Of a stretch of DNA of 64,000 nucleotides, positions 1 to 64,000 are shown piece after piece. Made by a program: the position numbers and the translations under genes. This DNA comes from Halobacterium sp. CBA1132 (GTDB taxonomy: Archaea; Halobacteriota; Halobacteria; Halobacteriales; Halobacteriaceae), in NCBI RefSeq assembly GCF_001485535.1, contig NZ_BCMZ01000001.1, forward strand, positions 620,001-684,000. The letters are read 5' to 3'. The notes below the pieces were generated by a model. The model was not told the DNA's origin and made no database searches. It was given only the letters and a program-made list of their open reading frames with translations. The number at the start of each line of letters is the position of its first letter. Within the stretch, counting starts at the first letter, position 1.

Positions 1-1794
1 AGCAGCGGTCGCCTCGCCGGGTACGCTGTCGCCGCGCTCGGCGCGCTGCTGTTCGCCGTACCGCTGTACGACGTCTGGGACGACACGACCGACCTCGGCT
101 GGAGTCTCCTCCCGACGCTCGTCGAGAACGCCACCCTGTTCGCGCTCGCGGGCCTCGTCGTCGCCGGCGGCGTCTGGCTCGCGCGCTCGCAGTGGGACAG
201 CAAGCACGTCACCACAGTCGCGGCCACGACGTTCGCCGGATTCGCTGCGACGGCCGCGCTGTTCGCGTGGATTGTCGCCGTCCAACTGTGGGCGATGCAC
301 GAACTCAAGCCGTACGTCATCGCGCTGGACGCCGTCGTCGTCGGTACGCTCGGGTCGTTCGGCATCGGCGTCTACCGCGCGCGTTCCGAGAGCCGGTGCC
401 GAGCGCTCCGGGTCGAACGGAACCGCCTCGCCGGTCTCTTCGAGAACACCAGCGACGCCGTCGCAACCGTCGAACTCGCCGACGGCGCCCCGACGGTCGC
501 GTCGGCGAACGGGCGCTTCCGTGAGACGTTCGCCGACCCGATGGCCGCAATCGAGGCCGCCGCCGACCTCGCGGGAACGTCGCTGTCGTCGCTGTTCGAC
601 TCCGGCCGCGGCACCGACACGACCACCCACGAAATCGCGTACAGCGACGCGGCCGGCGTCCACGAAGTCGCGTACGGCGACCGCGCCGACCGCGGCGACG
701 ACGCCCGCGAGTTCATCGTCCAGTTCGTCCCCTTCGACACCGACGACGGCAGGACGTACGTCTACGTCGTCGCCACGGACGTCACCGAGCAGAAGCAACT
801 CGCGCGCGAACGCGAAGCGAACGAACGCCTCGACCTCCTCCACGAGTACGCCTCGAAACTCGTGAACGCTGACGACAGCGAGGGCGCCGCCGCGCTCGCC
901 CGGGAAGCCGTCGAGGAACTGTACGCGCCCTCGGCCGTCCGCGTCGTCCTCGACGACGACGTCGCTGCCGGACCCGCTGACTCCGAGGCGGCCTTCGACA
1001 TCACTATCGACGTCGGCGACCGCGGCCGTATCGACGTCGCCGCCGACCTCGCGCCCCGCGAACTGAACGCGGTCAACGTGCTCGCGACCCACCTCGACGA
1101 CGTGCTCGACCGCCTCGACTACGAGCGCGAACTCGCCGACGAGCGCGAGGAACTGGACTTCATCAACCGCACGCTCCGCCACAACCTCCTCAACGACATC
1201 CAAGTCGTGCGGGCGCGCCTCCAGACGCTCGACGGCGACGAGGACCTCGTGGACCACCGCGACGTGTTCCTCGACCACCTCGACCGCATGGCGGACTTCG
1301 TCCAGACGATGCGCACCTACACCAAGTCACTCGTCGAGGACGACGAACACGTCCTCAAGCCCGTCGACCTCCCGTCCGCGCTCGACGACGTGGTCGACGG
1401 CACGCAGAACGCCTACGAGGACGCGACCGTCTCGCTCGGAGACGTGCCACAGGTCGCCGTGAGCGCCGACGAACTCCTCGAACCACTGCTTGAGAACGTC
1501 ACTACGAACGCCGTCGAACACAACGACAAGGAGACGCCCCGCGTCCACGTCGACGCCGAACGCCACGGTGACTGGGTGACCGTCCGCGTCGCCGACAACG
1601 GCCCCGGTGTCCCCGACGACCGCAAGGACGACGTGTTCGAGCGCGGCGAACTCGGCGAGCACAGCTCCGGCAGCGGCTTCGGGCTGTTCTTCGTGCGCAA
1701 AACTGTCGAATCCTACGGCGGCGGCGTCGAACTCCGCGACAACGAACCCACGGGCACCGTCGTGCGCCTCACGCTCCCCGTCGCGTCTACTTGA
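1..1794 (+). CDS. Membrane-bound sensor histidine kinase (5' end outside window)
   Basis: The reading frame is open from base 1, so the N-terminus is missing. The visible part begins with about four hydrophobic segments in the first 120 codons, resembling the membrane region of haloarchaeal 7TM-type kinases. A PAS-like region follows (roughly residues 140-260) and then a GAF-like linker. The phosphoacceptor box is RTLRHNLLND. The ATPase domain shows an N box (ENVTTNAVEHN), G1 (DNGPGVP) and G2 (GSGFGLFF). It should autophosphorylate on the His of RHN in response to a membrane or cytosolic signal. The gene is convergent with the HalX response regulator, with only 3 bp between the stop codons; pairing of the two is inference. 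Confidence 0.88.
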   Translation, partial: SSGRLAGYAVAALGALLFAVPLYDVWDDTTDLGWSLLPTLVENATLFALAGLVVAGGVWLARSQWDSKHVTTVAATTFAGFAATAALFAWIVAVQLWAMHELKPYVIALDAVVVGTLGSFGIGVYRARSESRCRALRVERNRLAGLFENTSDAVATVELADGAPTVASANGRFRETFADPMAAIEAAADLAGTSLSSLFDSGRGTDTTTHEIAYSDAAGVHEVAYGDRADRGDDAREFIVQFVPFDTDDGRTYVYVVATDVTEQKQLAREREANERLDLLHEYASKLVNADDSEGAAALAREAVEELYAPSAVRVVLDDDVAAGPADSEAAFDITIDVGDRGRIDVAADLAPRELNAVNVLATHLDDVLDRLDYERELADEREELDFINRTLRHNLLNDIQVVRARLQTLDGDEDLVDHRDVFLDHLDRMADFVQTMRTYTKSLVEDDEHVLKPVDLPSALDDVVDGTQNAYEDATVSLGDVPQVAVSADELLEPLLENVTTNAVEHNDKETPRVHVDAERHGDWVTVRVADNGPGVPDDRKDDVFERGELGEHSSGSGFGLFFVRKTVESYGGGVELRDNEPTGTVVRLTLPVAST

Positions 1795-1797
1795 GGA

Positions 1798-2445
1798 CTA
1801 CCGCTCAGCGTCTTCGACGACCTGCAGGAGTTCGGTCATCCGCTCGTCGTCGCCGTCCAGTTGGTCGGCGGCCTGCTCGCGCACGCGTTCTAACTCGGCC
1901 TGCAGTCGCTGGAAGCGCTCGTCGTCGGCCAACTCGTCGTCGTCGTAGCGCGTCTCCAGTTCCGCGACCTTCGAGCTGAGCGCGTACAGCGCCCGCAGTT
2001 CCCGCGTGTAGTTCGCGCGCTCCAGGAGCTCCTCGGTCGCCGCCACGACTTCCTCGCGGTCCACGGGCTTCTCCAAGTACATGTCGTAGTCCAACTCCAC
2101 GACGTCGAGGTCCGGCTCCAGCGCCGTCAGCATCGCGACGCGCGCGCTCCCCTCGTGGTCGCGAATCCGCTGGAGGGTCTCGTCGCCGGAGAGCTCCGGC
2201 ATCCGGCGGTCGAGGAGGACCGCGTCGACGTGCGGGCCGAACTTCTCGAGGGCTTCCTCGCCGTCGTTCGCGACGACCGCGTTCCAGTGCTGGTCTATCC
2301 AGTGGCCGACCGACTCCGCGAACTGCGTCTCGTCGTCTACCACGAGAACCGTGTGGTCGTCGTCGAGCGCACTGCACTCTCCCGAGGCCCCGCTGCCGTC
2401 CGTCTGTATGGGCGGGCCGCGGAACGTGTAACTGTCGGCAGTCAT
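1798..2445 (-). CDS. Response regulator with HalX domain
   Basis: A 215-aa protein. After a 28-residue polar leader comes a receiver domain: acidic pocket VLVVDDE near residue 35, phosphoacceptor Asp in AVLLDRRMP near residue 78, and the switch Lys in YLEKPVD near residue 123. The C-terminal 85 residues form the Glu/Arg-rich coiled region typical of the HalX domain, found after receivers in haloarchaea. There is no recognisable DNA-binding domain, so output is probably through protein contacts. It lies tail to tail with the sensor kinase, the obvious but unproven partner. Confidence 0.88.
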   Translation of the reverse strand: MTADSYTFRGPPIQTDGSGASGECSALDDDHTVLVVDDETQFAESVGHWIDQHWNAVVANDGEEALEKFGPHVDAVLLDRRMPELSGDETLQRIRDHEGSARVAMLTALEPDLDVVELDYDMYLEKPVDREEVVAATEELLERANYTRELRALYALSSKVAELETRYDDDELADDERFQRLQAELERVREQAADQLDGDDERMTELLQVVEDAER

Positions 2446-2500
2446 ACCAGTATGGACGGAGCGAACCCCTAAAACTGAATTGGCCGCGAACGCCGATTCC

Positions 2501-3643
2501 TCACTCGCCGTCGAGGTCGAACTCCTCGCGGAGCAGGCCGAACGCCTCCCGAATCCCGCCCGCTGACGCGAGGTAGCTCGCGCCCACGCCGGACTTCACG
2601 GCGTTCGCCGCGGCGCCGCGGAGCACGCTCGGCCCGACCTGTGCGACCGCGCCGTCCCCGACGCTCACCAGCCAGCCCGGCGAGTCGAACGTGTACCGGT
2701 CGAGGCGCGGCCGGAAGCCGTCGTCGCGCTCCCGGCAGTCCGCGACGAGCGCCTCGACGTTCCGCGCCGCGACCTTCGCCTCACGGACGGCCGCCTGCGC
2801 GGACGCCGGGACCGCCGTTCCCTCGCTGTCGACGACGCGCGCGGCGTCCCCGAGTACGAGCGTGTTGCCGTCGACAGCGAAGTCCGCCCGGACGTCCACG
2901 CGCTCGCCGTCGAGCGCGCCCGGTCCGCGGATGCCGCCAGTCCACACGAACACGTCGTAGGGCACGTCGTCCTCCGCCGTCTCGACGGTGTCGTCCGTCG
3001 CTCGCGTGACGGTAACGCCGGTGCGTACGTCCACGCCCGCGCTGTCGAGTTCCTCGCGCACTGCGTCCCGGAACTGCTCGGGGAACGACGGCGCCACCGA
3101 GTCCAACTGTTCGAGCAACACCACGTCCACGTCGGCGTCCTCCTCCCGCGCGAACGCCGCGAGTTCGCCCGCCGTCTGCACGCCCGAGAGGCCCGCACCG
3201 CCGACGACGGCCGTGCCGCCGCCCGCTTCGACGAGCGACTCGAATTCACGGCGGACGCGCGCGGCGTCCGGCAGTCGCTTCAGTGGTGTCGCGTGCTCCT
3301 CGACCCCCGGGAGCCCGTAGAACGCCGTCTCCGCGCCGAGACAGACCGCGGCCACGTCGTAGTCGAGACTGGTGTCGTCCGCGAGTTCGACCCGCTGGGC
3401 GTCGCGGTCAACGCTCTCGACGGTCGCGACCTCTACGCGCGCCCGGTCGAAGATGTCGTCGAGCGGGACGGCGATGTCGTCGGCGAACGCCGGGCGGCGA
3501 ATCGCGCGGTGGAGTTCGTGCTGGACGAGGTGGTCGCCCGTCTCGTCGACCACTACGAGGTCGACGTCCGCCGGGAGGCGCTCCTCCAGTCGGTCAGTCA
3601 GAACGACGCCCGCGTAACCACCGCCGAGTACGACGACGCGCAT
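2501..3643 (-). CDS. Type II NADH dehydrogenase-like FAD oxidoreductase
   Basis: A 380-aa flavoprotein of the NDH-2/pyridine nucleotide-disulfide oxidoreductase family. It starts directly with the first FAD Rossmann motif VVVLGGGYAG. A second GxGxxG motif (VVGGAGLSG, near residue 150) should bind NAD(P)H. The second FAD contact is NTLVLGDAA near residue 275. The expected role is electron transfer from NADH to menaquinone on the inner membrane face without proton pumping. The ATG at 3643 was chosen over an in-frame codon nine residues upstream because it sits immediately before the Rossmann strand. A sulfide:quinone reductase-like role is possible, but the redox Cys pair of SQR is not evident. 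Confidence 0.82.
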   Translation of the reverse strand: MRVVVLGGGYAGVVLTDRLEERLPADVDLVVVDETGDHLVQHELHRAIRRPAFADDIAVPLDDIFDRARVEVATVESVDRDAQRVELADDTSLDYDVAAVCLGAETAFYGLPGVEEHATPLKRLPDAARVRREFESLVEAGGGTAVVGGAGLSGVQTAGELAAFAREEDADVDVVLLEQLDSVAPSFPEQFRDAVREELDSAGVDVRTGVTVTRATDDTVETAEDDVPYDVFVWTGGIRGPGALDGERVDVRADFAVDGNTLVLGDAARVVDSEGTAVPASAQAAVREAKVAARNVEALVADCRERDDGFRPRLDRYTFDSPGWLVSVGDGAVAQVGPSVLRGAAANAVKSGVGASYLASAGGIREAFGLLREEFDLDGE

Positions 3644-3685
3644 ACCTCCGGCTACGCGAGCCAGCGCCAAAACCGTACCTGCCGG

Positions 3686-4666
3686 TCAGAACAGCGCGTC
3701 GCTCTCGTCGAGAATCTCGGCGGGGCCGCCGACCTCCCAGACGTCCGTCTCCACGCCGCACTCCGCAATTGCTGCTTCCACCTCGTCGGCGTGCTCCGCG
3801 CGCGTGTTCACGTACACCGTCGCGCCCGTGTCCGTCGAGAAGTACACTGGAACGTCGTCCTCGCTGCGCAGGTCGCGGACCGCGTCGAACACCTCGATAG
3901 TGTCCGGCTTCCAGTACACCCACCCCGACGGCCCGGTCATCGTCGTCGCGGCCAGCGACAGCGAGTCGTGTTCGGCCGTCTCGAACACCCGCTGGAAGTC
4001 GCCCTCGCGGAGCGCGTCGCGGGCCTCTGCGAGTTGCGCGTGGATGTGCGAGAGGCGCGCCTCGAACATGTGGCTCTCCGCGGCCTCGGCGTGCGCGTGC
4101 CCGGTCTCCTTGTACGACGGCACCTTCGCGATGACGATGCGGAGGTCGTCGACGAACTCGTCGGGAACGTCGAGGCGCTCGCTCCGGCAGTCCTCGTCGT
4201 TCAGGCCCGTGTGGAGGTCCGAGAAACCGCCAGTAACTGCGCGCGCTGCGGACGCCGACCCGCGGCGCGCGATGGTCGAAATCTCGGGCAGCGAGAGGTC
4301 GAGACCGGCGGCCTCGGTGGCCGCGCGAGCGAGCGCCGCGAACCCGGACGCCGAGGAACCGAGACCGATGTTCGACTGGAAGTTGTTCACGCTCTCGACC
4401 TGCACGCGGTGGTCGACGCCCGCACGCTCGCGCACCTCGTCGACGACTTTCCGGATGCGGTCGGCGCCGGAGCCGTCGACCTCCTCACCGTCGACGACGT
4501 AGGTGTCCGCCTCGCGGTCGGGGTCGAATTCGACGGTGGTGGTGGTGTTGCTCGGCGCGGTGCAGACGCTGATGGAGTCGTGGTAAGGGAGGCGGAGGTC
4601 CTCGTCCCGCATCCCGTGGTACTTCACGATGCCCTGAATCGGGTGGGCTCGCGCGGTCGCTTTCAT
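3686..4666 (-). CDS. mvaD: Phosphomevalonate decarboxylase (archaeal mevalonate pathway)
   Basis: A 326-aa GHMP-superfamily protein. Key features are the N-terminal MKATARAHPIQGIVKYHG strand, the phosphate-binding loop IGLGSSASGFAAL near residue 100, and STIARRGSASAARAVTGGFSD. Those motifs match diphosphomevalonate decarboxylase relatives. In Haloferax the enzyme of this type acts on 5-phosphomevalonate to give isopentenyl phosphate, feeding isopentenyl phosphate kinase and lipid synthesis. The assignment to the phospho- rather than diphospho- substrate rests on that family knowledge. The ATG at 4666 is preceded by a TATA element 25-30 nt upstream, consistent with a leaderless mRNA. Confidence 0.87.
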   Translation of the reverse strand: MKATARAHPIQGIVKYHGMRDEDLRLPYHDSISVCTAPSNTTTTVEFDPDREADTYVVDGEEVDGSGADRIRKVVDEVRERAGVDHRVQVESVNNFQSNIGLGSSASGFAALARAATEAAGLDLSLPEISTIARRGSASAARAVTGGFSDLHTGLNDEDCRSERLDVPDEFVDDLRIVIAKVPSYKETGHAHAEAAESHMFEARLSHIHAQLAEARDALREGDFQRVFETAEHDSLSLAATTMTGPSGWVYWKPDTIEVFDAVRDLRSEDDVPVYFSTDTGATVYVNTRAEHADEVEAAIAECGVETDVWEVGGPAEILDESDALF

Positions 4667-4690
4667 ACCCCGATGGGCGTCTGTCGCGCG

Positions 4691-4698
4691 CATAAACG
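4691..4698 (-). promoter_or_regulatory. TATA element of mvaD
   Basis: On the minus strand the sequence ACGTTTATGCG lies about 27 nt upstream of the mvaD ATG at 4666. This is the usual spacing for a leaderless haloarchaeal transcript. Confidence 0.5.
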
Positions 4699-4913
4699 TC
4701 CCGGAAGCCGGTCGGCAGGCCGTGGGAGTTGGGTTGCGAGTGGGGCTGACAGGCGGCACGCGCGTCATCGCGTCGGCAGAGTGGCGTGCCGCGCTCCCGC
4801 GGGCACCCTGCCGCCGTCGTCAGGTCACGCGATGTCGTGGTCTCGTCTTCGTATTTGAACGTTCGCCGCGGCGGTTCCGTTACAGGGAAGGGCTGGACCG
4901 CCGAGTTCCGGGT

Positions 4914-5597
4914 ATGGGAACGCCGCTGGACACGCGCGAGGCGCAAGCCGAGGAAGTCATCGACCGCCTCGAAGCAGAGTACCCCGAGCCCGAGATTTCG
5001 CTGAACTTCTCCAATCGCCTCGAACTCCTCATCGCCGTGATTCTCTCCGCGCAGTGCACCGACGAGCGCGTGAACAAGGAGACCGCCCACCTCTTCGAGA
5101 AGTACGAGTCCGCCGAGGACTACGCGAACGCCGACGAGGACGAACTCGCCGAGGACTTGAACTCGATTACGTACTACAACAGCAAGGCCGGCTACATCAA
5201 GAGCGCCGCGACGGCGATTATCGAAGAACACGACGGCGAAGTCCCGGACACGATGAGCGAACTCACGGCGCTCTCGGGCGTCGGCCGGAAGACGGCGAAC
5301 GTCGTCCTCCAGCACGGCCACGATATCACCGAGGGCATCGTCGTGGACACCCACGTCCAGCGCCTCTCGCGGCGCCTCGGCATCACCGAGGAGGAGCGTC
5401 CCGAGGCTATCGAGGAGGACCTGATGCCAATCGTCCCGCGCGAGCACTGGAAGAACTACACGCACTGGCTCATCAGCCACGGCCGGGACACCTGCACCGC
5501 GCGTAACCCCGACTGCGCGGACTGCGTGCTCGAAGACATCTGTCCGTCCTCGAAGGACGACCGCGACGTCGACCTCGCCGACGGCAGCGAGTGGTAG
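4914..5597 (+). CDS. nth: Endonuclease III (DNA glycosylase/AP lyase)
   Basis: A 227-aa enzyme of base excision repair that removes oxidised pyrimidines. The helix-hairpin-helix with catalytic Lys is LSGVGRKTANV (near residue 120). The catalytic Asp is in VDTHVQRLSRRLG (near residue 140). The C-terminal Fe-S loop is C-x6-C-x2-C-x5-C (CTARNPDCADCVLEDIC), so the [4Fe-4S] cluster is intact. The frame is open further upstream, but the ATG at 4914 starts the conserved region and matches the family length. It is divergent from mvaD across about 250 bp. Confidence 0.94.
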   Translation: MGTPLDTREAQAEEVIDRLEAEYPEPEISLNFSNRLELLIAVILSAQCTDERVNKETAHLFEKYESAEDYANADEDELAEDLNSITYYNSKAGYIKSAATAIIEEHDGEVPDTMSELTALSGVGRKTANVVLQHGHDITEGIVVDTHVQRLSRRLGITEEERPEAIEEDLMPIVPREHWKNYTHWLISHGRDTCTARNPDCADCVLEDICPSSKDDRDVDLADGSEW

Positions 5598-5696
5598 CCC
5601 GCGGTAAGCGCGCGTTTCGCTCCCGCGGACGGAGACTCAAACCGGGACTTTAGCTTTAGGAGAGGCTTTGAGGGAGTACCGAGTAGGGCCGCGTAG

Positions 5697-6383
5697 ATGG
5701 CTGGGAACCGCCTACTCCCGTCGCGGTCGACCGTCGAGCGCGGCGACGGCTCACGCGTGGTCGGCATCCGCGAGGACGCCGCCGACGAGGTGTTCGAAGC
5801 GCTGTCGTCGAGCACCGCCCGCGAGATTCTCGCCGCGCTCTACGAGGAACCCGACACCGCCTCCAGCGTCGCCGAGCAGTGTGACACCTCGCTGCAGAAC
5901 GCCACCTACCACCTCGAAAAGCTCGTGGACGCGGACCTCGTGGAGGTCGCGGACACGTGGTACTCCGAGCAGGGCCGCGAGATGAACGTGTACGCGCCCG
6001 CGTCGGAGTCGCTGGTCGTGTTCGCGGCCGACGAAGCGTCGAAACCGTCCCTGAAAGAGCGGCTGTTACGCGTGCTCGGCGCGGTCGGCTTCCTCGGTAT
6101 CGCGAGTCTCGTCGTCCAGCGGCTGTTCGGCGGGCAGACGTCGACTGACTACCAGATGACCGGCGGCGACGCGGGTGGGGCGACGCCGGCGCCCGCGACG
6201 ACGCAGGGCGGCGATGTCGGCATCATGAACGAGGCCGCCACCGAAACCACGACGGCGACGACGACCGCCACCAGCGCGTCGCAGTCAGCCGCACAGGGCC
6301 TCCCCCCGGGGCTGTTGTTCTTCGCCGGCGGACTGCTCGTACTCGCAGTCGTCCTCGGCTACGTCTGGTACCGGCGCCGCTAG
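5697..6383 (+). CDS. ArsR-like winged-helix regulator with C-terminal membrane segments
   Basis: A 228-aa protein. Residues about 30-110 form a winged helix (SSTAREILAALYEEPDTASSVAEQCDTSLQNATYHLEKLVDADLV in outline) like other haloarchaeal ArsR-type regulators. Two hydrophobic segments follow, at about 118-138 and 205-224. They are separated by a Thr/Ala-rich low-complexity linker probably exposed outside the cell. It ends in YRRR. The architecture suggests a membrane-tethered transcription factor, possibly a one-component sensor; the signal is unknown. It stands alone, converging on the membrane protein at 6380 and overlapping its stop by 4 bp. Confidence 0.75.
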   Translation: MAGNRLLPSRSTVERGDGSRVVGIREDAADEVFEALSSSTAREILAALYEEPDTASSVAEQCDTSLQNATYHLEKLVDADLVEVADTWYSEQGREMNVYAPASESLVVFAADEASKPSLKERLLRVLGAVGFLGIASLVVQRLFGGQTSTDYQMTGGDAGGATPAPATTQGGDVGIMNEAATETTTATTTATSASQSAAQGLPPGLLFFAGGLLVLAVVLGYVWYRRR

Positions 6384-6865
6384 AACTGCGTCTGGTACTT
6401 CGTCACGAACTGCGCGACGCCGAGCACCCACGCCACCAGCCAGCAGAGCACGTATCCGACGACGCCCGCGCGCAGGCGCAGTCGCCACGCGCTCATGTTC
6501 TCGTGAATCTCGTCGAGGTCGACATCCTGGTCGGGGTCGTTGTAGAGGTTGTACTCGCGTTTCGCGCGCAGAATCGGGACGATGCCGGTGAGCGCGAACG
6601 CCAACAGCGCGTACGCCTGCACGCCGAAGAACGCGTGGAGGACGGCGAACCCGCCGAGCTGGTCGAACAGCGCGGGGAGCATCCAGGCGACGACGGGCAC
6701 CGTGTTCAGCGTGAGCCCCACGAAGATGTACGCTAGGTGGTGTTTGAGGGTGCCCCACGTGACGGTCTCGGCGTCGATGATAATCCACGCGCCGTAGAGG
6801 TAGCACGGGAAGCTCGCGGTGACCAGCAGCGCGGCGACGCTCGCCACCGTCACGTCTTCGACCAT
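6380..6865 (-). CDS. Small four-helix membrane protein near the cytochrome bc genes
   Basis: A 161-aa protein with four likely membrane helices (residues about 7-28, 40-62, 68-90 and 132-152). A charged loop AKREYNLYNDPDQDVDLDEIHE lies between the third and fourth. It has conserved-looking Pro and His residues (KHHLAY, LHAFFG). I recognise it only as a haloarchaeal family often seen beside cytochrome bc operons (I believe DUF7321; not verified). The ATG at 6865 was chosen because upstream codons of the open frame are Arg-rich and not membrane-like. A respiratory accessory role is inference from position. Confidence 0.65.
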   Translation of the reverse strand: MVEDVTVASVAALLVTASFPCYLYGAWIIIDAETVTWGTLKHHLAYIFVGLTLNTVPVVAWMLPALFDQLGGFAVLHAFFGVQAYALLAFALTGIVPILRAKREYNLYNDPDQDVDLDEIHENMSAWRLRLRAGVVGYVLCWLVAWVLGVAQFVTKYQTQF

Positions 6866-6976
6866 AGCGGGGAGTTCGTGTGGCGCGACTAAACGGGTTC
6901 GCTTCGTTCTCTCTGCGCGGAAACCACGGGACAGACTGACACAAAACCTTTGCCGCGCTCGCTTCCAGCCCGAAGC

Positions 6977-7414
6977 ATGTCCCCGAAGCGTGTCGCGGCA
7001 GTCGCCCTCTTCGTCGCTCTCGCGGGCTGTGCGGGGTTCGCGCCGACTGACGGCACCGAGACGCCCTCGGCGACGGCTCCGACGTCGACGCCGACCGAGA
7101 CCACTGCGGAAACGACCGAACCACACACCGGCGTCGGCACGTCGCACACTTCCGACCACCTCACGGTGCGCGCTAGCGCGGGCGTACAGAACCTTTCCGT
7201 GACGCTGGCGCCCGACGGCGACAGCGCGACCTACGAGGTTCCCGCCGGCGATGAGCTCTCCTTCACGAGGGAGATTCACGACCGCGGACACGACGTTCAC
7301 GTCGTCGTCGAGCGCGGCGGAGAAGTCGTCTACGAGGCGGACGTTCTCGGGTACGAGTACCACCAGCTAACTGTCCACGAGAACGACACCGAGGTCACGA
7401 TGGCCGTCGTGTAG
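6977..7414 (+). CDS. Small predicted lipoprotein
   Basis: A 145-aa secreted protein. The signal region MSPKRVAAVALFVALAGC ends in a lipobox (LAGC), so Cys18 should carry the lipid anchor. A Thr/Glu-rich linker follows to about residue 55. The rest looks like a small beta-sandwich of about 90 residues containing several His (SHTSDH, HDRGHDVHV, YEYHQLTVHEND). The His-rich strands raise the possibility of metal binding, but the Cys and Met ligands of a cupredoxin are absent. It is divergent from the membrane protein at 6865. Function unknown. Confidence 0.68.
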   Translation: MSPKRVAAVALFVALAGCAGFAPTDGTETPSATAPTSTPTETTAETTEPHTGVGTSHTSDHLTVRASAGVQNLSVTLAPDGDSATYEVPAGDELSFTREIHDRGHDVHVVVERGGEVVYEADVLGYEYHQLTVHENDTEVTMAVV

Positions 7415-7454
7415 GTCGGAAGCGTTTACCCGCTTCACGCGCAACTGCGAACTG

Positions 7455-8309
7455 ATGACAGACTCCAACGCCGGCGGAGGCGACCAGCCTGCGCCGGACG
7501 AGGAGCCCGACGCCGAGACGCCGGCGGACCTCCGAGAGCAGGTCGACTTCGAGGAGTTCGGCCCGAAGGAGATGGCCGAAATGTCCGCCGAGGAGTGGGA
7601 CGCCGCCTTCGACCCGGACACGTGGATTACGGGCGACCGGCTGCTCGACCGCGTGGAGAGCGACCTCCGCCACCGGGTCGCCACCCGCGACGTGTTCGCG
7701 GTCGTCGAACGCGACAGTATCGACGGCGACCCCGTCGTGCTCGCGTACTCCGACGAGGGGTACGCGGTCGTCCACTCGGACGGCACTGTCGAGGGCCGCG
7801 GCACCGTCCTCCGGGACGTGAAACCGACGGTGGCGCTGTGTTCGATGGACGACTACGACGTACCCGACGCCCCCGAGAACGCCGGTCTCCCCGACCCGCA
7901 GGAGGTCCCGGAGGGGAGTGGCGGCCTCGGGACGACGCTGCTCCAGTACATCGGCCTCGCGCAGGTCGTCGTCGGCGTCCTCCTGTTCCTCTCACCGTTC
8001 ATCTACGACCCGCTCGTGCGGACGTGCCCGCCCGTCCCTGGGTCGGCCGCGCGCGCTTGCTCGGTCGCCGGGACGACGCTGGAACTGCATCCGCTCGGCA
8101 ACTCCGCAATCATCGCCGCCATCGCGGGCGTCGGCTTCGTACTGTTCGGCGCGCTGATGTTGCTCATTGTCGCGAACGCCCGTCTGTCGGACCGCTTCCG
8201 CTCCGAGGAGTTCCGCAACCGCCTCCGCTCGGCGGGACTGGGCGACGGCGAGCGGCCGTCGTTCGTCCCCGAAACGGATAGCCAGCGAGACCGGTCCGAC
8301 GCCCCCTGA
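7455..8309 (+). CDS. Conserved haloarchaeal membrane protein upstream of halocyanin
   Basis: A 284-aa protein. The first 50 residues are very acidic. A soluble domain (about 55-135) contains DVFAVVERDSIDGDPVVLAYSDEGYAVVHSDG, resembling a beta-rich module. Two membrane helices follow (about 160-182 and 220-245). They flank a loop with two Cys (RTCPPVPGSAARACS) that could form an extracytoplasmic disulfide. A basic cytoplasmic tail ends the protein. I associate it with the family named DUF7319 beside haloarchaeal bc genes, but this is from memory. A role in assembly or regulation of the bc complex is inference. Confidence 0.62.
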   Translation: MTDSNAGGGDQPAPDEEPDAETPADLREQVDFEEFGPKEMAEMSAEEWDAAFDPDTWITGDRLLDRVESDLRHRVATRDVFAVVERDSIDGDPVVLAYSDEGYAVVHSDGTVEGRGTVLRDVKPTVALCSMDDYDVPDAPENAGLPDPQEVPEGSGGLGTTLLQYIGLAQVVVGVLLFLSPFIYDPLVRTCPPVPGSAARACSVAGTTLELHPLGNSAIIAAIAGVGFVLFGALMLLIVANARLSDRFRSEEFRNRLRSAGLGDGERPSFVPETDSQRDRSDAP

Positions 8310-8360
8310 ACCCCGGCAGAACCGGCGTAGGAACCGTCTCGTTCCGCGCGGCCATCGGTG

Positions 8361-8370
8361 GGTTTATGCG
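8361..8370 (+). promoter_or_regulatory. TATA element of the halocyanin/cytochrome bc operon
   Basis: GGTTTATGCG is centred about 28 nt before the halocyanin ATG at 8395, the expected spacing for a leaderless start. No other TATA-like sequence is seen between 8395 and 11107, so genes from halocyanin to cytochrome b are probably one transcript. Confidence 0.55.
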
Positions 8371-8394
8371 GGAGCCATCCTGACTCACGACTGT

Positions 8395-9069
8395 ATGAAG
8401 AGGCGGGACTTTCTGAAGATTGCGACCGGTTCGGCCGGCGGCGCTGCAGCCATCGGCGTAGCCGGCGCTCGGTCGTCCTCCACGTCCGCCGCCGTCCAGG
8501 AGGGCGAAGGAAACAACACGACCGCCGGGAACGGAACGGCCGGGAACGCCACGACGGACGGTAGTGGCTCCGGTGAGAGCGACGGGCTCCCGGGCGCGGG
8601 CACGACGAAGACGGTGCAAGTCGGGCCCAACGGCAACAACATCTTCGACCCCGAGACCGTCTACATCCAGCCCGGCGCGACGGTCGAGTGGGTGTGGCGG
8701 TCGTCCGGCCACAACGTCCACGCGACTGACGTGCCCGAGGAGGCCGATTGGAGCGTCCAGACGGAGATTACGGGGCCGGAGTTCTCGTACTCGTACACGT
8801 TCGACGGCCCGACCGGCGAATACAACTACGTCTGCGACCCCCACGAGGCGCTCGGAATGGTCGGCAAAGTGGTCGTCAACGAGAGTGGACAGCCACCCGG
8901 CGGCGAAGGCGGCGAAGCCGAGCTCGACCCCCACCACATGGGCGTGCCCCTTCAGGCACACTTCGTGGGTATCGCGACCATCCTGATGATGATCGTGTCG
9001 CTCGTCTACGCCTTCTTCGTCCTCAAGTACGGCGAATCACAGAACGCGAGCGCACCCAACAAAGAATAA
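8395..9069 (+). CDS. Halocyanin-type copper protein, Tat-exported, C-terminal membrane anchor
   Basis: A 224-aa precursor. The Tat motif is KRRDFLKIATG at the N-terminus, followed by a Gly/Asn/Thr linker. The plastocyanin-like domain spans about residues 78-165. The type-1 copper ligands are visible: His in SSGHNVH, then Cys, His and Met in YVCDPHEALGM. A single membrane helix near the C-terminus (about 185-213) anchors it facing outside. It lies directly upstream of the Rieske/cytochrome b genes with a 0-bp gap to the next gene. It is therefore likely the electron acceptor of the bc complex or a bound subunit replacing cytochrome c. Acceptor identity is inference. Confidence 0.88.
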   Translation: MKRRDFLKIATGSAGGAAAIGVAGARSSSTSAAVQEGEGNNTTAGNGTAGNATTDGSGSGESDGLPGAGTTKTVQVGPNGNNIFDPETVYIQPGATVEWVWRSSGHNVHATDVPEEADWSVQTEITGPEFSYSYTFDGPTGEYNYVCDPHEALGMVGKVVVNESGQPPGGEGGEAELDPHHMGVPLQAHFVGIATILMMIVSLVYAFFVLKYGESQNASAPNKE

Positions 9070-9456
9070 ATGTCCTCGAAAGGCTCCAACTACGGCGACA
9101 TCCATCGGTACGAGCCCGCCCGCGAGAGCACGGCAGCGACCATCGCAATCGTGTTGCTGACGCTCGTCGAAATCGCGTTCGTGGCCGTGTTCGCGTACGG
9201 CCTCATCACGGGCTGGGGCGTCGACCCCGTCGGGAACATGTACCTCGGGTTCCTCCTCGCGGCCATCTTCATCGACCTCTCGTTCGTCCTGCTCCTCTAC
9301 CGCAAGGAGTTCCTGCCGGACGTGATGATCGTGAAGAAGCGCCGCCGCAAGTGGGAGGACCTCTACGTCCGCGAGGACCAAGTCGACGGCGAGTCGGCGT
9401 TCGGGGACGTGAGCGAACAGTTCAAGAAGGCAGTCTACCCGTACTACGAGAAATAA
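9070..9456 (+). CDS. Small two-helix membrane protein between halocyanin and Rieske genes
   Basis: A 128-aa protein with two membrane helices (residues about 20-45 and 55-78). A long basic then acidic cytoplasmic tail follows (YRKEFLPDVMIVKKRRRKWEDLY). The ATG directly abuts the halocyanin stop codon and its own stop is 1 bp before the Rieske ATG, so it is firmly inside the operon. Such a gene at this place is characteristic of haloarchaeal bc operons (I believe DUF7318). It is probably a structural or assembly subunit of the complex. No catalytic motif is seen. Confidence 0.72.
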   Translation: MSSKGSNYGDIHRYEPARESTAATIAIVLLTLVEIAFVAVFAYGLITGWGVDPVGNMYLGFLLAAIFIDLSFVLLLYRKEFLPDVMIVKKRRRKWEDLYVREDQVDGESAFGDVSEQFKKAVYPYYEK

Positions 9457-9457
9457 T

Positions 9458-10291
9458 ATGTCTGATAAGTACCCAGAGAGTTCGGGACGCCGCCGCTTCG
9501 TGAAAGGCGTCGTCGGCAGCGCCGGCGTCGCCGGCATCGGGACCGCCGGCGTCGCCAGCCTCGACGCCGTCACGAACCAGAGCGGGACCGGCGGCGGCCA
9601 GACGACGTACTACGGTGTCGAGAACACCGGTGGGCCCGCGCCGCGCGCGATGCCCATGCTCCCCATCGAGATCGACGACGAGGGGTACCTCCGCGGCGTC
9701 TACCCCGAGATTCAGGAAGTCGAACAGCAAGGCGAGACCGTTCAGGTCGCCCGCATGGAACTCGGCGGCATCACGTACGAAGTCGACTGGTTCCAGTACT
9801 GCGGCGTGCAGGACTACGAGGGACTGCAGCCGAGCTACGAGGGCGACAACTACTTCCGGTACTCGGGCGGAACCAGTTCCTACGACTGGCAGCCCGGCTC
9901 CGGGCAGGTCCACGTCGACGACTTCTCCGACTACGACACGTGGGACAACCAGTACGGCGAGGCCGGCATTGGGAAGCCCGCTTCCGTCACGTGGCGCTCC
10001 CAGGACACCGACAACTCGATTCCCGTGCAGGTCATCCGGAGCACGCTCCTCGAAGACGCAGTCGAGGAGGCCGACGGTGACATCGGCGAGTGGCTGGACG
10101 CCGCGACGCAGAACGGCTTCATGGCGTTCGTCAACAAGTGTACGCACTACTGCTGCGTGCCCGGCTACCGCTCGTCGAACTACGACGGCGCCGGGGACAA
10201 GATCTACTGTGCGTGCCACCAATCCATCTACGACCCGTACAGCATCGTCAAACGTAGCTTCACGGCGTACCCGCGCCCGGAGGACGGATAG
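9458..10291 (+). CDS. Rieske iron-sulfur subunit of cytochrome bc complex
   Basis: A 277-aa protein. The N-terminus has a Tat-like motif GRRRFVKGVVGS and a hydrophobic segment (residues 16-35) serving as signal anchor. The cluster-binding boxes are CTHYCC and CACHQS near residues 227 and 250. The two Cys and two His ligands and both disulfide Cys positions are present. Box I carries an extra Cys where most Rieske proteins have Gly. Box II has Gln where Gly is usual. It carries electrons from menaquinol at the outer site to cytochrome/halocyanin. The stop is followed 0-1 bp later by cytochrome b. Confidence 0.9.
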   Translation: MSDKYPESSGRRRFVKGVVGSAGVAGIGTAGVASLDAVTNQSGTGGGQTTYYGVENTGGPAPRAMPMLPIEIDDEGYLRGVYPEIQEVEQQGETVQVARMELGGITYEVDWFQYCGVQDYEGLQPSYEGDNYFRYSGGTSSYDWQPGSGQVHVDDFSDYDTWDNQYGEAGIGKPASVTWRSQDTDNSIPVQVIRSTLLEDAVEEADGDIGEWLDAATQNGFMAFVNKCTHYCCVPGYRSSNYDGAGDKIYCACHQSIYDPYSIVKRSFTAYPRPEDG

Positions 10292-11107
10292 ATGAGCGTC
10301 GAACGCAAGGACGACCACGACCACGACGCGTGGCTCGAGGAGAAAGACCTGACGCCGATCGAGCACACGTTCCTCGCGACGCTCGTCTGGCTCGACAAGC
10401 GGCTCCGGCTGGTCGACTACCTCGAACTGCTGGAGACGCTGTACTACCGCGTCAACCTCCAGATGCCGAAGAGCCACACCGAGCAGTACAACCTCGACAA
10501 CAAGTTCTGGTACTGGTACCCGCTGTACTCGCTCGGGTTCTTCTCGACGCTGGCGTACGTCGTCGCGGCGATATCCGGCGCGCTACTCGGGTTCTACTAC
10601 TCGCCGTCGACGGCCGCCGCCGGCGCGTCCAGCATCGAGGGCGCGACTGTCGCGTACAGCGCGGTGGCGTCCATCATGACGGACCTGAACTTCGGGTTCT
10701 TCCTCCGGTCGCTGCACCGGTGGGCCGCGCAGGTGATGACCGCCGCGGTGTTCCTCCACATGCTGCGCGTCTACTTCACGGGCGCGTACAAGGAACCCCG
10801 CGAGGTCAACTGGATTATCGGCATCGTCCTGCTCAGCCTCACGATGGTCTTTGGGTACACGGGCTACCTGCTCCCGTGGGACCAGCTCGCGTTTTGGGCC
10901 GGACAGATCGGTGTCGAGATGAGCCTCTCGATTCCGCTCATCGGCGAATGGGTCGCACAGCTCGTGTTCGGTGGCTTCTCGCCGGGCCAGCCGACACTCC
11001 AGCGAATGTACATCCTCCACGTGTTCCTGCTCCCGTTCGTGGTGACGGCGGTCATCGCCATCCACCTCGGACTCGTCTGGATGCAGGGCATCGCGGAACC
11101 CCACTAA
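10292..11107 (+). CDS. Cytochrome b N-terminal subunit (cytochrome b6-like)
   Basis: A 271-aa membrane protein corresponding to the first four helices of cytochrome b. Heme b ligands are recognisable in helices B and D: His in SLHRWAAQ and FLHMLRVYFTG, then His in YILHVFLLPF and IAIHLGLVW. The conserved GYTGYLLPWDQ loop of the outer quinol site is present. About 75 charged residues precede the first helix. Together with the next gene it makes a split cytochrome b, as in b6f complexes. Confidence 0.93.
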   Translation: MSVERKDDHDHDAWLEEKDLTPIEHTFLATLVWLDKRLRLVDYLELLETLYYRVNLQMPKSHTEQYNLDNKFWYWYPLYSLGFFSTLAYVVAAISGALLGFYYSPSTAAAGASSIEGATVAYSAVASIMTDLNFGFFLRSLHRWAAQVMTAAVFLHMLRVYFTGAYKEPREVNWIIGIVLLSLTMVFGYTGYLLPWDQLAFWAGQIGVEMSLSIPLIGEWVAQLVFGGFSPGQPTLQRMYILHVFLLPFVVTAVIAIHLGLVWMQGIAEPH

Positions 11108-11111
11108 TACC

Positions 11112-11876
11112 ATGGCAGACGACGAACACACCGACGACGCGGCTCGCACCGACGGCACGGGCATCGTTCCGCCGGACGACGAGACGCCGACGTGGCGCGA
11201 ACGCAAGGAGCGCACGACCGGCCTCTCCCGGCTGACCTACGAGTACTTCGAGCGCTCCCGCCGCGAGGACCAAGACCTCCGCGAGGAGTCCGACTACGTC
11301 GAGCGCGACGTGCTCGCGTTCCCAGTCTGGCCCCACGAACTCATCCGGAATCTCGCGCTCACGAGCTTCTTCGTCGGGATGATTTTCTTCCTCGCGTCGA
11401 CGCTCCCGCCGCACCTCGGCGCGCCCGCGAACCCGAGTCAGACGCCGAGCATCATCCTGCCGGACTGGTACCTCTACTGGTCGTTCGGCCTGCTGAAGCT
11501 CGGCCCGCTGAACCCCGAGCTGGCGATTCTCGGCGGCGAGAAACTGATGGCCGACCGGACGTACGGCGTGGTCGCGAACCTCGTCGTCGTCGGGTTCATC
11601 GCCATCGTGCCGTTCCTCAACAAGGGGAGCGCGCGCCGCCCCGTCGAGCAGCCGTTCTGGGCGTCCATCGGCGTGATGGGCGTCGTCTTCGCGGTCACCA
11701 TCAGCGCGTTGTCGATGAAGAACCTGATTCCCATCGACTCGCACCTGCTGTTCGACTTGACGTTCCTCGTCCCGCCAATCGCCGGCGCCATCGCGTACGC
11801 GCTGTTGCGGACGATGCGCGAGGGGTACATGTACGACCTCAACCGCCGGTACTACAAGCTCCGGCCGCCGAAGTAA
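11112..11876 (+). CDS. Cytochrome b C-terminal subunit (subunit IV-like)
   Basis: A 254-aa protein with a long hydrophilic N-terminal arm of about 75 residues and then four membrane helices. The quinol-oxidation loop reads PDWYLYW in place of the PEWY motif common in ubiquinol- or plastoquinol-oxidising enzymes. PDWY variants are known in menaquinol users, which suits haloarchaea. It starts 4 bp after the cytochrome b6-like gene and completes the split cytochrome b. The operon appears to end here, as a 149-bp spacer with a short tandem repeat follows. Confidence 0.9.
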   Translation: MADDEHTDDAARTDGTGIVPPDDETPTWRERKERTTGLSRLTYEYFERSRREDQDLREESDYVERDVLAFPVWPHELIRNLALTSFFVGMIFFLASTLPPHLGAPANPSQTPSIILPDWYLYWSFGLLKLGPLNPELAILGGEKLMADRTYGVVANLVVVGFIAIVPFLNKGSARRPVEQPFWASIGVMGVVFAVTISALSMKNLIPIDSHLLFDLTFLVPPIAGAIAYALLRTMREGYMYDLNRRYYKLRPPK

Positions 11877-11910
11877 CCGGCTCCGCGCCGCGTCGCTGTC
11901 TCTGACTGCT

Positions 11911-11962
11911 CCCGCCTCACTTCTCCCGCCTCACTTCTCCCGCCTCACTTCTCCCGCCTCAC
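11911..11962 (+). repeat. 14-bp tandem repeat, about 3.7 copies
   Basis: The unit CCCGCCTCACTTCT occurs three times exactly (11911-11924, 11925-11938, 11939-11952), and a fourth partial copy runs to 11962. It lies in the spacer after the split cytochrome b genes. There is no coding potential. Slippage is the simplest origin. Confidence 0.9.
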
Positions 11963-12025
11963 TCTCGCTGCGCTCGTTCTTGTCGACCGCGACAGTGAAG
12001 TGCCGGCCGGCCGTTCGACTACGTA

Positions 12026-12319
12026 ATGAGTGACGACGAACGCGGTCGCGACGTGGTCGTCCCCGACCGGCTCTACAAGTCCGTGACCGTCTTCTCCACG
12101 CTGTTCGCCGTCGTCACGGTCGTCCTCGGGTTCGTCGCGCTGGACACCGCGACGAACGCGGGGCGGGCGGCGCCCGAGGATGTGAACGTCGCGCTCGCGG
12201 CGCTCGCCGTCGGTCTCATCGCAGCGGGGGGGCTCGTGTACGCGTTCTCCTCGCGGTTCCGCGCCAGCGGAATGGCAAAGGATAAAGACAGCGGCGACGA
12301 ACCTTCAGATAATGGCTGA
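12026..12319 (+). CDS. Small two-helix membrane protein after cytochrome b
   Basis: A 97-aa protein with two membrane helices (about 20-42 and 57-78) and charged termini. The next gene overlaps its stop by 8 bp. Its position after the split cytochrome b matches the haloarchaeal family I recall as DUF7315. It may be a small accessory subunit of the bc complex, but no motif gives a function. Confidence 0.68.
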   Translation: MSDDERGRDVVVPDRLYKSVTVFSTLFAVVTVVLGFVALDTATNAGRAAPEDVNVALAALAVGLIAAGGLVYAFSSRFRASGMAKDKDSGDEPSDNG

Positions 12320-12572
12320 CGAGTTCGCGAAAGGGCTCGGCCTGTTGACGGGCGCGGGCCTCATCTGGATGGTGCTTGCCGGCTGGTACAAGACCCCCAG
12401 TTTCTCGGGTGCACAGCTCACCGGCTCGCCGCCGAGCGACCTCTCGATGCTCGGCGAGGGCGCGTTGATACTAACGGAGTCGATGTTCTGGCTGGCCATC
12501 TTCGGCGCGTTGCTGTTCTGGGTGGGCGTGCCGCTCGGCCGCGAACTGTACGCGAAGGTCTCCAGCGAGTAA
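12312..12572 (+). CDS. Small two-helix membrane protein, overlaps previous gene
   Basis: An 86-aa protein. Helices lie at about residues 10-27 and 53-73, with a short outside loop (YKTPSFSGAQLTGSPPSDL). The 8-bp overlap with the preceding gene indicates translational coupling. I associate it with DUF7314, another respiratory-cluster family known only by neighbourhood. Function unknown. Confidence 0.66.
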   Translation: MADEFAKGLGLLTGAGLIWMVLAGWYKTPSFSGAQLTGSPPSDLSMLGEGALILTESMFWLAIFGALLFWVGVPLGRELYAKVSSE

Positions 12573-12806
12573 CCGCGCCGTTCTCGCCGTCGCAGTCTCC
12601 CCCGCGTAGCGTGTCGTCCCGTCTGACTATCGCCTCACTTGCGGGACAGTCCAGGGTGTTCGCGCTGTCGCTTCGACACCAGCTAGCTACGCTGCGGTCG
12701 CTCGGAGAAGAGCGTGCGACTCGACGACGCGCTCGTCGCGCCAGTGAGACCGACGAGAGCCGCGCTGGCCACTCGGATAGAAACGGAAAATGCTGCCGCG
12801 CTGCCT

Positions 12807-13247
12807 TCAGACGACCTGCGCCCAGAACGGCTTGATGAGGAAGAAGACGCTGAGGTAGCCAGCGTACATGAGCGTAATCGTCGCCGCGACGATGGCGCCC
12901 TTCGGCGCTTCCAGTTCCATCCCTTCTCGGGCTTCGACCTTGCGGGACTCGAACTCGAAGAAGTCCGCGAGGAGCGTGCCGAGAGCGAGTATGGACAACA
13001 CCATGCCGCCGTGGTGGTGCAGCGACAGGTAGTAGAAGCTCAACAGCACGACCCCCCACATGGTGAAGGCGTGGAACGGGTGCCACGAGAGCGCGTCCGC
13101 GCCGTCCTCGGCCTGCCGTTCGTGGGCGCTGTGGGCGATGCGCCGGCTGACGAAGTTCAACACGACCATGAACAACACGGCGTACTCGGCGTAGGGCGCC
13201 AGCACCGTGTCGAGTGGCCCGAAGAGCGTGACCGATGGAACTGCCAT
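12807..13247 (-). CDS. Small membrane protein at the end of the bc region
   Basis: A 146-aa protein with four likely helices. A His-rich stretch between helices two and three (WHPFHAFTMWG, SLHHHGGM) could bind heme or metal, though this is only suggestive. It is convergent with the two small genes at 12026-12572 across 234 bp of non-coding DNA. From memory this is the family called DUF7313, seen in the same neighbourhood in other haloarchaea. A TATA-like element precedes the start. Confidence 0.66.
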   Translation of the reverse strand: MAVPSVTLFGPLDTVLAPYAEYAVLFMVVLNFVSRRIAHSAHERQAEDGADALSWHPFHAFTMWGVVLLSFYYLSLHHHGGMVLSILALGTLLADFFEFESRKVEAREGMELEAPKGAIVAATITLMYAGYLSVFFLIKPFWAQVV

Positions 13248-13292
13248 ACGCGTTGGTCGGTCTGTCGCGGTATTATGTCTTTTCCAATACGC

Positions 13293-14021
13293 TCACTCGA
13301 AGCCGACGCCGCGCGACGCCGCGACGACCGCCACGGGGAACGGCTCCCCCCAGTCGAGTTCGACGGGCGCGTGCGGGGCTGCGAACCCGCGGTCGCGACC
13401 GTCGACGAACAGCGACACGTCGGCTTCCTCGCGGACGACGGTCACTGCGGTCGGCGCGTCGAGCACCCACTGGACGCCTTCGACGCGGAACGGTGCGAGG
13501 GGGACGACCGCGAGTGCGCCGGCGTCGGCGGACAGCAGCGGGCCGTTGGCGTCCGCGGCGTAGCCGTGGCTGCCGGCGGGCGTCGCGACGACGATGCCGT
13601 CCGCGCGCACTTCGTCGACGTCGCGGCCGCACGTCTCGACCGCGTACTCGGAGATGCGCGCGGGCTCGTCGGTCACGAGCGTGACGTCCGCGAGCGCGCG
13701 CACCGCCGTCTCGCCGGCGTCGACCGCCAGCGTCGGTCTGTCGTCGACCCGGTAGTCGCCGTCCGCGAGCGCGACGAGCGCGTCCGGCAGGTCCTCGTGG
13801 GCGACGCCGCCGTACTCGCGCCCGACGCCCACGGGCAACACCGGCGTCCCGGACGCCGCCGCGAGCGCGTCGAGGAGCGCGTCCTCGCCCAGCGCCGCGA
13901 CTGCGTCGACGTCGGCGTCGCTGGCGAGCGCCTCGTCGCCGACGACGACCGTTTCGCCGGCGTCCCGGACGACGTCGGCGGCAGTCGTCGCCCCGTCACC
14001 GAGAACCCCGACGCGTGTCAC
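13293..14021 (-). CDS. NAD kinase-like protein with degenerate catalytic loop
   Basis: A 242-aa protein that aligns in outline with ATP-NAD kinases. The second half has ATPAGSHGYAADANGPLL, matching the TPTGSTAY-type motif, and a C-terminal RGVGFE. The first-half signature GGDGT is instead LGEDAL: the Asp is kept but the flanking glycines are lost. This could be a kinase paralogue with altered activity or an NAD-sensing protein. The GTG at 14021 was chosen because the Rossmann strand TRVGVLGD follows at once. An in-frame TTG at 14081 is the alternative. An 11-codon ORF overlaps the GTG by 4 bp. Confidence 0.65.
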   Translation of the reverse strand: MTRVGVLGDGATTAADVVRDAGETVVVGDEALASDADVDAVAALGEDALLDALAAASGTPVLPVGVGREYGGVAHEDLPDALVALADGDYRVDDRPTLAVDAGETAVRALADVTLVTDEPARISEYAVETCGRDVDEVRADGIVVATPAGSHGYAADANGPLLSADAGALAVVPLAPFRVEGVQWVLDAPTAVTVVREEADVSLFVDGRDRGFAAPHAPVELDWGEPFPVAVVAASRGVGFE

Positions 14022-14102
14022 CGCGCCACCCCACGCAGAATCGTCTCGCTCATCGTCGGAACGCGGGGACGGCAGTCGCAAAAAGGCTACGGGCTCCCGG
14101 CG

Positions 14103-15404
14103 TCAGTACGGCCAGTCGCCGGTAATCTTCATCCCCTCCGCGAGGTCTTCGGCTTCGAGCGCGGCCGCCACGTCGGCCTCGCTGCCGTGCGCGACGGCGA
14201 ACCCGCTGTCGGCGAGTTCGACCGCCAGTTCCGTGAGCAAGACGGCCTGCTCGCGGAACGTCCGCGCTTCGAGTTTGTCGAGGGTGTCCGCGTGCGTGTG
14301 CCCCCACCCGCGGCCGTCGCCGTCGGTCTGACTGGTGACGTGGTAGCCGGGGACGCCGAACTTCACGTACTCCCAGTGGTCGGAGTGTGGCCCCATCTCG
14401 GGCGTCACCGAAATCGGGTGGTCGAAGCGGTCCGCGACCCCGCGGGCGGCGTCGCCGAGCGCGTCGAAGTGGTGCGTGTAGAACTCCAGCGTGCGCCCGG
14501 CGACCACGCCGTCGAGGTTCAGCACCGCGCGCACGTCGTCGCGGTGTCTGTTCGCCGCGTCGTACGCGGACCCGACGAGACCCACCTCCTCGGCGCCGAA
14601 GCAGACGAAGTGGACTCTCGTGTCGAGTTCGCCCTCGCGGTCGGCGAGCGCGTGCGCGAGTTCCACGACCATCGCGGTGCCGGCGCCGTTGTCCATCGCA
14701 CCCTCCGCGATGTCGTGGGCGTCGACGTGGCTCGTCACGAGCAGTTCCTCGTCGGTGTCCGGGCCGAGCGTCGCGTGGACGTTCTGACTCGTCGCATCGC
14801 CGACCTCAGCGGTCACGGAGACGCCGACATCCTCGCCGTCGTACTTTCGAGCGAGGCGCGCGCCGACCTCCTTGGAGACGCCGACCGCGGGAATCTCCCC
14901 GAGCGGCTGCTCGTCGGTGCCGACGCTCCCCGTCGGCGGGAGTTGGCCCTCGACGTGGTTCTTGTAGACGAACGCGGCAGCGCCCGCTTCGACGGCGTGA
15001 TAGTACTTCTCGCGGCGGTGGAGGTAGCGGTCGTACCACCCGGGCACGTCCGAGGCGACCATCACGACCTTCCCGGTGAGGTCCGCGTCCTCGAAGTCGC
15101 TCGGGAGGCCGTACCCGAGGTCGACGAACTCCCCGTCGACGTCGCCGTTCGGACTGCGCGGCAGGGCGATGCAGTCCTCTTCGCCCGCGGGCGTCTCGAC
15201 GGCGCTGTCGCCGCGCGCCCAGCCCTGAATCTCGAACTCGTCCAAGGAGGCGTCGCCGCAGGCGGCCGCGAGCGCGTCCCGCGTCGCCTCGGCGGCCTCG
15301 TGTTCGCCCGGCGACCCCGCCATCCGGTCACGCACGTCGACGAGCGTCTCGAGGTGGTTCCAGCCGGTGTCGCTGGTGAACACGTCGCCAATCCAGTCGG
15401 TCAT
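14103..15404 (-). CDS. M28-family zinc metallopeptidase
   Basis: A 433-aa protein. Residues about 130-215 look like a PA-type lid domain. The M28 core follows with its metal ligands: His and Asp in TSHVDAHDIAEGAMDNGAG, Glu-Glu in CFGAEEVGLVGS, an Asp in NLDGV, and a C-terminal His in GYHVTSQ. It should hydrolyse N-terminal residues from peptides. There is no signal peptide or membrane segment, so it is probably cytosolic. Start at ATG 15404 (MTDWIGDVF). Its stop lies 81 bp before the GTG of the NAD kinase-like gene. Confidence 0.87.
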   Translation of the reverse strand: MTDWIGDVFTSDTGWNHLETLVDVRDRMAGSPGEHEAAEATRDALAAACGDASLDEFEIQGWARGDSAVETPAGEEDCIALPRSPNGDVDGEFVDLGYGLPSDFEDADLTGKVVMVASDVPGWYDRYLHRREKYYHAVEAGAAAFVYKNHVEGQLPPTGSVGTDEQPLGEIPAVGVSKEVGARLARKYDGEDVGVSVTAEVGDATSQNVHATLGPDTDEELLVTSHVDAHDIAEGAMDNGAGTAMVVELAHALADREGELDTRVHFVCFGAEEVGLVGSAYDAANRHRDDVRAVLNLDGVVAGRTLEFYTHHFDALGDAARGVADRFDHPISVTPEMGPHSDHWEYVKFGVPGYHVTSQTDGDGRGWGHTHADTLDKLEARTFREQAVLLTELAVELADSGFAVAHGSEADVAAALEAEDLAEGMKITGDWPY

Positions 15405-15482
15405 GGCCGTACCGACGCTCACCACGCCGTAAGTCGTTTCGAAAGGAGAAATTCGGTGTCGTCGCGCGCGACGCTCCCGCGT

Positions 15483-15740
15483 TCAGATGTCGCCTTCGTC
15501 CTTGAGGCCCTCGATGACGTCGTCGACGAGGGACTCGGCGTCGTCGTAGGGGAAGTCGGCACGACTGGAGAGCTTCGTCGCCAGCTCCATCGCGGTAAAC
15601 GACTTGCCGCCGGCCTCGAACTTCGTCGAGGGGCCGTTCGGGAGCGCGGGCACGAGGCCCATCTGGTTCTTGACGGGGTAGTCGGCGTTCGAGAACGCGT
15701 CCAGGAGTTCCTTGCGGAGCTCGGTTTCGACGTCTGCCAT
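15483..15740 (-). CDS. MTH865-like family protein
   Basis: An 85-aa acidic protein with the features of the archaeal MTH865 family: NADYPVKNQMGLVPALPNGPSTKF and a C-terminal helix DAESLVDDVIEGLKDEGD in outline. The structure of the family is a small EF-hand-like helical fold without known activity. The ATG at 15740 has an AT-rich TATA-like stretch (CCCTTTTGCC) about 30 nt upstream. It precedes the M28 peptidase on the same strand with a 78-bp gap. Confidence 0.8.
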   Translation of the reverse strand: MADVETELRKELLDAFSNADYPVKNQMGLVPALPNGPSTKFEAGGKSFTAMELATKLSSRADFPYDDAESLVDDVIEGLKDEGDI

Positions 15741-15935
15741 GTTCGCACGTGGACAGCCACCCGGCAAAAGGGTTCTGGAACCCTCGACTCGGCGCGCGGA
15801 GTTTCCACGCGCTGACGGCCGCGTTCCTCGCGAACGAGGGGGACACGACGCTCGGAGCGTGGCCCCGTCGGGGGTTAAAAGCACCCTCACAGTTTCGGCT
15901 CGCAGTTGAAGGGGCAGCGAGTCGTAGCATCGGGT

Positions 15936-16550
15936 ATGCCTCCGGACGGCCGCGAAACCGGCGCGTCGTGCGACGCGTGGGACAACTCGCACTGCGAGGG
16001 CACGCGGTTCTGTCAGCCGCGCTGCCCACGCGTCGTCGACGACGACGGCCGGGCGCTGGTCGTCCGCAGACTCGCGGACGGCGACGCCGACCGCCTCCTC
16101 GACATGTACGCGGAGATGTCCACGGAATCGACCACACTTGGCTTGCCACCGCGCACGCGAGAGCGAACCGCACGCTGGCTCGACGGTCTCGACGCCGACG
16201 GCCTGAACCTCGTCGCCGTCGACGACGGGCGCGCGGTCGGCCACGTCGCCGCGGCGCCGCTCGACGACCCGGACCCGCGGCTCGTCGTGTTCGTGCGCCC
16301 CGGCCACCGCGACCGCGGCCTCGGCACGGAACTCCTCCGCCAGTTGGTCGCGTACGCCGCCGACAGCGGCTGCGAGTCGCTGCTGTTGACCGTCGACGCC
16401 GACAACGAGCGCGCCGTCCACGTCTACGACAACCTCGGTTTCGACGTCGTCGAGCGCCTGCGCGCGGAACTCACGATGGAGATCGTCCTCGACGGCCCGC
16501 TCGTCGAGCGCGCACAGGCACCGCCCGCGGAGCGCTCGGACCACGGGTAG
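15936..16550 (+). CDS. GNAT acetyltransferase with N-terminal Cys4 segment
   Basis: A 204-aa protein. The acetyl-CoA-binding part is clear: VFVRPGHRDRGLGTELLRQL contains the R/Q-x-x-G-x-G/A loop near residue 130, followed by NERAVHVYDNLGFDV. Unusually, residues 12-30 contain four Cys (C12, C20, C26, C30 in CDAWDNSHCEGTRFCQPRC) before the GNAT fold. They could form a small zinc or Fe-S knuckle. Substrate unknown. ATG 15936 was chosen as it begins this segment; an earlier in-frame start at 15906 is possible. Confidence 0.8.
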   Translation: MPPDGRETGASCDAWDNSHCEGTRFCQPRCPRVVDDDGRALVVRRLADGDADRLLDMYAEMSTESTTLGLPPRTRERTARWLDGLDADGLNLVAVDDGRAVGHVAAAPLDDPDPRLVVFVRPGHRDRGLGTELLRQLVAYAADSGCESLLLTVDADNERAVHVYDNLGFDVVERLRAELTMEIVLDGPLVERAQAPPAERSDHG

Positions 16551-16586
16551 GGTGGCGGCCGCCGGGCGTTCCAAACCAAAGTATTC

Positions 16587-16599
16587 AGTACCCGGTACT
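16587..16599. promoter_or_regulatory. Inverted repeat in the promoter of the second halocyanin
   Basis: AGTACC-C-GGTACT lies 15-27 nt upstream of the ATG at 16614, just after a TATA-like GTATTC. That is the position expected for a repressor site. It is short, so chance occurrence cannot be excluded. Confidence 0.35.
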
Positions 16600-16613
16600 C
16601 CTTACGCCCGAGC

Positions 16614-17162
16614 ATGAACTCCGATGCAGCCGAGCGGGTGACGCGCCGCAGTTTCCTCCGAGCGGGTGTCGGCGCCGCCGCTGCGGGGGCCGCCGCGACC
16701 GGGACTGCCGCCGCACAGGAAGGCGAGGGCGGGCCGACAGTCGTCACCGTCGGGCCGGGCGGGAGCAACGTCTTCGACCCCGAGACTGCGTACGTCGAGC
16801 CGGGCGGGACCGTCCGCTTCGTCTGGGACAGCAGCGGCCACAACGTCGTCCCGCAGTCGACGCCGTCGGGCTCTAGCTGGTCGGGCCACGAGACAATCGA
16901 GGACTCCGGGTTCGAGTACGAGCACACCTTCGAGACGGTCGGCACCTACGAGTACGTCTGCACGCCCCACGCCAGCCTCGGCATGGAGGGCGTCATCGAG
17001 GTCACGGAGAACCCGCCGGAGAACACCGGCTACCAGTCCATCCTCCCGGACAGCGCGCTGACGCTCGGCGTCGGCGCGACCGGGTCGCTGATCTCCGTGC
17101 TCGGCCTCACTTACCTGTTCATGCGGTACGGCGGCGACTACGAGGGCGACTTCGACGAGTAA
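16614..17162 (+). CDS. Second halocyanin-like copper protein, Tat-exported and membrane-anchored
   Basis: A 182-aa precursor with Tat motif TRRSFLRAGVG and an Ala-rich hydrophobic region. The cupredoxin domain covers about residues 42-135. It has all type-1 Cu ligands: His in SSGHNV, then Cys-His-Met in YVCTPHASLGM. A C-terminal helix (about 150-172) anchors it. It is a paralogue of the halocyanin at 8395 but is not next to redox enzymes. It probably shuttles electrons between the bc complex and a terminal oxidase. It is convergent with the dehydrogenase at 17169, 6 bp away. Confidence 0.87.
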   Translation: MNSDAAERVTRRSFLRAGVGAAAAGAAATGTAAAQEGEGGPTVVTVGPGGSNVFDPETAYVEPGGTVRFVWDSSGHNVVPQSTPSGSSWSGHETIEDSGFEYEHTFETVGTYEYVCTPHASLGMEGVIEVTENPPENTGYQSILPDSALTLGVGATGSLISVLGLTYLFMRYGGDYEGDFDE

Positions 17163-17168
17163 CGTTTC

Positions 17169-18275
17169 TCAGACCGTCACCCACTCGCGGCGGTCGTCAC
17201 TGCGTTCGACGGCGTCCAGCAGCCGCTGGACCGCCAGGCCGTCCGCGAAGTCCGGCGCGAACTCGCTGTCGCCGTCCGCGGCGGTGAGGAACTCGCTGTT
17301 CTCGTGGACGAACGTGTGCTCCCAGCCGAGGACGTGGCCGGCGGGCCACCAGCGGTCGCCGTACGGGTCGTCCTCGTCTGTGACGAGCACCGTCTCGAAG
17401 CCGCGGCCGTCCCCGCGCCGGACTTCCAGTTCGTTGAGGCGTTCCAGGTCGAACCGAACGGCGCCCTCGGAGCCGTCGATTTCGAACGTGTGGCCGTTCT
17501 TCCGGCCGGTCGCGTACCGGGTCGCCTCGAAGGTTCCCATCGCGCCGTTCTCGAACTCCGCGTGTGCCGCGAACGCGTCGTCGACGGTGACGGGCCGCGG
17601 GTCGCTCTCGCCGTCGGGAACGCGCTCGTCGACGAACGTCTCCCGGTGGCCGCTCACGGCGTCGATGTCCCCGACGAGGAAGCGCGCGAGGTCGAAACTG
17701 TGCGCGCCGAGGTCGCCGAGCGCGCCCGACCCGGCGGCGTCGGCGTCCATGCGCCACGTCCACGGCGCGTCCGCGTCCGCCAGCCAGTCTTGGAGGTAGC
17801 GGAAGCGCGCGTGCCGAATCTCGCCGAGCGCGCCGTCTTCGATGAGTCGCTTGGCGTACTGGACCGCGGGCACGAATCGGTAGTTGAAGCCGACGGCCGC
17901 CGTCGCGTCGCTGTCGGCGGCGGCGCGCGCCATCCGCTCGGCGTCCTCGACTGTCGGCGCCAGCGGTTTCTCGCAGAGCACGTGGACGCCCGCCTCCAGC
18001 GCGGCGATGGAGGGTCCGACGTGGACGTGGTTCGGGCCGAGGTTGTAGAAGACATCCACGTCGTCGAGCGCGTCCCGCCAGTCCGTCTCCACGCGCTCGA
18101 AGCCGAGACGGTCCGCGGCCTCGCCGGCGGCGGTCTCGTCGCGCCCGACGAGCACGTCCAGCGAAACCTCCGGGGCGTCCGGGAAGAACTGGGGGAGCGT
18201 GCGTAGCGCGTTCGCGTGCGCGTCGCCCATGAACCCGTAGCCGAGCATCCCCACGGAGAGCGGTTCGTCGGTCAC
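17169..18275 (-). CDS. Gfo/Idh/MocA-family NAD(P)-dependent dehydrogenase
   Basis: About 368 aa. The N-terminal Rossmann fold begins SVGMLGYGFMGDAHANAL. The family signature EKPLAPTVEDAERM lies near residue 100 with the catalytic Lys. The second domain contains GSGALGDLGAHSFDLARFLVG. Such enzymes oxidise sugars, inositols or related cyclic polyols; the substrate cannot be told. I use the GTG at 18275 because it is just before the Rossmann strand. An ATG at 18350 would add 25 Arg/Thr-rich residues and is less likely. Confidence 0.82.
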   Translation of the reverse strand: MTDEPLSVGMLGYGFMGDAHANALRTLPQFFPDAPEVSLDVLVGRDETAAGEAADRLGFERVETDWRDALDDVDVFYNLGPNHVHVGPSIAALEAGVHVLCEKPLAPTVEDAERMARAAADSDATAAVGFNYRFVPAVQYAKRLIEDGALGEIRHARFRYLQDWLADADAPWTWRMDADAAGSGALGDLGAHSFDLARFLVGDIDAVSGHRETFVDERVPDGESDPRPVTVDDAFAAHAEFENGAMGTFEATRYATGRKNGHTFEIDGSEGAVRFDLERLNELEVRRGDGRGFETVLVTDEDDPYGDRWWPAGHVLGWEHTFVHENSEFLTAADGDSEFAPDFADGLAVQRLLDAVERSDDRREWVTV

Positions 18276-18367
18276 TGTGCTGGCCTCCGTCGCGCGCGGT
18301 GTCCGGCGTCTGTGTCGCGTACTGTCACGTCCGGAGCGTTCACTCGACATCGGATAAACGTTGCCGG

Positions 18368-18859
18368 TCAGTACGTCTCGACGTCGAGTTCGACGGGGCG
18401 GCGCTCGCCTTCGAGGTCCGCAACGACGCGCTCGACGACGCGCTCGCCCTCCTCGACGACGAGTCCCACGACCTTCTCGACCACCCAGTCCAGAGATACG
18501 AGTCGCGGCAGGTCGAGCGCGCCGCGGGCGCTGTCCGTGTCGTACGTGACGACGAACGTCACCCGCGAGCCGTTCTCGGCTTCCGCGACCTCCCAGCGGC
18601 CGTGCGCGTCGATGCCGTCGACGAGTCGCCAGTCGATTTGCTCGGGTTCGTCCGTGTCCGTGACCCGCGACCGCACCGTGTGCGTGAGTTTCCACCACGC
18701 GAACGTCAGTTCGTATTCGGTTCCCGCGCCGCCGTTCCCGTGCTGAGTGACCGACTGCAGGTACTCCGAGTAGTCGGCGTACCGCGGGAAGTCGGCGACG
18801 AACGCGTACGCTTCCTCGACGGGGACGCGGACGTCCGTGCTCACTTCGACCGTGTTCAC
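18368..18859 (-). CDS. SRPBCC-family (START-like) protein
   Basis: A 163-aa protein with the polyketide cyclase/dehydrase fold. It starts VEVSTDVRVPVEEAYAFVADFPRYADYSEYL, the usual first strand and helix. It has a central strand RWEVAEAENGSRVTFVVTYDTD and the long C-terminal helix VVGLVVEEGERVVERVVADLEGE in outline. These proteins have a hydrophobic cavity for lipids or aromatic ligands. No specific ligand or partner is evident. It is head to head with the flavoprotein at 18946. Confidence 0.8.
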   Translation of the reverse strand: MNTVEVSTDVRVPVEEAYAFVADFPRYADYSEYLQSVTQHGNGGAGTEYELTFAWWKLTHTVRSRVTDTDEPEQIDWRLVDGIDAHGRWEVAEAENGSRVTFVVTYDTDSARGALDLPRLVSLDWVVEKVVGLVVEEGERVVERVVADLEGERRPVELDVETY

Positions 18860-18945
18860 ACGCGCCCTTCGTCGCGCTGTGACAAAGGTCTACTGTGGCT
18901 GCCCCCACCGCCGTGCTTGTATCCATCGAGCGCGAACCGGGAGGT

Positions 18946-19665
18946 ATGACAGAACACGTCGCCGTGGTCGGTGGCGGGCCCGCGGGCCTGACCGCCGCCA
19001 TCTACACCGCACGCGCCGGGCTCGATACAACCGTCTACGACGCCGGTGAGCCGATTCTAGCGCGCAACGCCCACCTCGAAAACGTCCCCGGGTTCCCCGC
19101 CGGCGTGAACGCGCGGACGTTCCTCGACGCCACCCGCCAGCAGGCCGCGGACGCGGGCGCCGAGTTCGTCGAGGCGCGCGTCGAGCACGTCACCGACTCC
19201 GGCGAGGCGTTCGCCGTCGAAACTGACGACGCCGGCACGGACGCCGCTGACTTCGTGGTCGCGGCGTCGTGGCCCGACAGCTCCTACCTCGACGGCTTCG
19301 AGCTGTCGCGCATCGACCGCGGATCGAAGACGATGCTGGACGTCGACGAGTTCGGCCGCACCGACGTCGACGGCGTCTACGCCGCCGGCCGGGTCGCGCG
19401 CCAGTACCACCAGACCGTCGTCGCGGCCGGCCACGGCGCCACTGTCGGCCTCACGGTCATCGACGATAGCGACGTCCCTCACTACCACGACTGGGTCGCC
19501 CCGGAGGGCTACTTCACGGGCCGCGACCGCGACGTGCCGCCGGGCTGCGAGGAAATCGACGAGGCCGAACGCCGCGAACGCGAACGCGGGAGCCTCGACG
19601 CGCTCGCCGCGCTCTCCACGGCGGACCCGCCGACGATGCACCCCAGCGTCGCGGACGACGACTGA
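18946..19665 (+). CDS. Reduced thioredoxin reductase-like FAD protein
   Basis: A 239-aa flavoprotein. The first half matches the FAD domain of thioredoxin reductases (VAVVGGGPAGLTAAIYTARAG; ENVPGFPAGVNARTFLDATRQQA). The second FAD motif GVYAAGRVARQYHQTVVAAGHGATVG is also there. The NADPH domain with its redox CxxC that normally lies between them is missing; only about 60 residues remain. A 60-residue hydrophilic tail follows. It cannot act as a classical thioredoxin reductase. It may use ferredoxin or another donor, or bind FAD for sensing. ATG 18946 starts directly at the Rossmann strand. Confidence 0.78.
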   Translation: MTEHVAVVGGGPAGLTAAIYTARAGLDTTVYDAGEPILARNAHLENVPGFPAGVNARTFLDATRQQAADAGAEFVEARVEHVTDSGEAFAVETDDAGTDAADFVVAASWPDSSYLDGFELSRIDRGSKTMLDVDEFGRTDVDGVYAAGRVARQYHQTVVAAGHGATVGLTVIDDSDVPHYHDWVAPEGYFTGRDRDVPPGCEEIDEAERRERERGSLDALAALSTADPPTMHPSVADDD

Positions 19666-19670
19666 CCAGC

Positions 19671-19680
19671 CTATTTATAG
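19671..19680 (+). promoter_or_regulatory. TATA element of coaBC
   Basis: CTATTTATAG lies about 28 nt before the ATG at 19704 and immediately after the preceding stop codon. This supports an independent leaderless transcript for coaBC. Confidence 0.55.
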
Positions 19681-19703
19681 CCGGGAGCGCGAACCTCCGG
19701 TGA

Positions 19704-20855
19704 ATGCTCTCCGGAGTGAACGTCGCCCTCGGGGTCACGGGCAGCATCGCGGCGGTGAAGGTCGTGGAACTCGCCCACGAACTCCGCCGCCGCGGCGCGA
19801 GCGTGCGCGCCGTGACCACCGGGAGCGCCCAACACATCATCGACCCGTGGGCCGTCGAGTTCGCGACGGACGAACCCGTCGTCACCGAGATTACGGGTAG
19901 CGTCGAGCACGTCGACCTCTGCGGGCGGGACGGCTGGGCGGACGTCTTCCTGATTGCGCCGGCGACCGCGAACACCGTCGGGAAGATTGCGGGTGCAATC
20001 GACGACACGCCCGTGACGACGTGCGCGACGACCGCACTCGGCGCCGACGTGCCGGTCGTCATCGCGCCCGCGATGCACGAACCGATGTACGACCACCCGG
20101 GCGTGCTCGACGCCATCGACCGCGTGGAGTCGTGGGGCGTCGACTTCGTCGACCCGCGCGTCGAGGAGGGGAAAGCCAAAATCGCCACCGAGGAAGCAAT
20201 CGCTGTCGAGACGGCGCGCGCCGCCACCGACGACCCGCTTTCGGGCGACCACGTCGTCGTCACGAGCGGCGCGACCAGCGAGCCAATCGACCCCGTGCGC
20301 GTACTCACGAACCGCTCGTCCGGGCGGACGGGTCGCGCGGTCGCCGCCGCCTGCTACGTCGCGGGCGCCGACGTCACGCTCGTCCACCAGGGCGAGGCCG
20401 TCCCCTACGCCGACACCGTGCGCGTCGAGACCGCTGCGGAGATGCTGGCTGCGACCCGGGAGGCGTGCGCGGACGCCGACGCACTCGTCTCGGCGGCCGC
20501 GGTCAGCGACTACACCGTCGACGCCAGCGACGAGAAGATTCGCTCCGGGCAGGACCTCACGCTGGACCTCGAACCGACGCCGAAACTCATCGACGAACTC
20601 CGCGAGACCTACCCCGGCCTCGCCATCGTCGGATTCAAAGCCGAGACGTCCGGCGACGACGACGCGATGGTTGCCGCCGCCCGGGAGACGCTCGAACGCG
20701 TCGACCTCTCCTTCGTCGTCGCCAACGACGCCAGCGTGATGGGCGAGGAAGACACCCGCGCGCTGTTCGTGACCCGCGAGGACGCCACCGAGTTCGTCGG
20801 CACCAAGACCGCTCTCGGGCGCCGCGTCGCCGACGAAATAGCCGGACTGGACTGA
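19704..20855 (+). CDS. coaBC: Bifunctional phosphopantothenoylcysteine decarboxylase / phosphopantothenate-cysteine ligase
   Basis: A 383-aa coenzyme A biosynthesis enzyme. The N-terminal CoaC flavodomain has VTGSIAAVKVVELAHEL, the FMN/substrate loop APATANTVGKIAGAIDD, and APAMHEPMYDHP, where most relatives have PAMN-x-x-M. The C-terminal CoaB domain starts near residue 185 with VVTSGATSEPIDPVRVLTNRSSG, and has VSAAAVSDYTV and the Lys of PTPKLIDEL. Both halves are complete. The gene is monocistronic, followed by about 140 bp before the antiporter operon. Confidence 0.93.
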   Translation: MLSGVNVALGVTGSIAAVKVVELAHELRRRGASVRAVTTGSAQHIIDPWAVEFATDEPVVTEITGSVEHVDLCGRDGWADVFLIAPATANTVGKIAGAIDDTPVTTCATTALGADVPVVIAPAMHEPMYDHPGVLDAIDRVESWGVDFVDPRVEEGKAKIATEEAIAVETARAATDDPLSGDHVVVTSGATSEPIDPVRVLTNRSSGRTGRAVAAACYVAGADVTLVHQGEAVPYADTVRVETAAEMLAATREACADADALVSAAAVSDYTVDASDEKIRSGQDLTLDLEPTPKLIDELRETYPGLAIVGFKAETSGDDDAMVAAARETLERVDLSFVVANDASVMGEEDTRALFVTREDATEFVGTKTALGRRVADEIAGLD

Positions 20856-20939
20856 CCCACCGTCTCGAAGTATTCCGGCGCACAGCGTGGGAAACCGAAG
20901 GTATCATCATACGGCGCAACCACTCGCCGAACACGACAA

Positions 20940-20999
20940 ATGACGCTAGCTACGCGGCCGCAGTCGTCGCTGCGGCCCGAACCACGGGGGGTGACCTGA
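20940..20999 (+). other. 19-codon upstream ORF overlapping the mrpE start
   Basis: The frame ATG at 20940 to TGA at 20997-20999 encodes a 19-aa basic peptide (MTLATRPQSSLRPEPRGVT). Its stop overlaps the ATG of the antiporter gene as TGATG. An AT-rich, TATA-like stretch (GTATCATCATA, 20901-20911) lies about 30 nt before this ATG. A leaderless transcript could therefore start at the small ORF. It could be a translated leader or a chance frame. Confidence 0.35.
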
Positions 21000-22045
21000 T
21001 GGCTGGCGACGACCTGATCGTCCCGGTCGACGACTCGGTGACACTCCGGAAGACGGTGGCGTACGTCGCCGAACGTGCCGCCGACGCCGACGGCCGGCCG
21101 ACCCTCCACTTCGTCTACCCAGTGTCGGAACGCATCGACACCAGCGAGGAGGGCGCGGAAGCGACCGCCGCCGTGGAACTCCTCGACCGCATCGAAGTGT
21201 GGGTCGAAGAGGACCTCGGCGAGGAAGTCGATTCGGTGGCAATCGAGACGGCCGTCGTCGGGCAGACGGAGTACCTCTTCAACCCCGGCGACTACGCCGA
21301 CGTGCTCGTCGACTACGCCAACCGCCACGGCGTCGAGACGGTCGTCCTCGACCCCGAGTACAACCCCCTCGGGATGGCGCCGCTGCTCCCGCCGCTGGAG
21401 GGCGAACTCGAAGCCGCCGGCCTGACCGTCGAACTCGCGCCCGTCGAGCGGCCGACCCGTCGCGGCCCGCTCACGCGGACCGCCGGCCTCGGCCAGTTCG
21501 TCGTGTTGTTCTGCTCGACGTACGCGTTCTACTTGCTCGTCTCGGGCACGCTGTCGACGTTCAACATCGCGACCGGCGCCGTCGCCGCGGGCGTCGTCTC
21601 CGCGATACTGTGGCGCATTACGACTCGCGGCGAAGTCGAACTGCGGAAGCTCGGCGGCCGCCTCGCGCGGCTCGCGCTGTTCGTCCCCTTCCTCGCGTGG
21701 GAGATTGTGAAGGCGAACTTCGACATCGCGTACGTCGTCCTCCACCCCAAACTCCCCATCGACCCGAAGGTGGTGGAGTTCGACGCCGCGGTGTGGTCGG
21801 AGCTTCCGGCGACCACGCTCGCGAACAGCATCACGCTCACTCCCGGGACGCTCACCGTGGACGTGACCCAGCGACACTTCACCATCCACAGTCTCACGCC
21901 GGGCGCCCGCGAGGACTTACTGGACGGCGCGCTCGAACGCGCGGTCCGGTTCGTGTTCTACGGCCGGCCCGCGGCCCGCATCGCCAGCCCCGCCGAACGC
22001 GGCGCGCGCACCGACGACGAGGAAACGGAGGGTGACGACGAATGA
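20999..22045 (+). CDS. mrpE: Mrp antiporter subunit E fused to an N-terminal UspA-like domain
   Basis: A 348-aa protein. Residues about 1-145 resemble a universal stress protein domain (DDLIVPVDDSVTLRKTVAYVAERAAD; ADVLVDYANRHGVETVVLDPEYNPLGM). From about residue 158 come two membrane helices and the MrpE body, with FLAWEIVKANFDIAYVVLHPK and TPGTLTVDVT typical of subunit E. It opens the nine-gene antiporter operon and overlaps the next gene by 4 bp (ATGA). The UspA part may bind a nucleotide and regulate the antiporter; this is inference. Confidence 0.85.
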   Translation: MAGDDLIVPVDDSVTLRKTVAYVAERAADADGRPTLHFVYPVSERIDTSEEGAEATAAVELLDRIEVWVEEDLGEEVDSVAIETAVVGQTEYLFNPGDYADVLVDYANRHGVETVVLDPEYNPLGMAPLLPPLEGELEAAGLTVELAPVERPTRRGPLTRTAGLGQFVVLFCSTYAFYLLVSGTLSTFNIATGAVAAGVVSAILWRITTRGEVELRKLGGRLARLALFVPFLAWEIVKANFDIAYVVLHPKLPIDPKVVEFDAAVWSELPATTLANSITLTPGTLTVDVTQRHFTIHSLTPGAREDLLDGALERAVRFVFYGRPAARIASPAERGARTDDEETEGDDE

Positions 22046-22317
22046 CGTTCATCTCCGACGTGCTGCTCGGCGGCGCGGCGGCGTTCATCGTCGTCTCCCT
22101 GTCCATCCTCTACCGGGTCGTCCGCGGCCCGACGATGCAGGACCGCGTCATCGCGGTCAACGCCATCGGGACGAACATCGTCGTCGTCATCGCGCTCGTC
22201 GCGGCGGCCACTGGCAACTCCTCGGCGCTGGACATCGCCATCGTGTACGCGCTGCTGAACTTCCTGATGAGCATCGCCATCTCGAAGTTCACCGTCGAAC
22301 GGGGTGGTGTGCTGTGA
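22042..22317 (+). CDS. mrpF: Mrp antiporter subunit F
   Basis: A 91-aa protein with three membrane helices and the subunit F signature YRVVRGPTMQDRVIAVNAIGTN near residue 25. It overlaps both neighbours by 4 bp. It is a small structural subunit of the cation/proton antiporter. Confidence 0.9.
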   Translation: MTFISDVLLGGAAAFIVVSLSILYRVVRGPTMQDRVIAVNAIGTNIVVVIALVAAATGNSSALDIAIVYALLNFLMSIAISKFTVERGGVL

Positions 22318-22631
22318 CGCCCCGCGAACTCGCCGTGCTCGTGCTCGTCGCCGGCGGCGCGTTCTTCGCGTTCGTCGCCGCGGTCGGACTGCTCCGACTG
22401 CCCGATATCTACACGCGCACCCACGGCGCCTCGAAGAGCGACACGCTCGGCGCCGGCCTCGCGCTCGCGGCGGTCGCGGTCACGTTCGGCTTCGACCTCT
22501 CCACCGCGAAGGCCGCGCTACTCGTCCTGTTCATGTTCATCACGAATCCGACCGCGGCCCACGCCATCGCGCGCGCCGCCGCCGACCAAGGCATCGAACC
22601 GTGGACGACCGACGAGGGTGATAGCGAATGA
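22314..22631 (+). CDS. mrpG: Mrp antiporter subunit G
   Basis: A 105-aa protein with three helices and the MrpG motif VGLLRLPDIYTRTHGASKSDTLG in outline near residue 25. It also has LFMFITNPTAAHAIARAA. The GTG start at 22314 overlaps the mrpF stop (GTGA), and its stop overlaps the next ATG. It is part of the same complex. Confidence 0.9.
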   Translation: MTPRELAVLVLVAGGAFFAFVAAVGLLRLPDIYTRTHGASKSDTLGAGLALAAVAVTFGFDLSTAKAALLVLFMFITNPTAAHAIARAAADQGIEPWTTDEGDSE

Positions 22632-23158
22632 ACTTCGAACTCCCGCTGTTGGTGTTCGTGCTCGCCACCGCGCTGGCGACCGCCGTCCTCCGGGACGTGC
22701 TCGCGGCCATCATCGCGTTCGCGACGTACAGCCTCGGCATCGCGGTCGTCTGGGTGGTGCTGCAGGCGCCCGACGTCGGCCTGACGGAGGCCGCGGTCGG
22801 CGCCGGCGTCACGACCGTCCTGTTCCTGTTGACCATCGCGAAGACGGTGCGACCGTCGGGCGACCGCCTGCTCGAACGCCTCGACGTACCAGCGCTCGGC
22901 GTCGCCGTGCTGTTCGTCGCGGTGCTGGCGGCGACGCTCGGTTCGCTCCCCGAAATCGGCGCGGCGGACACGACCGTCATCACCTCGGAGGTCACGCAGT
23001 ACTACCTCGAAAACGCCTACCACGAGACCGGCGTGAAGAACGTCGTCACCGCCGTGCTCGCCGCCTACCGCGGGTTCGACACGCTCGGCGAAGCAGTCGT
23101 CGTCTACTCGGCGGGCGTCGGGCTGCTCGTCGTGCTCGGCAAGGAGGTGTTCGCGTGA
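22628..23158 (+). CDS. DUF4040 antiporter subunit (MrpA C-terminal / MbhDE-like)
   Basis: A 176-aa protein with about five helices. The first half matches DUF4040 (DVLAAIIAFATYSLGIAVVWVVLQAPDVGLTEAAVGAGVT in outline). The second half, ending TGVKNVVTAVLAAYRGFDTLGEAVVVYSAGVG, corresponds to the extreme C-terminus of MrpA, or MbhE of membrane-bound hydrogenase. So MbhD- and MbhE-like parts are one protein here. It overlaps neighbours by 4 bp on each side. Confidence 0.85.
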   Translation: MNFELPLLVFVLATALATAVLRDVLAAIIAFATYSLGIAVVWVVLQAPDVGLTEAAVGAGVTTVLFLLTIAKTVRPSGDRLLERLDVPALGVAVLFVAVLAATLGSLPEIGAADTTVITSEVTQYYLENAYHETGVKNVVTAVLAAYRGFDTLGEAVVVYSAGVGLLVVLGKEVFA

Positions 23159-23631
23159 GCGAGTCCAATCCGGAGGCCGCCGACACGGCCGACGACCTGC
23201 GCTCGTACGTCGAGAGCCCCATCATCATGGCGACGGTGCGCGTCGTCTCGCCGTTCGTGTTCACGTACGGCCTCTACCTGATGTTCCACGGCGCGAACTC
23301 CTCGGGCGGCGGCTTCCAGGGCGGCGTCGTCGTCGCTACCGTGATGTTGATGCTGGGCATCGCGTTCGGCATCGACCCGCTGCGCGAGTGGGTCGGCGAG
23401 GCCACACTCGTGCTCGTCGTCGCCGGCGGCGTCGCGGCGTTCGTCGCTATCGGCGTCGGCACAGTCGTCGCCGGCGGCGGCTTCCTCGACTACTCGGCGT
23501 ACGGCATCCACCACGCCAGCAAGTACGGCATCGAAGTGGTGGAACTGTTCATCGGCGTCATCGTCGCGAGCACCATCACTGGCCTGTTCTTCGCCATCGA
23601 CGCCGGGAAGGACGGAGGTGACAACGAATGA
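23155..23631 (+). CDS. mrpB: Mrp antiporter subunit B
   Basis: A 158-aa protein with a GTG start that overlaps the previous stop (GTGA). After a hydrophilic 20-residue lead come four helices with the MnhB signature FTYGLYLMFHGANSSGGGFQGG. A last helix follows KYGIEVVELFIGVIVASTI. It belongs to the integral membrane core of the antiporter. Confidence 0.9.
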   Translation: MSESNPEAADTADDLRSYVESPIIMATVRVVSPFVFTYGLYLMFHGANSSGGGFQGGVVVATVMLMLGIAFGIDPLREWVGEATLVLVVAGGVAAFVAIGVGTVVAGGGFLDYSAYGIHHASKYGIEVVELFIGVIVASTITGLFFAIDAGKDGGDNE

Positions 23632-23984
23632 TAGACTTACTCGTTACACGAGACTACTACGTCGCGGCGTTCCTGCTGTTGGGCATCGGGACGTACGTGA
23701 TGATAGCCGCCGGGAACTTCGTGAAGAAGGTCATCGGCATGAACATCTTCCAGACCGGCATCTTCCTGTTCTTCATCGCGTCCGCCTACCTGAACGGCGG
23801 GACGGCGCCGGTGCTGTCCGACAGCGGACCGTACGTCAGTCCGCTGCCGCACGTGCTCATCCTCACCGCTATCGTCGTCGGCGTCGCGCTGACGGCGGTC
23901 GCGCTCGGGATGATTGTCCGCATCTACGCGGAGTACGGCACGCTCACCGAGGACACCCTCAAGGAGGTGCGTGAGGGTGAGTGA
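23628..23984 (+). CDS. mrpC: Mrp antiporter subunit C (NuoK-like)
   Basis: A 118-aa protein with three helices, homologous in outline to NuoK/MnhC (GIGTYVMIAAGNFVKKVIGMNIFQTGIFLFF; LPHVLILTAIVVGVALTAVALG). The next gene's GTG lies 8 bp inside its end. Confidence 0.9.
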   Translation: MIDLLVTRDYYVAAFLLLGIGTYVMIAAGNFVKKVIGMNIFQTGIFLFFIASAYLNGGTAPVLSDSGPYVSPLPHVLILTAIVVGVALTAVALGMIVRIYAEYGTLTEDTLKEVREGE

Positions 23985-25467
23985 CCTCGTCGCGCTCGCG
24001 GTCGCCGTCCCCATCGTCGGGTCGCTCGCGGCGCTGGTCGCGGGCGTCGCTCGCTCCGAGAGCGGGTGGCCGGTCGCGGTCGTCGCGTGCGCCGTCCAAC
24101 TCGCGGTCGCAGCGCAGTTGGCGGTGACGGCGTTCACCGACGGCTCCATCAGGTACGTCGTCGGCGGATTCGAAGCGCCGTACGGCATCGAACTCCTCGT
24201 CGACGGGCTCTCCGCGACGATGATAGTCCTCATCGCCGTGGTGTCGCTGGGCGTGCTCGCGTACTCCCGGCGCGCCGGCCCGCGCTCGAACCCGTTCTAC
24301 GCGGTGTACATGCTGCTGGTCACCGGCCTCACCGGGATGAGCGTCACGGCGGACCTGTTCAACATGTACGTCTTCCTCGAAATCACGGGGCTGGCGGCGT
24401 ACGCGCTCGTCGCCAGCGGCGAGCGCGGACGGTCGGCGGTCGCGGCGCTGAAGTACCTGCTCGTCGGCACCGTCGGCGCCTCGCTGTTCCTGCTCGGCAT
24501 CGGGTACGCGTACATCGACACCGGGACGCTGAACATGGCCGACCTCGGCGACAAACTGGCCGGCGCGGACCCGACGCTCGTCCACGCCGCGTTCGCGTTC
24601 ATCGTCGTCGGTCTGTTCATCAAGGTCGCGGTGTTCCCGCTGCACACGTGGCAGCCAGACGCGTACGCGGGCGCTCCCGACAGCGTCAGCGCGTACATCT
24701 CCGCGCTCGTCTCCACGGTCGCGGCGTACGCACTGTTGCGCGTCGTCTACACGGTGTTCGGCGCCGCGTTCCTCGCCAACAACGAGCTGGCGAACGCAAT
24801 CCTCGTCGGCGGCGCCACCGTCAGCATCGTCGTCGGCAGCCTCCTCGCAATCTCGCAGGCGGAGGTCAAGCGCATGCTGGCGTACTCGTCGGTCTCGCAG
24901 TTCGGGCTCGTCGTCGCCGCCATCTCCATCGGGAACGTGACCGCGCTCATGGGCGCAGCGATTCACCTCGTCGGCCACGCCATCATGAAGGGCGGCCTCT
25001 TCCTCACTGCGGGGCTGGTCGCCACGGAGACCGGCGCGCGCAACGTCGAGGAGTTCGACGGCCTCGTCCAGCGCTCGCCGCTGGGTGCGGGCGCGTTCGC
25101 CGCGCTCGCAATCGCGATGGTCGGCATCCCGCCGACCGTCGGCTTCGCCGGCAAGTGGTACATCGCCATTGGCGCCGCCGAATCCGGCTCGTGGGCGCTG
25201 CTCGCGGTCATCGTCGGGAGCACGCTGCTCACGCTGGCGTACTTCGCGCGCCTCGTCGAACGCATGTTCTTCCGGGAACCGAGCGTCGACCTCGAACCCG
25301 CTATCGAGCGCGTCGACGCGCGCACCGACGGCGGCGAACCCGTCGGCGCGTCCTTCGGGATGCGGGCGACGGTGGTCGCTGCTGTCGTCGCGGCCGTCGT
25401 GCTCGGGTTCGCGGTGTTCGGTTACGCTGATCAGCTCCGACCAACCATCGAGGTGCTCCTCTCATGA
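23977..25467 (+). CDS. mrpD: Mrp antiporter subunit D (proton-translocating, NuoL/M/N family)
   Basis: A 496-aa membrane protein with about 14 helices. The TM5 glutamate lies in NMYVFLEITGLAAYALV. The TM7 lysine with the following His is in LFIKVAVFPLHTWQPDAYAGAPDSVSAYISALV. A second Lys (AEVKRMLAYSSVSQFG) is in the broken-helix region. All key charges for proton transfer are present. The GTG at 23977 is used because it follows the last residues of mrpC and opens with SDLVALAVAVPIVG. An in-frame GTG two codons upstream is possible. Confidence 0.9.
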   Translation: MSDLVALAVAVPIVGSLAALVAGVARSESGWPVAVVACAVQLAVAAQLAVTAFTDGSIRYVVGGFEAPYGIELLVDGLSATMIVLIAVVSLGVLAYSRRAGPRSNPFYAVYMLLVTGLTGMSVTADLFNMYVFLEITGLAAYALVASGERGRSAVAALKYLLVGTVGASLFLLGIGYAYIDTGTLNMADLGDKLAGADPTLVHAAFAFIVVGLFIKVAVFPLHTWQPDAYAGAPDSVSAYISALVSTVAAYALLRVVYTVFGAAFLANNELANAILVGGATVSIVVGSLLAISQAEVKRMLAYSSVSQFGLVVAAISIGNVTALMGAAIHLVGHAIMKGGLFLTAGLVATETGARNVEEFDGLVQRSPLGAGAFAALAIAMVGIPPTVGFAGKWYIAIGAAESGSWALLAVIVGSTLLTLAYFARLVERMFFREPSVDLEPAIERVDARTDGGEPVGASFGMRATVVAAVVAAVVLGFAVFGYADQLRPTIEVLLS

Positions 25468-27089
25468 CTGAAATCACTTCCATCCGGCCGCTCGCTGCGG
25501 TGCTCGTGTCGGCGGTCGCGGTCGTGCCGATTCTCGCCTCCCGCGGCCGTCCGAACGTCCGCGAGGGGTGGACCGTGCTGGCGGCGCTGGCGAAGTTCGG
25601 ACTCGTGGCGAGCATGGTGCCCGCCGCGCTCGCCGGCGACGTCTACGTCACCGAACTCGGACAGTTCGTCCCGCACGTCGCGTTCACCCTCCGCGCGGAC
25701 GCACTCGGCCTGCTGTTCGCGCTGCTGGCGAGCACCCTCTGGATCGTGACGAGCTTCTACAGTATCGGCTACATGCGGGGGCTCGACGAGGGCCACCAGA
25801 CGCGGTACTTCGCGTCGTTCGCCGGCAGCGTCTCCGCGGCGGTCGGCGTCGCGTTCGCGTCGAACCTCGTCGTCCTCTACGTGTTCTACGAACTGCTGAC
25901 CGTCGCGACCTACCCGCTGGTCGCCCACGACGGCACGGACGAAGCGCGCGCCGCCGGCCGCAAGTACCTCGCGTACACGTTCGGCGGCGGCGTCGCCGTC
26001 CTCGCCGGCACCGTACTCGTGTTCTACATGACGAACACGACGGCGTTCACGACCGGCGGCATCTCGGCGCTCGCGTCGGCGGACCCGACGCTCGCCCGCG
26101 CCGCGTTCGCGCTGCTGGTCACCGGCTTCGGCGTGAAGGCCGCGCTGATGCCGCTGCACTCGTGGCTGCCGGACGCGATGGTCGCGCCGACGCCCGTCTC
26201 CGGACTGCTGCACGCGGTCGCCGTCGTCAAGTCCGGCGTGTTCGGCATCGCGCGCGTCCTCTTGGACGTCTTCGGCATCGACCTCGTCGCGCGACTCGGC
26301 GTCGGCGGCGTGCTCGCGGCAGTCGCCGCGTTCACGCTCGTCGTCGCCAGCGTCATCGCGCTCCGACAGGACCACCTCAAGCGCCGGCTCGCGTTCTCGA
26401 CGATTAGCCAACTGTCGTACATCGTTCTCGGCATCGCCGTCGCGGGCGCCGCCGGCCCCAGCGAGGCCGCGAAGTGGGCGCTCATCGGCGGGCTGTTGCA
26501 CATCCCGGCGCACGCGTTCATGAAGCTCACCCTGTTCTTCTGCGCGGGCGCCGTCCACGTCGAGACCCACACCGACTACATCTCGGAGATGGCGGGCATC
26601 GGGAAACGCATGCCATTGACGATGGGGGCGTTCGCCGTGGCGTCCGCCGGCATGGCGGGTATCCCGCTGATTGCGGGCTTCGTCAGCAAGTACTTCCTGC
26701 TCATCGGCACCGTCTCCAACGGCGACCTCGTGTTCACCGCCGCGCTCCTGATTTCGGGCATTCTGAACATCGCGTACTTCTGGCCGGTCGTCTACACGGC
26801 GTTCTTCGAGAGCCAGGACGGCGCGGACGACAAGCCGTTCATCTCCAGCGTGTTCGGCGGCCGATTCGCCCGCGAAGCCCGGACTGACGGCGGCCACGAC
26901 CACGACGGCCACGGCGCCTTCGAGCGGCGCGCGCCCAACGGCGCGGAGTCGACGTGGTTCATCGTCGGCCCGATTCTGTTCGCGGCCGCCGGCTCCGTCG
27001 TGCTCGGCGTCGTGCCGGACACCGCGGTGTTCCTCCAACTCGTCCGCGAGGTGGCTGACGCCGCCGTCACCATGGGGGTGATGGCGTGA
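25464..27089 (+). CDS. Second MrpD/NuoL-like proton-translocating subunit
   Basis: A 541-aa protein of about 14 helices. The TM5 Glu is in VLYVFYELLTVATYPLVAH. The TM7 Lys is in TGFGVKAALMPLHSWLPDAMVAPTPVSG. The third charged site is DHLKRRLAFSTISQLSY. A His/Asp-rich cytoplasmic loop (GGHDHDGHGAFERRA) sits before the last helix. It overlaps both neighbours. A second D-type subunit suggests an additional ion channel in the complex, as in MbhH/NuoLM arrays. Confidence 0.87.
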   Translation: MTEITSIRPLAAVLVSAVAVVPILASRGRPNVREGWTVLAALAKFGLVASMVPAALAGDVYVTELGQFVPHVAFTLRADALGLLFALLASTLWIVTSFYSIGYMRGLDEGHQTRYFASFAGSVSAAVGVAFASNLVVLYVFYELLTVATYPLVAHDGTDEARAAGRKYLAYTFGGGVAVLAGTVLVFYMTNTTAFTTGGISALASADPTLARAAFALLVTGFGVKAALMPLHSWLPDAMVAPTPVSGLLHAVAVVKSGVFGIARVLLDVFGIDLVARLGVGGVLAAVAAFTLVVASVIALRQDHLKRRLAFSTISQLSYIVLGIAVAGAAGPSEAAKWALIGGLLHIPAHAFMKLTLFFCAGAVHVETHTDYISEMAGIGKRMPLTMGAFAVASAGMAGIPLIAGFVSKYFLLIGTVSNGDLVFTAALLISGILNIAYFWPVVYTAFFESQDGADDKPFISSVFGGRFAREARTDGGHDHDGHGAFERRAPNGAESTWFIVGPILFAAAGSVVLGVVPDTAVFLQLVREVADAAVTMGVMA

Positions 27090-28861
27090 TGGACGCAATC
27101 GTTCCGCCGTTCGTCCCCGTGCTGCTGGCGGCGCTACTGCTGCCGTTCCTCGGGCGCCGCGCCGGCCACGCGCTCGGCGCGCTCGCCAGCGCCGCTGTCG
27201 TCCCGTACGTCTGGTTCGTCGCCGAGGGAGCGCACTTCCAGACCCAGCTGTTCGGGTTCGAGGCGGTGCTGTTCAACGTCGACCCGTTCTCGACGCTGAT
27301 GGGGCTCATCTTCGGGTTCATCGGCGCCGTCGGCGTCGTCTACTCGTACGCCAGCGACGCCGACAACCTCCAGACCGCGTTCGCGCTCGGCTACGTCGGC
27401 ACCAGCATCGGCGCCGTCTTCGGCGGCGACTGGCTCACCCTCATCTTCTTCTGGGAGCTGATGGCCGTCACCAGCACGCTGCTCGTGTGGCACTACGGCG
27501 GGAAGGCCGTGCGGGCGGGCTTCCGGTACGCGCTCGCGCACGGCATCGGCGGCACGCTGCTGCTCGGCGCCATCGTCTGGCACTTCGCCGAGACCGGGAC
27601 GTTCCTGTTCGCGTCCGTCCCAGGCGGCCCCGAAGTCGCGGGTCTCGCCGGGTCCGTCGCGCCCATTCTCGGCGCCATCGGCATCGGCGTCAACGTCGGG
27701 TTCATCGGCCTGCACGCGTGGCTGCCCGACACGTACCCGCGGCCCCACGTCGCCGCCAGCGTCTTCCTCTGCGTGTTCACCACGAAGACCGGCGTCTACG
27801 GGATGTACCGCGTGTTCCCGCAGGACGGTAACGTCGCCGTCGCCTACATGGGCGGCCTGATGGCCGTCTTCGGCGCGACGATGGCGCTGTTCCAGAACGA
27901 CATGCGCCGCCTGCTCTCCTACCACATCCAGTCGCAGGTCGGCTACATGGTCGCAGGGGTCGGCATCGGCGGCGCGCTCGCGCAGGCCGGCGCGTTCGCG
28001 CACGTCTTCAACCACATCCTCTACAAGGGGCTGCTGTTCATGACGGCGGGCGTCGTCGTCTACCGCACCGGCGAGGAGAGCCTGAAGAAACTCGGCGGGC
28101 TCGCCCGGGAGATGCCGATTACGGCGGGCGCGTTCACCGTCGCCGCGCTCTCGATTTCCGGCTTCCCCGGCTTCAACGGCTTCGTCTCGAAGGGCATCGT
28201 CATCTCCGCGAGCCACTACAGCTTCGAGAAGGGGCCGCTCGTCCTCGGTGAGTTCTACACGCTCGAACTGCTGCTCCTGCTCGGGGGCGTCGGGACGTTC
28301 ATGTCCTTCATCAAGTTCGGCTACTACGCGTTCTTCCACGGGAGCTACGACGGCTCCGTGAAGGACGCGAACCGCGGGCAGTCGGTCGCGATGGTCGCCG
28401 TCGCGGCGCTCTGCGTGTTCTACGGCGTCTTCGACGGCGCGCTGTTCGCCATTCTGCCCTACGACGTGACGAGTGACGCGGTCGTCCACCACGTCTACCA
28501 CACGTACACGGTCACGCACATCCTCGAAGGACTAGCGCTGGCCGCACTCGGCCTCGTCGGGTTCGCTCTCGTGAAGAAACCGCTCTCGGGCCTCGGGCGC
28601 GTCCCGGACGTCGACAACGTCTACAGCCCGCTGCTGTTCTACGGCACGCGCTCGCTCGTCGTCGGCGTCACCGAACTGTACGCCGCCGTCGACCGCGCGG
28701 CCGTCCGCACCGCCGACGCGACCGGCGCCGTCGTCACCGCGCCCGGCGCCGCTGCCGCCCGCGTCTTCGGTAAGGACCGCGTCTCGCTGCGCGCGGACAT
28801 GAGCACGAGTCTCCTACTGGTCGTCGTGATGGTCGCGCTCGCGCTCGTGCTCGTGCTGTAA
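27089..28861 (+). CDS. Third NuoL/MrpD-like subunit, TM7 lysine replaced
   Basis: A 590-aa protein with about 15 helices, last gene of the operon. The TM5 Glu is present ([21 protein letters not shown]). The TM7 position aligned with the conserved Lys is Asn ([19 protein letters not shown]). The remaining LHAWLPD and [18 protein letters not shown] motifs are normal. This may be an ion path with altered chemistry. ATG 27089 overlaps the preceding stop; a GTG one codon earlier is equally good. A short 70-bp spacer and a new promoter follow. Confidence 0.86.
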
Positions 28862-28902
28862 CCCCCCGCGAACCCCTCTCACTGTCGCGTTCGTTCCGTC
28901 AC

Positions 28903-28911
28903 CTTTTATTC
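28903..28911 (+). promoter_or_regulatory. TATA element of hpt
   Basis: CTTTTATTC lies 22-30 nt before the ATG at 28932, in the only AT-rich stretch of the spacer after the antiporter operon. Leaderless start expected. Confidence 0.5.
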
Positions 28912-28931
28912 ACGGCGCAAGTACTTCCTGC

Positions 28932-29498
28932 ATGGATAGGCTCAAGCAGTCGCTGCTGGACGCGCCCATCATCGAGAAAGACGGGTACCACTACTTCGTT
29001 CACCCCATCAGCGACGGGGTTCCGGTGCTCGAACCGGGCCTCCTCCGGGAAATCGTCATCCGAATCATCCGGAAGGCGGAACTCGAAGACGTCGACAAGA
29101 TTGTCACGCCCGCCGCGATGGGCATCCACATCTCCACGGCCGTCTCGCTGATGACCGACATCCCCCTCGTGGTCATCCGCAAGCGCGAGTACGGCCTCCC
29201 GGGCGAAGTCGGCCTCCACCAGGAGACCGGCTACTCGGAGAACGAGATGTACATCAACGACGTCGCGGAGGGCGACCGCGTGCTCGTCCTCGACGACGTG
29301 CTCTCGACGGGCGGGACGCTGCTGTCGATTACCACCGCCCTGAACGACATCGGCGCGGACGTCGCCGACGTCGTCGCGGTCATCAAGAAGACCGGCCCGA
29401 ACGAACTCGAAGAGAGCGGTATCGACGTGAAGACGCTCATCAACGTCGACGTGCAGGACGGCGACGTCGTCATCGTCGACGAGCACGGCGACGGCTGA
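28932..29498 (+). CDS. hpt: Hypoxanthine/guanine phosphoribosyltransferase
   Basis: A 188-aa archaeal-type PRTase. The PRPP-binding motif is [16 protein letters not shown] near residue 120. The upstream [11 protein letters not shown]-like segment ([12 protein letters not shown]) and [11 protein letters not shown] are typical of the archaeal HGPRTase/adenine PRTase group. It salvages purine bases using PRPP. Substrate preference (hypoxanthine/guanine versus adenine) cannot be fixed from motifs alone. The gene is probably monocistronic. Confidence 0.87.
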
Positions 29499-29569
29499 CG
29501 GGGCCCGCACAGCCGGCGGATTTCGCGACGTGGCGGGGGCTTTTCCTGCGGCCGCCCCTCTGTCCTCGT

Positions 29570-30250
29570 ATGCCGTCTGCACTATTCGTCGTCAGCGAGG
29601 AAGGCTACTGGGGAGAAGAGTGCGTCGAGCCGCTCACGACGCTCGACAGCGAGGGCTTCGAGATTACGGTCGCGACACCGAGCGGGTCGCCGCCGGTGCT
29701 CGACGAGCGCTCCGCGGACCCCGAGAACGTCGGCGAAGAGACCGCCGAGTGGGTGCGAGATGTCCACGAGAACGACGAGCGACTCAACGACCCCGTCTCC
29801 GTAACCGAAGTCGAGGCCGCCGACTACGACGCGGTCGTCTTCCCCGGCGGCCACGGCACCGCGTGGGACGTCAATCAGGACAAGCACGCCCGCCGACTCC
29901 TCCGGAACGCCGTCGAGGGCGACAGCGAGAAGGCGCTGGTCGTCTGTCACGCCGTCGCCATCCTCGCGTTCACGCGCGACAGCGACGGCGGCTTCCTCGT
30001 CGAGGGCCGTGACATCACCGGCTTCCCGAACGAGTGGGAGGAAGGAATCGTCGACGACCACGACCGGATGCCCGACGGCCGCAAACTCCCCTACTGGGTC
30101 GCCGACGAGGTCGAGGCCGCCGGCGCAAACTTCGACCCCGAACTGGACGCCGACACCAGCGTCACCGTCGACGGCGACCTCCTCACTGCACGCGGTCCCG
30201 GTTCGTCCAGTGTGGCCGCCCAGGCGCTCCTCGAAGAACTCGACGCGTAG
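29570..30250 (+). CDS. DJ-1/PfpI superfamily protein (Hsp31-like)
   Basis: A 226-aa single-domain protein of the class I glutamine amidotransferase-like fold. AVVFPGGHGTAWDV marks the conserved Gly-Gly turn. The nucleophile elbow is ALVVCHAVAIL near residue 126 with Cys-His adjacent, and GRDITGFPNEWEE follows. This arrangement resembles the Hsp31/glyoxalase III branch, which deals with glyoxals or damaged proteins. Activity is inferred. It starts 71 bp after hpt with its own TATA-like GGGCTTTTCC. Confidence 0.82.
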   Translation: MPSALFVVSEEGYWGEECVEPLTTLDSEGFEITVATPSGSPPVLDERSADPENVGEETAEWVRDVHENDERLNDPVSVTEVEAADYDAVVFPGGHGTAWDVNQDKHARRLLRNAVEGDSEKALVVCHAVAILAFTRDSDGGFLVEGRDITGFPNEWEEGIVDDHDRMPDGRKLPYWVADEVEAAGANFDPELDADTSVTVDGDLLTARGPGSSSVAAQALLEELDA

Positions 30251-30319
30251 CTGGGGAGAACTCCCACACGGCGACCGAAACAGAACCCTTAACTGCGACA
30301 CCGCGCTACGATGGATTGC

Positions 30320-30394
30320 AGCGGGATGGGATAGCCAGGAGATTCCGCCGGGCTCATAACCCGGAGATCGGTAGTTCAAATCTACTTCCCGCTA
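30320..30394 (+). tRNA. Initiator tRNA-Met (CAT)
   Basis: A complete 75-nt tRNA. The acceptor arms AGCGGGA and TCCCGCT pair fully, with an A1-T72 first pair and A discriminator. The anticodon loop CTCATAA carries CAT. The anticodon stem CCGGG/CCCGG has the three consecutive G-C pairs next to the loop that mark initiator tRNAs. The T arm is GGTAG-TTCAAAT-CTACT. No CCA is encoded. A TATA-like CCTTAACTG lies about 30 nt upstream. Two extra copies of the 3' end follow downstream. Confidence 0.95.
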
Positions 30395-30396
30395 CT
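30371..30396 (+). repeat. tRNA-Met 3'-end repeat, copy 1 (inside the gene)
   Basis: This is the T arm plus acceptor 3' strand of the initiator tRNA, GTAGTTCAAATC then TACTTCCCGCTACT. It is the reference copy for the two downstream duplicates at 30506 and 30652. A tRNA 3' end is the usual crossover site of tyrosine integrases. Confidence 0.85.
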
Positions 30397-30505
30397 CCTC
30401 TGAAACTCACGCTCCACAGCGTCGCCTCCGTGCGACGCGTCGCGTGAGTTGCTGTGAGTTAGCGAAGTGGATTCGAACGAGAGAACCGAGCGTAGCGAGG
30501 TTCGC

Positions 30506-30577
30506 GTAGTTCAAATCTACTTCCCGCTACTTCCTGCGAACCACAAACCGCGGAGTTTCATCTCCGCGGTTCGCGTG
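30506..30577 (+). repeat. tRNA-Met 3'-end repeat, copy 2, with stem-loop
   Basis: It starts with 26 bases identical to the tRNA 3' end. It then continues TTCCTGCGAACCACA and a perfect 10-bp inverted repeat AACCGCGGAG/CTCCGCGGTT around TTTCAT at 30546-30571. The acceptor 5' half is absent, so it is not a tRNA gene. Confidence 0.8.
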
Positions 30578-30651
30578 AGCCTGTCGTCGCGGCGGATTTG
30601 AACCCTGCGAGGAACGCGCAGCGAGCGTAGTGAGCGAGCATTTCTCGCTTC

Positions 30652-30715
30652 GGTTCAAATCTACTTCCCGCTACTTCCTGCGAACCACAAACCGCGGAGT
30701 TCCATCTCCGCGATT
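30652..30715 (+). repeat. tRNA-Met 3'-end repeat, copy 3, with imperfect stem-loop
   Basis: GGTTCAAATCTACTTCCCGC, then the same TTCCTGCGAACCACA extension as copy 2, and the same stem-loop with one arm mismatch (30690-30715). Copies 2 and 3 are nearly identical over about 60 bases, so the larger unit was itself duplicated. Confidence 0.8.
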
Positions 30716-30756
30716 GCGTCCGTCTCCTTACCTGTGATCCACAGCGTCGCGTTCGT

Positions 30757-32292
30757 TCAACGCGCCAGTTTCTCGCCGAGCGCCTCGCGGTAGCGGGCGG
30801 CGAGTTCGCGGACGACGAAGCGGTCGCGGGGGTCGACACCGAGTACGTGGAGAGTACCGACGTAGACCGGGAGGCCGACGAGCACACCGAGTGGGACGGC
30901 GAGCAGACCACCGACTGCGGCGCGAACGCCGGCGAGGACGGCGGCCATCGCGGCGCCGGCGACGAGCGGTCGGAGGAAGGTCGTATCGAACGGCCACAGG
31001 CCCTCGAAGCGCCGGAGCAACACGACTTGGATGCCGTTCTGGACGGCGATAGCCAGCGACGTGCCGAGCGCGGCGCCGACGAGGCCGAACTCGCGGACGA
31101 ACAGGTACGTGAGCGCGACGTTCAGCACGGCGAGCAGCCAGTCGAGGGCCATGCGGGCGTACTGGTGGTCGGTCATCATCAGCAGCCAGCCGGTCGCGCC
31201 GACGGCGCTCCCGACGAAGACGCCGCCGAGGTAGACCGTCAGCGGGACGTACCCGCGCACGTAGGTCTCCCCGAACAGCCCGAGGAGTTCGCGACCGAAC
31301 ACCAGTTGGACGGCGAGAATCGGGACGACGCTGGTGACGATGAGCCGCGTGACCGACGAGTAGACGGCGTTCAGCGTCGCGGTGTCGTCTTCCGCGTAGA
31401 GCCGGGAGGCGACGGGCGGCAGCAGTTGGTTGAACGACAGCAGCGGAATCCACGCGATGGAAATCAACACGAGCACGACGTTGTAGACGCCGGCCGCGAC
31501 CGCGGTCAGGAGCGCGCCGACGAGGAGGACGTCGACGCGGTTCTGGAACACCTTCCCGAGGCTGCTCATCGCGACCGGGAGCGCGTGGTCGTAGAACTGT
31601 CGGGCTTCCTTGCGGGCGCCGCGCAGTGACGGTCGGATACCGGTGACGCGGGACGTGATTGGGTAGCCGGCGGCGACCACGACGAACAGACAGGCGAGGA
31701 ACGCCCCTGCGACGCCGACGACGGAGTGCCCGAGCGCGAGCGCGCCGACGGCGCCGGCGAGTCGGGCGGCGGGACGGAGGAGCTTGTTGAACAGGACTTC
31801 GCCGCGCGCGGAGCCGCCGGCGCGGAAGGTCGCGGCGTACACCATCACGAGGCCGAGGAGGACGACGAAGACGCCGAACAGCCGCATCGTCGCCGGGAAC
31901 TCGGGGTGGGCGACCGTCTGGCCGTTTATCCACGGTGCGAGCACCCAGACCCCCGCCGCGATGAGCACGCCGACGCCGAGCGTGGTTGCGTACGCGAGCC
32001 CCGTCGCGCGAGACTGACCCGCAGGGTCGTCCTCGTAGGCGGGGAGGTAGCGCTGGAGCGTCGGCACGCTGCCGAACGTGACGAGCCGGGAGAGCAGTTG
32101 GGCGATGCGCCACGCGAGCGCGTACACGCCGTACGCGACGGGGCCGAGGCCGCGCGCGAGCACGAACTCCGAGGCCGTAATCAGCGCGCGCTGGGCGGAG
32201 ACGCCGCCTGACGTGACGACGGCGCCGTGGACGATCGTGAGTAGCGCGTCGCGTTCCTCCTCGGGGATGTCGTCGTCCTGCGCGCCGCTCAT
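30757..32292 (-). CDS. Polysaccharide flippase (Wzx/MATE-like)
   Basis: A 511-aa protein with 12-14 membrane helices and the arrangement of the polysaccharide transporter family. It has an N-terminal hydrophilic lead, VYALAWRIAQLLSRLVTFGSVPTLQRYLP in the first helices, and the repeating LPPVASRLYAEDDTATL segment near residue 290. It should flip lipid-linked glycans across the membrane for S-layer or surface glycan assembly. No glycosyltransferases adjoin it. It is head to head with the DUF2298 gene, which may share the surface-glycan role. Confidence 0.83.
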   Translation of the reverse strand: MSGAQDDDIPEEERDALLTIVHGAVVTSGGVSAQRALITASEFVLARGLGPVAYGVYALAWRIAQLLSRLVTFGSVPTLQRYLPAYEDDPAGQSRATGLAYATTLGVGVLIAAGVWVLAPWINGQTVAHPEFPATMRLFGVFVVLLGLVMVYAATFRAGGSARGEVLFNKLLRPAARLAGAVGALALGHSVVGVAGAFLACLFVVVAAGYPITSRVTGIRPSLRGARKEARQFYDHALPVAMSSLGKVFQNRVDVLLVGALLTAVAAGVYNVVLVLISIAWIPLLSFNQLLPPVASRLYAEDDTATLNAVYSSVTRLIVTSVVPILAVQLVFGRELLGLFGETYVRGYVPLTVYLGGVFVGSAVGATGWLLMMTDHQYARMALDWLLAVLNVALTYLFVREFGLVGAALGTSLAIAVQNGIQVVLLRRFEGLWPFDTTFLRPLVAGAAMAAVLAGVRAAVGGLLAVPLGVLVGLPVYVGTLHVLGVDPRDRFVVRELAARYREALGEKLAR

Positions 32293-32408
32293 CCGTAGCT
32301 ACCGCCGAGTGGCGGCTGCGAACTTTAAGCCGTTCGATTCGGGGGGCTGCCGGCCCGAGTCGACAGATACCCGAAAGCGTTTAGCGGCGGCCGCGCACGA
32401 TTCGGTCG

Positions 32409-34790
32409 ATGGAGTACGGCGTCGTCTTGAGGTGGTGGCTGCTCTACCAAGCGCTGTTGGTGGTCGGGCTGCCGTTCGCCGCGCGACTACTGCCGGACGC
32501 GCCCGACCGCGGCGCATCGCTGGCCGTCCCAACGGCCGTGGTGTTGCTGGCGGTGCCGACGCTGTGGGTCGGCCAACTCGCGTTCGGGCTGTGGGTCGTC
32601 GTCGGCGTCGCGGCGGCGCTTGTCGCGGCGTCGGCGTGGCTGGCGCGCGGCGGCGTCGACGTGCCCAAGCGCCCGCTCGCGGAGGTCGTCGCGGTGTTCA
32701 CCGTGGCGTTCCTGTTCCTGATTGCGATTCGCGCGGCGGCCGACGGCGTCCACCCCTACGGCGGCGAGAAGTTCCTCGACTTCGGGCTGCTGCAGAGTCT
32801 GCTGCGCGCGGACCGCCTCCCGCCGCAGGACTTCTGGTTCGCGGGCGAGCGCGTCGTCTACTACTACGGCGGCCACCTGATCGCGTCGATGCTCGCGTTG
32901 CTGTCCGGGACGAGCGGCCGGTTCGCGTACGACCCGGCGCTAGCGGGGTTCTACGCGATGGCCGTGACCGCTGCGTACGGGCTCGCGAGCACGATTACTG
33001 CCGCTCGGTTCGAGGATAGCGAGGCGGTTCCGGGGTCGACGGCGCTCGGCGTCGCGGCCGTCGTGTTCGTCGCGTTGCTCGTCACGCTGGGCGTGCCGTG
33101 GTACTACCTCGCCGTGCCTGCGGCGTTCGCGGCCGCCGTGTTCGCGGGGTCGACGCGGGTTCGCGCGGGGATTCTGGCGGCGTTCGTCTACGGGTTCGCG
33201 AGCAACCTCGTGACGCCGGTGCGCCTGCTCGCGGGCACCTACGACGTGGTGCGGCAGGCGGTCGTCGCGGCGGGCATCAAGTCGAATCGCGCGCCGTCGA
33301 TTTCGCCCGCGGAGTTCGACATGTGGCACGCGAGCCGCGTGGTGGAGACGGGTATCAACGAGTTCCCGCTGTTCGCGTACCTGAACGGCGACCTGCACGC
33401 GCACATGATGAGCGTCGCCGTGCTGTTCCTCGCAGTCGGCGTCGGACTGGCGTATTCGCGAACCCCCGAGTCGTCGCGAAGGCGCCGACTCGCGTTGCTG
33501 TTCGGCGCGTTCCCGGTGACGGCGGCGATGATTCTCACCGTGAACACGTGGAGTTTCCCCGCCGTCGCGGGCGTGGCGATGCTGAGCGTCGCGCTCGCGG
33601 ACGCCGACCCGCGGACGCTGCTGCCCGAGTCGTTCGCCGCGCGAGCCGAGCGCTCGACTCGGACTGCGCGGGAACTCCAGCGCGTTCTCTTCGGTGTGGG
33701 CGTCGCACTCGCAGTCGCCGTGCTGGGACTGGTCGTCGCAGGGCCGTTCGTCAGCAATGTCCTGCTCGCGGGCGCGAGCAACCAGCATCCCGCGGCGTTC
33801 CCCGTGCCGACGAAACTCGGCGCGTTCCTCCTCGTCCACGGCCTGTTCCTCGTGGCGTTCGGCGCGTACCTCGTCTCCCGAGTCGCCCGTGACGCCTCGG
33901 ACTGGGCGGCCGCCGGCCTCGCTGCACTTGCCGCGGTCTTGCTCGCGGCGTCGTTCGACCCCGTGATTGCGGGGGTGCGCGTCGGCGTCGTCGGCGTGAT
34001 GCTCGCCGGCCCGCTACTCGTGGGCGCATGGCTGCTGCGGCGCCGGGACGCGGTCGGCTTCGAGGGCGTGCTCGTCGTCGCAGGCGCGGGCCTCGTCGTC
34101 ATCATCGAGTACGTCTACCTCGCTGACGCCGCGTCCTACGAGCGCTACAACACGATTTTCAAGGTGTACGCGCAGGTGTGGGCGCTGTGGTCGGTGCCCG
34201 CCGGCGTCGCGCTCGCCGCTCTCGCCGCGCGCACGCCCGACGCGTCCCGCGTGCGGTCCGTCGGCGGCACCGCACTCGCCGTCCTGCTGGTCGTGTCGGC
34301 GTCCATCTACGGCGGGTTCGCGCTCGCCAACCACGCCGACAACGCGGACGACGCGACCCTCGACGCCTTCGAGTACGTCAACGACCAGCGCCCCGGCGAG
34401 GCCGCCGCTATCGAGTGGCTGAACGACAAACCGGGGCAACCACACATCGTCTCCGCGCCGGGGACGACGCTGTACTCGTGGCAGAATCCGGCGTCCAGTC
34501 TCACGGGCATCCCGACGGTCGCTGGCTGGTCGCACGCCGGCAACTACCACAGCGACGAGGCCTACCGGACGCGCGTCAGCGACGTGGGCGTCGTCTACGA
34601 GACCAGCGAAGCCACGTCGCGGGCGATCATCCTGCGGAAACACGACGTGCGCTACATCTGGGTCGGACCCGTGGAGCGCGAACGCTACAACGTGCGCGTC
34701 ACCGACGCGGAACCCGGCGTCAGCGTCGCGTTCGACAACGAGAACGTGACCGTCTACGAGGTCGAGCAGTCGGAACTCGTCGAGCGGTGA
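32409..34790 (+). CDS. DUF2298 multi-pass membrane protein
   Basis: A 793-aa protein with about 14 membrane helices. The DUF2298 hallmark is the outer-loop region GEKFLDFGLLQSLLRADRLPPQDFWFAGERVVYYYGGH in outline, with acidic/aromatic residues. LNGDLHAHMMSVAVLF follows near residue 330, and YERYNTIFKVYAQVWALWSV near residue 580. The C-terminal 150 residues are a soluble domain outside. The architecture recalls GT-C glycosyltransferases, where an acidic loop residue and HAH are catalytic. That role is an inference. TATA-like GCGTTTAGCG lies about 28 nt before the ATG. Confidence 0.82.
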   Translation: MEYGVVLRWWLLYQALLVVGLPFAARLLPDAPDRGASLAVPTAVVLLAVPTLWVGQLAFGLWVVVGVAAALVAASAWLARGGVDVPKRPLAEVVAVFTVAFLFLIAIRAAADGVHPYGGEKFLDFGLLQSLLRADRLPPQDFWFAGERVVYYYGGHLIASMLALLSGTSGRFAYDPALAGFYAMAVTAAYGLASTITAARFEDSEAVPGSTALGVAAVVFVALLVTLGVPWYYLAVPAAFAAAVFAGSTRVRAGILAAFVYGFASNLVTPVRLLAGTYDVVRQAVVAAGIKSNRAPSISPAEFDMWHASRVVETGINEFPLFAYLNGDLHAHMMSVAVLFLAVGVGLAYSRTPESSRRRRLALLFGAFPVTAAMILTVNTWSFPAVAGVAMLSVALADADPRTLLPESFAARAERSTRTARELQRVLFGVGVALAVAVLGLVVAGPFVSNVLLAGASNQHPAAFPVPTKLGAFLLVHGLFLVAFGAYLVSRVARDASDWAAAGLAALAAVLLAASFDPVIAGVRVGVVGVMLAGPLLVGAWLLRRRDAVGFEGVLVVAGAGLVVIIEYVYLADAASYERYNTIFKVYAQVWALWSVPAGVALAALAARTPDASRVRSVGGTALAVLLVVSASIYGGFALANHADNADDATLDAFEYVNDQRPGEAAAIEWLNDKPGQPHIVSAPGTTLYSWQNPASSLTGIPTVAGWSHAGNYHSDEAYRTRVSDVGVVYETSEATSRAIILRKHDVRYIWVGPVERERYNVRVTDAEPGVSVAFDNENVTVYEVEQSELVER

Positions 34791-34794
34791 GAGT

Positions 34795-35061
34795 CTAAAC
34801 CGCGAGGTCGCCGGCGCGCTTGTGGACGGTGACGTCGTCGGCGTCGACGGTGTCGACGTCGAGCCAGTGCGGGACGAAGTTGCGCTTCTCGTAGTCTTCG
34901 AGTTCGTCCTCGTCGCCGACGACACACCACAGCTGGACCTCGTCGGGGCCGTGCCAGTCGCCGTTGCGCGTCACCTGGAAGAGGACTTTCTCCTCGCCGT
35001 CGTACTCGATGACGCCGTCACGGCGCACGCCGGGGTCGCCGTGGATGATGAGTCGCTTCAT
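34795..35061 (-). CDS. Small conserved haloarchaeal protein (HAH_0734 family)
   Basis: An 88-aa soluble protein starting MKRLIIHGDPGVRRDGVIEYDGEE, rich in Trp and acidic residues (NGDWHGPDEVQLWCVVGDEDE). I recognise it as the family annotated HAH_0734 in haloarchaea; no activity is known. It lies 4 bp from the DUF2298 stop, tail to tail. The ATG at 35061 was chosen because the preceding codons are unlike the acidic body. Confidence 0.75.
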   Translation of the reverse strand: MKRLIIHGDPGVRRDGVIEYDGEEKVLFQVTRNGDWHGPDEVQLWCVVGDEDELEDYEKRNFVPHWLDVDTVDADDVTVHKRAGDLAV

Positions 35062-35108
35062 GCCAGCGGCTTCGGAGGGTGACGGATTAAACGCTTCGAA
35101 GCCGGCCG

Positions 35109-36404
35109 TCACTCGCTGGCGTCGAGCGCGGCGCCCAGCCAGTACGCCGGCAGTCCGAACAGTGCGACGAGGACAACCCACGCGACGAGGAGGAACCACA
35201 GCAGCGCGCTCGGTCCGAGCAGCGCCACGACACCCGCAAGTGGCGTGATGGCGGCGACGAAGGGCACGACGACTGTCGCGATTTCGGACCACTGGTTCGC
35301 GCGCTCGGTTCTGGTCGCACCGACGACGGTGAACGTCCAGACGTGCGCGGCGAGCAGCCCTGCGGAGAGCGCTCGTCCCGCCGTCGGAAGCGCAACTTCG
35401 GGATGTGCACGTGAGCCGATGATGGCACCGAGGACGCCGAGCGCGAGCGGTGTGCCGACCGCAGCGGCGGTGAGCACGCGCGTGTCACCGAGCCGTCCGC
35501 TTGCGGCGAGCGCGCCGACGAGGACCGCAGTGAGCGCGGCGAACAGCGCGGTCGCACCGACGAGCATGAAGTAGGTGTCCGCCTGCCCGCTCGCGAACAC
35601 GACGGCGGTGACCAACACGCCCCCTGCTGCGAGCGCCATGCCGACGCGCTCGGTGTTTTCGGGCGTGCCGACGCGGTCGACGAGCGCCCCGAAGCCGCCG
35701 AGGAGGCCCGCGAGCACGACGGCCGGCGCGGCGAGCGCGAGTGCGGCGGCCCCGAGGAAGCCCGGCAGCACTTCGACCCCGATTGCGAGTTCGGTCGCGA
35801 CTGTCGAGATAACGCCGCTGTCGGGCGCGAACGCCACGAAGTCGTTGTCGAGGTACTCTCCGGCCTGCCGAGTGACCACCGAGTCGCTGCTCGCGCCCGC
35901 CGTAATCGTGTAGCTGTCGGGCGCGTACAGGCGGACTGTGTCGGTGTTCACTTCCCAGCCCGAGGGCGCCTCGCGGACGGCGTCCGTGAGCACGATGCCG
36001 CCCAAGGACGTGTGGCCGAAGTCGGGGTCCGTGTACGCGACGGTCACTCGGGAGCCGTCGACCCGGAGAGTTGCGTCCGTGGGAACGGGTGCGAGGCCAT
36101 CGTTCTCGCCCGCGAGCGCGGTGACGACAGCATCTCCGTCGTCCGCTACCCGCGTTGCGCCGTCGCCCGCGAGTTCGTTCTCGACGGCGATGCGCGCGCT
36201 CCCGTTCGCGCGGACGCGGACTTCCATACTGGACTCGACGACGGTGACCGATACGCCGGCGTCGCTGGCGGCTGACTCGAACGAGTCGCCGCAGGCGCCG
36301 CAGACGTTTTCGGGTGGTGGTGCGGCGGCGGTGCCGCCTGCAGCGAGCGCGAGTGCGACGACGAGTGCGACTGTGGGGAGGGCGAGCGCGCGGCGCGAGA
36401 CCAT
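35109..36404 (-). CDS. Exported-domain membrane protein with eight helices
   Basis: A 431-aa protein. It has a signal peptide (VSRRALALPTVALVVALALAAGGTAAA) and then an exported beta-rich domain to about residue 215. That domain contains the pair CGACGD right after the cleavage site, a possible metal or disulfide site. About seven or eight membrane helices follow, with Gly/Ala-rich faces. I do not recognise the family. It is followed by the HAH_0734-type gene on the same strand. A TATA-like TTTTTGC is about 27 nt before ATG 36404. Confidence 0.7.
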   Translation of the reverse strand: MVSRRALALPTVALVVALALAAGGTAAAPPPENVCGACGDSFESAASDAGVSVTVVESSMEVRVRANGSARIAVENELAGDGATRVADDGDAVVTALAGENDGLAPVPTDATLRVDGSRVTVAYTDPDFGHTSLGGIVLTDAVREAPSGWEVNTDTVRLYAPDSYTITAGASSDSVVTRQAGEYLDNDFVAFAPDSGVISTVATELAIGVEVLPGFLGAAALALAAPAVVLAGLLGGFGALVDRVGTPENTERVGMALAAGGVLVTAVVFASGQADTYFMLVGATALFAALTAVLVGALAASGRLGDTRVLTAAAVGTPLALGVLGAIIGSRAHPEVALPTAGRALSAGLLAAHVWTFTVVGATRTERANQWSEIATVVVPFVAAITPLAGVVALLGPSALLWFLLVAWVVLVALFGLPAYWLGAALDASE

Positions 36405-36475
36405 GCCGGTGGCGTTGTCACCGCGGAGCAAAAACCTGTGCCTCGGCTGGGAGGTCTCGTCCGCGAAACCAAACG

Positions 36476-36485
36476 GATTTTAAGC
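36476..36485 (+). promoter_or_regulatory. Promoter of the L44e translation operon
   Basis: An A-rich BRE-like CGAAACCAAACG is followed by GATTTTAAGC, about 45 nt upstream of the rpl44e ATG at 36526. This leaves an untranslated leader of roughly 15-20 nt, unlike most genes here. Confidence 0.5.
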
Positions 36486-36525
36486 GGCCGCGTGTAACCG
36501 AGAGACAACAGAGCTGATTTAGCCT

Positions 36526-36807
36526 ATGGAGATGCCACGCCGATTCAACAGCTACTGCCCGCACTGTGACGAACACAACCAAATCGAGGTCGAGAAAGTC
36601 CGTACCGGCCGTTCCTCCGGCATGAAGTGGGACGCTCGCCGCACCAAGCGCGCGAACGCCTCCATCGGGAACCACGGCCGCTTCTCGAAGGTGCCGGTCG
36701 GCAACAAGCCGACGAAGAAGACGGACCTCAAGTACCGCTGCAACGAGTGCGGTAACGCTCACCTCCGCGAGGGATGGCGCACCGGCCGTCTCGTCTTCCA
36801 GGACTAA
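36526..36807 (+). CDS. rpl44e: 50S ribosomal protein L44e
   Basis: A 93-aa protein with zinc-binding CPHC near residue 11 and CNEC near residue 74, and the family block [18 protein letters not shown]. It binds 23S rRNA near the E site. It begins [14 protein letters not shown], closely like haloarchaeal L44e. First gene of a five-gene translation operon. Confidence 0.96.
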
Positions 36808-36809
36808 CA

Positions 36810-36983
36810 ATGTCGGGAGGATTCTTCAAAGTCGAGTGTCCGGATTGTGAGAACGAGCAAATCGTCTTCGGTAAGGCCTCCTCGGAGGTCGCCTGTGCCG
36901 TCTGCGGAACGACGCTCGCGCGTCCGACCGGCGGCGAGGCGGAGTTCACCGGTGAGGTCGTCGAGACTGTCGAGGCGAGATGA
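36810..36983 (+). CDS. rps27e: 30S ribosomal protein S27e
   Basis: A 57-aa zinc-ribbon protein with CPDC near residue 10 and CAVCG near residue 29. It follows rpl44e by 2 bp and overlaps eif2a by 4 bp (ATGA). Part of the small ribosomal subunit. Confidence 0.95.
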
Positions 36984-37780
36984 AGTACGTCGGCTGGCCC
37001 GAGGAGGGCGAACTCGTCGTCGGCAAGGTCGACGACATCGAGGACTTCGGCGTGTTCGTCGACCTCGAAGAGTACGAGGACAAGCGCGGCCTCGTACACG
37101 TCAGCGAAGTGGCCAGCGGCTGGATCAAGAACGTTCGCGACCACGTCAACGAGGACCAGACTGTCGTCGCGAAGGTGCTGGACGTCGACGAGTCCGCCCA
37201 GCAGATCGACCTCTCGCTGAAGGACGTCAACGACCACCAGCGGTCGGACAAGATTCAGGAGTGGAAGAACGAGCAGAAGGCCGACAAGTGGCTGACGCTG
37301 GCGTTCGGCGAGGACATGGACGACGACCAGTTCCGCCGCATCGCGAACGGACTCCTCTCGGAGTTCGGCAGCCTCTACGAGGGGTTCGAGCAGGCCGCGA
37401 TTCACGGCTACGAGGCCCTCGAATCGACTGACCTCGACGACGACGAGCAGGACGCAATCGTCGAGACCGCACGCGAGAACGTCTCCGTGCCGTACGTCAC
37501 GGTGACGGGGTACGTGACGCTGACGTCGCCGGACGACGACGGCGTCGACGACGTGAAGGAGGCCCTGCAGGCCGCCGAGGGCAACGGCGAGGTGCCCGAC
37601 GAGGCCGACCTCGACGTGACGTACGTCGGCGCGCCCGAGTACCGGATTCGAGTGCAGGCGCCGAACTACAAGACCGCCGAGGACCAGCTGGAAGCCGCCG
37701 GCGCCCGCGCCGTCGAGGAGATCGACGCGCAGGGCGGCGACGGGAACTTCCACCGCGAGCGCCAGCTCGAAGAGGAATGA
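36980..37780 (+). CDS. eif2a: Translation initiation factor aIF2 alpha subunit
   Basis: A 266-aa protein. The N-terminal S1 domain (residues 1-85) includes [29 protein letters not shown] in outline. A helical domain and a C-terminal alpha/beta domain with [26 protein letters not shown] follow. With the beta and gamma subunits it delivers initiator Met-tRNA to the ribosome. It overlaps rps27e and nop10 by 4 bp each. Confidence 0.96.
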
Positions 37781-37959
37781 AGTCCGACATCCGGGTGTGT
37801 TCGGCGTGGCGCGAGCGCCACGACCGCCCGGTGTACACGCTTTCTGCGGAGTGTCCCGATTGCGGCGCCGACGCCGTCAACAGCGCGCCGGCGCCGTTCG
37901 ACCCGGAGGACCCTCACGGGCGGTACCGACGCGCTCTTAAGGAACGCAGCCGCCCCTAG
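37777..37959 (+). CDS. nop10: Nop10, H/ACA RNP protein
   Basis: A 60-aa protein. The usual CPDCG half of the zinc ribbon is present ([29 protein letters not shown] in outline). The first half carries a single Cys (IRVC). It binds Cbf5 in the pseudouridylation RNP guided by H/ACA RNAs. It overlaps eif2a by 4 bp and ends 3 bp before the PAC2 gene. Confidence 0.94.
37932..37941 (+). promoter_or_regulatory. Possible internal promoter for the PAC2 gene inside nop10
   Basis: CGCTCTTAAG within the last codons of nop10 is centred about 26 nt before the PAC2 ATG at 37963, the spacing of leaderless promoters in this genome. It may give extra transcription of PAC2. Confidence 0.35.
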
Positions 37960-37962
37960 GGT

Positions 37963-38718
37963 ATGGACGAAATCGACATCGCGTGGGAATCCGAGCCGGA
38001 GCTGGACGACCCCGTGTTCGTCGAAGGACTGCCCGGCGTCGGGCACGTCGGGAAACTCGTCGCCGAGCACGTCGTCGAGGAGGCGGACAGCGAACTCGTC
38101 GCACGCGTGCACAGCGAGCACTTCCCGCCGCAGGTCACCGTCGGGGACGACAGCGTCGCGGCGCTCGCGAACGCCGAGATTCACGCCGTCGACACGGAGG
38201 GCCGCGACCTCCTCGTGCTCACGGGCGACCACCAAGCGCAGGACAACACCGGGAACTACCGCGTCACGGAGGCATTCCTCGACGTCGCCGAGGAGTTCGA
38301 CGCGAGCGAACTGTACGCGCTCGGCGGCGTCCCCACCGGGGAACTCGTCGAGGAGCACGACGTCATCGGCGCCGTCTCGGACGCCGACCTGAAAGAGCGC
38401 CTCGAAGCGGCCGGCGTGGAGTTCCGCAGCGAGGAGCCGGCGGGCGGCATCGTCGGTTCCAGCGGCCTGCTGCTCGGACTGGGCGGCCGCCGCGGCTTCG
38501 ACGCCGCCTGCCTGATGGGCGAGACGTCGGGCTACCTCGTGGACCCGAAGGCGGCGAAGGCCGTGCTCGCGGTGCTCGAAGATATGCTCGGCTTCGACGT
38601 CGACGAGGAAGCCCTCGACGACCGCGCCGAGGAGATGGAGGAGGTCGTCAGCCGCCTCCGCGAGATGGAGGAGGGCCCGAGCCCCGGCGGTGAGGAAGAC
38701 CTCCGGTACATCGGCTGA
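37963..38718 (+). CDS. PAC2-family proteasome assembly chaperone
   Basis: A 251-aa protein starting with DIAWESEPELDDPVFVEGLPGVGHVGKL in outline. The PAC2 core is LLVLTGDHQAQDNTGNYRVTEAFLD, with ALGGVPTGEL and ETSGYLVDPKAAKAVL. Archaeal members are homologues of eukaryotic PAC2/PbaB and help assemble 20S proteasomes. It ends in an acidic helix with a likely coiled coil (EEMEEVVSRLREMEEG). It is the last gene of the translation operon. Confidence 0.9.
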   Translation: MDEIDIAWESEPELDDPVFVEGLPGVGHVGKLVAEHVVEEADSELVARVHSEHFPPQVTVGDDSVAALANAEIHAVDTEGRDLLVLTGDHQAQDNTGNYRVTEAFLDVAEEFDASELYALGGVPTGELVEEHDVIGAVSDADLKERLEAAGVEFRSEEPAGGIVGSSGLLLGLGGRRGFDAACLMGETSGYLVDPKAAKAVLAVLEDMLGFDVDEEALDDRAEEMEEVVSRLREMEEGPSPGGEEDLRYIG

Positions 38719-38731
38719 CGGCGACTCGCTT

Positions 38732-38743
38732 CCCTTCTTTTTG
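38732..38743 (+). terminator. T-rich terminator after the PAC2 gene
   Basis: CCCTTCTTTTTGG lies about 15-25 nt past the PAC2 stop. Archaeal RNA polymerase stops at such T runs, and no gene follows on the strand for 50 bp. Confidence 0.5.
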
Positions 38744-38794
38744 GCGTGCTAGTGGACCGCTGGACCTAACCCCCCGTAGCGCCGACTGGGGTGC

Positions 38795-39490
38795 GTGAGC
38801 GATACTCCGTCGTGGCTGGCGTTCGGCGAGCGCGCCGCGTACCTGCCGGAGGCGGACGCGCTCGTGCTCGCTGATGTCCACGTCGGTCGGGACGCTGCTT
38901 CCGACGTGGCGCTGCCGCTCGGGGAGCGCGCGGACCTCGTGGAGCGCCTCGACGCCCTCCTCAGAGAGTTCGAGCCGTCGTCGGTCGTCGTCGCGGGCGA
39001 CCTTCTGCACGTCCGCGAGACCGTTCCAGAGGGCGTCCGCGAGACTGTCGACGCTATCGTGGCCGCCGTCGACGACGCTGGAGCGACGCTTTCTGTCGTT
39101 CGCGGGAACCACGACACGATGCTCGACGCCGTCGACATCGACGCCGAGGACTCGGTCGTGCTCGCGGACGGCACCGCGGTCTGGCACGGCCACGACGACC
39201 CGCCCGTGGACGCCCGCCGGTACGTCGTCGGCCACGAACACCCCGCGGTCGAAATCGAGGGCGCGCGCCACCCGTGTTTCCTCTACGGCCCACAACAGCA
39301 CGAGGGCAGCGACGTCGTCGTGCTGCCGGCGTTCACGCGGCTCGCGCCCGGGACGCTGGTGAACGGCCTCCGCCGGGACGACTCGCTGTCCTCGATGCTC
39401 TCGGACCCCAGTGGATTCCGCCCCGTCGTCGTCAGCGAGGGGGAGACGCTGGCGTTCCCCGCGCTCGGCGAGTTCCGCGGGCTACTGTAA
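38795..39490 (+). CDS. Metallophosphoesterase
   Basis: A 231-aa calcineurin-like phosphoesterase. Metal-binding motifs occur in order: LADVHVGRD (residue about 24), VVVAGDLLHVRE, VVRGNHDTML, WHGHDD and VVGHEHPAVE. It belongs to the archaeal YfcE/MJ0037-like group often near DNA repair or RNA genes; the substrate is unknown. The start is the GTG at 38795, with no upstream ATG in frame that fits. Confidence 0.86.
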   Translation: MSDTPSWLAFGERAAYLPEADALVLADVHVGRDAASDVALPLGERADLVERLDALLREFEPSSVVVAGDLLHVRETVPEGVRETVDAIVAAVDDAGATLSVVRGNHDTMLDAVDIDAEDSVVLADGTAVWHGHDDPPVDARRYVVGHEHPAVEIEGARHPCFLYGPQQHEGSDVVVLPAFTRLAPGTLVNGLRRDDSLSSMLSDPSGFRPVVVSEGETLAFPALGEFRGLL

Positions 39491-40774
39491 GTCCGCGCTG
39501 ACCGCGTCCGCCGCCGCGTTTCCGCTCTCCAGCGCGCCGTTGATCGAGGAGTCGTGGGTGTAGTCGCCTGCGAGGTAGACCGCGCCGTCGGGCGCGCGGA
39601 CGTCCGGCAGCGATTCGTGGACGCCCGGCGGTTGGGCGAACTGCGCGAACGGCAGGCGGTCGGTGCGCAGCAGTTCGAAGTCGCCCAGCGACGCCGCCGG
39701 GTACCACCCAGCCAGCGTCTCCCGCGTCCGGGTTTCGAGGTCGCCGTCGGACTCGACCCGCACGTCGTCGCCGGCGTCCTCGTGGCCGACCGTCGTCGCG
39801 GCGACGAGCGCGCGGCCGTCGGGCGCGTACTCGGGCGCGACGCCGGACAGCGGCGCGACCGTCGTCGGCACCTCGCCGCCGGCGTTGAGGTGGATGCGGT
39901 CGCTGTCCGCGAGCGGGTGGCCGGACGGCACCGCGAAGTGCTGGGTGACACAGCCCCGGGCGTCGGTCGGAATCGCGTCGACGCCCGCGAGTTCGCGGCT
40001 GGACTTCGGGTCGGCGGCGACCACGACGGCGTCGGCGTCGACCGTCTCACCGGGAATCTGGACATCGACCGCGGCATCTCCCGGTGCGACTCCCTCCACG
40101 GGCGTCTCCGTCACGATGCGCGCGTCCTGCTCGATTGCGGCGTCAACGAGCTGGCGCGCGATGGCTCCCATCCCGCCTGCCGGAATCACCGTCTTCCCCT
40201 CAGAGAGCATCTTGAACGTGAACTCGAAGACGCGTTTGGAGGTGTCGAGATCGCGGTCGAGCGTGATGCCGCCGTAGAACGGCCGCACGAACCGGTCGAC
40301 GTACCGCTCGGAGAAGCCGTACGCGTAGAGGTACTGCTCGATGGTGGCGTCCGGTTCCGCGAAGATGTCCTCGACGGACTTCGATTTCAGGTCCGCGCGC
40401 AGTCGAACCGTGCGGAGTTTGTCCATCGCCGACACCTCGCTGTTGAATAGCGTCTCCGCGAGCGCGCCGGGTTCCCGCAGCGGGTCCGCGAGCACCGACC
40501 GCTGGTCGCCCCGGCAGATTGTCGCACCGGCGGAGAACGCGCGCAGGTCCAGCGCGTCGAAGTCCAGTTCGCGGCGCGCCGCGGGGTACGCGGTGAACAG
40601 CACTTGGAAGCCGCGGTCGAAGACGAAGCCGTCTCCGCGCCGCGAACGCACGCGCCCGCCGACGTCCTCCTCGCGCTCGAACAGCGTCACGTCGAAGCCG
40701 TCCGCGGCGAGGTGGCGCGCCGCGGTCAGGCCCGCGAGCCCACCGCCGACGACGACAATCCGTGAGTCAGTCAT
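39482..40774 (-). CDS. FAD-dependent amine oxidase/phytoene desaturase-like protein
   Basis: A 430-aa flavoprotein. The dinucleotide motif is VVVGGGLAGLTAARHLAADG, then FEREEDVGGRVRSRR, the second FAD contact of the amine oxidase/desaturase family. C-terminal VYLAGDYTHDSSINGALESGNAAA contacts FAD. FDRGFQVLFTAYP and FVRPFYGGITLDRDL are typical of haloarchaeal protoporphyrinogen oxidase/desaturase-like paralogues. A role in isoprenoid or tetrapyrrole oxidation is possible, with no neighbour evidence. It overlaps the tail of the phosphoesterase by 9 bp. Confidence 0.83.
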   Translation of the reverse strand: MTDSRIVVVGGGLAGLTAARHLAADGFDVTLFEREEDVGGRVRSRRGDGFVFDRGFQVLFTAYPAARRELDFDALDLRAFSAGATICRGDQRSVLADPLREPGALAETLFNSEVSAMDKLRTVRLRADLKSKSVEDIFAEPDATIEQYLYAYGFSERYVDRFVRPFYGGITLDRDLDTSKRVFEFTFKMLSEGKTVIPAGGMGAIARQLVDAAIEQDARIVTETPVEGVAPGDAAVDVQIPGETVDADAVVVAADPKSSRELAGVDAIPTDARGCVTQHFAVPSGHPLADSDRIHLNAGGEVPTTVAPLSGVAPEYAPDGRALVAATTVGHEDAGDDVRVESDGDLETRTRETLAGWYPAASLGDFELLRTDRLPFAQFAQPPGVHESLPDVRAPDGAVYLAGDYTHDSSINGALESGNAAADAVSADLQ

Positions 40775-40873
40775 GCCCGAGTCTTCGCCCGCTGGCGACA
40801 AGAACGTGCGGGCTCCCGGGGCGGGCGCGCCGGAAGGGACAGGGCTTTTCGCGCCCGCTGCGAAGGCCCGCGC

Positions 40874-42067
40874 ATGGAGACGACGCCGGCCTTCGAGGGG
40901 CTTCAGTGCGTAGACTGCGAAGAGACGTTCGACCCGGAGACGGCGACCCACCGCTGTCCGGACTGCGGGGGCATCCTCGACCCGACCTACGACTACGACA
41001 GCCTCGACGTGACTCGAGAGACCTTCGAGTCGCGGCGCTTCGACTCGATGTGGCGCTACGAGGAACTGCTGCCGTTCTCGCGGAATTCGGCGATTTCGAT
41101 GGACGAGGGCGCGACGGCGCTCGTGTCGTGCCCGACGCTCGCCGACGAGATGGGCGTCGGCGAGGTGTACGTCAAAGACGAGGGCCGGAACCCGACGGGG
41201 ACGTTCAAGGACCGCGGGCAGACGGTCGCGGTGACCGCTGCCGACCAGCATGGCGCCAGCGACGTCGCGCTCGCGTCCGCGGGCAACGCCGGGCAGTCCG
41301 CCGCGGCGTACGCGGGCCGCGCGGGCATCGACTCGCACGTCTTCCTGCCGTCGCGCTCGGGGTTCGCGAACAAGGCGATGGTGAACGTCCACGGCGGCGA
41401 CATGACCATCGTGGAGGGCCGCATCGGGGACGCGGGCGCGGCCTTCGACGACGCGATGGACGAGCACGACGACTGGTACTCGGTGAAGACCTTCGAGACG
41501 CCGTACCGCCACGAGGGCAAGAAGACGATGTACTACGAGACCGTCGAACAACTCGATTGGGAGACCCCGGACCACGTGGTCTACCCGACCGGGGGCGGTG
41601 TCGGTCTCGTCGGCATGCACAAGGCCGCCAAGGAACTCCGCGACCTCGGCCTCACTGAGGAGCTCCCGGCGATGTACGCGGCGCAGGCGGAGAGCTGTGC
41701 GCCCATCGTGCGCGCGTTCCAAGAGGGGCGGGACGTCCACGAGCCGTGGGACACCCCCGACACCATCTGCGGCGGCATCGAGATTCCGGACCCGGGCGCC
41801 AGCCCGCTCGTACTAGACGCGCTCCGGGAGAGCGACGGCGGCGCCGTCGCGACCAGCGACGAGGAGATTCTGGACGCCGCGACGCTCGTCGCCAAACACG
41901 AGGGCCTGGAGATGGGCGCGACGTGTGCGGCGGCCGCGTCGGGCGCGTCGGCGCTCGCCGAGGACGGCGCGTTCGGCGAGGACGACACGGTCGTCATCCT
42001 GAACACGGGCACCGCGAACAAGGACGCAGACGTGCTGCGCTCGCACCTGATGAGTAAGGGAATCTGA
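40874..42067 (+). CDS. thrC: Threonine synthase
   Basis: A 397-aa PLP enzyme converting O-phosphohomoserine to threonine. The N-terminal zinc-ribbon-like segment has CVDCEETF and CPDCGG. The PLP lysine is in NPTGTFKDRGQTV near residue 110. The Gly-rich phosphate cradle is PTGGGVGLVG, and SAGNAGQSAAAYAGRAG holds the cofactor ring. A serine near the end (VILNTGTANKD) completes the fold. It is divergent from the FAD protein at 40774, with TATA-like GGCTTTTC about 28 nt before ATG. Confidence 0.93.
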   Translation: METTPAFEGLQCVDCEETFDPETATHRCPDCGGILDPTYDYDSLDVTRETFESRRFDSMWRYEELLPFSRNSAISMDEGATALVSCPTLADEMGVGEVYVKDEGRNPTGTFKDRGQTVAVTAADQHGASDVALASAGNAGQSAAAYAGRAGIDSHVFLPSRSGFANKAMVNVHGGDMTIVEGRIGDAGAAFDDAMDEHDDWYSVKTFETPYRHEGKKTMYYETVEQLDWETPDHVVYPTGGGVGLVGMHKAAKELRDLGLTEELPAMYAAQAESCAPIVRAFQEGRDVHEPWDTPDTICGGIEIPDPGASPLVLDALRESDGGAVATSDEEILDAATLVAKHEGLEMGATCAAAASGASALAEDGAFGEDDTVVILNTGTANKDADVLRSHLMSKGI

Positions 42068-42105
42068 TTCGGACGTAGTACGCGGACGAATTTTCCGAGG
42101 CGCGG

Positions 42106-44805
42106 TTAGGTCGCCGCCGCCTCGGGCGTTTCGCCGGTCGAACCCAGCTCTCGCTTGTTCTTCAGCGTGAGCGCGACGAACAGCAGGAAGCCGACGCCGC
42201 GAAGCGTCAGGTCCAACAGTAGCGCGTTCACCGACACCGTGATTCCGGCGAACCCGAGCAGGTCGAACACCGACGTCGAGAGCATGCCGGGCGCCATGAG
42301 GAGCAGGGAACTGAGCGCGAAGCCTGCCCGTTCGAGGCGCTCGACCTTCGTGTACAGCGTGCCGATGACGGTCGCGCCGAGCGCGACGACGCCGAGGAAG
42401 ACGCCGACGATGGGCACCAGAATCTCGGGCACGGAGTACGACAGCTCCGCGAGGTCACTGAAGTTGACCACGCGGTAGCGCTCGCGCAGCGGCAACTCGG
42501 CCGCGTTCGCCTTCTCCCGGAGGAGGACGATGCCGGGCGCGAGCACGAATGCGAACGGGACGATTGCCTTGTTCAGCGACAGCGAGAACGCCTTCACCCC
42601 GGTTTGGAAGGGGTCGGATTTCGCCACTCCACTGGCCGCGTAGGCCGCGACGGCGACCGGCGGCGTGATGTCGGCGATGACGCCGAAGTAGAGGATGAAC
42701 AGGTGTGCGGCCAGCAGCGGGATGCCGAACTCCACGAGCGGCGTCGCGAGCATCGAGATGAGGATGATGTACGTCACCGTCGTCGGCATCCCCATGCCGA
42801 GGATGATACAAGCGACAGCGGTCACGAGCAACATCACCACGATGGAGCCGCCCGACAACTCCAGCAACAGCGAGGTGAGGTTCGGCCCGAGGCCGGAGAC
42901 GCTGATGACGCCGGGAATGATGCCGGCGGCGGCGACCGCGACGACGACCGGGACGGCCGTCCGTGCGCCCTCGTCCATCGACTTGATGACGAAGGTCCCG
43001 GTGCGGAACAGCTGATTCTTGCCGAGGTCGGTGCCTGTCCGGTCACCCGCCGACTCCGCGGCGTTCTGCACAGTCGGATTCAGGTCCAGTAGCTTCGACT
43101 GGACGTTCGTGTAGACCAGCATCGTCACGGCGCCGGCGACCATCGCGTACCAGCCGAGTCGCGGCGCGACGATGCCCGCGGCCTCCGCGAGCGGGAGGCC
43201 GGCGCCACCGGCGCCCGCGAGGAGGCGCGTGAACGGGACGCCGGCGACGACGTGACTCACGAGGTCGATTCCCGTGACGACCGCCAGCGCGCCGACGAGG
43301 AAGCTACGCGTCTGTTCGCTGTACGCCGCGATGAACGTGATGAGCGCGACGAGCGCGACGAGCGTGAACCACGCCGAGCGGGACACGGAGAGGCGCTCGA
43401 TGATGAGGTAGTACAGCAACAGGAAGATGGGGACGAGGTAGAACCAGCCCTGTTTGAGGTGCTCGGTCATGGACGCGGTTTCGAGGTCTTCGACCCCGCC
43501 GATTCCCTCTTGGACCGCCTTCAGGTGGACCATCACCCACACGCCGAAGAAGAACACGATGGCCGGCACCGTCGCCAGCAGGATGATGTCGCGGAACGGC
43601 GTCGCGGTGTACTGGACCATCAGGAACGCTGCCGCCCCCATCACGGGCGGGAGAATCTGGCCGCCGGAGGACGCCGAAGACTCGACGGCGCCGGAGAACT
43701 CCGGCGAGTACCCCGAGCGCTTCATCAGCGGGATGGTGAACGCGCCCGTGGTGACCGTGTTCGCAATCGACGACCCGGAAATCGTGCCCATGAAGCCGCT
43801 GGCGAGGATGCTCGCCTTCGCGGGGCCGCCCTTGCGGTCCCCGGTGGCGGCGTACGCGAGGTCGATGAACCACTGTCCGGCCCCGCTCATTTCGAGGAAC
43901 GAGCCGAACAGGATGAAGATGTAGATGAAGCTCATCGAGACGGTCACGGGAATCCCGAAGACGCCGTTCTCCGTGTTGTACCAGAGGTTCTGGATGATGT
44001 CCGGCCACGTCGTTCTCGGAATCGCGAGGAGACCGAGGAACGGCGTGTTGCCGCTGATGAGGTAACCCCACCGGGCGTACACGATGAACGTCGCGACGAT
44101 AATCATCAGCGCCAGCCCGAGCGTCCGACGGGTGGCTTCCAGAACGAGGAGGATGCCAATCACGCCCAGAATCATCGCGTACGAGACGTCGCTGACGATG
44201 GGTAGGCCGCCCAGAACCGGTTCGAGGAACGTGTACACCTCCGTCACCGTCCGGCCGGATTCGAGACCGAACGCGCGCATGTCCTGTATCTCCCCGAACT
44301 CCGTGAGGAAGTACAGTGCGCTGAGGACCGCGAAAACCATACACACCACGTCGAAGGGCGTGACGCGACTGCGGTTGGAGTCGACGAACGCCCAGCGGGC
44401 GACGCCACGTACTCCGTCCAGCACGCGTGCGACGGGGTTCGAGCCGAGTCGCGCGGTCGCGGCGTCGACAGCCGAACCCAGCCGGCCCGAGATGACGCCC
44501 CCACCCATCGACGCGGGGAACATCAGGAACGTCAACACGAGCGCGAACGCCACGTGGATGGCGTTGGCTTGGAGCAGCTGCAGCCCCACTTCGATGTCGG
44601 CGACCAGCGGCAGCGGAATCGTGAAGTAGAAACTCTCGGCCGCTAGAATTAGCTGGAACAGCGAGAACAGAATTCCGATTACCGAGACGGCGAGGGCGGC
44701 CAGCCCCTTCAGCGACCGCCGCCGCTCGATTTCGTCGATGAGTTCGTCGGCTTCCTCTCTGGACAGTTCCGCTTCGTCGCCGTCGGTTTGGTTGTTCGTA
44801 CTCAT
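42106..44805 (-). CDS. TRAP transporter permease, fused small (4TM) and large (12TM) subunits
   Basis: An 899-aa membrane protein. A DctQ-like region (helices in residues about 30-290) precedes a long DctM-like region. The latter has FMGTISGSSIANTVTTGAFTIPLMKRSGY and SSASSGGQILPPVMGAAAFL near residue 390. A repeat in the second half (GMGMPTTVTYIILISML; FGVIADITPPVAVAAYAASGVAKSDP) follows. This matches 4TM/12TM fusion permeases of TAXI-type TRAP systems driven by ion gradients. The substrate is probably an organic acid, possibly glutamate or a dicarboxylate. Its start overlaps the DUF1850 stop by 4 bp. Confidence 0.92.
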   Translation of the reverse strand: MSTNNQTDGDEAELSREEADELIDEIERRRSLKGLAALAVSVIGILFSLFQLILAAESFYFTIPLPLVADIEVGLQLLQANAIHVAFALVLTFLMFPASMGGGVISGRLGSAVDAATARLGSNPVARVLDGVRGVARWAFVDSNRSRVTPFDVVCMVFAVLSALYFLTEFGEIQDMRAFGLESGRTVTEVYTFLEPVLGGLPIVSDVSYAMILGVIGILLVLEATRRTLGLALMIIVATFIVYARWGYLISGNTPFLGLLAIPRTTWPDIIQNLWYNTENGVFGIPVTVSMSFIYIFILFGSFLEMSGAGQWFIDLAYAATGDRKGGPAKASILASGFMGTISGSSIANTVTTGAFTIPLMKRSGYSPEFSGAVESSASSGGQILPPVMGAAAFLMVQYTATPFRDIILLATVPAIVFFFGVWVMVHLKAVQEGIGGVEDLETASMTEHLKQGWFYLVPIFLLLYYLIIERLSVSRSAWFTLVALVALITFIAAYSEQTRSFLVGALAVVTGIDLVSHVVAGVPFTRLLAGAGGAGLPLAEAAGIVAPRLGWYAMVAGAVTMLVYTNVQSKLLDLNPTVQNAAESAGDRTGTDLGKNQLFRTGTFVIKSMDEGARTAVPVVVAVAAAGIIPGVISVSGLGPNLTSLLLELSGGSIVVMLLVTAVACIILGMGMPTTVTYIILISMLATPLVEFGIPLLAAHLFILYFGVIADITPPVAVAAYAASGVAKSDPFQTGVKAFSLSLNKAIVPFAFVLAPGIVLLREKANAAELPLRERYRVVNFSDLAELSYSVPEILVPIVGVFLGVVALGATVIGTLYTKVERLERAGFALSSLLLMAPGMLSTSVFDLLGFAGITVSVNALLLDLTLRGVGFLLFVALTLKNKRELGSTGETPEAAAT

Positions 44806-45314
44806 AGGAATGCGTCAGTCAATGTCCGTCGTTCGAGGTGAATGCGAACGTCACTCGCGTTCGTCTCCGCGACCAAGTCGAAGCGTTCGTCGTCGACGAC
44901 GAGCGTGTGGTTCGCAACCCGGCCGGGTGAGACGAGCAGCGTCTCCGTCGTCATGATGGGCTCGGGCGGCTCGTAGACGAACGTCCCGTTGACGTTCGTG
45001 ACGTTGACCCGCGACGGGAGCCCCCAACCGTAGGACTCGAACTCCATTCGCGTGTTGACGAGCGTGTCGCCGTCGACGCGGTACTCGTCGTAGACGGGCG
45101 TCTTCTCGACGCTGTGCATATACTGGAGTCCGACGGTGCTCCCGGTCTCGACGTGCTCCGTGATGTACGGTTCGCCCGTGTCGATGTCTTCGACGACGAG
45201 CACTCGTCCGGTCGAGACGCCTGCCGCTCCGCTGGCGAGCGCTGCCAGTGTCACGAGAAGTACGGCCGCCAACGCTACCACGACTCGTTTTCGTCGAAGG
45301 ATTCGGTCAATCAC
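44802..45314 (-). CDS. DUF1850 protein of the TRAP operon
   Basis: A 170-aa protein with a signal-anchor helix (RVVVALAAVLLVTLAALASGAAG). An extracytoplasmic domain follows with DTGEPYITEHVETGSTVGLQYMHSVEKTPVYDEYRVD in outline. The HSVEKTPVYDEYRV motif is the DUF1850 signature. The family almost always accompanies TAXI-TRAP transporters, so it is likely an accessory subunit; its mechanism is unknown. GTG start at 45314. It overlaps the permease start by 4 bp. Confidence 0.83.
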   Translation of the reverse strand: MIDRILRRKRVVVALAAVLLVTLAALASGAAGVSTGRVLVVEDIDTGEPYITEHVETGSTVGLQYMHSVEKTPVYDEYRVDGDTLVNTRMEFESYGWGLPSRVNVTNVNGTFVYEPPEPIMTTETLLVSPGRVANHTLVVDDERFDLVAETNASDVRIHLERRTLTDAFL

Positions 45315-45382
45315 GATTGGAAGTGGAGGGTGCTGTTAGGGAACTGAGGGGACGCGAGCGGCGGTGCCGCGGGTGCTTCGGA

Positions 45383-46387
45383 TTACGCGTCGAAGTACGC
45401 CGCTGCGCCGTCGTGAAGCTCGATGGACATCCCGTCCTGTGCGCTGTCGGCGGAGATGAAGTCCGTCTTGAGGGTCAGCTCGTCGACGTTGTCGAAGATG
45501 GCTGCAGTGACCGTCTCGACGGTGTCAGCGGGCACGTCGGAGTTCGTGGCAATCATCGCCTGCACGGCGACGGTTTCGACGGCTTCGTCGACGCCGGAGT
45601 ACGTGCCTGCGGGAATCGTGTCGTCGGCGAACCAGGAGGCCGCGTCCTTGACCGCTTGGCGGTTGTCGCCCTGAATCGGGACGATCTGGACGTTGTTCGT
45701 GGTCGCGAGCTCCTCGATTGCGCCGACCGGCCAGCCGCCGACGACGAACGCCGCGTCGATGTCGCCGTTCGCGAGCTGTTCGGACGCCTGCGAGAAGCCG
45801 GCGTTCTGCTCGTTGTAGTCCGTGATGCCGACCGCTTCGAGAATCTGGTTCGCGTTGACCTGGGTCCCGGAGCCGAGGTCGCCGGTGTTGATGGTCGCGC
45901 CGCTGAGGTCGCTCAGCGTCTCGATGTCGGAGTTCCCCAGCGTCACGACGGTGATGGTTTCGGGGTACAGCGTCGCCACGCCTTCGAGGTTCTCGATGGC
46001 GTTCCCTTCGAACGTGTCGATGCCCGTTCCGTTCTTCGCGAAGTACGCGATGTCGTTCTGGATGAGCGCGAAGTCCGCGGAGCCGTCCGCGAGGCTCCCC
46101 ACGTTCTCGACGCTGGCGCCCGTCGACTGGACGTTCAGCGAGAAGTCGGTGTTCTCCTCGACGATGGTCTTGATCTCGTTCGAGAGCGGGTAGTACGTCC
46201 CGCCCGTACCGCCGGCGTGCCAGCTCAGGCGCGTGCTCCCGCTGCCGCCGTCAGTGTTCGTCCCCGTCGAGGTACCGTCGCCGTCTCCGTCGCCGTCGCC
46301 GCCGTTTCCGCTACAGCCGGCGAGCGCGGCCACACCAGCAATACCTGTCGCTTCGAGGAACCGACGACGTGTCTTTTCGGATGACAT
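45383..46387 (-). CDS. TAXI-family TRAP substrate-binding lipoprotein
   Basis: A 334-aa lipoprotein. A twin-arginine-like TRRRFLEATG is followed by a lipobox ALAGC. The mature protein starts with an acidic Gly/Asp linker. The TAXI binding fold starts with RLSWHAGGTGGTYYPLSNEI, where the GGTGGTYYPL loop contacts the substrate. It has DFALIQNDIAYFAKNGTG. It captures the ligand outside the cell and hands it to the fused permease downstream. ATG 46387 lies immediately next to the 15-bp inverted repeat. Confidence 0.9.
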   Translation of the reverse strand: MSSEKTRRRFLEATGIAGVAALAGCSGNGGDGDGDGDGTSTGTNTDGGSGSTRLSWHAGGTGGTYYPLSNEIKTIVEENTDFSLNVQSTGASVENVGSLADGSADFALIQNDIAYFAKNGTGIDTFEGNAIENLEGVATLYPETITVVTLGNSDIETLSDLSGATINTGDLGSGTQVNANQILEAVGITDYNEQNAGFSQASEQLANGDIDAAFVVGGWPVGAIEELATTNNVQIVPIQGDNRQAVKDAASWFADDTIPAGTYSGVDEAVETVAVQAMIATNSDVPADTVETVTAAIFDNVDELTLKTDFISADSAQDGMSIELHDGAAAYFDA

Positions 46388-46402
46388 ACAATGTCACATT
46401 GT
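46388..46402. promoter_or_regulatory. Inverted repeat directly before the TAXI gene start
   Basis: ACAATG-TCA-CATTGT is a perfect 6-3-6 inverted repeat that abuts the start codon at 46387. It sits between it and a TATA element. On a leaderless transcript a bound repressor would block initiation. No matching regulator is in the window that I can prove. Confidence 0.5.
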
Positions 46403-46410
46403 TCGGAAGG

Positions 46411-46420
46411 TTTATATCAC
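46411..46420 (-). promoter_or_regulatory. TATA element of the TAXI-TRAP operon
   Basis: On the minus strand GTGATATAAA is centred about 28 nt before the ATG at 46387, the leaderless spacing. Confidence 0.55.
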
Positions 46421-46573
46421 TATCGTGTAGACGGCGGTGTTTGCCGACACATCACACTGTCACCCCACGTGAACACGACGCGCTACTCGCCGGAACGTAG
46501 AATCGCTACACCCGCAGAGACGGGGATAGTTAGTGGCACCACCAACCAACAGTTTCTCACCGCCAACTATTTG

Positions 46574-46589
46574 TTTAGACGCGTCTAAA
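46574..46589. promoter_or_regulatory. 16-bp palindrome: likely operator of the MntR-like repressor
   Basis: TTTAGACG/CGTCTAAA is a perfect 16-bp palindrome, 12 nt upstream of the ATG at 46602 and just downstream of an AT-rich CTATTTG. Its form suits DtxR/MntR-family operators. The position over the transcription start fits autorepression. Confidence 0.6.
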
Positions 46590-46601
46590 GAACGACAACG
46601 A

Positions 46602-47288
46602 ATGCTCTCGGACGTCATGGAGGACTACCTCAAGACCGTCTACGTGCTCCAGCGCGAGCGCGGCCCCCCGGTCAAGACCTCCGCAATCGCCGACTACCTC
46701 GACGTGACGCCCCCGACGGTCACCAGCATGGTCGGGAAACTCGAAGAGCGCGGACTCGTCGCCCGCGAGAAGTACAAGGGCGTCGAACTCACCCCCGAAG
46801 GCGAAACCGTCGCGCTGGAAGTGCTTCGCCACCACCGCCTCCTCGAATCGTTCCTCGCGGACCACCTCGACTACGAGTACGACGAAGTCCACGACGAAGC
46901 CGACGCGCTCGAACACCACATCAGCGAGGAGTTCGAGCGACGTCTCGCCCGGAAACTCGACGACCCAACCGTCGACCCGCACGGCGACCCCATTCCGAGC
47001 GCGGACCTCGAACCCCCCGAACACCCCGACACCACCGCGCTCGCCGACCACGCCGCCGGCGACCGCGTCGTCGTCGCGCGCGTCGACGACCGCAACGTCG
47101 ACGAACTGCGCTACCTCAAGGACGCCGGCATCCAGCCCGGCACCGAACTCGCCGTCCGCGAGCACGCCCCCATCGGGCTGTTCGTCGTCGAGGTCGACGG
47201 CGAGGACGTCCACCTCCCGGACCGCGTCGCGGGCGTGATTCGCGTACGTGAAGTCGGTGACGGCGACGCCGAGGTGACCGAAGCGTGA
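46602..47288 (+). CDS. MntR-like metal-dependent transcriptional regulator (DtxR family)
   Basis: A 228-aa repressor. The winged helix (residues 1-65) reads MLSDVMEDYLKTVYVLQ; the Asp of MEDY matches MntR Asp8 rather than the Met of DtxR. The dimerisation domain has RHHRLLESFL and ALEHHISEEF, matching MntR His77, Glu102 and His103. An SH3-like FeoA domain occupies about 150-220. This points to manganese sensing. The gene overlaps a GDT1-type transporter by 4 bp and has a palindromic operator at its start. Confidence 0.88.
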   Translation: MLSDVMEDYLKTVYVLQRERGPPVKTSAIADYLDVTPPTVTSMVGKLEERGLVAREKYKGVELTPEGETVALEVLRHHRLLESFLADHLDYEYDEVHDEADALEHHISEEFERRLARKLDDPTVDPHGDPIPSADLEPPEHPDTTALADHAAGDRVVVARVDDRNVDELRYLKDAGIQPGTELAVREHAPIGLFVVEVDGEDVHLPDRVAGVIRVREVGDGDAEVTEA

Positions 47289-47995
47289 CCGGCTTCGCGG
47301 AGCTGGCCGCCATCGCGTTCGCCGCGCAGCTCGCCGCCCTCCCCGGCGAGAAAGTCCAGTTCATCATCGCCGGGCTGTCCACGCAGTACGACCCGAAAGT
47401 CGTCGTCGCCGCCGCCGCCAGCGCGTTCGCCATCTGGACCGCCATCGAGATCGTCGTCGGGAACGCGCTCCGCACCGCGCTCCCCGGCGTCTACCTCGAC
47501 GCCATCACGGGCGCGCTGTTCTTCGTGTTCGGCGTCCTCCTGTTGCGCTCGATGCCCGCCGACGGCAACCGCGGACCGATGCAGGGCGACGGCGGCATCG
47601 TCGCGCTCGGCGGCCGCTTCGAGCAAGCCACCATCTTCGGGCGCGCCATCCCCACGTACTTCGGCGGCTTCGTCCCCATCTTCGCGATGATGTTCGCCGG
47701 CGAGTTCGGCGACAAGACACAGATGGTCACCATCGGGCTGGCCGCCCAGTACGGCGCCGCGCCCGCCATCTGGGTCGGCGAGATGGCCGCCATCATCCCC
47801 GTCAGCCTACTGAACGCGATGTTCTTCGCGCGGTTCTCCCGGAGCTTCGACGCCCGCCGCGCGCACCTCGCGGCCGCCGCGCTGTTCTTCTTCTTCGCGG
47901 GGGACGTCGCGCTCCAACTCGCGTTCGACGTCTCCGTCTGGGAGACCATCGTCGAAACGCTCGCCGGTCTCCTCCCGGTCGCACTGACGCCGTAA
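47285..47995 (+). CDS. GDT1/TMEM165 (UPF0016) family cation transporter
   Basis: A 236-aa protein with about six helices in two homologous halves. The second half has the canonical cation motif EFGDKTQ near residue 140. The first-half motif is degenerate (LPGEKVQ at residues 19-25 in place of ExGDKT). Family members export Mn2+ or move Ca2+. The overlap with the MntR-like gene (GTGA) and shared promoter favour Mn2+ export. Whether the degenerate half is functional is unclear. Confidence 0.86.
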   Translation: MTGFAELAAIAFAAQLAALPGEKVQFIIAGLSTQYDPKVVVAAAASAFAIWTAIEIVVGNALRTALPGVYLDAITGALFFVFGVLLLRSMPADGNRGPMQGDGGIVALGGRFEQATIFGRAIPTYFGGFVPIFAMMFAGEFGDKTQMVTIGLAAQYGAAPAIWVGEMAAIIPVSLLNAMFFARFSRSFDARRAHLAAAALFFFFAGDVALQLAFDVSVWETIVETLAGLLPVALTP

Positions 47996-48032
47996 TCGGG
48001 GAACTTTTCTCGAATCGCGACTACCTGTAGTC

Positions 48033-48665
48033 GTGTTCGACGCAGTCGTCTCCGTGGTCGCCGGGCTCGCGCTCGGCCTGTCGCTGGCCGCGCCACCCGG
48101 ACCGATGAACGCCGTCATCGCCGAGGAGTCCGTGACGCGCGGCTGGCGCGCCGGCTTCTTCGCGGGACTGGGCGCGATGAACGCCGACGCGTGCTTTTTC
48201 GTGTTGGCGTTCGCCGGCGTCGTCGCGTTCGTGCAGGACGCACCCGCCGTCAAGACCGCGATGGTCGGTATCGGCGGCGTGCTCATGCTCTACTACGCCT
48301 ACGGCGCGTTCCAGAGCGCGGGGTCGTTCTCCGACGCCGACCCCGCCGAGGGCCGCGGCTTCAGGAAGGCGTTCGTGCTCGCGCTCGCGAACCCCTACCA
48401 GTTGACGTGGTGGCTGACCGCCGGCGTCGCGCTCCTGAACCCCAGCGAGATTACGGCGTTCGGCCTCCAGCTGTCCGCCGCCAACGGCGCGCTCACCATC
48501 GTCGGCTTCTTCGCGGGCATCCTCGTCTGGGTCGCGGGGTTCCCCGCGTCGCTGCGCGCGGCCGGCGAGCGCGTCGACGCGTTCGGCTCGGTCGTCGCGT
48601 ACGTCAGCGCGGGCGCTCTCGCACTCTTCGGCGTCCTCTTCCTGAAAACAGCGGTCGGGCTGTAG
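48033..48665 (+). CDS. LysE-family amino acid exporter
   Basis: A 210-aa protein with six helices. The family signature is AAPPGPMNAVIAEESVTRGWRAGFFAGLGAMNADACFF in outline near residue 20, with the central GRGFRKAFVLALANPYQLTWW. LysE superfamily proteins export basic or other amino acids, homoserine lactones, or metals. A link to the Mn module upstream (37-bp gap) is possible but unproven. GTG start. Confidence 0.82.
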   Translation: MFDAVVSVVAGLALGLSLAAPPGPMNAVIAEESVTRGWRAGFFAGLGAMNADACFFVLAFAGVVAFVQDAPAVKTAMVGIGGVLMLYYAYGAFQSAGSFSDADPAEGRGFRKAFVLALANPYQLTWWLTAGVALLNPSEITAFGLQLSAANGALTIVGFFAGILVWVAGFPASLRAAGERVDAFGSVVAYVSAGALALFGVLFLKTAVGL

Positions 48666-49340
48666 CTACTCGCGCATCCCCGGCACTTCGGCTTCCAGCC
48701 ACTCGTGGAACCACCGCACGCGCTTGACGCGCTTGTGGGCGATGGAGTCGGCGGTGTCGCTCTCCACGCGCTCGGCGGCGTTCTCCCCGCGTTCGAGCAC
48801 GCGGTCTATCATCTCCGCGGCGTCGACGTGCGTGCGGGCCTCGTAGCCCATCCGCAGCAACATCAGCGCCGCGCCGTTCGCGCCCGCCTTGTCGAGGACG
48901 TCTCCCTCGATGAGACACCGCGTCTCCAGCGGGAGCTCCGAGAGGTCGCCCTGATGGGAGTGGTCGGCGATAGCCGCACACACTTGGTCGATGAACGACG
49001 GCGCGAAGTCGCCGTGAGTCTCCAAGTACTTCCGCGCGATGCGCGCGCCCTCGTCGGCGTGCTCCTCCTGTTCGGCTTCCAGTTTCGCGATGTCGTGGAA
49101 CAGCGCCGCGACACGGACGACGTCGACGTCCGCGCCCTCCTCGGCGGCGATGCGCTCGCCGAGCTCGACGACGTTCAGGATGTGCGTGAACCGGTACTCC
49201 GCGGAGTGCCACGGGTACCACCGCATCCGCCCGCCGTCGTCCTCGTTCTCCACGCTCGCTTCGAGGTAGTCGCGGACGAACGCCGCCATCTCGTCGAACT
49301 GCTGCTCGGAGACCGGCGACTCCTTTATCTCGACGCCCAC
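48666..49340 (-). CDS. HD-domain phosphohydrolase
   Basis: A 224-aa protein of the HD superfamily. The metal motif is ALFHDIAKLEAE near residue 83. The first His is in YRFTHILNVVELGERI, and ADHSH provides later ligands. Such proteins hydrolyse nucleotides or phosphoesters. The start is a GTG at 49340 supported by a strong Shine-Dalgarno GGAGGTGA four bases upstream. It is convergent with the LysE gene, with no gap. Confidence 0.83.
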   Translation of the reverse strand: MGVEIKESPVSEQQFDEMAAFVRDYLEASVENEDDGGRMRWYPWHSAEYRFTHILNVVELGERIAAEEGADVDVVRVAALFHDIAKLEAEQEEHADEGARIARKYLETHGDFAPSFIDQVCAAIADHSHQGDLSELPLETRCLIEGDVLDKAGANGAALMLLRMGYEARTHVDAAEMIDRVLERGENAAERVESDTADSIAHKRVKRVRWFHEWLEAEVPGMRE

Positions 49341-49439
49341 GGTCTCACCTCCGTTGCGTGGCGTACACGTACAGTCATTACTACAACGAAGGCTTGTTTC
49401 TCTCTTTAGCCTTTTGCAGGTCTCCCGAGAACCAGTGCG

Positions 49440-49748
49440 TCAGTCGAGGTCGTAGTCCGCGACCGCCGCTTCGCAGTCCCGCATCGCGTCGAAGCGCTCC
49501 TCGTCGGGGTCGTCGATGGGGACGGACTCGACTTCCACCCAGCCGTCGTCGTACACCAGTCCCGCCACCCAGTCGTCGGTGCCGAGGATGACGCGCTCGG
49601 TGATGACGACGGGTTCGCGGGTGTCGGCCTCGACGGCCTCCTCGCGGTCGACGGGCACCACCAGCGAGAACGCGTCGTCGTGGTTGAGGGCCGCGACCTC
49701 CTGCTGTCGCAGCGGCCGGTCCGGCAGCGACTCCAGCGTATCGCTCAT
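49440..49748 (-). CDS. Conserved haloarchaeal protein, unknown function
   Basis: A 102-aa acidic soluble protein. It has no membrane segment or Cys. Features are the N-terminal LPDRPLRQQEVAALNHDDAF, a beta-rich middle (VVITERVILGTDDWVAGLVYDDGWVEVESV) and an acidic tail. I do not recognise a function. It is divergent from the small zinc protein at 49871. Confidence 0.65.
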   Translation of the reverse strand: MSDTLESLPDRPLRQQEVAALNHDDAFSLVVPVDREEAVEADTREPVVITERVILGTDDWVAGLVYDDGWVEVESVPIDDPDEERFDAMRDCEAAVADYDLD

Positions 49749-49835
49749 ACCGACCGCAGGCGGCCGCGACGCTTAGGCCGTTCGCTCTGTCGGCTCCGGA
49801 GGCCTATTTATTCACGCCGCTACAACACACACAAA

Positions 49836-49845
49836 AGCTATATAC
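49836..49845 (+). promoter_or_regulatory. TATA element of the small zinc protein
   Basis: AGCTATATAC is centred about 30 nt before the ATG at 49871. A second TATA-like CCTATTTATTC lies at 49803-49813. Confidence 0.5.
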
Positions 49846-49870
49846 TGACACTCCATCGGCTCGAATCGAG

Positions 49871-50026
49871 ATGCCGCTCTGCCAGAACTGCGAGTCCTTC
49901 GTCACGAAGGACTACGTTCGCGTGTTCACGCCTCCGGGCGTCGAGCAGCCCCGCGTCTGTCCGGACTGCCCCGACATGGTTCGGGACGGCGCCGACGTCC
50001 GCGAAGCCCGCGCGACCCGGTCGTAA
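49871..50026 (+). CDS. 51-aa zinc-finger microprotein (DUF7563-like)
   Basis: A 51-aa protein starting MPLCQNCESFVTKDYVRVF and with RVCPDCPDMVRDG, so two CxxC pairs for one zinc ion. It is basic at the C-terminus. It resembles the widespread haloarchaeal zinc microprotein family I recall as DUF7563. A near-perfect TATA sits about 30 nt upstream. Role unknown; such CxxC microproteins in Haloferax affect growth and stress phenotypes in general. Confidence 0.75.
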   Translation: MPLCQNCESFVTKDYVRVFTPPGVEQPRVCPDCPDMVRDGADVREARATRS

Positions 50027-50113
50027 CGCCCACACACTACTCGCGACCCGACGCGCGCTCTGCTCGCCCTCCCCTCGTTTTCGCGTTCGTTCCCCCCGAT
50101 ACGGCGCCCGCGT

Positions 50114-51979
50114 CTACTTGGCAGCGTCGACGCCCTCGACGAGTTCCGCGCCCGTGATTTCGAAGCGCGCGCCACCGTCTTCGGCGTCCGCGACGGTGAC
50201 TGACCAGCCGTGCGCGTTCACGATTTCCTCGACGATGGCCAGCCCGAACCCCGTGCCGTCCTCGCTGGTCGTGTACCCGTGTCCGAAGACGGCTTCGCGT
50301 TCGTCCTCGGGAATCCCGGGGCCGTCGTCCGCGACGTAGAATCCCTCGTCGAGCGTGCCCACGCGAACCGTGACGTTCTCGCCGGCGTGCTCGACGCTGT
50401 TCCGGAAGAGGTTCTCGAACACCTGCTTGAGGCGGTTCCGGTCGCCGCGAACGGCGAACTCCTCGACCACGTCCAGTGTCGCGGTCTCGCTGGCGACGCG
50501 CTCCCAGCACTGCTCGACGACCTCGCTCACGGCGACGCGCTCGCGGTCGGAAACCGCCTGCCCCTCGCGCGCGAGCGTCAGCGTGTCCTCGATGAGCGTC
50601 TCCATTCGTTCGAGCGCGTCCGCGACCGCGTCGAGGTGTTCACTGTCGCTGTCCTCGCGAACGAATTCCAAGCGCCCGCTCGCGACGTTCAGCGGCGCTC
50701 GAAGGTCGTGGGAGACGATGGTCGCGAACTCCTCGAGGCGTTCGTTCTGTCGCTCCAGTTCTCTCGTGCGCTCGCGCAGTCGACGCTCGGACTCCAAGCG
50801 CGTGAGCGCCTCCCGAGCGTGGCCCGCGAGCAACTCCGCCAACTCCCGGTCGGTCGAATCGAACGCCGCCGGCTCCCGCGAGACCGCCTGAAACGTCCCG
50901 ATATTCGCAATCGGCGTCGTCAACGCCGACCGGTACTCGGGGTCCGCGGGCGTAATCTCGTGCTCCCGGAGGTCGTCGGCGACGATGGTCTCCTGTCGCT
51001 CGTACGCCCGCGTCGCGAACGTGTCCTCGTCCAGCGGCGTCACCTCCCAGTAGCCCTCCGTGTCCGAGTCCAGCGACCACGCCGCCTGCACGAGCTCGTC
51101 GTCCCTGCAGATGTCCACCGCTACCAAGTCGAAATCGAGGATGTCCTCGGCGGCGTCCACGAGAATCTCGTACACCTCGCCGTCCCTGTCCGCCGTCTCC
51201 AAGTCAGTCGCCGCGTCGTGCAGCGCCGCCAGCGCCTGCCCGCGCTCGCGGTCCTGCTTCACGTCTCGGACTGTGCAGACGAGCTCGTCGCGCTCGGTCA
51301 ACGCCAGCGTGTGGTCCTCGACGAACGTCTCGCCGTCCGCGCGCAGCCCGGGCGTCTGCCCGCTCCACACGCCCTCCTCGTGGACTGTCGGGAGAATCTC
51401 GTCCTCGACGCGCGACACCGCGTCGTCGGGGTACAGGATTCGCCAGTGCTCGCCGACGAGTTCGTCGGGCTCGTAGCCGTAGAGGTCGGCGTACGCTTCG
51501 TTCACGTACATGAACTCGCCGTCCGCGTCGAGGATGCTGATTCCCTCCTTCGCGGCCTCGATGGCGTCCAACTGCCGCTGCCGCTGGGACTTCGCGCGCG
51601 CCGTGTCGACGTAGTTCAGCACGCGGTTCGCCAGAATCGTGTACTGCTCGGTGCCGGCCTCCTTCTGGAGGTAGTCGCTCGCGCCCGCCGAGATGGCTTC
51701 GCTCGCGACCTCCTCGCTGCCCTTCCCCGTGAAGAGGATGAACGGGAGGTCGGGGTACTGCTCGCGGACGGCTTCCAGGAACTCGATGCCGTTCTTCTCC
51801 GGCATGTCGAAGTCGGAGACGACGCAGTCGACGTCGTCCGAGAGCATCGCGTGCGCTTCGCTGGCGTTCGTGGCGGTCACGACCTCGATTCGGTCGTCCT
51901 CGCGTTCGAGGAACTCGCCGGCCATCTCCGCGAACCCCGGCTCGTCGTCGACGTGGAGGACGCGGATGGAGTCGGTCAT
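50114..51979 (-). CDS. Hybrid receiver-PAS-GAF-histidine kinase
   Basis: A 621-aa cytosolic signalling protein. A receiver domain occupies about 1-120 (LHVDDEPG; phosphoacceptor in VVSDFDMP). It is followed by PAS (130-245; GEFMYVNEAYADLYGYEP), GAF (250-395) and HisKA (VSHDLRAPLN near residue 420, His phosphorylated). HATPase has N box FENLFRNSVEHAG, DDGPGIP and DGTGFGLAI. No membrane helix, so it senses a cytosolic ligand or another kinase through the receiver. ATG 51979 is used; an in-frame GTG two codons earlier exists. Confidence 0.9.
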   Translation of the reverse strand: MTDSIRVLHVDDEPGFAEMAGEFLEREDDRIEVVTATNASEAHAMLSDDVDCVVSDFDMPEKNGIEFLEAVREQYPDLPFILFTGKGSEEVASEAISAGASDYLQKEAGTEQYTILANRVLNYVDTARAKSQRQRQLDAIEAAKEGISILDADGEFMYVNEAYADLYGYEPDELVGEHWRILYPDDAVSRVEDEILPTVHEEGVWSGQTPGLRADGETFVEDHTLALTERDELVCTVRDVKQDRERGQALAALHDAATDLETADRDGEVYEILVDAAEDILDFDLVAVDICRDDELVQAAWSLDSDTEGYWEVTPLDEDTFATRAYERQETIVADDLREHEITPADPEYRSALTTPIANIGTFQAVSREPAAFDSTDRELAELLAGHAREALTRLESERRLRERTRELERQNERLEEFATIVSHDLRAPLNVASGRLEFVREDSDSEHLDAVADALERMETLIEDTLTLAREGQAVSDRERVAVSEVVEQCWERVASETATLDVVEEFAVRGDRNRLKQVFENLFRNSVEHAGENVTVRVGTLDEGFYVADDGPGIPEDEREAVFGHGYTTSEDGTGFGLAIVEEIVNAHGWSVTVADAEDGGARFEITGAELVEGVDAAK

Positions 51980-52154
51980 TACCACGACTACGGGCTACAG
52001 ATTAACGGGTTTGCCGGTTCGCTCGGTTGGAAGCCCGACACCCCTTTAGTTCCTCAGGTCGCTGCGAAACTCGCGGCTCCGGGTCCGGTTCGTCACTGTG
52101 CTACTGGTCGAAGTAGTGGAGGATGGCCCGCCAAAAGTGCAAGAAATTTGACAA

Positions 52155-52227
52155 TAGCCCTGGGCAGATTCGAACTGCCGTCATGGGCTCCAAAGGCCCA
52201 TATGATTGGCCGCTACACCACAGGGCT
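52155..52227 (-). tRNA. tRNA-Gln (TTG)
   Basis: A 73-nt tRNA on the minus strand. Acceptor arms AGCCCTG and CAGGGCT pair fully, with A discriminator. The anticodon stem TGGGC/GCCCA encloses loop CTTTGGA with anticodon TTG. The T arm is GGCAG-TTCGAAT-CTGCC. Downstream on the minus strand a T-rich stretch (ATTTCTTGCACTTTTGG) should terminate it. Confidence 0.94.
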
Positions 52228-52275
52228 GCATCAAGAATTCAGGGTTCCGATTTAATATGTATTGCGAGACGCGGA

Positions 52276-52998
52276 TTACGATGGCGGGAGGAGTTCCATG
52301 TTTCCGTGCTCGGCGTACGCGTGACAGCTCTTGCAGAGCGCGATGAGATTGTCGACAGTATGCGCGTTCTGCGGGTCGTCGAACGTCCGTACGGGTTTGA
52401 TGTGATGCACGTCCGGGTTCTGGCCGAGTTCGCGTGCTGTGGCCCCGCACTTCTGACAGCGGTAGTCGTCCCGTTCGAGCGCTTTCCGTCGAACTTCTCG
52501 CCACCGGCCGTTGTAGACGGCTTCCCCGTCCCCGTACTGGTCTGACATCCACGCGTTCTGGCAGTCGTTACTGCAGAACCGGCCGTGCCCTTGGCGTCTG
52601 TTGCATTCGAGGACCACCATCGGCTCGTCGCAGTAGTCACACGTCCGTTCGATTCGTTCGACGTCGACTGTTTCGGCGTAGGGAGTCCCGAGGAATTCGT
52701 CCGCCTCAGCGACGCAATCCGAACAGTAGACACCGTCCTTGTTCGAGGGATAGTAGTCGAAGGTGTCGCCGCACTGCTTGCAGTCGGTCGTCTCTTTGGC
52801 GCCGCTGTAGTTCCCGTTTTTCTCTCCTGCCTGTGAGTAGCAGTCGTCGCAGTACGTGCGCCGGGATTTCGGGTCGTAGAACTCGGTGCCGCAGTCGGCA
52901 CAGGTCCGGTTCGGGAGTGGGTCGCCGTGGACTTTCGTGTGGTGCTGGCGTGTCCCCTGCTCCGTCGAAAGCGTCTTCCCGCAGGTCGGGCAGTCCAT
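52276..52998 (-). CDS. C2H2-zinc-ribbon-HNH nuclease-like protein
   Basis: A 240-aa protein packed with metal knuckles. A C2H2 finger (C3, C6, H19 or H20, H24) comes first. Zinc-ribbon pairs follow at C33/C36-C50/C53, C73/C76-C92/C95 and C120/C123-C142/C146. The HNH core is C181/C184 with PDVHHIKPVRTF and NLIALCKSCHAYAE. The catalytic His is in DVHH. It is likely a DNA-cutting endonuclease. It lies 48 bp upstream of tRNA-Gln in lower-GC DNA and shares its strand. It looks like an acquired or selfish element. Target unknown. Confidence 0.8.
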   Translation of the reverse strand: MDCPTCGKTLSTEQGTRQHHTKVHGDPLPNRTCADCGTEFYDPKSRRTYCDDCYSQAGEKNGNYSGAKETTDCKQCGDTFDYYPSNKDGVYCSDCVAEADEFLGTPYAETVDVERIERTCDYCDEPMVVLECNRRQGHGRFCSNDCQNAWMSDQYGDGEAVYNGRWREVRRKALERDDYRCQKCGATARELGQNPDVHHIKPVRTFDDPQNAHTVDNLIALCKSCHAYAEHGNMELLPPS

Positions 52999-53026
52999 AC
53001 CGACGCCACGCGTGGCCCCGACTAGA

Positions 53027-53036
53027 AATTTAGCCC
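53027..53036 (-). promoter_or_regulatory. AT-rich promoter of the HNH gene
   Basis: GGCTAAATTT on the minus strand is centred about 33 nt before the ATG at 52998. It is one of the few AT-rich spots of this region. Confidence 0.4.
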
Positions 53037-53050
53037 ACTTAAAGAACTGC

Positions 53051-53485
53051 TCAGTCGTCGGCTTCGATGCCTTCCTCGACGAGCAGGCCGCAGGCGTCGG
53101 CTTCCGCGTCGAAGCACTCCGGACACTGCGGCTCGCGGTCGATAATCATGTCGAGGCGGTCGGCGACCGTCTCGTCGATGACGGGCTCCAGTTGCCGGGC
53201 CTCAGCGCGGAAGTCGTCGACGTCGAGGACGTTCGCGAGGAAGCGTTCGAGGATGCAGTACGTCTGCAGCGCCTCGCGGGCGCGGGCTTCGCCGTCGTCG
53301 GTGACAGTCGCGCCCTTGTACTTCTCGTGGGCGACGAGCCCGCGCTCCTCGAGTTTCCCCACCATCTCGTTGACGCTCGCCGGGCTGACGCCGAGGCGGT
53401 CGGCGAGCTCGCCGGTCGCCGCCGGGCCGTCCTCGAGCTGCTCGACGAGGAAAATCGTCTTCAGGTACTGGTCGGCAGTGTTCAC
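53051..53485 (-). CDS. DtxR-family regulator with atypical metal site
   Basis: A 144-aa protein with a winged helix (TADQYLKTIFLVEQ; LGVSPASVNEMVGKLEERGLVAHEKYKG) and dimerisation domain but no SH3 domain. The residue matching MntR Asp8/DtxR Met10 is Gln. The usual His in the dimerisation helix is Cys (TYCILERFL), and EHH is EPV. It has a C-terminal CPECFDAEADAC tail. GTG 53485 is the start: an ideal Shine-Dalgarno GGAGGTG lies six bases upstream. It is downstream of the ferritin-like gene and near sufBCD, so iron or Fe-S control is likely. Confidence 0.83.
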   Translation of the reverse strand: MNTADQYLKTIFLVEQLEDGPAATGELADRLGVSPASVNEMVGKLEERGLVAHEKYKGATVTDDGEARAREALQTYCILERFLANVLDVDDFRAEARQLEPVIDETVADRLDMIIDREPQCPECFDAEADACGLLVEEGIEADD

Positions 53486-53522
53486 GCGACACACCTCCGC
53501 TGTGGGGTCATCTGTTTCGTGC

Positions 53523-54017
53523 TCATGCGCGGGCCTCCATCAGTTTCGCGACTTCTTCGACGCCCTCTGCTTCCGCGTGGCGAATCTCGCGCAGCGTCGC
53601 CAGCACCGACTCGCGGTCGACGCCGAACGCCGCGTCGCTGGCTTCCACGGCCTCGATGAGGTCGTCGTAGAACTTGTACGCCGTCTCCTCGCCGTGGAGC
53701 TGGTCGTAGAGTACGCCGTCGAAGTCCTCCGGGCCGGTCTGCCCGTAGCTCCCCGCGACGAGTTCCTTGATTTCCTCGAAGGGGATGCTGTCGGCGTCGA
53801 GCTCGTCGACGAGGGATTCGAGGCGGCGGCGGTGTTCGGCGGACTCCGTGCTGGCCTCCGAGAGCAACTCCTCGATGGCTTCGTCGCGTTCCTCGGCGGG
53901 CAGCGACTGGTAGTGTCGGTGCGCGCGCGCCTCCACGACCTCTTCGAGCACGATGCCGATCTGGAGGAGGCGCGCGAGCTGGTCGTCGGAGTCGACGCGA
54001 GCCGCGACCGTACTCAC
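53523..54017 (-). CDS. Ferritin-like (rubrerythrin-type helical) protein
   Basis: A 164-aa all-helical acidic protein. Helix A has IVLEEVVEARAHRHYQSLPAEERDEAIEELLSEASTESAEHRRRLE in outline, with E-x6-H-type spacing. The partner helix near residue 110 has GEETAYKFYDDLIEAVEAS, followed by LATLREIRHAEAEGVEEV. This gives the carboxylate/His set of a di-iron four-helix bundle. It probably stores or oxidises iron. It is paired with the DtxR-type gene (37-bp gap) and follows sufCBD on the same strand. GTG 54017 is used. Confidence 0.78.
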   Translation of the reverse strand: MSTVAARVDSDDQLARLLQIGIVLEEVVEARAHRHYQSLPAEERDEAIEELLSEASTESAEHRRRLESLVDELDADSIPFEEIKELVAGSYGQTGPEDFDGVLYDQLHGEETAYKFYDDLIEAVEASDAAFGVDRESVLATLREIRHAEAEGVEEVAKLMEARA

Positions 54018-54095
54018 GACGCACACCCCGACGGCGGTACTCCGGTCATACTACTCGTAACTGAGAGAGAAGCGGACTTAAACCGTTCCCTCCGA

Positions 54096-54118
54096 CGACG
54101 GCCTTTCGGTGGCCGTCG
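54096..54118. terminator. Stem-loop between sufD and the ferritin-like gene
   Basis: CGACGGCC and GGCCGTCG form a perfect 8-bp stem around TTTCGGT, right after the sufD stop on the minus strand. There is no T run after it, so it may be an attenuator or an RNA-processing hairpin rather than a plain terminator. Confidence 0.45.
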
Positions 54119-54133
54119 ACGGAGCGCGAACGC

Positions 54134-55348
54134 CTACTGCAGGCGCTCGTGGATGCGGGACTGGAGGTCCTCGCGGAGCTCCTCGACTTCGACTTCTTCG
54201 AGCACCGGCACGAAGAAGCCCTCCACGAGCATGTCCGTGGCGAGCTGCTCGGGGACGCCGCGGTTCTCCATGTAGAACAGCGTCTCCTCGTCGACCTGGC
54301 CGACGGTCGCGGAGTGGCTGGCCTCGGTGTCGTGGTTGTTGATGATGAGTTTCGGGGAGGCGTCGGCCTCGCTCTCGTCGCTCAACATCAGCGTGTTCTC
54401 GCGCTGGTAGCTCGAGGTGTCCCAGGCGTCGCTGCCGACGTCCTGAACGCCCTCGTACACCGAGCGCGCGTGGTCGTCGATGACGCCGCGCGTGACGAGG
54501 TCGGCGGTCGTGTGTTCACCGCGGTGCCAGACCTTCGAGTCGAGGTCGAAGTGCTGGTCGTCGTGGCCGAAGAACGCGCCGACAATCTTCGTCTCGCTGG
54601 AGTCGCCGTTGAGCTCCGTGGAGACGCTGGTCTTCGTCAGGCGGCTGCCGAGGTTGCCCTCGATCCAGTCGACCGTGCTGTAGGTGGTCGCGTCGCCGCG
54701 CTTGACGGTGTAGTTGTACGTGTCCTCGTCGAAGTCCTGCAGGCTCCCGTACTGGACGTAGGAGTTCTCGCCCGCGTCGACTTCGACGACGCCCGAGTAG
54801 TAGCGGTTGCCGTCGACGCTCTCCGCGCTGTCCTGCCGTTCGAGAATCGTCACGGAGGCGTTCTTCTCGGTGACGACGAGCGTGTAGTTGAACAGCGACC
54901 GCGACGTCATCGACGTCCGAATCTTGACGTCCTCGGCGTCGACGCTCGCGGGCACGTAGACGACCGTGCCGGTCGTGAACAGCGCCGTCGACAGCGCAGT
55001 CAGGCGGTTCTGCTTGGGGTCGACGATGCTGCCGAAGTGCTCTTCGACGAGTTCGGCGAGGTCGTCGTCCTGCAGGGCCTCGTGGAACGACGCGACCTCG
55101 GCGTCCTCGGGACCGACCTGGTCTTTCTCCTCGGTCTGGGAGAGCGGGTCGACGAGCGACTCGAAGTCGAGGTCTTCGAGGTTCGTCCACTTGCGGCCCG
55201 GCGTCTCGATGACGTTCGGGTAGTCGAGGTCGTCGAGCGCGTCGAGGGCGTCCAGTCGCGTCTGGAGCAGCCACTCGGGCTCGTCGCGTTCGTCGGCGAG
55301 CTGCCGTACGGTCTCTTCGCTGATGTCCTGGTGCAGTTGCGCGCTCAT
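54134..55348 (-). CDS. sufD: Fe-S cluster assembly protein SufD
   Basis: A 404-aa protein of the SufB/SufD beta-helix family (VVYVPASVDAEDVKIRT; SVDGNRYYSGVVEVDAGENS; HDTEASHSATVGQVDEETLFYMENRGVPEQLATDMLVEGF in outline). It forms the SufBC2D scaffold together with SufB and SufC. The ATG at 55348 lies one base past the sufB stop and was preferred to an Arg/Ser-rich upstream extension. Confidence 0.93.
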   Translation of the reverse strand: MSAQLHQDISEETVRQLADERDEPEWLLQTRLDALDALDDLDYPNVIETPGRKWTNLEDLDFESLVDPLSQTEEKDQVGPEDAEVASFHEALQDDDLAELVEEHFGSIVDPKQNRLTALSTALFTTGTVVYVPASVDAEDVKIRTSMTSRSLFNYTLVVTEKNASVTILERQDSAESVDGNRYYSGVVEVDAGENSYVQYGSLQDFDEDTYNYTVKRGDATTYSTVDWIEGNLGSRLTKTSVSTELNGDSSETKIVGAFFGHDDQHFDLDSKVWHRGEHTTADLVTRGVIDDHARSVYEGVQDVGSDAWDTSSYQRENTLMLSDESEADASPKLIINNHDTEASHSATVGQVDEETLFYMENRGVPEQLATDMLVEGFFVPVLEEVEVEELREDLQSRIHERLQ

Positions 55349-55349
55349 G

Positions 55350-56780
55350 TTATCCGAGGCTCCCCTCCATCTCGAGTTCGATGAGGCGGTTGAGCTCGAC
55401 CGCGTACTCGATGGGCAGTTCCTCCGTGATGGGCTCGATGAAGCCCGCGACAATCATCTGTTTGGCGTCGTCGTCGTCGAGGCCGCGCGACTGGAGGTAG
55501 AAGACGTCCTCGTCGCCGATTTTGCCGACGGTCGCCTCGTGGGCGACGTCCACCTTCGACTCGTTGATCTCCATGTACGGCATGGTGTCGCTGGTGGACT
55601 CGTTGTCGAACATCAGCGCGTCGCACTCGACGGACGTCGAGGAGTTCTCGGCGCCGTCGGCGATGTGGACGAGGCCGCGGTAGTTCGTGCGGCCGCCGTC
55701 TTTCGCGATGGACTTCGACTCGATGGTGGACTTCGTGTCGGGCGCGTTGTGGTAGACCTTCGCGCCGGTGTCGATGTCCTGGCCCTCGCCCGCGAAGGCG
55801 ATGGTGATGTGGTTGTCAGTCGCGCCGCGCCCCTTCAGAATCGAGGACGGGTACAGCATCGTCGCCTTCGACCCCATGGAACCGGAGACCCACTCCATGG
55901 TGGCGTTCTCCTCGACGATTGCGCGCTTCGTGTTGAGGTTGAACGTGTTCTTCGACCAGTTCTGCACGGTCGAGTACTGCACGTGAGCGTCCTCTTTCAC
56001 GAAGACTTCGACGCCACCGGAGTGGAGGTTGTGGCTGCCGTACTTCGGCGCCGAACAGCCCTCGATGTAGTGGACCTCGGAGCCTTCCTCGGCGATGATG
56101 AGCGTGTGCTCGAACTGGCCCATGCCCTCGGAGTTCATCCGGAAGTACGCCTGCACGGGCATGTTCACCGTCACGTCCTCGGGGATGTGAACGAAACTCC
56201 CGCCGGACCAGACGGCGCCGTGGAGCGCCGCGAACTTGTTGTCACTCGGGGGAACGCACTTCGTCATGAAGTGCTCTTTGACCAGTTCGGGGTACTCCTG
56301 CACGGCCTCGTCCATGTTGCAGAAGACGACGCCCTTCTCCTCCCAGCGCTCCTGCATGTTCTGGTAGACGACTTCGGACTCGTACTGGGCGCCGACGCCG
56401 GAGAGCGCCTCGCGCTCGGCCTCGGGGATGCCCAGCTGTTCGAACGTGTCCTGAATCTCGTCCGGGAGGTCCTCCCACTCGTCCGCGCCCGAGCGCTTGT
56501 CCACGTCGGGGCGGATGTAGGGGACGATCTCTTCGACGTCGAGTTCGGAGAGGTCCGGCTGACCCGGCCAGTCCGTCGGCATCGGCATCTTCTTGTACTG
56601 CTCGAGGGCGCGCAGGCGCCGGTCGAGCATCCACTCGGGCTCGTCTTTGTCTTCGGAGATGAGCCGAATGGTCTCCTCAGTGAGGCCTTTCTCGGACTTG
56701 AAGGCGGACTTCTCCTCCTTCTTGAATTCGAATCGGGCCTCGGTGTCGGTCTCTTCGAGGTGGTCTTGGTCTGAGCTCAT
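55350..56780 (-). CDS. sufB: Fe-S cluster assembly protein SufB
   Basis: A 476-aa protein with typical SufB features: IRPDVDKRSGADEWEDLPDEIQDTFEQLGIPEAE in outline at the N-terminus, then EGCSAPKY (the conserved Cys region near residue 250), NLHSGGVEVFVKEDAHVQYST, and AHEATVGKIGDEDVFYLQSRG. It is the cluster scaffold subunit. Second gene of the sufCBD operon, 9 bp after sufC. Confidence 0.95.
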   Translation of the reverse strand: MSSDQDHLEETDTEARFEFKKEEKSAFKSEKGLTEETIRLISEDKDEPEWMLDRRLRALEQYKKMPMPTDWPGQPDLSELDVEEIVPYIRPDVDKRSGADEWEDLPDEIQDTFEQLGIPEAEREALSGVGAQYESEVVYQNMQERWEEKGVVFCNMDEAVQEYPELVKEHFMTKCVPPSDNKFAALHGAVWSGGSFVHIPEDVTVNMPVQAYFRMNSEGMGQFEHTLIIAEEGSEVHYIEGCSAPKYGSHNLHSGGVEVFVKEDAHVQYSTVQNWSKNTFNLNTKRAIVEENATMEWVSGSMGSKATMLYPSSILKGRGATDNHITIAFAGEGQDIDTGAKVYHNAPDTKSTIESKSIAKDGGRTNYRGLVHIADGAENSSTSVECDALMFDNESTSDTMPYMEINESKVDVAHEATVGKIGDEDVFYLQSRGLDDDDAKQMIVAGFIEPITEELPIEYAVELNRLIELEMEGSLG

Positions 56781-56789
56781 GATGTTGTG

Positions 56790-57698
56790 TTAGGCCGTCT
56801 CGTAGACCTGCTCGCGCACCCAGTCGTACCCCTTGTCTTCGAGCTTCTCGGCGAGTTCGGCGTCGCCTTCCATGACGACTTCGCCGTCGAGCATGATGTG
56901 GACGCGGTCGGGTTCGACGTAGTCGAGGATGCGCTGGTAGTGGGTGATCTGGAGGATACCCGTGTCCTGTTCGTCGCGCAGCGTGTTGATGCCCTTCGCG
57001 ACGTCCTGCAGGCGGTCGATGTCGAGGCCGGAGTCGATCTCGTCGAGCACGGCGATCGACGGTTCGAGGATGGCGGCCTGGAGGACCTCGTTCTGCTTCT
57101 TCTCGCCGCCGGAGAAGCCGGCGTTGAGGTAGCGAGTCGCGAACGACTCGTCCATGTCCAGGGCTTCCATCTTCTCGGAGAGGAGTTCCTGGAACTCCGC
57201 GACGCCGACCTCGCCTTCGTCGGCGGGGCCTTCCATCGGGGAGTTCTCGTAGCCCGCGTCGTCTTCGGCTTCTTCGTCGTCGTCCTCGCCGAAGAGGAGT
57301 TCGTCGCGCTCGTCGAGTTTCGCGTTGAGCGCGGTGCGGAGGAAGTTGACGAGCGTGACGCCCTCGATTTCGGCGGGGTACTGGAAGCCGAGGTAGATAC
57401 CGAGCGCGGCGCGCTCGTTCGGCTCCAGTTCGAGGAGATTCCACGTGCGTGCGTCCTCGGGAATGTCGGTGTCGCCGAAGTCACCGTCCTCGAGGTGAAG
57501 GAGGACCTCGCCCTCCGTGACCTCGTAGGCCGGGTGTCCGGCGATGATTTTCGAGGTGGTCGACTTCCCCGAGCCGTTCGGGCCCATCAGGGCGTGAATT
57601 TCGCCCGACGGGATTTCGAGGTCGACGCCTTCGAGAATCTGCTCTCCGCCCTCTTCTGCGACTTTCGCGTGTACGTTTTTGAGTTCGAGCGTAGCCAT
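56790..57698 (-). CDS. sufC: Fe-S assembly ATPase SufC
   Basis: A 302-aa ABC ATPase. Walker A is GPNGSGKST (39-47), the Q-loop is GFQYP (104-108), the signature is FSGGEKKQNE (195-204), and Walker B is SIAVLDEIDSG (214-224). An acidic insertion of about 30 residues (FGEDDDEEAEDD; residues about 136-165) lies between the Q-loop and the signature. It is absent in bacterial SufC, which is about 250 aa. It powers the SufBCD complex. First gene of the operon. Confidence 0.95.
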   Translation of the reverse strand: MATLELKNVHAKVAEEGGEQILEGVDLEIPSGEIHALMGPNGSGKSTTSKIIAGHPAYEVTEGEVLLHLEDGDFGDTDIPEDARTWNLLELEPNERAALGIYLGFQYPAEIEGVTLVNFLRTALNAKLDERDELLFGEDDDEEAEDDAGYENSPMEGPADEGEVGVAEFQELLSEKMEALDMDESFATRYLNAGFSGGEKKQNEVLQAAILEPSIAVLDEIDSGLDIDRLQDVAKGINTLRDEQDTGILQITHYQRILDYVEPDRVHIMLDGEVVMEGDAELAEKLEDKGYDWVREQVYETA

Positions 57699-57774
57699 TG
57701 CCTCAGTCGTCTGAGTGGAGGGGCGTTGGACGCATAACGGTTACGGAATTCACGGTCTCCGGTTCGCGTTTGCG

Positions 57775-57800
57775 AAAAAACTGTTTTCGATTGGGAAAAC
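57775..57800 (-). terminator. Hairpin plus T6 terminator of the DJ-1/PfpI gene
   Basis: On the minus strand GTTTTC and GAAAAC form a 6-bp stem (57783-57800), followed after AG or CAG by TTTTTT. It sits 38-63 nt beyond the DJ-1 gene stop and separates it from the suf operon. Confidence 0.55.
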
Positions 57801-57837
57801 CTAAACGAGAGCGCCTCCCCGGCGAGCGACCGCCGAG

Positions 57838-58428
57838 TCAGTCCTCGACGGCGGGTTCGCTGTGTTCGACGTCCGTGCCGAGCAGGTCGAGGAACTGCGA
57901 AATCCACTCGGGGTGGTCCGGCCACGCCTGCCCCGTCACGAGGTTCCCGTCTGTCGTCACTTCGTCGACCCACGAACACCCGGCCGCCTCGCACTCCGGC
58001 CGCACCGCGGGGTACGACGTCACCTCGTAGCCGTCGAGGACGCCCGCCGCGGCCAGAATCTGTGGGCCGTGGCACAGCGACGCCACGGGCTTGTCCGTCT
58101 CGAAGAAGTGCCGGACCGTCTCTAAGACCTCGTCGTACGTCCGGAGGTACTCCGGCGCTCGCCCGCCCGGCACCACGAGTCCGTCGTAGTCCGCGGGGTC
58201 GATTTCGTCAAGCGTCGCGTTCAACACGAAGTCGTGGCCGCGCTCTTCGAGGTACGTCTGGTCGCCCCGGAAGTCGTGTATCGCGGTCTTCACGCGGTCG
58301 CCATCACTTTTCTCCGGGCAGACCGCGTCGACCTCGTGGCCGACCGCCTGCAGCGCCTGAAACGGGACCATGATTTCGTAGTCCTCGCCGAAGTCACCCA
58401 CGACCATCAGCAGTTTCTTGCCAGTCAT
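57838..58428 (-). CDS. DJ-1/PfpI-family protein
   Basis: A 196-aa protein of the DJ-1/PfpI family: [28 protein letters not shown] at the start. [15 protein letters not shown] follows, with the nucleophile elbow [14 protein letters not shown] near residue 118 (Cys-His-Gly-Pro). Relatives include the YhbO/PfpI deglycase or stress proteins. It is divergent from an SDR gene and shares a symmetric operator. A stress or aldehyde-related role is plausible. Confidence 0.88.
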
Positions 58429-58464
58429 TGTCTCACAGGTATCTGTTGTCGCTACACCGGCATA

Positions 58465-58485
58465 ACTGTTCGCTGAGCGAACAGT
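58465..58485. promoter_or_regulatory. Perfect 9-3-9 inverted repeat between divergent DJ-1 and SDR genes
   Basis: ACTGTTCGC and GCGAACAGT are perfect reverse complements around TGA. The site is central to the intergenic region, 37 nt from the DJ-1 start and 28 nt from the SDR start. It overlaps the TATA-like AGTTATGC on the minus strand. It is a strong candidate operator for a dimeric regulator controlling both genes. Confidence 0.65.
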
Positions 58486-58513
58486 CAAGCCCCTCGCGTC
58501 CGTCCGAGCGCAC

Positions 58514-59257
58514 ATGGTCTCGACAGGACTCGACGGCGACATCGCCGTCGTCACTGGTGCGAGCAGCGGTATCGGCGAAGCAACCGCGCACGTCCTCGCT
58601 CGCGACGGTGCGACCGTCGTGCTCGCGGCGCGCCGGCGCGAACGCCTCGAAGAAATCGCCGACGACATCGCCGCCGAGTACGACGCCGACGCCCACGTCG
58701 TCCCCACCGACGTCACGGACGAATCCGAGGTCCAGTCGCTCGTGGACGCCACCGTCGAGGAGTTCGGCAGTATCGATGTCCTCGTGAACAACGCCGGCCT
58801 CGGCCGCGGCAGCGACGTCGAGAACCTCGACACCGAGTCGTACCGGCAGATGATGGACGTCAACTGCGACGGCGCGTTCTTCGTGACGCGGGCCGCGCTC
58901 GAACACCTCCGGGAGGCCGACGGCAATCTCGTCTTCGTCGGGAGTTTCGCCGGCCAGTACCCGCGGCCGTCGAACCCCGTCTACGCCGCGACGAAGTGGT
59001 GGCTGCGCGGGTTCGCGCACAGCGTCGAAGCCGCGCACGGCGACGACGGTCTCGCGGTCACCGTCGTCAATCCTACGGAGGTCCGCTCGGAGTTCGGCAG
59101 TGAGGACGGCGACGCCTTCGAGGACGTGTTCGAGCCCGGCGAAGTCACCGAACCAGTCGAAATCGCGGAAGCCATCGCGTTCGCCGCTCGGCAGGAAGCG
59201 CCGACGACGACCAGCGAAATCGACGTCTACCGCCGCGACAAATTCAGCCACTTCTGA
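58514..59257 (+). CDS. Short-chain dehydrogenase/reductase
   Basis: A 247-aa classical SDR. It has the cofactor motif [13 protein letters not shown] (residue about 12), NNAG near residue 88, and catalytic Ser in VFVGSFAG. The YAATK motif lies near residue 155 with catalytic Tyr and Lys. The basic ARRRERL after the second strand favours NADP. The substrate is unknown. It shares a symmetric operator with the DJ-1-family gene, suggesting a paired stress or aldehyde response. Confidence 0.9.
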
Positions 59258-59402
59258 CCGCCGGCGGCTGGACGAACGACCAGAAACTCGGCGGCCGCGA
59301 AACCTTCTTGTACCGCAACTCCTCTGTGCTAACGTGTGACACGATTCGGGCGGGCCTGACCGCGAGTCGAACCGGCGACCGAGCACACTCACACACAGGA
59401 CC

Positions 59403-60509
59403 GTGTCAGCACGCGAATCAGAGCCGATACGACGGAGTATCGAGGTCGAATACTGGGTCGTCGACGGGGACGGCCGACTGACCGAACCCGGCGCGCTCGT
59501 CGACGTCGAGGGTGCAGAGCGGGAGTTCGTCGAACCGGTACTGGAAGTCAAGACGACGCCCTGCGAGACGACGGCCGAACTGCGAGCGACGCTACTCGAC
59601 CGCCTCCGGGCCGTACTCCGCCGTGCGGACGACGCCGGGAAGCGCCTCGTCCCGCTGGCGACGCCCGTGAACCACGACGAGATAGCCGAGCGGACGAGCG
59701 ACCGCACGCGCATCCAGAGCCGGGCCATCGGCGAACGCTTCGACTACGTCCGGCCCTGTGCGGGAACCCACGTCCACGTCGAACAGCAACCCGGCCACGA
59801 GGTCGCGCAGTTCAACGCGCTCGTCGCGCTCGACCCGGCGCTGGCGCTAGTCAACTCCTCGCCGTACTTCCGGGGCGAACGCGTCGCCGCCGGCGCGCGC
59901 TCGAAGTGCTACCGCCGGCTTGCCTACGACGGCCTCCCGGAGCAGGGCGAACTGTGGCCGTACGTCGAGGACACCGCCGACTGGGAGGACCGCCTCGACC
60001 GTCGCTACGAGGAGTTCGTCGCCGCCGCGGTCGACGCGGGCGTCGACCGGGACACGGTCGAATCGACGTTCGACCCGGAGAACGCCGTCTGGACGCCGGT
60101 GAAGTTCCGCGAGGAGTTCGGCACCGTCGAGTGGCGCGCGCCCGACACCGCGCTCCCGAGTCAGGTGCTCCGGCTCGCCGACGACGTGGTCGGCGTCGTC
60201 GAGCGCGTCCGCGAGAACGGGTTTCGCGTCGGCGACGACGGCCGCGTCACCGACCGCGGCGTCGTCGCGCCGACGTTCGACACCGTCCGCGAGTACGTCG
60301 ACGCCGCGATCAGCGACGGACTGGACTCGCCGGCCGTCAGCGCCTACCTCGAACGCATGGGGTTCGACGTGGACGCCTACGACCCGCTGACGCACGAACT
60401 CGACGAGCGCGGCGACGCGTCGCGAGAACGAGCGCGAGCGCTCCGTCTGGAACACGCCGACCGACTCGAACGGGACGTGCGGCGCGCGCAGTCGGCCTGC
60501 GGCGACTGA
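59403..60509 (+). CDS. Glutamate-cysteine ligase family protein (GCS2)
   Basis: A 368-aa protein of the carboxylate-amine ligase family (YbdK/GshA-2 type). SIEVEYWVVDGDGRLTEPG gives the N-terminal substrate strand. Mid-protein GTHVHVEQQPGHEV carries His/Glu residues of the metal/ATP site, and EEFGTVEWRAPDTALP follows. Haloarchaea use gamma-glutamylcysteine as their main thiol, and a GCS2-type enzyme makes it. That identity is likely but not certain. No thiol reductase adjoins. GTG start at 59403. Confidence 0.85.
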   Translation: MSARESEPIRRSIEVEYWVVDGDGRLTEPGALVDVEGAEREFVEPVLEVKTTPCETTAELRATLLDRLRAVLRRADDAGKRLVPLATPVNHDEIAERTSDRTRIQSRAIGERFDYVRPCAGTHVHVEQQPGHEVAQFNALVALDPALALVNSSPYFRGERVAAGARSKCYRRLAYDGLPEQGELWPYVEDTADWEDRLDRRYEEFVAAAVDAGVDRDTVESTFDPENAVWTPVKFREEFGTVEWRAPDTALPSQVLRLADDVVGVVERVRENGFRVGDDGRVTDRGVVAPTFDTVREYVDAAISDGLDSPAVSAYLERMGFDVDAYDPLTHELDERGDASRERARALRLEHADRLERDVRRAQSACGD

Positions 60510-60520
60510 CGCACCGACCG

Positions 60521-63259
60521 CTACATGAAGTTCCCGAGGCCGGTCTGGGTCTGCCCGCTCTTGACCTCGTCCCACGAGACGTCCAGCGCTTCGAGGATGC
60601 GCTCGATGGGGCCCTTGAGGGTCTTGTCGAGCATCACGTCGTAGTCGATTTCGAACGACTCGGGAATCTGGTCGGCGTACTCGTAGCAGATGACGTCGTG
60701 GTCGGTCTTGAACTCCACGTAGAGTGGGTCGTCGCGGATGTCCGGGTTCTCCGCTTCCAGTTCGCGGAAGAAGTCCGGGTGGACCTTCTGCAGGTAGACG
60801 CGCTTGGGCTTCGACCCGCGCTGGAAGTTCGTGCCCAGCAGGAGGTTCGCGTACTTCGCGCCCCGAACCTGCGCGGTGTCCGTGTCGTAGTTGTCCAGTC
60901 GCTTCCCGATGCCGCTCGGGATGCCGATGTCGTCGAGGTCGACGGCAGCGTCCTGGTACTCCTCGATGACGTCGTGGACGTACTCCTCGACGGCGTCGAC
61001 GTCGCCCTCCTTGACGATGAGTTCGATGACGCGCTTCTGGACGCGCTTGGTGATGGGCGCGATGTCCGAGCGCTGGTACTCGAAGCCCGTGATGTCGATG
61101 TCGTCGACGTCCTTCCCCTCCTTCCAGACGATGTGACCGGCGTAGCGCTTCTTCTTGCCCGCCTGGAAGAACCGTCGGTAGAGCTTCTCGAACTCGATCT
61201 GGAAGCGGTGCTCGTCGGCGTTCAGCTCCTCGCTGGCGAACTCGTCGTAGGCGTCGTTGATGTGGTCCTCGATGTCGAACGACTCCTCGATGGCCTCCTC
61301 CGTCGAAATCTGACCTCCGAGTTCCAACATAACGCTGTCCGTGTCGCCATATGCCACTTCGTGGCCGACCTCGTTGGCGGCGTCCTCCGTGAACGAGATG
61401 ACTTCGCGGCCCGTGGCGGTGACCGCCGCGCCCATCTCCTTGTCGTAGAGGCGGAAGCGCTCCCAGCCCAGCACGCCGTAGAGGCTGTTCATGATGACTT
61501 TGACTGCGGCCTGCTGGCGGTCGTAGCGGTCGTAGGCCTCGCTGTCCGGGTCGTGCTCGTTCCTGAGGGCTTTCTTCTGCTCGCGCTCCGCGAGCGTCTC
61601 GTCGATGATCTCGCGGATGATGCCGTCCGGTTCCTTCCGGAAGTGCGTCCCGTTGGGCGCGCGGTACGTCTCACCGTCGTAGGCCTCGGGGTCGACTTTC
61701 GTCTCCGGTGACGCGTTCGTCGTCACCATGCACATCGGGTAGAGGCTCTTCAGGTCGAGCACGGTGACGTTCTCGCGGACGCCCGTAATCGGGTCGAACA
61801 CCGCGCCGCCCTCGTAGTCCTCGGACTCCTGCTGGCCCTTCGACGGCAGCACGAACCGGCCGTACGCCTTGTGCAGGATGTACACGTCCACCGCGTCCCC
61901 GGGCGTGGTCGCGTCTTCGAGCTTGCAGCCGACGAACTCCGCGACCTCCTTCCAGAACGGAACGATGTTCTGCTTGCGGTCGATTTCCACGCAGAGTTCC
62001 ACGTCCCTCACGTTGTACTCCAGCAGGCGCTCGGGGTCGTCCTCCCAGAGGTCGCCGATGTCGCCCGTGTAGCGCTCCTTGCCCGCGTCGAGTTCCTTCT
62101 CGCCGACCGCGTCCAGTCGGTAGGAGTCCAACTCGGAGCGCTGCATCCGCTGGTAGCCGTACAGCAGGTCGAAGACCACGCGGCCCTTGATGTTCGGGCC
62201 GCCCCAGCCGGACGTCCACACTTCGCCGACGCGCGAGAGCCGGTCGGAGTCGATGTCGTGCTCGCCGTACGAGCCGAGTTCGTCCAGCCGGTCGACGTAG
62301 TAGGGCGCGTCGAAGTCGTCGAAGTTCCAGCCCGTCAGCACGTCCGGGTCTGTCTCCTCGATGTAGTCGAGGAACGCCTCGTGCATCGCCTCCTCGCTGT
62401 CGAACGCCCGCACTTCGAGGTCGGCGCCGTCGTCCATCAGGTCGTGGTCGACCAGCGCGTCCGGGGACGGTGCGGTGGCCTCCGGCGCTTCGTACAGCCA
62501 CGCGATGTACTCGTCGCGGTAGGAGTCGTGGCTCGTCAGGCAGACGATTGGCTCCTCGCCCTCCTCGGGGAACCCCGAGCGGTCGTCGACCTCGATGTCG
62601 AAGGTGTTGACGCGCACGTCGGCGTCCACCTCGCAGGTATCGATTTCGTCGTGATGGACGTAGATTGCGCCGTCGTCGGCGCGGCGCTCGGGCACCCGCA
62701 GGCCGCTCGTGATGTCCTTATCGATGAGCAGGCGGTTCGGGAACAGGATGTCCGCCTCGTAGTGGTCGAAGCGGTCCCGGACGTTCCCGACGTCGCGGGG
62801 CGTCCGCCCGAAAATCTTCGTGAGCTTCTCGCCCCGGATAGACTCGTAGGGGTCGCCGTTGTCGTCGGTCTCCTCGGAGCCCGTAATGACGTCTTGGGCG
62901 AGGTCGTCATCGTCGATGCTGTCCGTGGGCGCGTAGAAATATGGCCGGAACCCGTGGACGCGGACGTGCTCGGCGGTGTCGTCGGCGGTGCGACCGAACA
63001 CGTGGACGACCGGGCGCTCGCGGTCGCCGTCGCCCTCGACGGTGTAGTCGACCTGCGTGACCATCAGTTCGACGTCGCCGTCGGCGTCCGGGAGCGCCTC
63101 GGCCTCCGCGGAGACGATTTCGTTCACGACCGGGTCGCCGTCCCCCGCGACGACTTCCGCTTCCGCTTGCGCGCGGACCGTGTCGCCGGGGTCGTCCGCC
63201 GCGTCGTCGCCGGCGTCGCTCCCCTCGTGCATGAACTCGGAGAGGTCCGTGTCTTCCAT
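60521..63259 (-). CDS. polB: Family B DNA polymerase I
   Basis: A 912-aa enzyme. A hydrophilic 50-residue N-terminal lead precedes the uracil-sensing/N-terminal domain. The 3'-5' exonuclease shows Exo I (NTFDIEVDD), Exo II (GWNFDDFDAPY) and Exo III (EYNVRDVELC). The polymerase motifs are DLKSLYP (A, near residue 505), KVIMNSLYGVLGW (B), and YGDTDSVML (C). No intein is inserted at any of these sites. It is the replicative/repair polymerase of archaea. It converges on the GCS2 gene. Confidence 0.96.
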   Translation of the reverse strand: MEDTDLSEFMHEGSDAGDDAADDPGDTVRAQAEAEVVAGDGDPVVNEIVSAEAEALPDADGDVELMVTQVDYTVEGDGDRERPVVHVFGRTADDTAEHVRVHGFRPYFYAPTDSIDDDDLAQDVITGSEETDDNGDPYESIRGEKLTKIFGRTPRDVGNVRDRFDHYEADILFPNRLLIDKDITSGLRVPERRADDGAIYVHHDEIDTCEVDADVRVNTFDIEVDDRSGFPEEGEEPIVCLTSHDSYRDEYIAWLYEAPEATAPSPDALVDHDLMDDGADLEVRAFDSEEAMHEAFLDYIEETDPDVLTGWNFDDFDAPYYVDRLDELGSYGEHDIDSDRLSRVGEVWTSGWGGPNIKGRVVFDLLYGYQRMQRSELDSYRLDAVGEKELDAGKERYTGDIGDLWEDDPERLLEYNVRDVELCVEIDRKQNIVPFWKEVAEFVGCKLEDATTPGDAVDVYILHKAYGRFVLPSKGQQESEDYEGGAVFDPITGVRENVTVLDLKSLYPMCMVTTNASPETKVDPEAYDGETYRAPNGTHFRKEPDGIIREIIDETLAEREQKKALRNEHDPDSEAYDRYDRQQAAVKVIMNSLYGVLGWERFRLYDKEMGAAVTATGREVISFTEDAANEVGHEVAYGDTDSVMLELGGQISTEEAIEESFDIEDHINDAYDEFASEELNADEHRFQIEFEKLYRRFFQAGKKKRYAGHIVWKEGKDVDDIDITGFEYQRSDIAPITKRVQKRVIELIVKEGDVDAVEEYVHDVIEEYQDAAVDLDDIGIPSGIGKRLDNYDTDTAQVRGAKYANLLLGTNFQRGSKPKRVYLQKVHPDFFRELEAENPDIRDDPLYVEFKTDHDVICYEYADQIPESFEIDYDVMLDKTLKGPIERILEALDVSWDEVKSGQTQTGLGNFM

Positions 63260-63372
63260 TACGTAGTCGTTCGGTCCTGTCGCCTAAAAACTCGCCCTTC
63301 GGGCCGGCGAAATCGGCCACCGGGGGAAGGCTTATGACATGCTATGGCTTACCACAGTTCGAGGTGACAGAC

Positions 63373-63558
63373 GTGACTGACCACGCAGCGGGCGACACGC
63401 ACCGCCACAACGACGTCCCACAGCTGCCAGAGGGAGACGATGTCCGAGACTCCGTGGAGTCGTACGACACAGAGGACGGCGTCGTGTTCTACGACGCCGA
63501 CAATCCGCTCGCGTGGCTCAAAGCGACGAACGCCGTGTCGCTGGGCGACGTGCTCTGA
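63373..63558 (+). CDS. 61-aa haloarchaeal protein, unknown function
   Basis: A small acidic protein with the core GDDVRDSVESYDTEDGVVFYDADNPLAWLKATNAVSLGDVL in outline. The DGVVFYDADNPLAW block looks like a conserved haloarchaeal microprotein family. I take the GTG at 63373 because GAGGTGA lies just before it as a Shine-Dalgarno. An ATG at 63334 in frame is the alternative. Function unknown. Confidence 0.6.
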   Translation: MTDHAAGDTHRHNDVPQLPEGDDVRDSVESYDTEDGVVFYDADNPLAWLKATNAVSLGDVL

Positions 63559-63591
63559 TAGGCAACGCTTTTCCACCGACGACGCCCTTCT

Positions 63592-63978
63592 GTGAGCGTG
63601 TTCGACGAGTCCGAGGCTGACGGCGACCACGACTTCCTCGACGACGAACCCAGCGACGCCGAGCAGGAACTCGCCCCGAAAGTCGAGACGCCCTCGGTCT
63701 CCGCGCCCGAGATTCCGGACGGCTCCGACGCGCCCGCGGGCCTCCGCCGCCGGTTCTGGACGCTCGTCGTGACGTTCAACGTCGCCCTCATCGCCGTCAG
63801 CCTCGGCCTCATGTTCGTCGCGTTCCGCGGCCGACTGCAGTACGGCGGGGCCGCTGTCGTCCTCGGCCTCGTGCTGTTCGCGTTCGGATACCGGCGCTTC
63901 CGCCAGTACACCGCCGAGGACGGGGACGATGCCGAGGATGCGGACGACGCTGACGCCGAGGACGCCACGGACGAGTGA
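63592..63978 (+). CDS. Small two-helix membrane protein with acidic tails
   Basis: A 128-aa protein. The acidic N-terminal tail (residues 1-50) and Asp/Glu-rich tail at the C-terminus flank two helices (about 55-78 and 82-102). A GTG at 63592 (or 63598) is the start. No function recognised. It follows the small gene at 63373 by 33 bp and may be co-transcribed. Confidence 0.6.
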   Translation: MSVFDESEADGDHDFLDDEPSDAEQELAPKVETPSVSAPEIPDGSDAPAGLRRRFWTLVVTFNVALIAVSLGLMFVAFRGRLQYGGAAVVLGLVLFAFGYRRFRQYTAEDGDDAEDADDADAEDATDE

Positions 63979-64000
63979 CGGCCCGGAAGGCCTAACGCCG

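Follow-up and report, generated by a model that had tools for sequence, protein, structure and literature searches.

Tandem copies of a tRNA 3' end behind an initiator gene

Downstream of an initiator tRNA-Met gene at 30320-30394 of this stretch lie two perfect repeats of the gene's nt 53-73. How did pieces of a tRNA gene come to lie in tandem behind it, and is the initiator special in this respect? We examined the locus in the window, the whole 64,000-nucleotide stretch analysed (G000:C1:620001-684000, where G000 is the Halobacterium genome that contains it), and compared it with other tRNA genes and other genomes.

ARAGORN called a tRNA-Met(cat) at 30320-30395, and the GGG/CCC anticodon stem of the gene is typical of initiators. 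A repeat search found three copies starting at 30371, 30506 and 30650 (spacing 135 and 144). Copies 2 and 3 share a 63-bp extension (97%; 30509-30571 and 30653-30715) with stem-loops at 30546-30571 and 30690-30715, and the 13-bp sequence TCCACAGCGTCGC occurs at 30413 and 30738, inside a 27-bp match at 85%. A preliminary description of this DNA had reported three tandem tRNA-Met 3' ends, and its coordinates, spacings, stem-loops and 13-bp repeat were all correct. It had overlooked the inverted copies of the tRNA tail and the recurrence of this arrangement at many other tRNA genes. All three copies have the core GTTCAAATCTACTTCCCGCTA in common, which corresponds to tRNA nt 53-73. Inverted partial copies of the tail precede the direct copies (30460-30478; 30592-30604), which makes every direct copy the right-hand arm of a long palindrome. 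The block is made up as follows:

30320..30394, + strand: initiator tRNA-Met gene, anticodon CAT (ARAGORN; cmsearch RF00005)
30374..30394, + strand: core, tRNA nt 53-73 (GTTCAAATCTACTTCCCGCTA; borders measured on 26 copies of the genome)
30404..30450, + strand: hairpin A of unit 1 (flank F), including the first 13-bp repeat at 30413-30425 (fold)
30460..30478, + strand: unit 1, left arm of palindrome B1, an imperfect copy of the tRNA tail in inverted orientation (sequence)
30479..30508, + strand: unit 1, inner hairpin of palindrome B1, with CGAGCGTAGCGAG (fold, alignment)
30509..30529, + strand: direct core copy 1 (repeat search, tail-copy scan)
30546..30571, + strand: hairpin A of unit 2 (repeat search, fold)
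30592..30604, + strand: unit 2, inverted T-loop arm GCGGATTTGAACC, non-cognate outside the T-loop (sequence, tail comparison)
30605..30652, + strand: unit 2, inner hairpin of palindrome B2 (fold, sequence match)
30653..30673, + strand: direct core copy 2 (repeat search, tail-copy scan)
30690..30715, + strand: copy of hairpin A 3' of the last core (repeat search)
30738..30750, + strand: second 13-bp TCCACAGCGTCGC (27-bp match at 85%)

Flank F also lies directly behind the tRNA in the relatives G010 and G011, both of which are without units. Judging from its match, the second TCCACAGCGTCGC (30738-30750) is probably a decayed fragment of flank F. The inverted arm of unit 1 (30460-30478) fitted its own tRNA best when compared with 15 other tails. 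The block at 30320-30750 is a two-unit array and an ordinary member of a widespread haloarchaeal family.

Structure of the units

Each unit runs from a spacer with hairpin A to palindrome B, which consists of an inverted partial tRNA tail, an inner hairpin and a direct tail. Units measure about 115-150 bp in this genome. Their median length including the core was 137 bp at 122 tRNA loci, which were chosen because of model matches, so that the fraction of them with units is no rate. In most units the left arm of the palindrome repeats part of the tRNA tail in inverted orientation; at the initiator locus this arm reads GCGAAGTGGATTCGAAC in unit 1 and GCGGATTTGAACC in unit 2. Testing whether inverted arms match their own tRNA gave a mixed result, clear in many units and unclear for unit 2 of the window. 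The top of the inner hairpin carries CGAGCGnAGCGAG, many family members have the asymmetric internal loop GTCGCAGC/GACCGTCT, and the conserved palindrome arm is GTTCAAATC (alignment A1). Hairpin A in the spacer is often perfect. The pairs of the inner stem show strong covariation, with two-sided changes in 17 sequences at each of columns 28/79 and 29/78.

Such folds raise the question of a function in RNA. Read-through transcripts from the tRNA might fold both hairpins and serve in 3' processing, in termination or as tRNA-like decoys. The predicted folds are strong, the asymmetric loop is conserved and the units always lie on the tRNA's strand. In enterobacteria, repeats linked to a tRNA gene (rtT) are also known to yield an RNA product, and an rtT VNTR has been described (PMC2658671). 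Against this, the mismatches of palindrome B comprised 64 G.U and 59 A.C, and those of hairpin A 10 and 27, counts that come from related units and are non-independent. Selection on folding of the sense transcript should raise G.U; as there is no G.U excess, the palindromes seem to be a feature of the DNA. In some species, moreover, the same tRNA has no units, and cmscan of 8 loci matched no Rfam family. We consider an RNA function very improbable.

Several direct copies carry an extra T-loop base, TTCACAATC in place of TTCAAATC, and this identical change is present at different tRNAs, namely Val gac (L142), Val tac (L135) and Arg tcg (L141); with the extra base, these copies would give no normal tRNA tail. 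A second insert family consists of double hairpins of ~55-60 bp inside or behind the T-stem copy, seen in this genome at tRNA-Ala cgc (L129), Ser gga (L153), Gly ccc (L130) and Arg cct (L144). These inserts end in TCAGTCCC or TCACTCCC, with TCCC on either side, and look like a palindromic mobile repeat of the IS605/PATE kind.

The same units lie behind many other tRNA genes

The preliminary description had called a start tRNA an unusual target. We scanned downstream of 40 scored tRNA loci and found a match to the gene's own tail of at least 17/22 within 700 nt at 16 of them. The following 700 nt gave such a match at 1/40 loci, and dinucleotide shuffles averaged 0.05. Positive tRNA genes have 1-4 units. 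When compared with all other tRNAs of the genome, the own tRNA was the best match for 25/25 copies. Alignment of 26 copies on the T-loop showed identity rising at nt 52/53 and falling past nt 73-75. Copies lie behind Asp, Phe, Val (three genes), Arg (two), Asn and elongator Met tRNA genes, as well as behind Tyr, Gly (three genes), Lys, Glu and Leu tRNA genes. At Ala(cgc) and Ser(gga) the tail copies are broken by another insert.

Searching this genome with R1, a covariance model of the palindrome, gave 39 matches at E<=0.1. Those with strong scores follow tRNA genes, on the tRNA's strand, and are not scattered at unrelated loci as copies of a MITE or SMR would be. Two strong matches that appeared to lie elsewhere adjoin candidate tRNA genes missed by the tRNA search, as reading of the sequence indicated. 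The same units follow many tRNAs, here and in nearly all sampled Halobacteria, and integration specific to the initiator was rejected.

At tRNA-His the palindrome and copy are 1 kb distant, beyond an HNH gene, a position for which simple insertion at a tRNA end is insufficient. Genes of one HNH-nuclease family were found in the window at 52276-52998 (- strand) beside tRNA-Gln, and at G000:C1:2261043-2261882 (- strand) beside tRNA-His. In 25 other genomes, an HNH relative follows tRNA-His at a distance of roughly 80-160 bp. Because the gene is a conserved neighbour of tRNA-His in those genomes and has a relative beside tRNA-Gln, it is not part of the unit, and we rejected it as cargo or mobiliser.

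The family is found in nearly all sampled Halobacteria

R1 matches at E<=1e-6 were present in 113/116 genomes of Halobacteria, covering 44/46 genera. In a sample of the phylum, 22/148 genomes had R1 matches; all 22 were Halobacteria, and no match was found outside the class. At 25 of the 29 class loci inspected, a tRNA gene with a cognate copy lay upstream, mostly 90-135 nt ahead. A Natronorubrum plasmid has one unit behind a full tRNA (Val), again with a cognate copy.

Some loci departed from the common layout. Behind tRNA-Thr(ggt) of G062 (L225), the unit tails fit tRNA-Asp and a Gly-like tRNA and are thus non-cognate. In several Halobacteria genomes the full initiator tRNA gene is present twice (L278-L290, L234, L237), and Haloferax gibbonsii has a plasmid-borne initiator tRNA gene with its own unit.

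Units are precisely present or absent in close relatives

We compared the initiator locus in 13 congeners and observed 0, 1 or 2 units, with variable number and spacing. The identical spacing in all relatives that would speak against integration was not seen. The filled and empty sites are precise between the close relatives G005 and G011, whose sister relation is supported by a tree of upstream DNA. At tRNA-Glu, a 114-bp unit lies between tRNA and flank in G005, and the flank follows the tRNA directly in G011. At the initiator Met, G005 likewise has a unit ahead of the flank that is directly behind the tRNA in G011.

The preliminary description had read the block as a scar of serial integration or a tandem attachment array. 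Part of that reading stands. The copies run from the T-loop to the tRNA 3' end, the extent expected from an integrase that targets tRNA genes, and at both the initiator Met and Glu genes one unit that is missing in the sister parts the tRNA from its old flank. This precise presence and absence would fit site-specific insertion at the tRNA end, but deletion between direct repeats leaves an identical trace, and the absence could also have arisen in that way.

Units also change in place and between places. Two tRNA-Glu units of this genome are 100% identical, and by their sequence are a recent tandem duplication. The palindrome of unit 2 of the window is 94% identical over 68 nt to G000:C1:1414419-1414486, behind tRNA-Leu(tag), and an initiator-Met unit matches an Arg(ccg) unit of another species at 96% over 78 nt. 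The palindrome is thus common to different tRNAs, and such near-identity indicates that it travels between tRNA genes. Two Haloferax gibbonsii strains have different units between the same two cores of a plasmid locus that is otherwise nearly identical. Since related chromosomes bear a similar unit, homologous exchange with another initiator locus could explain this swap, which counts against reading it as movement of a cassette.

In nearly every species, the tRNA tail and its direct copies share one T-stem type. The genome studied here and G005 have tRNA and copies of the CTAC type but have kept GTGG in the inverted arm; GTGG is fully complementary to CCAC, the T-stem type found in several close relatives. 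This pattern suggests that the tail and the direct copies exchange sequence and that the inverted arm does not. The concerted change fits core-to-core recombination and also gene conversion.

Could these dynamics arise from the palindromes themselves, with no recombinase? An ancient duplication of a tail might have spread, grown and shrunk through slippage, template switching at the palindrome and gene conversion between tRNA loci. The two identical tRNA-Glu units are what tandem duplication gives, and direct repeats of 21 nt around a palindrome are deletion-prone, which also counts for this explanation. The tRNA and direct copies of this genome and G005, which switched T-stem type jointly and left old inverted arms behind, resemble the product of gene conversion. 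However, palindrome dynamics leave unexplained both the cognate tails at many tRNAs with the same internal palindrome and the constancy of the borders (nt 53 and 73). We regard this explanation as rather unlikely.

Recombinases and possible parent elements

As the preliminary description had noted, no integrase lies in the window; tyrosine recombinases (PF00589) were absent from G000:C1:620001-684000. The genome has such recombinases elsewhere, and none of its PF00589 genes is beside a unit. In a search of the initiator locus in 116 genomes, no array had an integrase or an element of kilobase size between its copies. An exact search with the CTAC-type initiator tail gave a maximum distance within one array of ~270 bp, and those genomes with far-apart initiator tails that we read have two full tRNAs each.

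Larger integrative elements might nevertheless have left the units as scars of serial integration and excision at tRNA genes. Prophages of Haloquadratum, which also has small mobile repeats, leave tRNA duplications of 22-57 nt (PMC3119063), and partial tRNAs occur beside full copies in Haloferax gibbonsii (PMC7921747). However, no element was found between array copies in the 116-genome search, and the internal structure of the units is common to different tRNAs. Independent prophage deletions would not yield a shared internal palindrome, and this, together with initiator copies at most ~270 bp apart, leaves the large-element part of the earlier reading unsupported. In the one case of an apparent large element (G017; L209), the array lies outside it. 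A tRNA-Gly 3' piece that reaches back past the T-arm, and so is longer than the unit cores, is followed there by its unit array; this piece seems to mark where the large element, integrated through a longer core, has its right end.

The preliminary description had also suggested looking for the att core in haloarchaeal plasmids and viruses. The annotated attP cores of the SNJ2-type viruses examined are 13-15 bp long with no B-like palindrome nearby, and an SNJ2-type viral att scar was rejected as the origin of the units. We obtained no unit-like R1 match in SNJ2, Halfgib1, HHPV4, HRPV9, Humcor2, Harhisp1, LSV-48N or part of HF2, and in the viruses and plasmids searched the palindrome never occurred without an accompanying tRNA gene. 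Halovirus HF2 has a nearly whole tRNA-Thr, a probable attP; this truncated gene was rejected as a source, there being no palindrome at it. An SNJ2-type integrase of this genome (L166, G000:C1:728111-728641) has 48% identity to the SNJ2 virus integrase and is not beside any tRNA within the stretch read. We consider scars of larger elements quite improbable.

A pattern for a T-arm palindrome matched 8 viral contigs, and six of these gave clear scores with the model. None of the 8 shows the haloarchaeal inner sequence; a loose pattern for the inner motif gave chance matches only, and a strict pattern gave none. The prophage contigs have an inverted T-arm, a hairpin, and the T-arm and acceptor strand of tRNA-Met, and in one (L243) such a palindrome is separated from a tyrosine recombinase ORF by ~60 bp. 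We take them to be Bifidobacterium prophages, going by their IMG genome numbers. The assignment also drew on a report of Bifidobacterium-type prophages integrating at tRNA-Met 3' ends (PMC6109161). By analogy, not homology, such a palindromic site can adjoin a tyrosine integrase.

A model of attachment-site cassettes

Our best explanation, for which we see about an even chance, is that the units are non-autonomous attachment-site cassettes at tRNA 3' ends. As a DNA palindrome at the tRNA 3' end, a unit would keep the tRNA whole and shift the old flank to the right. Strand exchange in or next to the T-loop, at the start of nt 53-73, would insert or remove it, and arrays would grow and shrink through further exchange between direct cores. 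The agent would be a tyrosine-type recombinase acting on the units in trans, and insertion as well as loss would be site-specific. No recombinase was linked to the units among the PF00589 genes of this genome or in the viruses and plasmids searched.

More tentatively, and with rather less confidence than in cassettes as such, we propose a cassette system specific to Halobacteria. Here the tRNA gene would be a platform at whose T-loop gene-less hairpin units enter and leave by recombination, each with the tail of its host tRNA, continually re-tailing essential tRNA genes and driven by a putative host or class-wide recombinase.

If the cassette model is right, a large share of haloarchaeal tRNA genes bears a common small repeat family, which annotation, where it recorded the units, has listed as isolated partial tRNAs or as remnants of prophages. 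Many partial-tRNA fragments would find an explanation, and the several direct cores per tRNA would confound the calling of integration sites. The units would form a natural record of recombination at essential genes. Which enzyme inserts or removes gene-less units, and whether units renew the tRNA tails, would become testable questions.

Relation to known systems

We found no account of the unit family in the open literature, and subscription papers may hold one; the family is apparently undescribed so far. A review of archaeal recombinases covers tRNA att sites, tandem integration and the att site of the SNJ2 integrase (PMC8371274). Like the att sites of tRNA-targeting tyrosine integrases in SNJ2-type pleolipoviruses and other haloarchaeal elements, the units duplicate the 3' part of the tRNA directly, and as at attL/attR the tRNA is intact and the old flank displaced. 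Unlike SNJ2-type att sites, they have a core of 21-22 nt with a long palindrome and occur at many tRNAs at once, and unlike integrase elements they contain neither an integrase nor a kilobase element.

The SMR, MITE and PATE repeats of haloarchaea (PMC3119063) are similarly short, gene-less and hairpin-rich, with mobility inferred from strain differences. Those repeats are scattered, whereas the units are tied to tRNA genes and bear the local tRNA tail. The tRNA-Met site of Bifidobacterium-type prophages (L243; PMC6109161) shares the order of inverted T-arm, hairpin, and direct T-arm with acceptor strand, but it is a single copy beside a bacterial-prophage integrase, with an unrelated inner sequence.

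Integron attC arrays also consist of tandem units ending in imperfect palindromes around an exchange point, with precise gain and loss of units. The haloarchaeal units differ in being gene-less and in having a tRNA gene as platform; the integron R'/R'' boxes GTTRRRY and RYYYAAC are absent from them, and their conserved arm is GTTCAAATC. The rtT repeats of the E. coli tyrT operon lie in tandem behind a tRNA gene and contain its 3' end. In this they resemble the haloarchaeal units, although cmscan of 8 loci gave no rtT match in Rfam. The rtT repeats belong to one enterobacterial operon, whereas the units lie behind many tRNA genes across an archaeal class.

Follow-up and report, generated by a model that had tools for sequence, protein, structure and literature searches.

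A probable homing endonuclease beside tRNA-Gln in Halobacteria: linkage to tRNA genes and exchange of its C-terminal half together with tRNA intron state

Introduction

In bacteriophage T4, mobA and a 50-nt bypassed sequence form one mobile cassette. In cyanophage S-PM2 the gene of the free-standing endonuclease F-CphI adjoins the intron-bearing gene psbA, a case termed collaborative homing (PMC6083498). T4 mobA, as presented in PMC3014915 and PMC2988022, encodes an HNH free-standing homing nuclease; it lies beside the split topoisomerase genes 39/60 and adjoins a short insertion over which expression jumps. The same phage carries SegB, a free-standing homing endonuclease encoded between tRNA genes and targeting that region (PMC2988022).

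As for archaea, HNH endonucleases are mentioned among the genes near tRNA clusters (PMC6333295), and the account in PMC4090602 discusses what keeps introns in archaeal tRNA genes as an open matter, one proposal being protection from integrating elements. In the open-licence literature on HNH and homing endonucleases and on tRNA genes and introns, covered through titles and the openings of abstracts, we found no paper describing a tRNA-linked HNH family of Halobacteria.

Here we report on an HNH gene located next to tRNA-Gln in a 64,000-nt stretch of Halobacterium sp. CBA1132 (hereafter the window). We propose that its product is probably a free-standing, sequence-specific HNH homing endonuclease targeting the neighbouring tRNA-Gln gene or its edge.

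Results

The locus comprises the following features, the names of the two flanking genes coming from reading of the sequence and not from a family search:

50114..51985, minus strand: sensor-kinase-like gene, the flank on the other side
52155..52227, minus strand: tRNA-Gln(TTG), intronless; the presumed target neighbour
52228..52275, minus strand: 48-bp spacer between the HNH gene and tRNA-Gln, with an AT-rich, promoter-like stretch presumably serving the tRNA
52276..52998, minus strand: HNH nuclease gene, 240 aa, ATG start, type A of the tRNA-Gln group (ORF, Pfam and conservation)
52321..52458, minus strand: HNH core, residues 181-226 (Pfam and conservation)
52501..52560, minus strand: short linker, residues 147-166, lacking the NUMOD3-like stretch of intron-linked relatives
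52561..52641, minus strand: Cys4 ribbon 3, residues 120-146 (conservation in homologues)
52714..52782, minus strand: Cys4 ribbon 2, residues 73-95, with the exchange junction near its end
52840..52902, minus strand: Cys4 ribbon 1, residues 33-53 (conservation in homologues)
52927..52992, minus strand: C2H2 finger, residues 3-24 (conservation in homologues)
53051..53494, minus strand: dtxR-like gene, a conserved neighbour of the site whether this is occupied or empty

The first-pass annotation had noted an HNH core, a C2H2 finger and three CxxC ribbons within 240 aa, encoded 48 bp upstream of tRNA-Gln in AT-richer DNA. Pfam and the conservation across 60 homologues confirmed this architecture, and the G+C content over the gene was 57-62% against about 65-69% on either side (500-base windows). 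The HNH domain matched PF01844 (E=5.3e-8; 33.3 bits, the cut-off being 21.4), and the best profile match of the protein was PHROG 1271, HNH endonucleases (8.8e-32, residues 60-233). Invariant or at least 90% conserved were C3, C6, H19/H20 and H24 of the finger; C33/C36..C53 of ribbon 1, with the exception of C50; C73/C76..C92/C95 of ribbon 2; C120/C123..C142/C146 of ribbon 3; and C181/C184, H198-H199, N217, C222/C225 and H226 of the HNH centre. As H198-H199, N217 and H226 were invariant, the residues of the HNH motif are intact; one more Cys4 site is part of the HNH fold itself. The finger and the three ribbons appear to form a separate, modular region predicted to bind DNA. An AlphaFold2 model had a pLDDT of 84 and a pTM of only 0.36, so that the local folds are credible but their arrangement is not. 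Foldseek returned no match in the PDB at E<=0.001, the best being McrA at 0.027. The only full-length match of the tRNA-Gln(TTG) gene in its own genome was itself.

Other identities were considered and rejected. The match to the RNA-guided nuclease IscB covered residues 147-235 only, with 36.8 bits against an NCBIfam cut-off of 175, and those to Zorya ZorE and Septu PtuB (PADLOC, NCBIfam) were limited to about the same residues. In place of Zorya or Septu partner genes, the flanks hold genes that are, by homology, conserved chromosomal neighbours.

Gene order is largely kept in the genus of the window, namely sufD, ferritin-like gene, dtxR, HNH gene (where present), tRNA-Gln and kinase (names by reading). 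Comparison of the tRNA-Gln locus, which the first-pass annotation had proposed as a check, revealed a patchy distribution: the HNH gene accompanies an intronless tRNA-Gln in G000, G003 and G011 and an intron-bearing one in G001, G004, G010 and G012, and it is absent from the syntenic site in five congeners (G002, G005, G007 and G008, intronless; G006, with intron). The gene is thus optional between conserved neighbours; presence at the same place in all relatives, with the G+C of the surroundings, is not what we found. Between the window genome and G004, dtxR is 99% identical and the HNH gene 59%. The allele closest to that of the window, in G011 (locus L008), lacks about 20 codons in frame and has thereby lost the linker and the last part of ribbon 3. 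Integrase-driven integration at the tRNA seems unlikely; no integrase was noticed in the flanks compared between occupied and empty sites.

Remnants of the nuclease, without a proper gene, lay beside an intron-bearing tRNA-Gln in seven genomes (G148, G161, G260, G314, G339, G345 and G400), all of which come from 29 picked beforehand for uncertain status. No clear remnant was seen at 33 further intron-bearing and 20 intronless loci devoid of HNH; with this weak contrast and the prior selection, we do not take the remnants as proof of past invasion. At six intron loci (L381-L383, L385, L390 and L391) matches falling in the untranslated N-terminal extension of stop-to-stop queries were set aside. 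In the search of 391 genomes, at least 11 family rows among the matches listed carried in-frame stops.

The family is common. A relative of the window protein was present in 183 of 391 Halobacteria genomes (E<=1e-15), which contradicts the earlier view of the protein as unusual in archaea; of 59 relatives, 43 had some match, many of them confined to the HNH core. A tRNA gene was located within 400 bp of 149 of the 150 fetched homologues scoring at least 100 bits (ARAGORN, introns allowed), the sole exception being L015 (160 bits), 535 bp from tRNA-Arg. For loci from named GTDB genomes, which overlap this set and include many of the same species, the figure was 79/80, with tRNA-His at 32 loci and tRNA-Gln(TTG), assigned by sequence pattern, at 47. 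Several intron-bearing tRNA-Gln genes misnamed by ARAGORN as Lys, Stop, Glu or Pro were relabelled from sequence. Among weaker matches, L020 (79 bits) and L022 (66 bits) have no tRNA within 400 bp, nor have eight of the 15 fetched matches below 60 bits (L026-L030 and L165-L167), the other seven belonging to a second architecture beside tRNA-Glu(TTC). A further weak relative with Cys-rich ribbons and HNH, L169 of G031, converges with tRNA-Val(TAC), from which its end is 8 bp away. One haloarchaeal-type pair of HNH and tRNA-Gln (L283) was found on a 3.1-kb contig labelled Candidatus Sumerlaeota, which is probably mis-binned.

Clades of the homologue tree match tRNA-Gln(TTG), tRNA-His or tRNA-Glu(CTC), the tRNA label changing 10 times against a shuffled mean of 60.7 (132 homologues kept, 28 of 160 rows having been lost to trimming). 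The window genome itself carries a second member, L164, beside tRNA-His. In the tRNA-Gln clade the gene is 5' of the tRNA on the same strand; members at tRNA-His lie on its 3' side, mostly on the same strand and in some cases convergent, and the three at tRNA-Glu(CTC) are on the 3' side and convergent. This variation in side and orientation among clades fits a mechanism acting in cis on DNA better than an operon, and it gives no support to co-transcription with tRNA-Gln, suggested in the first-pass annotation, as the reason for the linkage. Likewise, HNH-free G002 has a promoter-like stretch before its tRNA nearly the same as that of HNH-bearing G004.

The first-pass annotation had suggested a search beside other tRNAs and phage genes. 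Relatives were also found in haloviruses next to terminase: in HVTV-1 (L360, 918-3624) the gene of the terminase large subunit is flanked on both sides by an HNH gene, and one of these two is related to the window protein. A scan of viral contigs with the single window protein gave no match.

The tRNA-Gln(TTG) pattern was intronless in 208 and intron-bearing in 152 of 391 genomes, and the nucleases next to it split into type A, which includes that of the window, and type B. All 61 type B loci scored had an intron. Of 29 type A loci, 9 had one and 20 were intronless; the figures were 35 and 44 for genomes without nuclease, and 7 and 0 for remnants. These counts cover 176 genomes, typed by hand, of the 34 genera with at least one tRNA-Gln nuclease; they omit genomes matching neither pattern (G009 and G271 among the genera used), include G137 as type B without a fetched sequence and G001 as scored by ARAGORN, and rest on pattern searches that miss long or altered introns. 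Some genomes counted as HNH-free (e.g. G093, G146 and G150) have a family match whose position is not listed; two others of this kind, G255 and G076, were fetched and had none at tRNA-Gln.

Stratified by genus, type B differed in intron state from loci without nuclease (p=5e-8) and from type A (p=1e-9), while type A showed no correlation with intron state relative to loci without nuclease (p=0.18). In the nine genera harbouring both types, every type A was intronless and every type B intron-bearing. A rule by which HNH means intron is therefore false for type A (9/29 with intron), and the 35 intron-bearing, HNH-free genomes of the same genera count against the homing reading.

NUMOD3 is a motif of homing endonucleases. 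The intron, about 30 nt in most type B loci, goes with a difference in the protein: the linker between ribbon 3 and HNH was long in 62 of 65 parsed intron-linked proteins and short in 18/18 intronless ones, and a NUMOD3-like stretch was present at 63 of the 65 parsed intron-bearing loci and absent from all 18 intronless ones. In the long-linker examples inspected this is a GxxHHQW stretch whose resemblance to NUMOD3 was judged by eye. L057 and L061 lack the stretch, L074 has it but was shortened by the parser, and seven loci were not parsed.

Nuclease half and intron state are exchanged together. On the tree of the N-terminal part (residues 1-95, 88 rows) the intron state changed 16 times against 17.4 in shuffles; on that of the C-terminal part (residues 96-240, 90 rows) it changed 2 times against 18.3, and none of 500 shuffles gave a value as low. 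With equal numbers of columns there were 16 changes for the N-terminal part vs 3-6 for the C-terminal one, and five sub-windows along the protein gave 15, 14, 5, 6 and 5. As the two trees come from the same genes, their difference implies that the intron signal is not simply host phylogeny and that it starts near residue 95. At the DNA level (60-nt bins), the window and G004 are 85-100% identical over the upstream flank and the first 300 nt of the HNH gene, and 43-71% from there to the tRNA. The C-terminal half was 51-62% identical in 18 within-genus pairs of types A and B, two of which have unlike upstream flanks (50 and 53%), and 75-91% in five same-type pairs; the pair G393/G386 is too fragmentary to weigh. 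Part of this linkage of the C-terminal half to the tRNA is expected from distance alone.

Repeat units of about 55-70 nt were seen immediately ahead of tRNA-Gln, with as many as three in tandem (35 unique units). Most of them open with a copy of the initial 12 nt of the tRNA; a hairpin follows, with compensatory changes in its stem pairs, and then a segment complementary to the 5' end of the tRNA. Examples are L073, L075, L077, L095, L098-L104, L113-L116, L119, L122, L123, L126, L127, L130, L131, L189, L201 and L007, as well as the HNH-free loci L034, L080 and L081; the window locus showed none. A search of 14 genomes gave, in 11 of them, a strong copy (E<=1e-9) at the tRNA-Gln locus and none elsewhere. 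Apart from the tRNA, Rfam gave no match at the gathering score on L077 and L034.

The second architecture, at tRNA-Glu(TTC), consists in the member scanned of an HTH-like start, NUMOD3 (3.9e-11, above the Pfam cut-off) and HNH. Strong matches (E<1e-35) occurred in 18 of 282 genomes, always beside tRNA-Glu(TTC); four of these tRNAs, named Stop or Arg by ARAGORN, match the tRNA-Glu intron pattern. That intron-bearing pattern was present in 68/391 genomes, 46 of them in one genus. A nuclease was found at 11 of the 30 intron loci fetched from the 68 (L220-L249), and at 0/8 of those fetched from the 46-genome genus. Because the intron accompanied the nuclease in 9 of the 18 strong-match genomes, this group is only partly positive as a second test of nuclease-intron coupling.

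Discussion

Homing endonuclease behaviour is what we see in a gene that sits beside its presumed target, on a side and in an orientation that depend on the clade, and that changes hands along with the target allele. We propose that the zinc modules would bind the locus and the HNH domain would nick or cut alleles without the cassette, so that repair from the donor would copy both the nuclease and the tRNA allele next to it. In type B, the intron would split the DNA target and protect the donor, as in collaborative homing, and, being spliced out of the RNA, would leave the tRNA functional. The intron alters the DNA and the pre-tRNA but not the mature tRNA, which makes DNA the likelier target. 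The window copy, a type A protein on an intronless tRNA and without the NUMOD3-like linker stretch, would have to be protected otherwise; the target of type A may be alleles with the intron, or another site in the tRNA or its flank. The 40 nt of the D-arm and anticodon are identical in G003, which has an HNH gene and no intron, and in HNH-free G002 and G005, and this intact stretch alone cannot be the type A target.

Between the selfish and the defence nuclease contemplated in the first-pass annotation, the data favour the former, through the strict tRNA linkage, the uneven occurrence with vacant sites, the decay of some copies, NUMOD3 in the sister group and the halovirus relatives next to terminase. 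Defence found no direct support, the PADLOC matches being to the HNH core only. It could nevertheless be argued that the nuclease serves the host as a guard, cutting invading viruses or plasmids in which tRNA-Gln or attachment-site sequences occur, with the host tRNA gene protected by its intron or sequence. In 23 of 24 intact pairs dN/dS was 0.02-0.17 (the remaining pair was saturated), and such purifying selection would be consistent with a domesticated host function as well; moreover, tRNA genes serve as sites of integration, against which introns have been proposed to act as a block (Randau and Soll, cited in PMC4090602). However, a defence gene acting in trans need not sit at a distance of a few hundred bp or less from its target, nor swap with the tRNA allele, and the patchiness, the decayed copies and PADLOC results confined to the HNH core also speak against this explanation, which we consider unlikely.

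It is less probable still that the gene is a passive hitch-hiker in tRNA flanks that tolerate insertions, its co-variation with the intron reflecting physical linkage in recombination tracts. The C-terminal half is the one closest to the tRNA, and a conversion tract would include the two; yet this proposal does not account for the specificity of clades for isoacceptors, for two different DNA-binding architectures at tRNAs, for the lack of any type B without intron among the 61 scored, or for a linker stretch whose presence follows the intron state.

PtuB is the HNH part of Septu. That the protein cleaves tRNA-Gln itself, as Septu reportedly cleaves tRNA-Tyr (PMC13096335), would agree with the weak PtuB matches to the HNH core, but it is very improbable, given that the intron makes no difference to the mature tRNA, so that the coupling would be purposeless, and that tRNA cleavage gives no reason for the gene linkage.

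The homing endonuclease reading can be extended, although tentatively and with a greater chance of being wrong than right, to two rival nuclease-tRNA cassettes contesting the tRNA-Gln(UUG) gene in Halobacteria: type B would carry the intron and cut intronless alleles, and the short-linker type of the window would sit with intronless alleles and cut intron-bearing ones, intron gain and loss being driven by selfish nucleases and not by tRNA function.

Our results tie the intron state of a tRNA gene across an archaeal class to one half of an adjacent nuclease gene. This nuclease represents a concrete, testable selective agent for tRNA introns, and may help explain why they come and go. Collaborative homing, described for phage group I introns, would then apply to tRNA introns of cellular genomes too. 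In addition, the family provides nucleases for which distinct tRNA-gene specificities are predicted.

With respect to known systems, halovirus HVTV-1 gene 111 encodes an HNH protein 31.9% identical to that of the window over 97%, but it is viral and lies beside terminase rather than a tRNA. SegB shares the position by tRNA genes and differs in belonging to the GIY-YIG family and in residing in a phage tRNA cluster, with no intron. With mobA the likeness is that of an HNH nuclease adjoining a short insertion; there, however, the context is a phage protein gene and ribosome bypass, and mobA is apparently defective (PMC3014915). The F-CphI/psbA pair involves a phage group I intron and an Endo VII motif (PMC6083498), unlike the archaeal chromosomes, short tRNA intron and zinc-ribbon HNH protein studied here, whose cleavage activity we infer and whose window locus is intronless. 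As in that pair, an intron always accompanies the type B nuclease, as if needed against self-cleavage, and by this analogy the coupling seen in type B would fit a prediction of collaborative homing, here with an archaeal tRNA intron.
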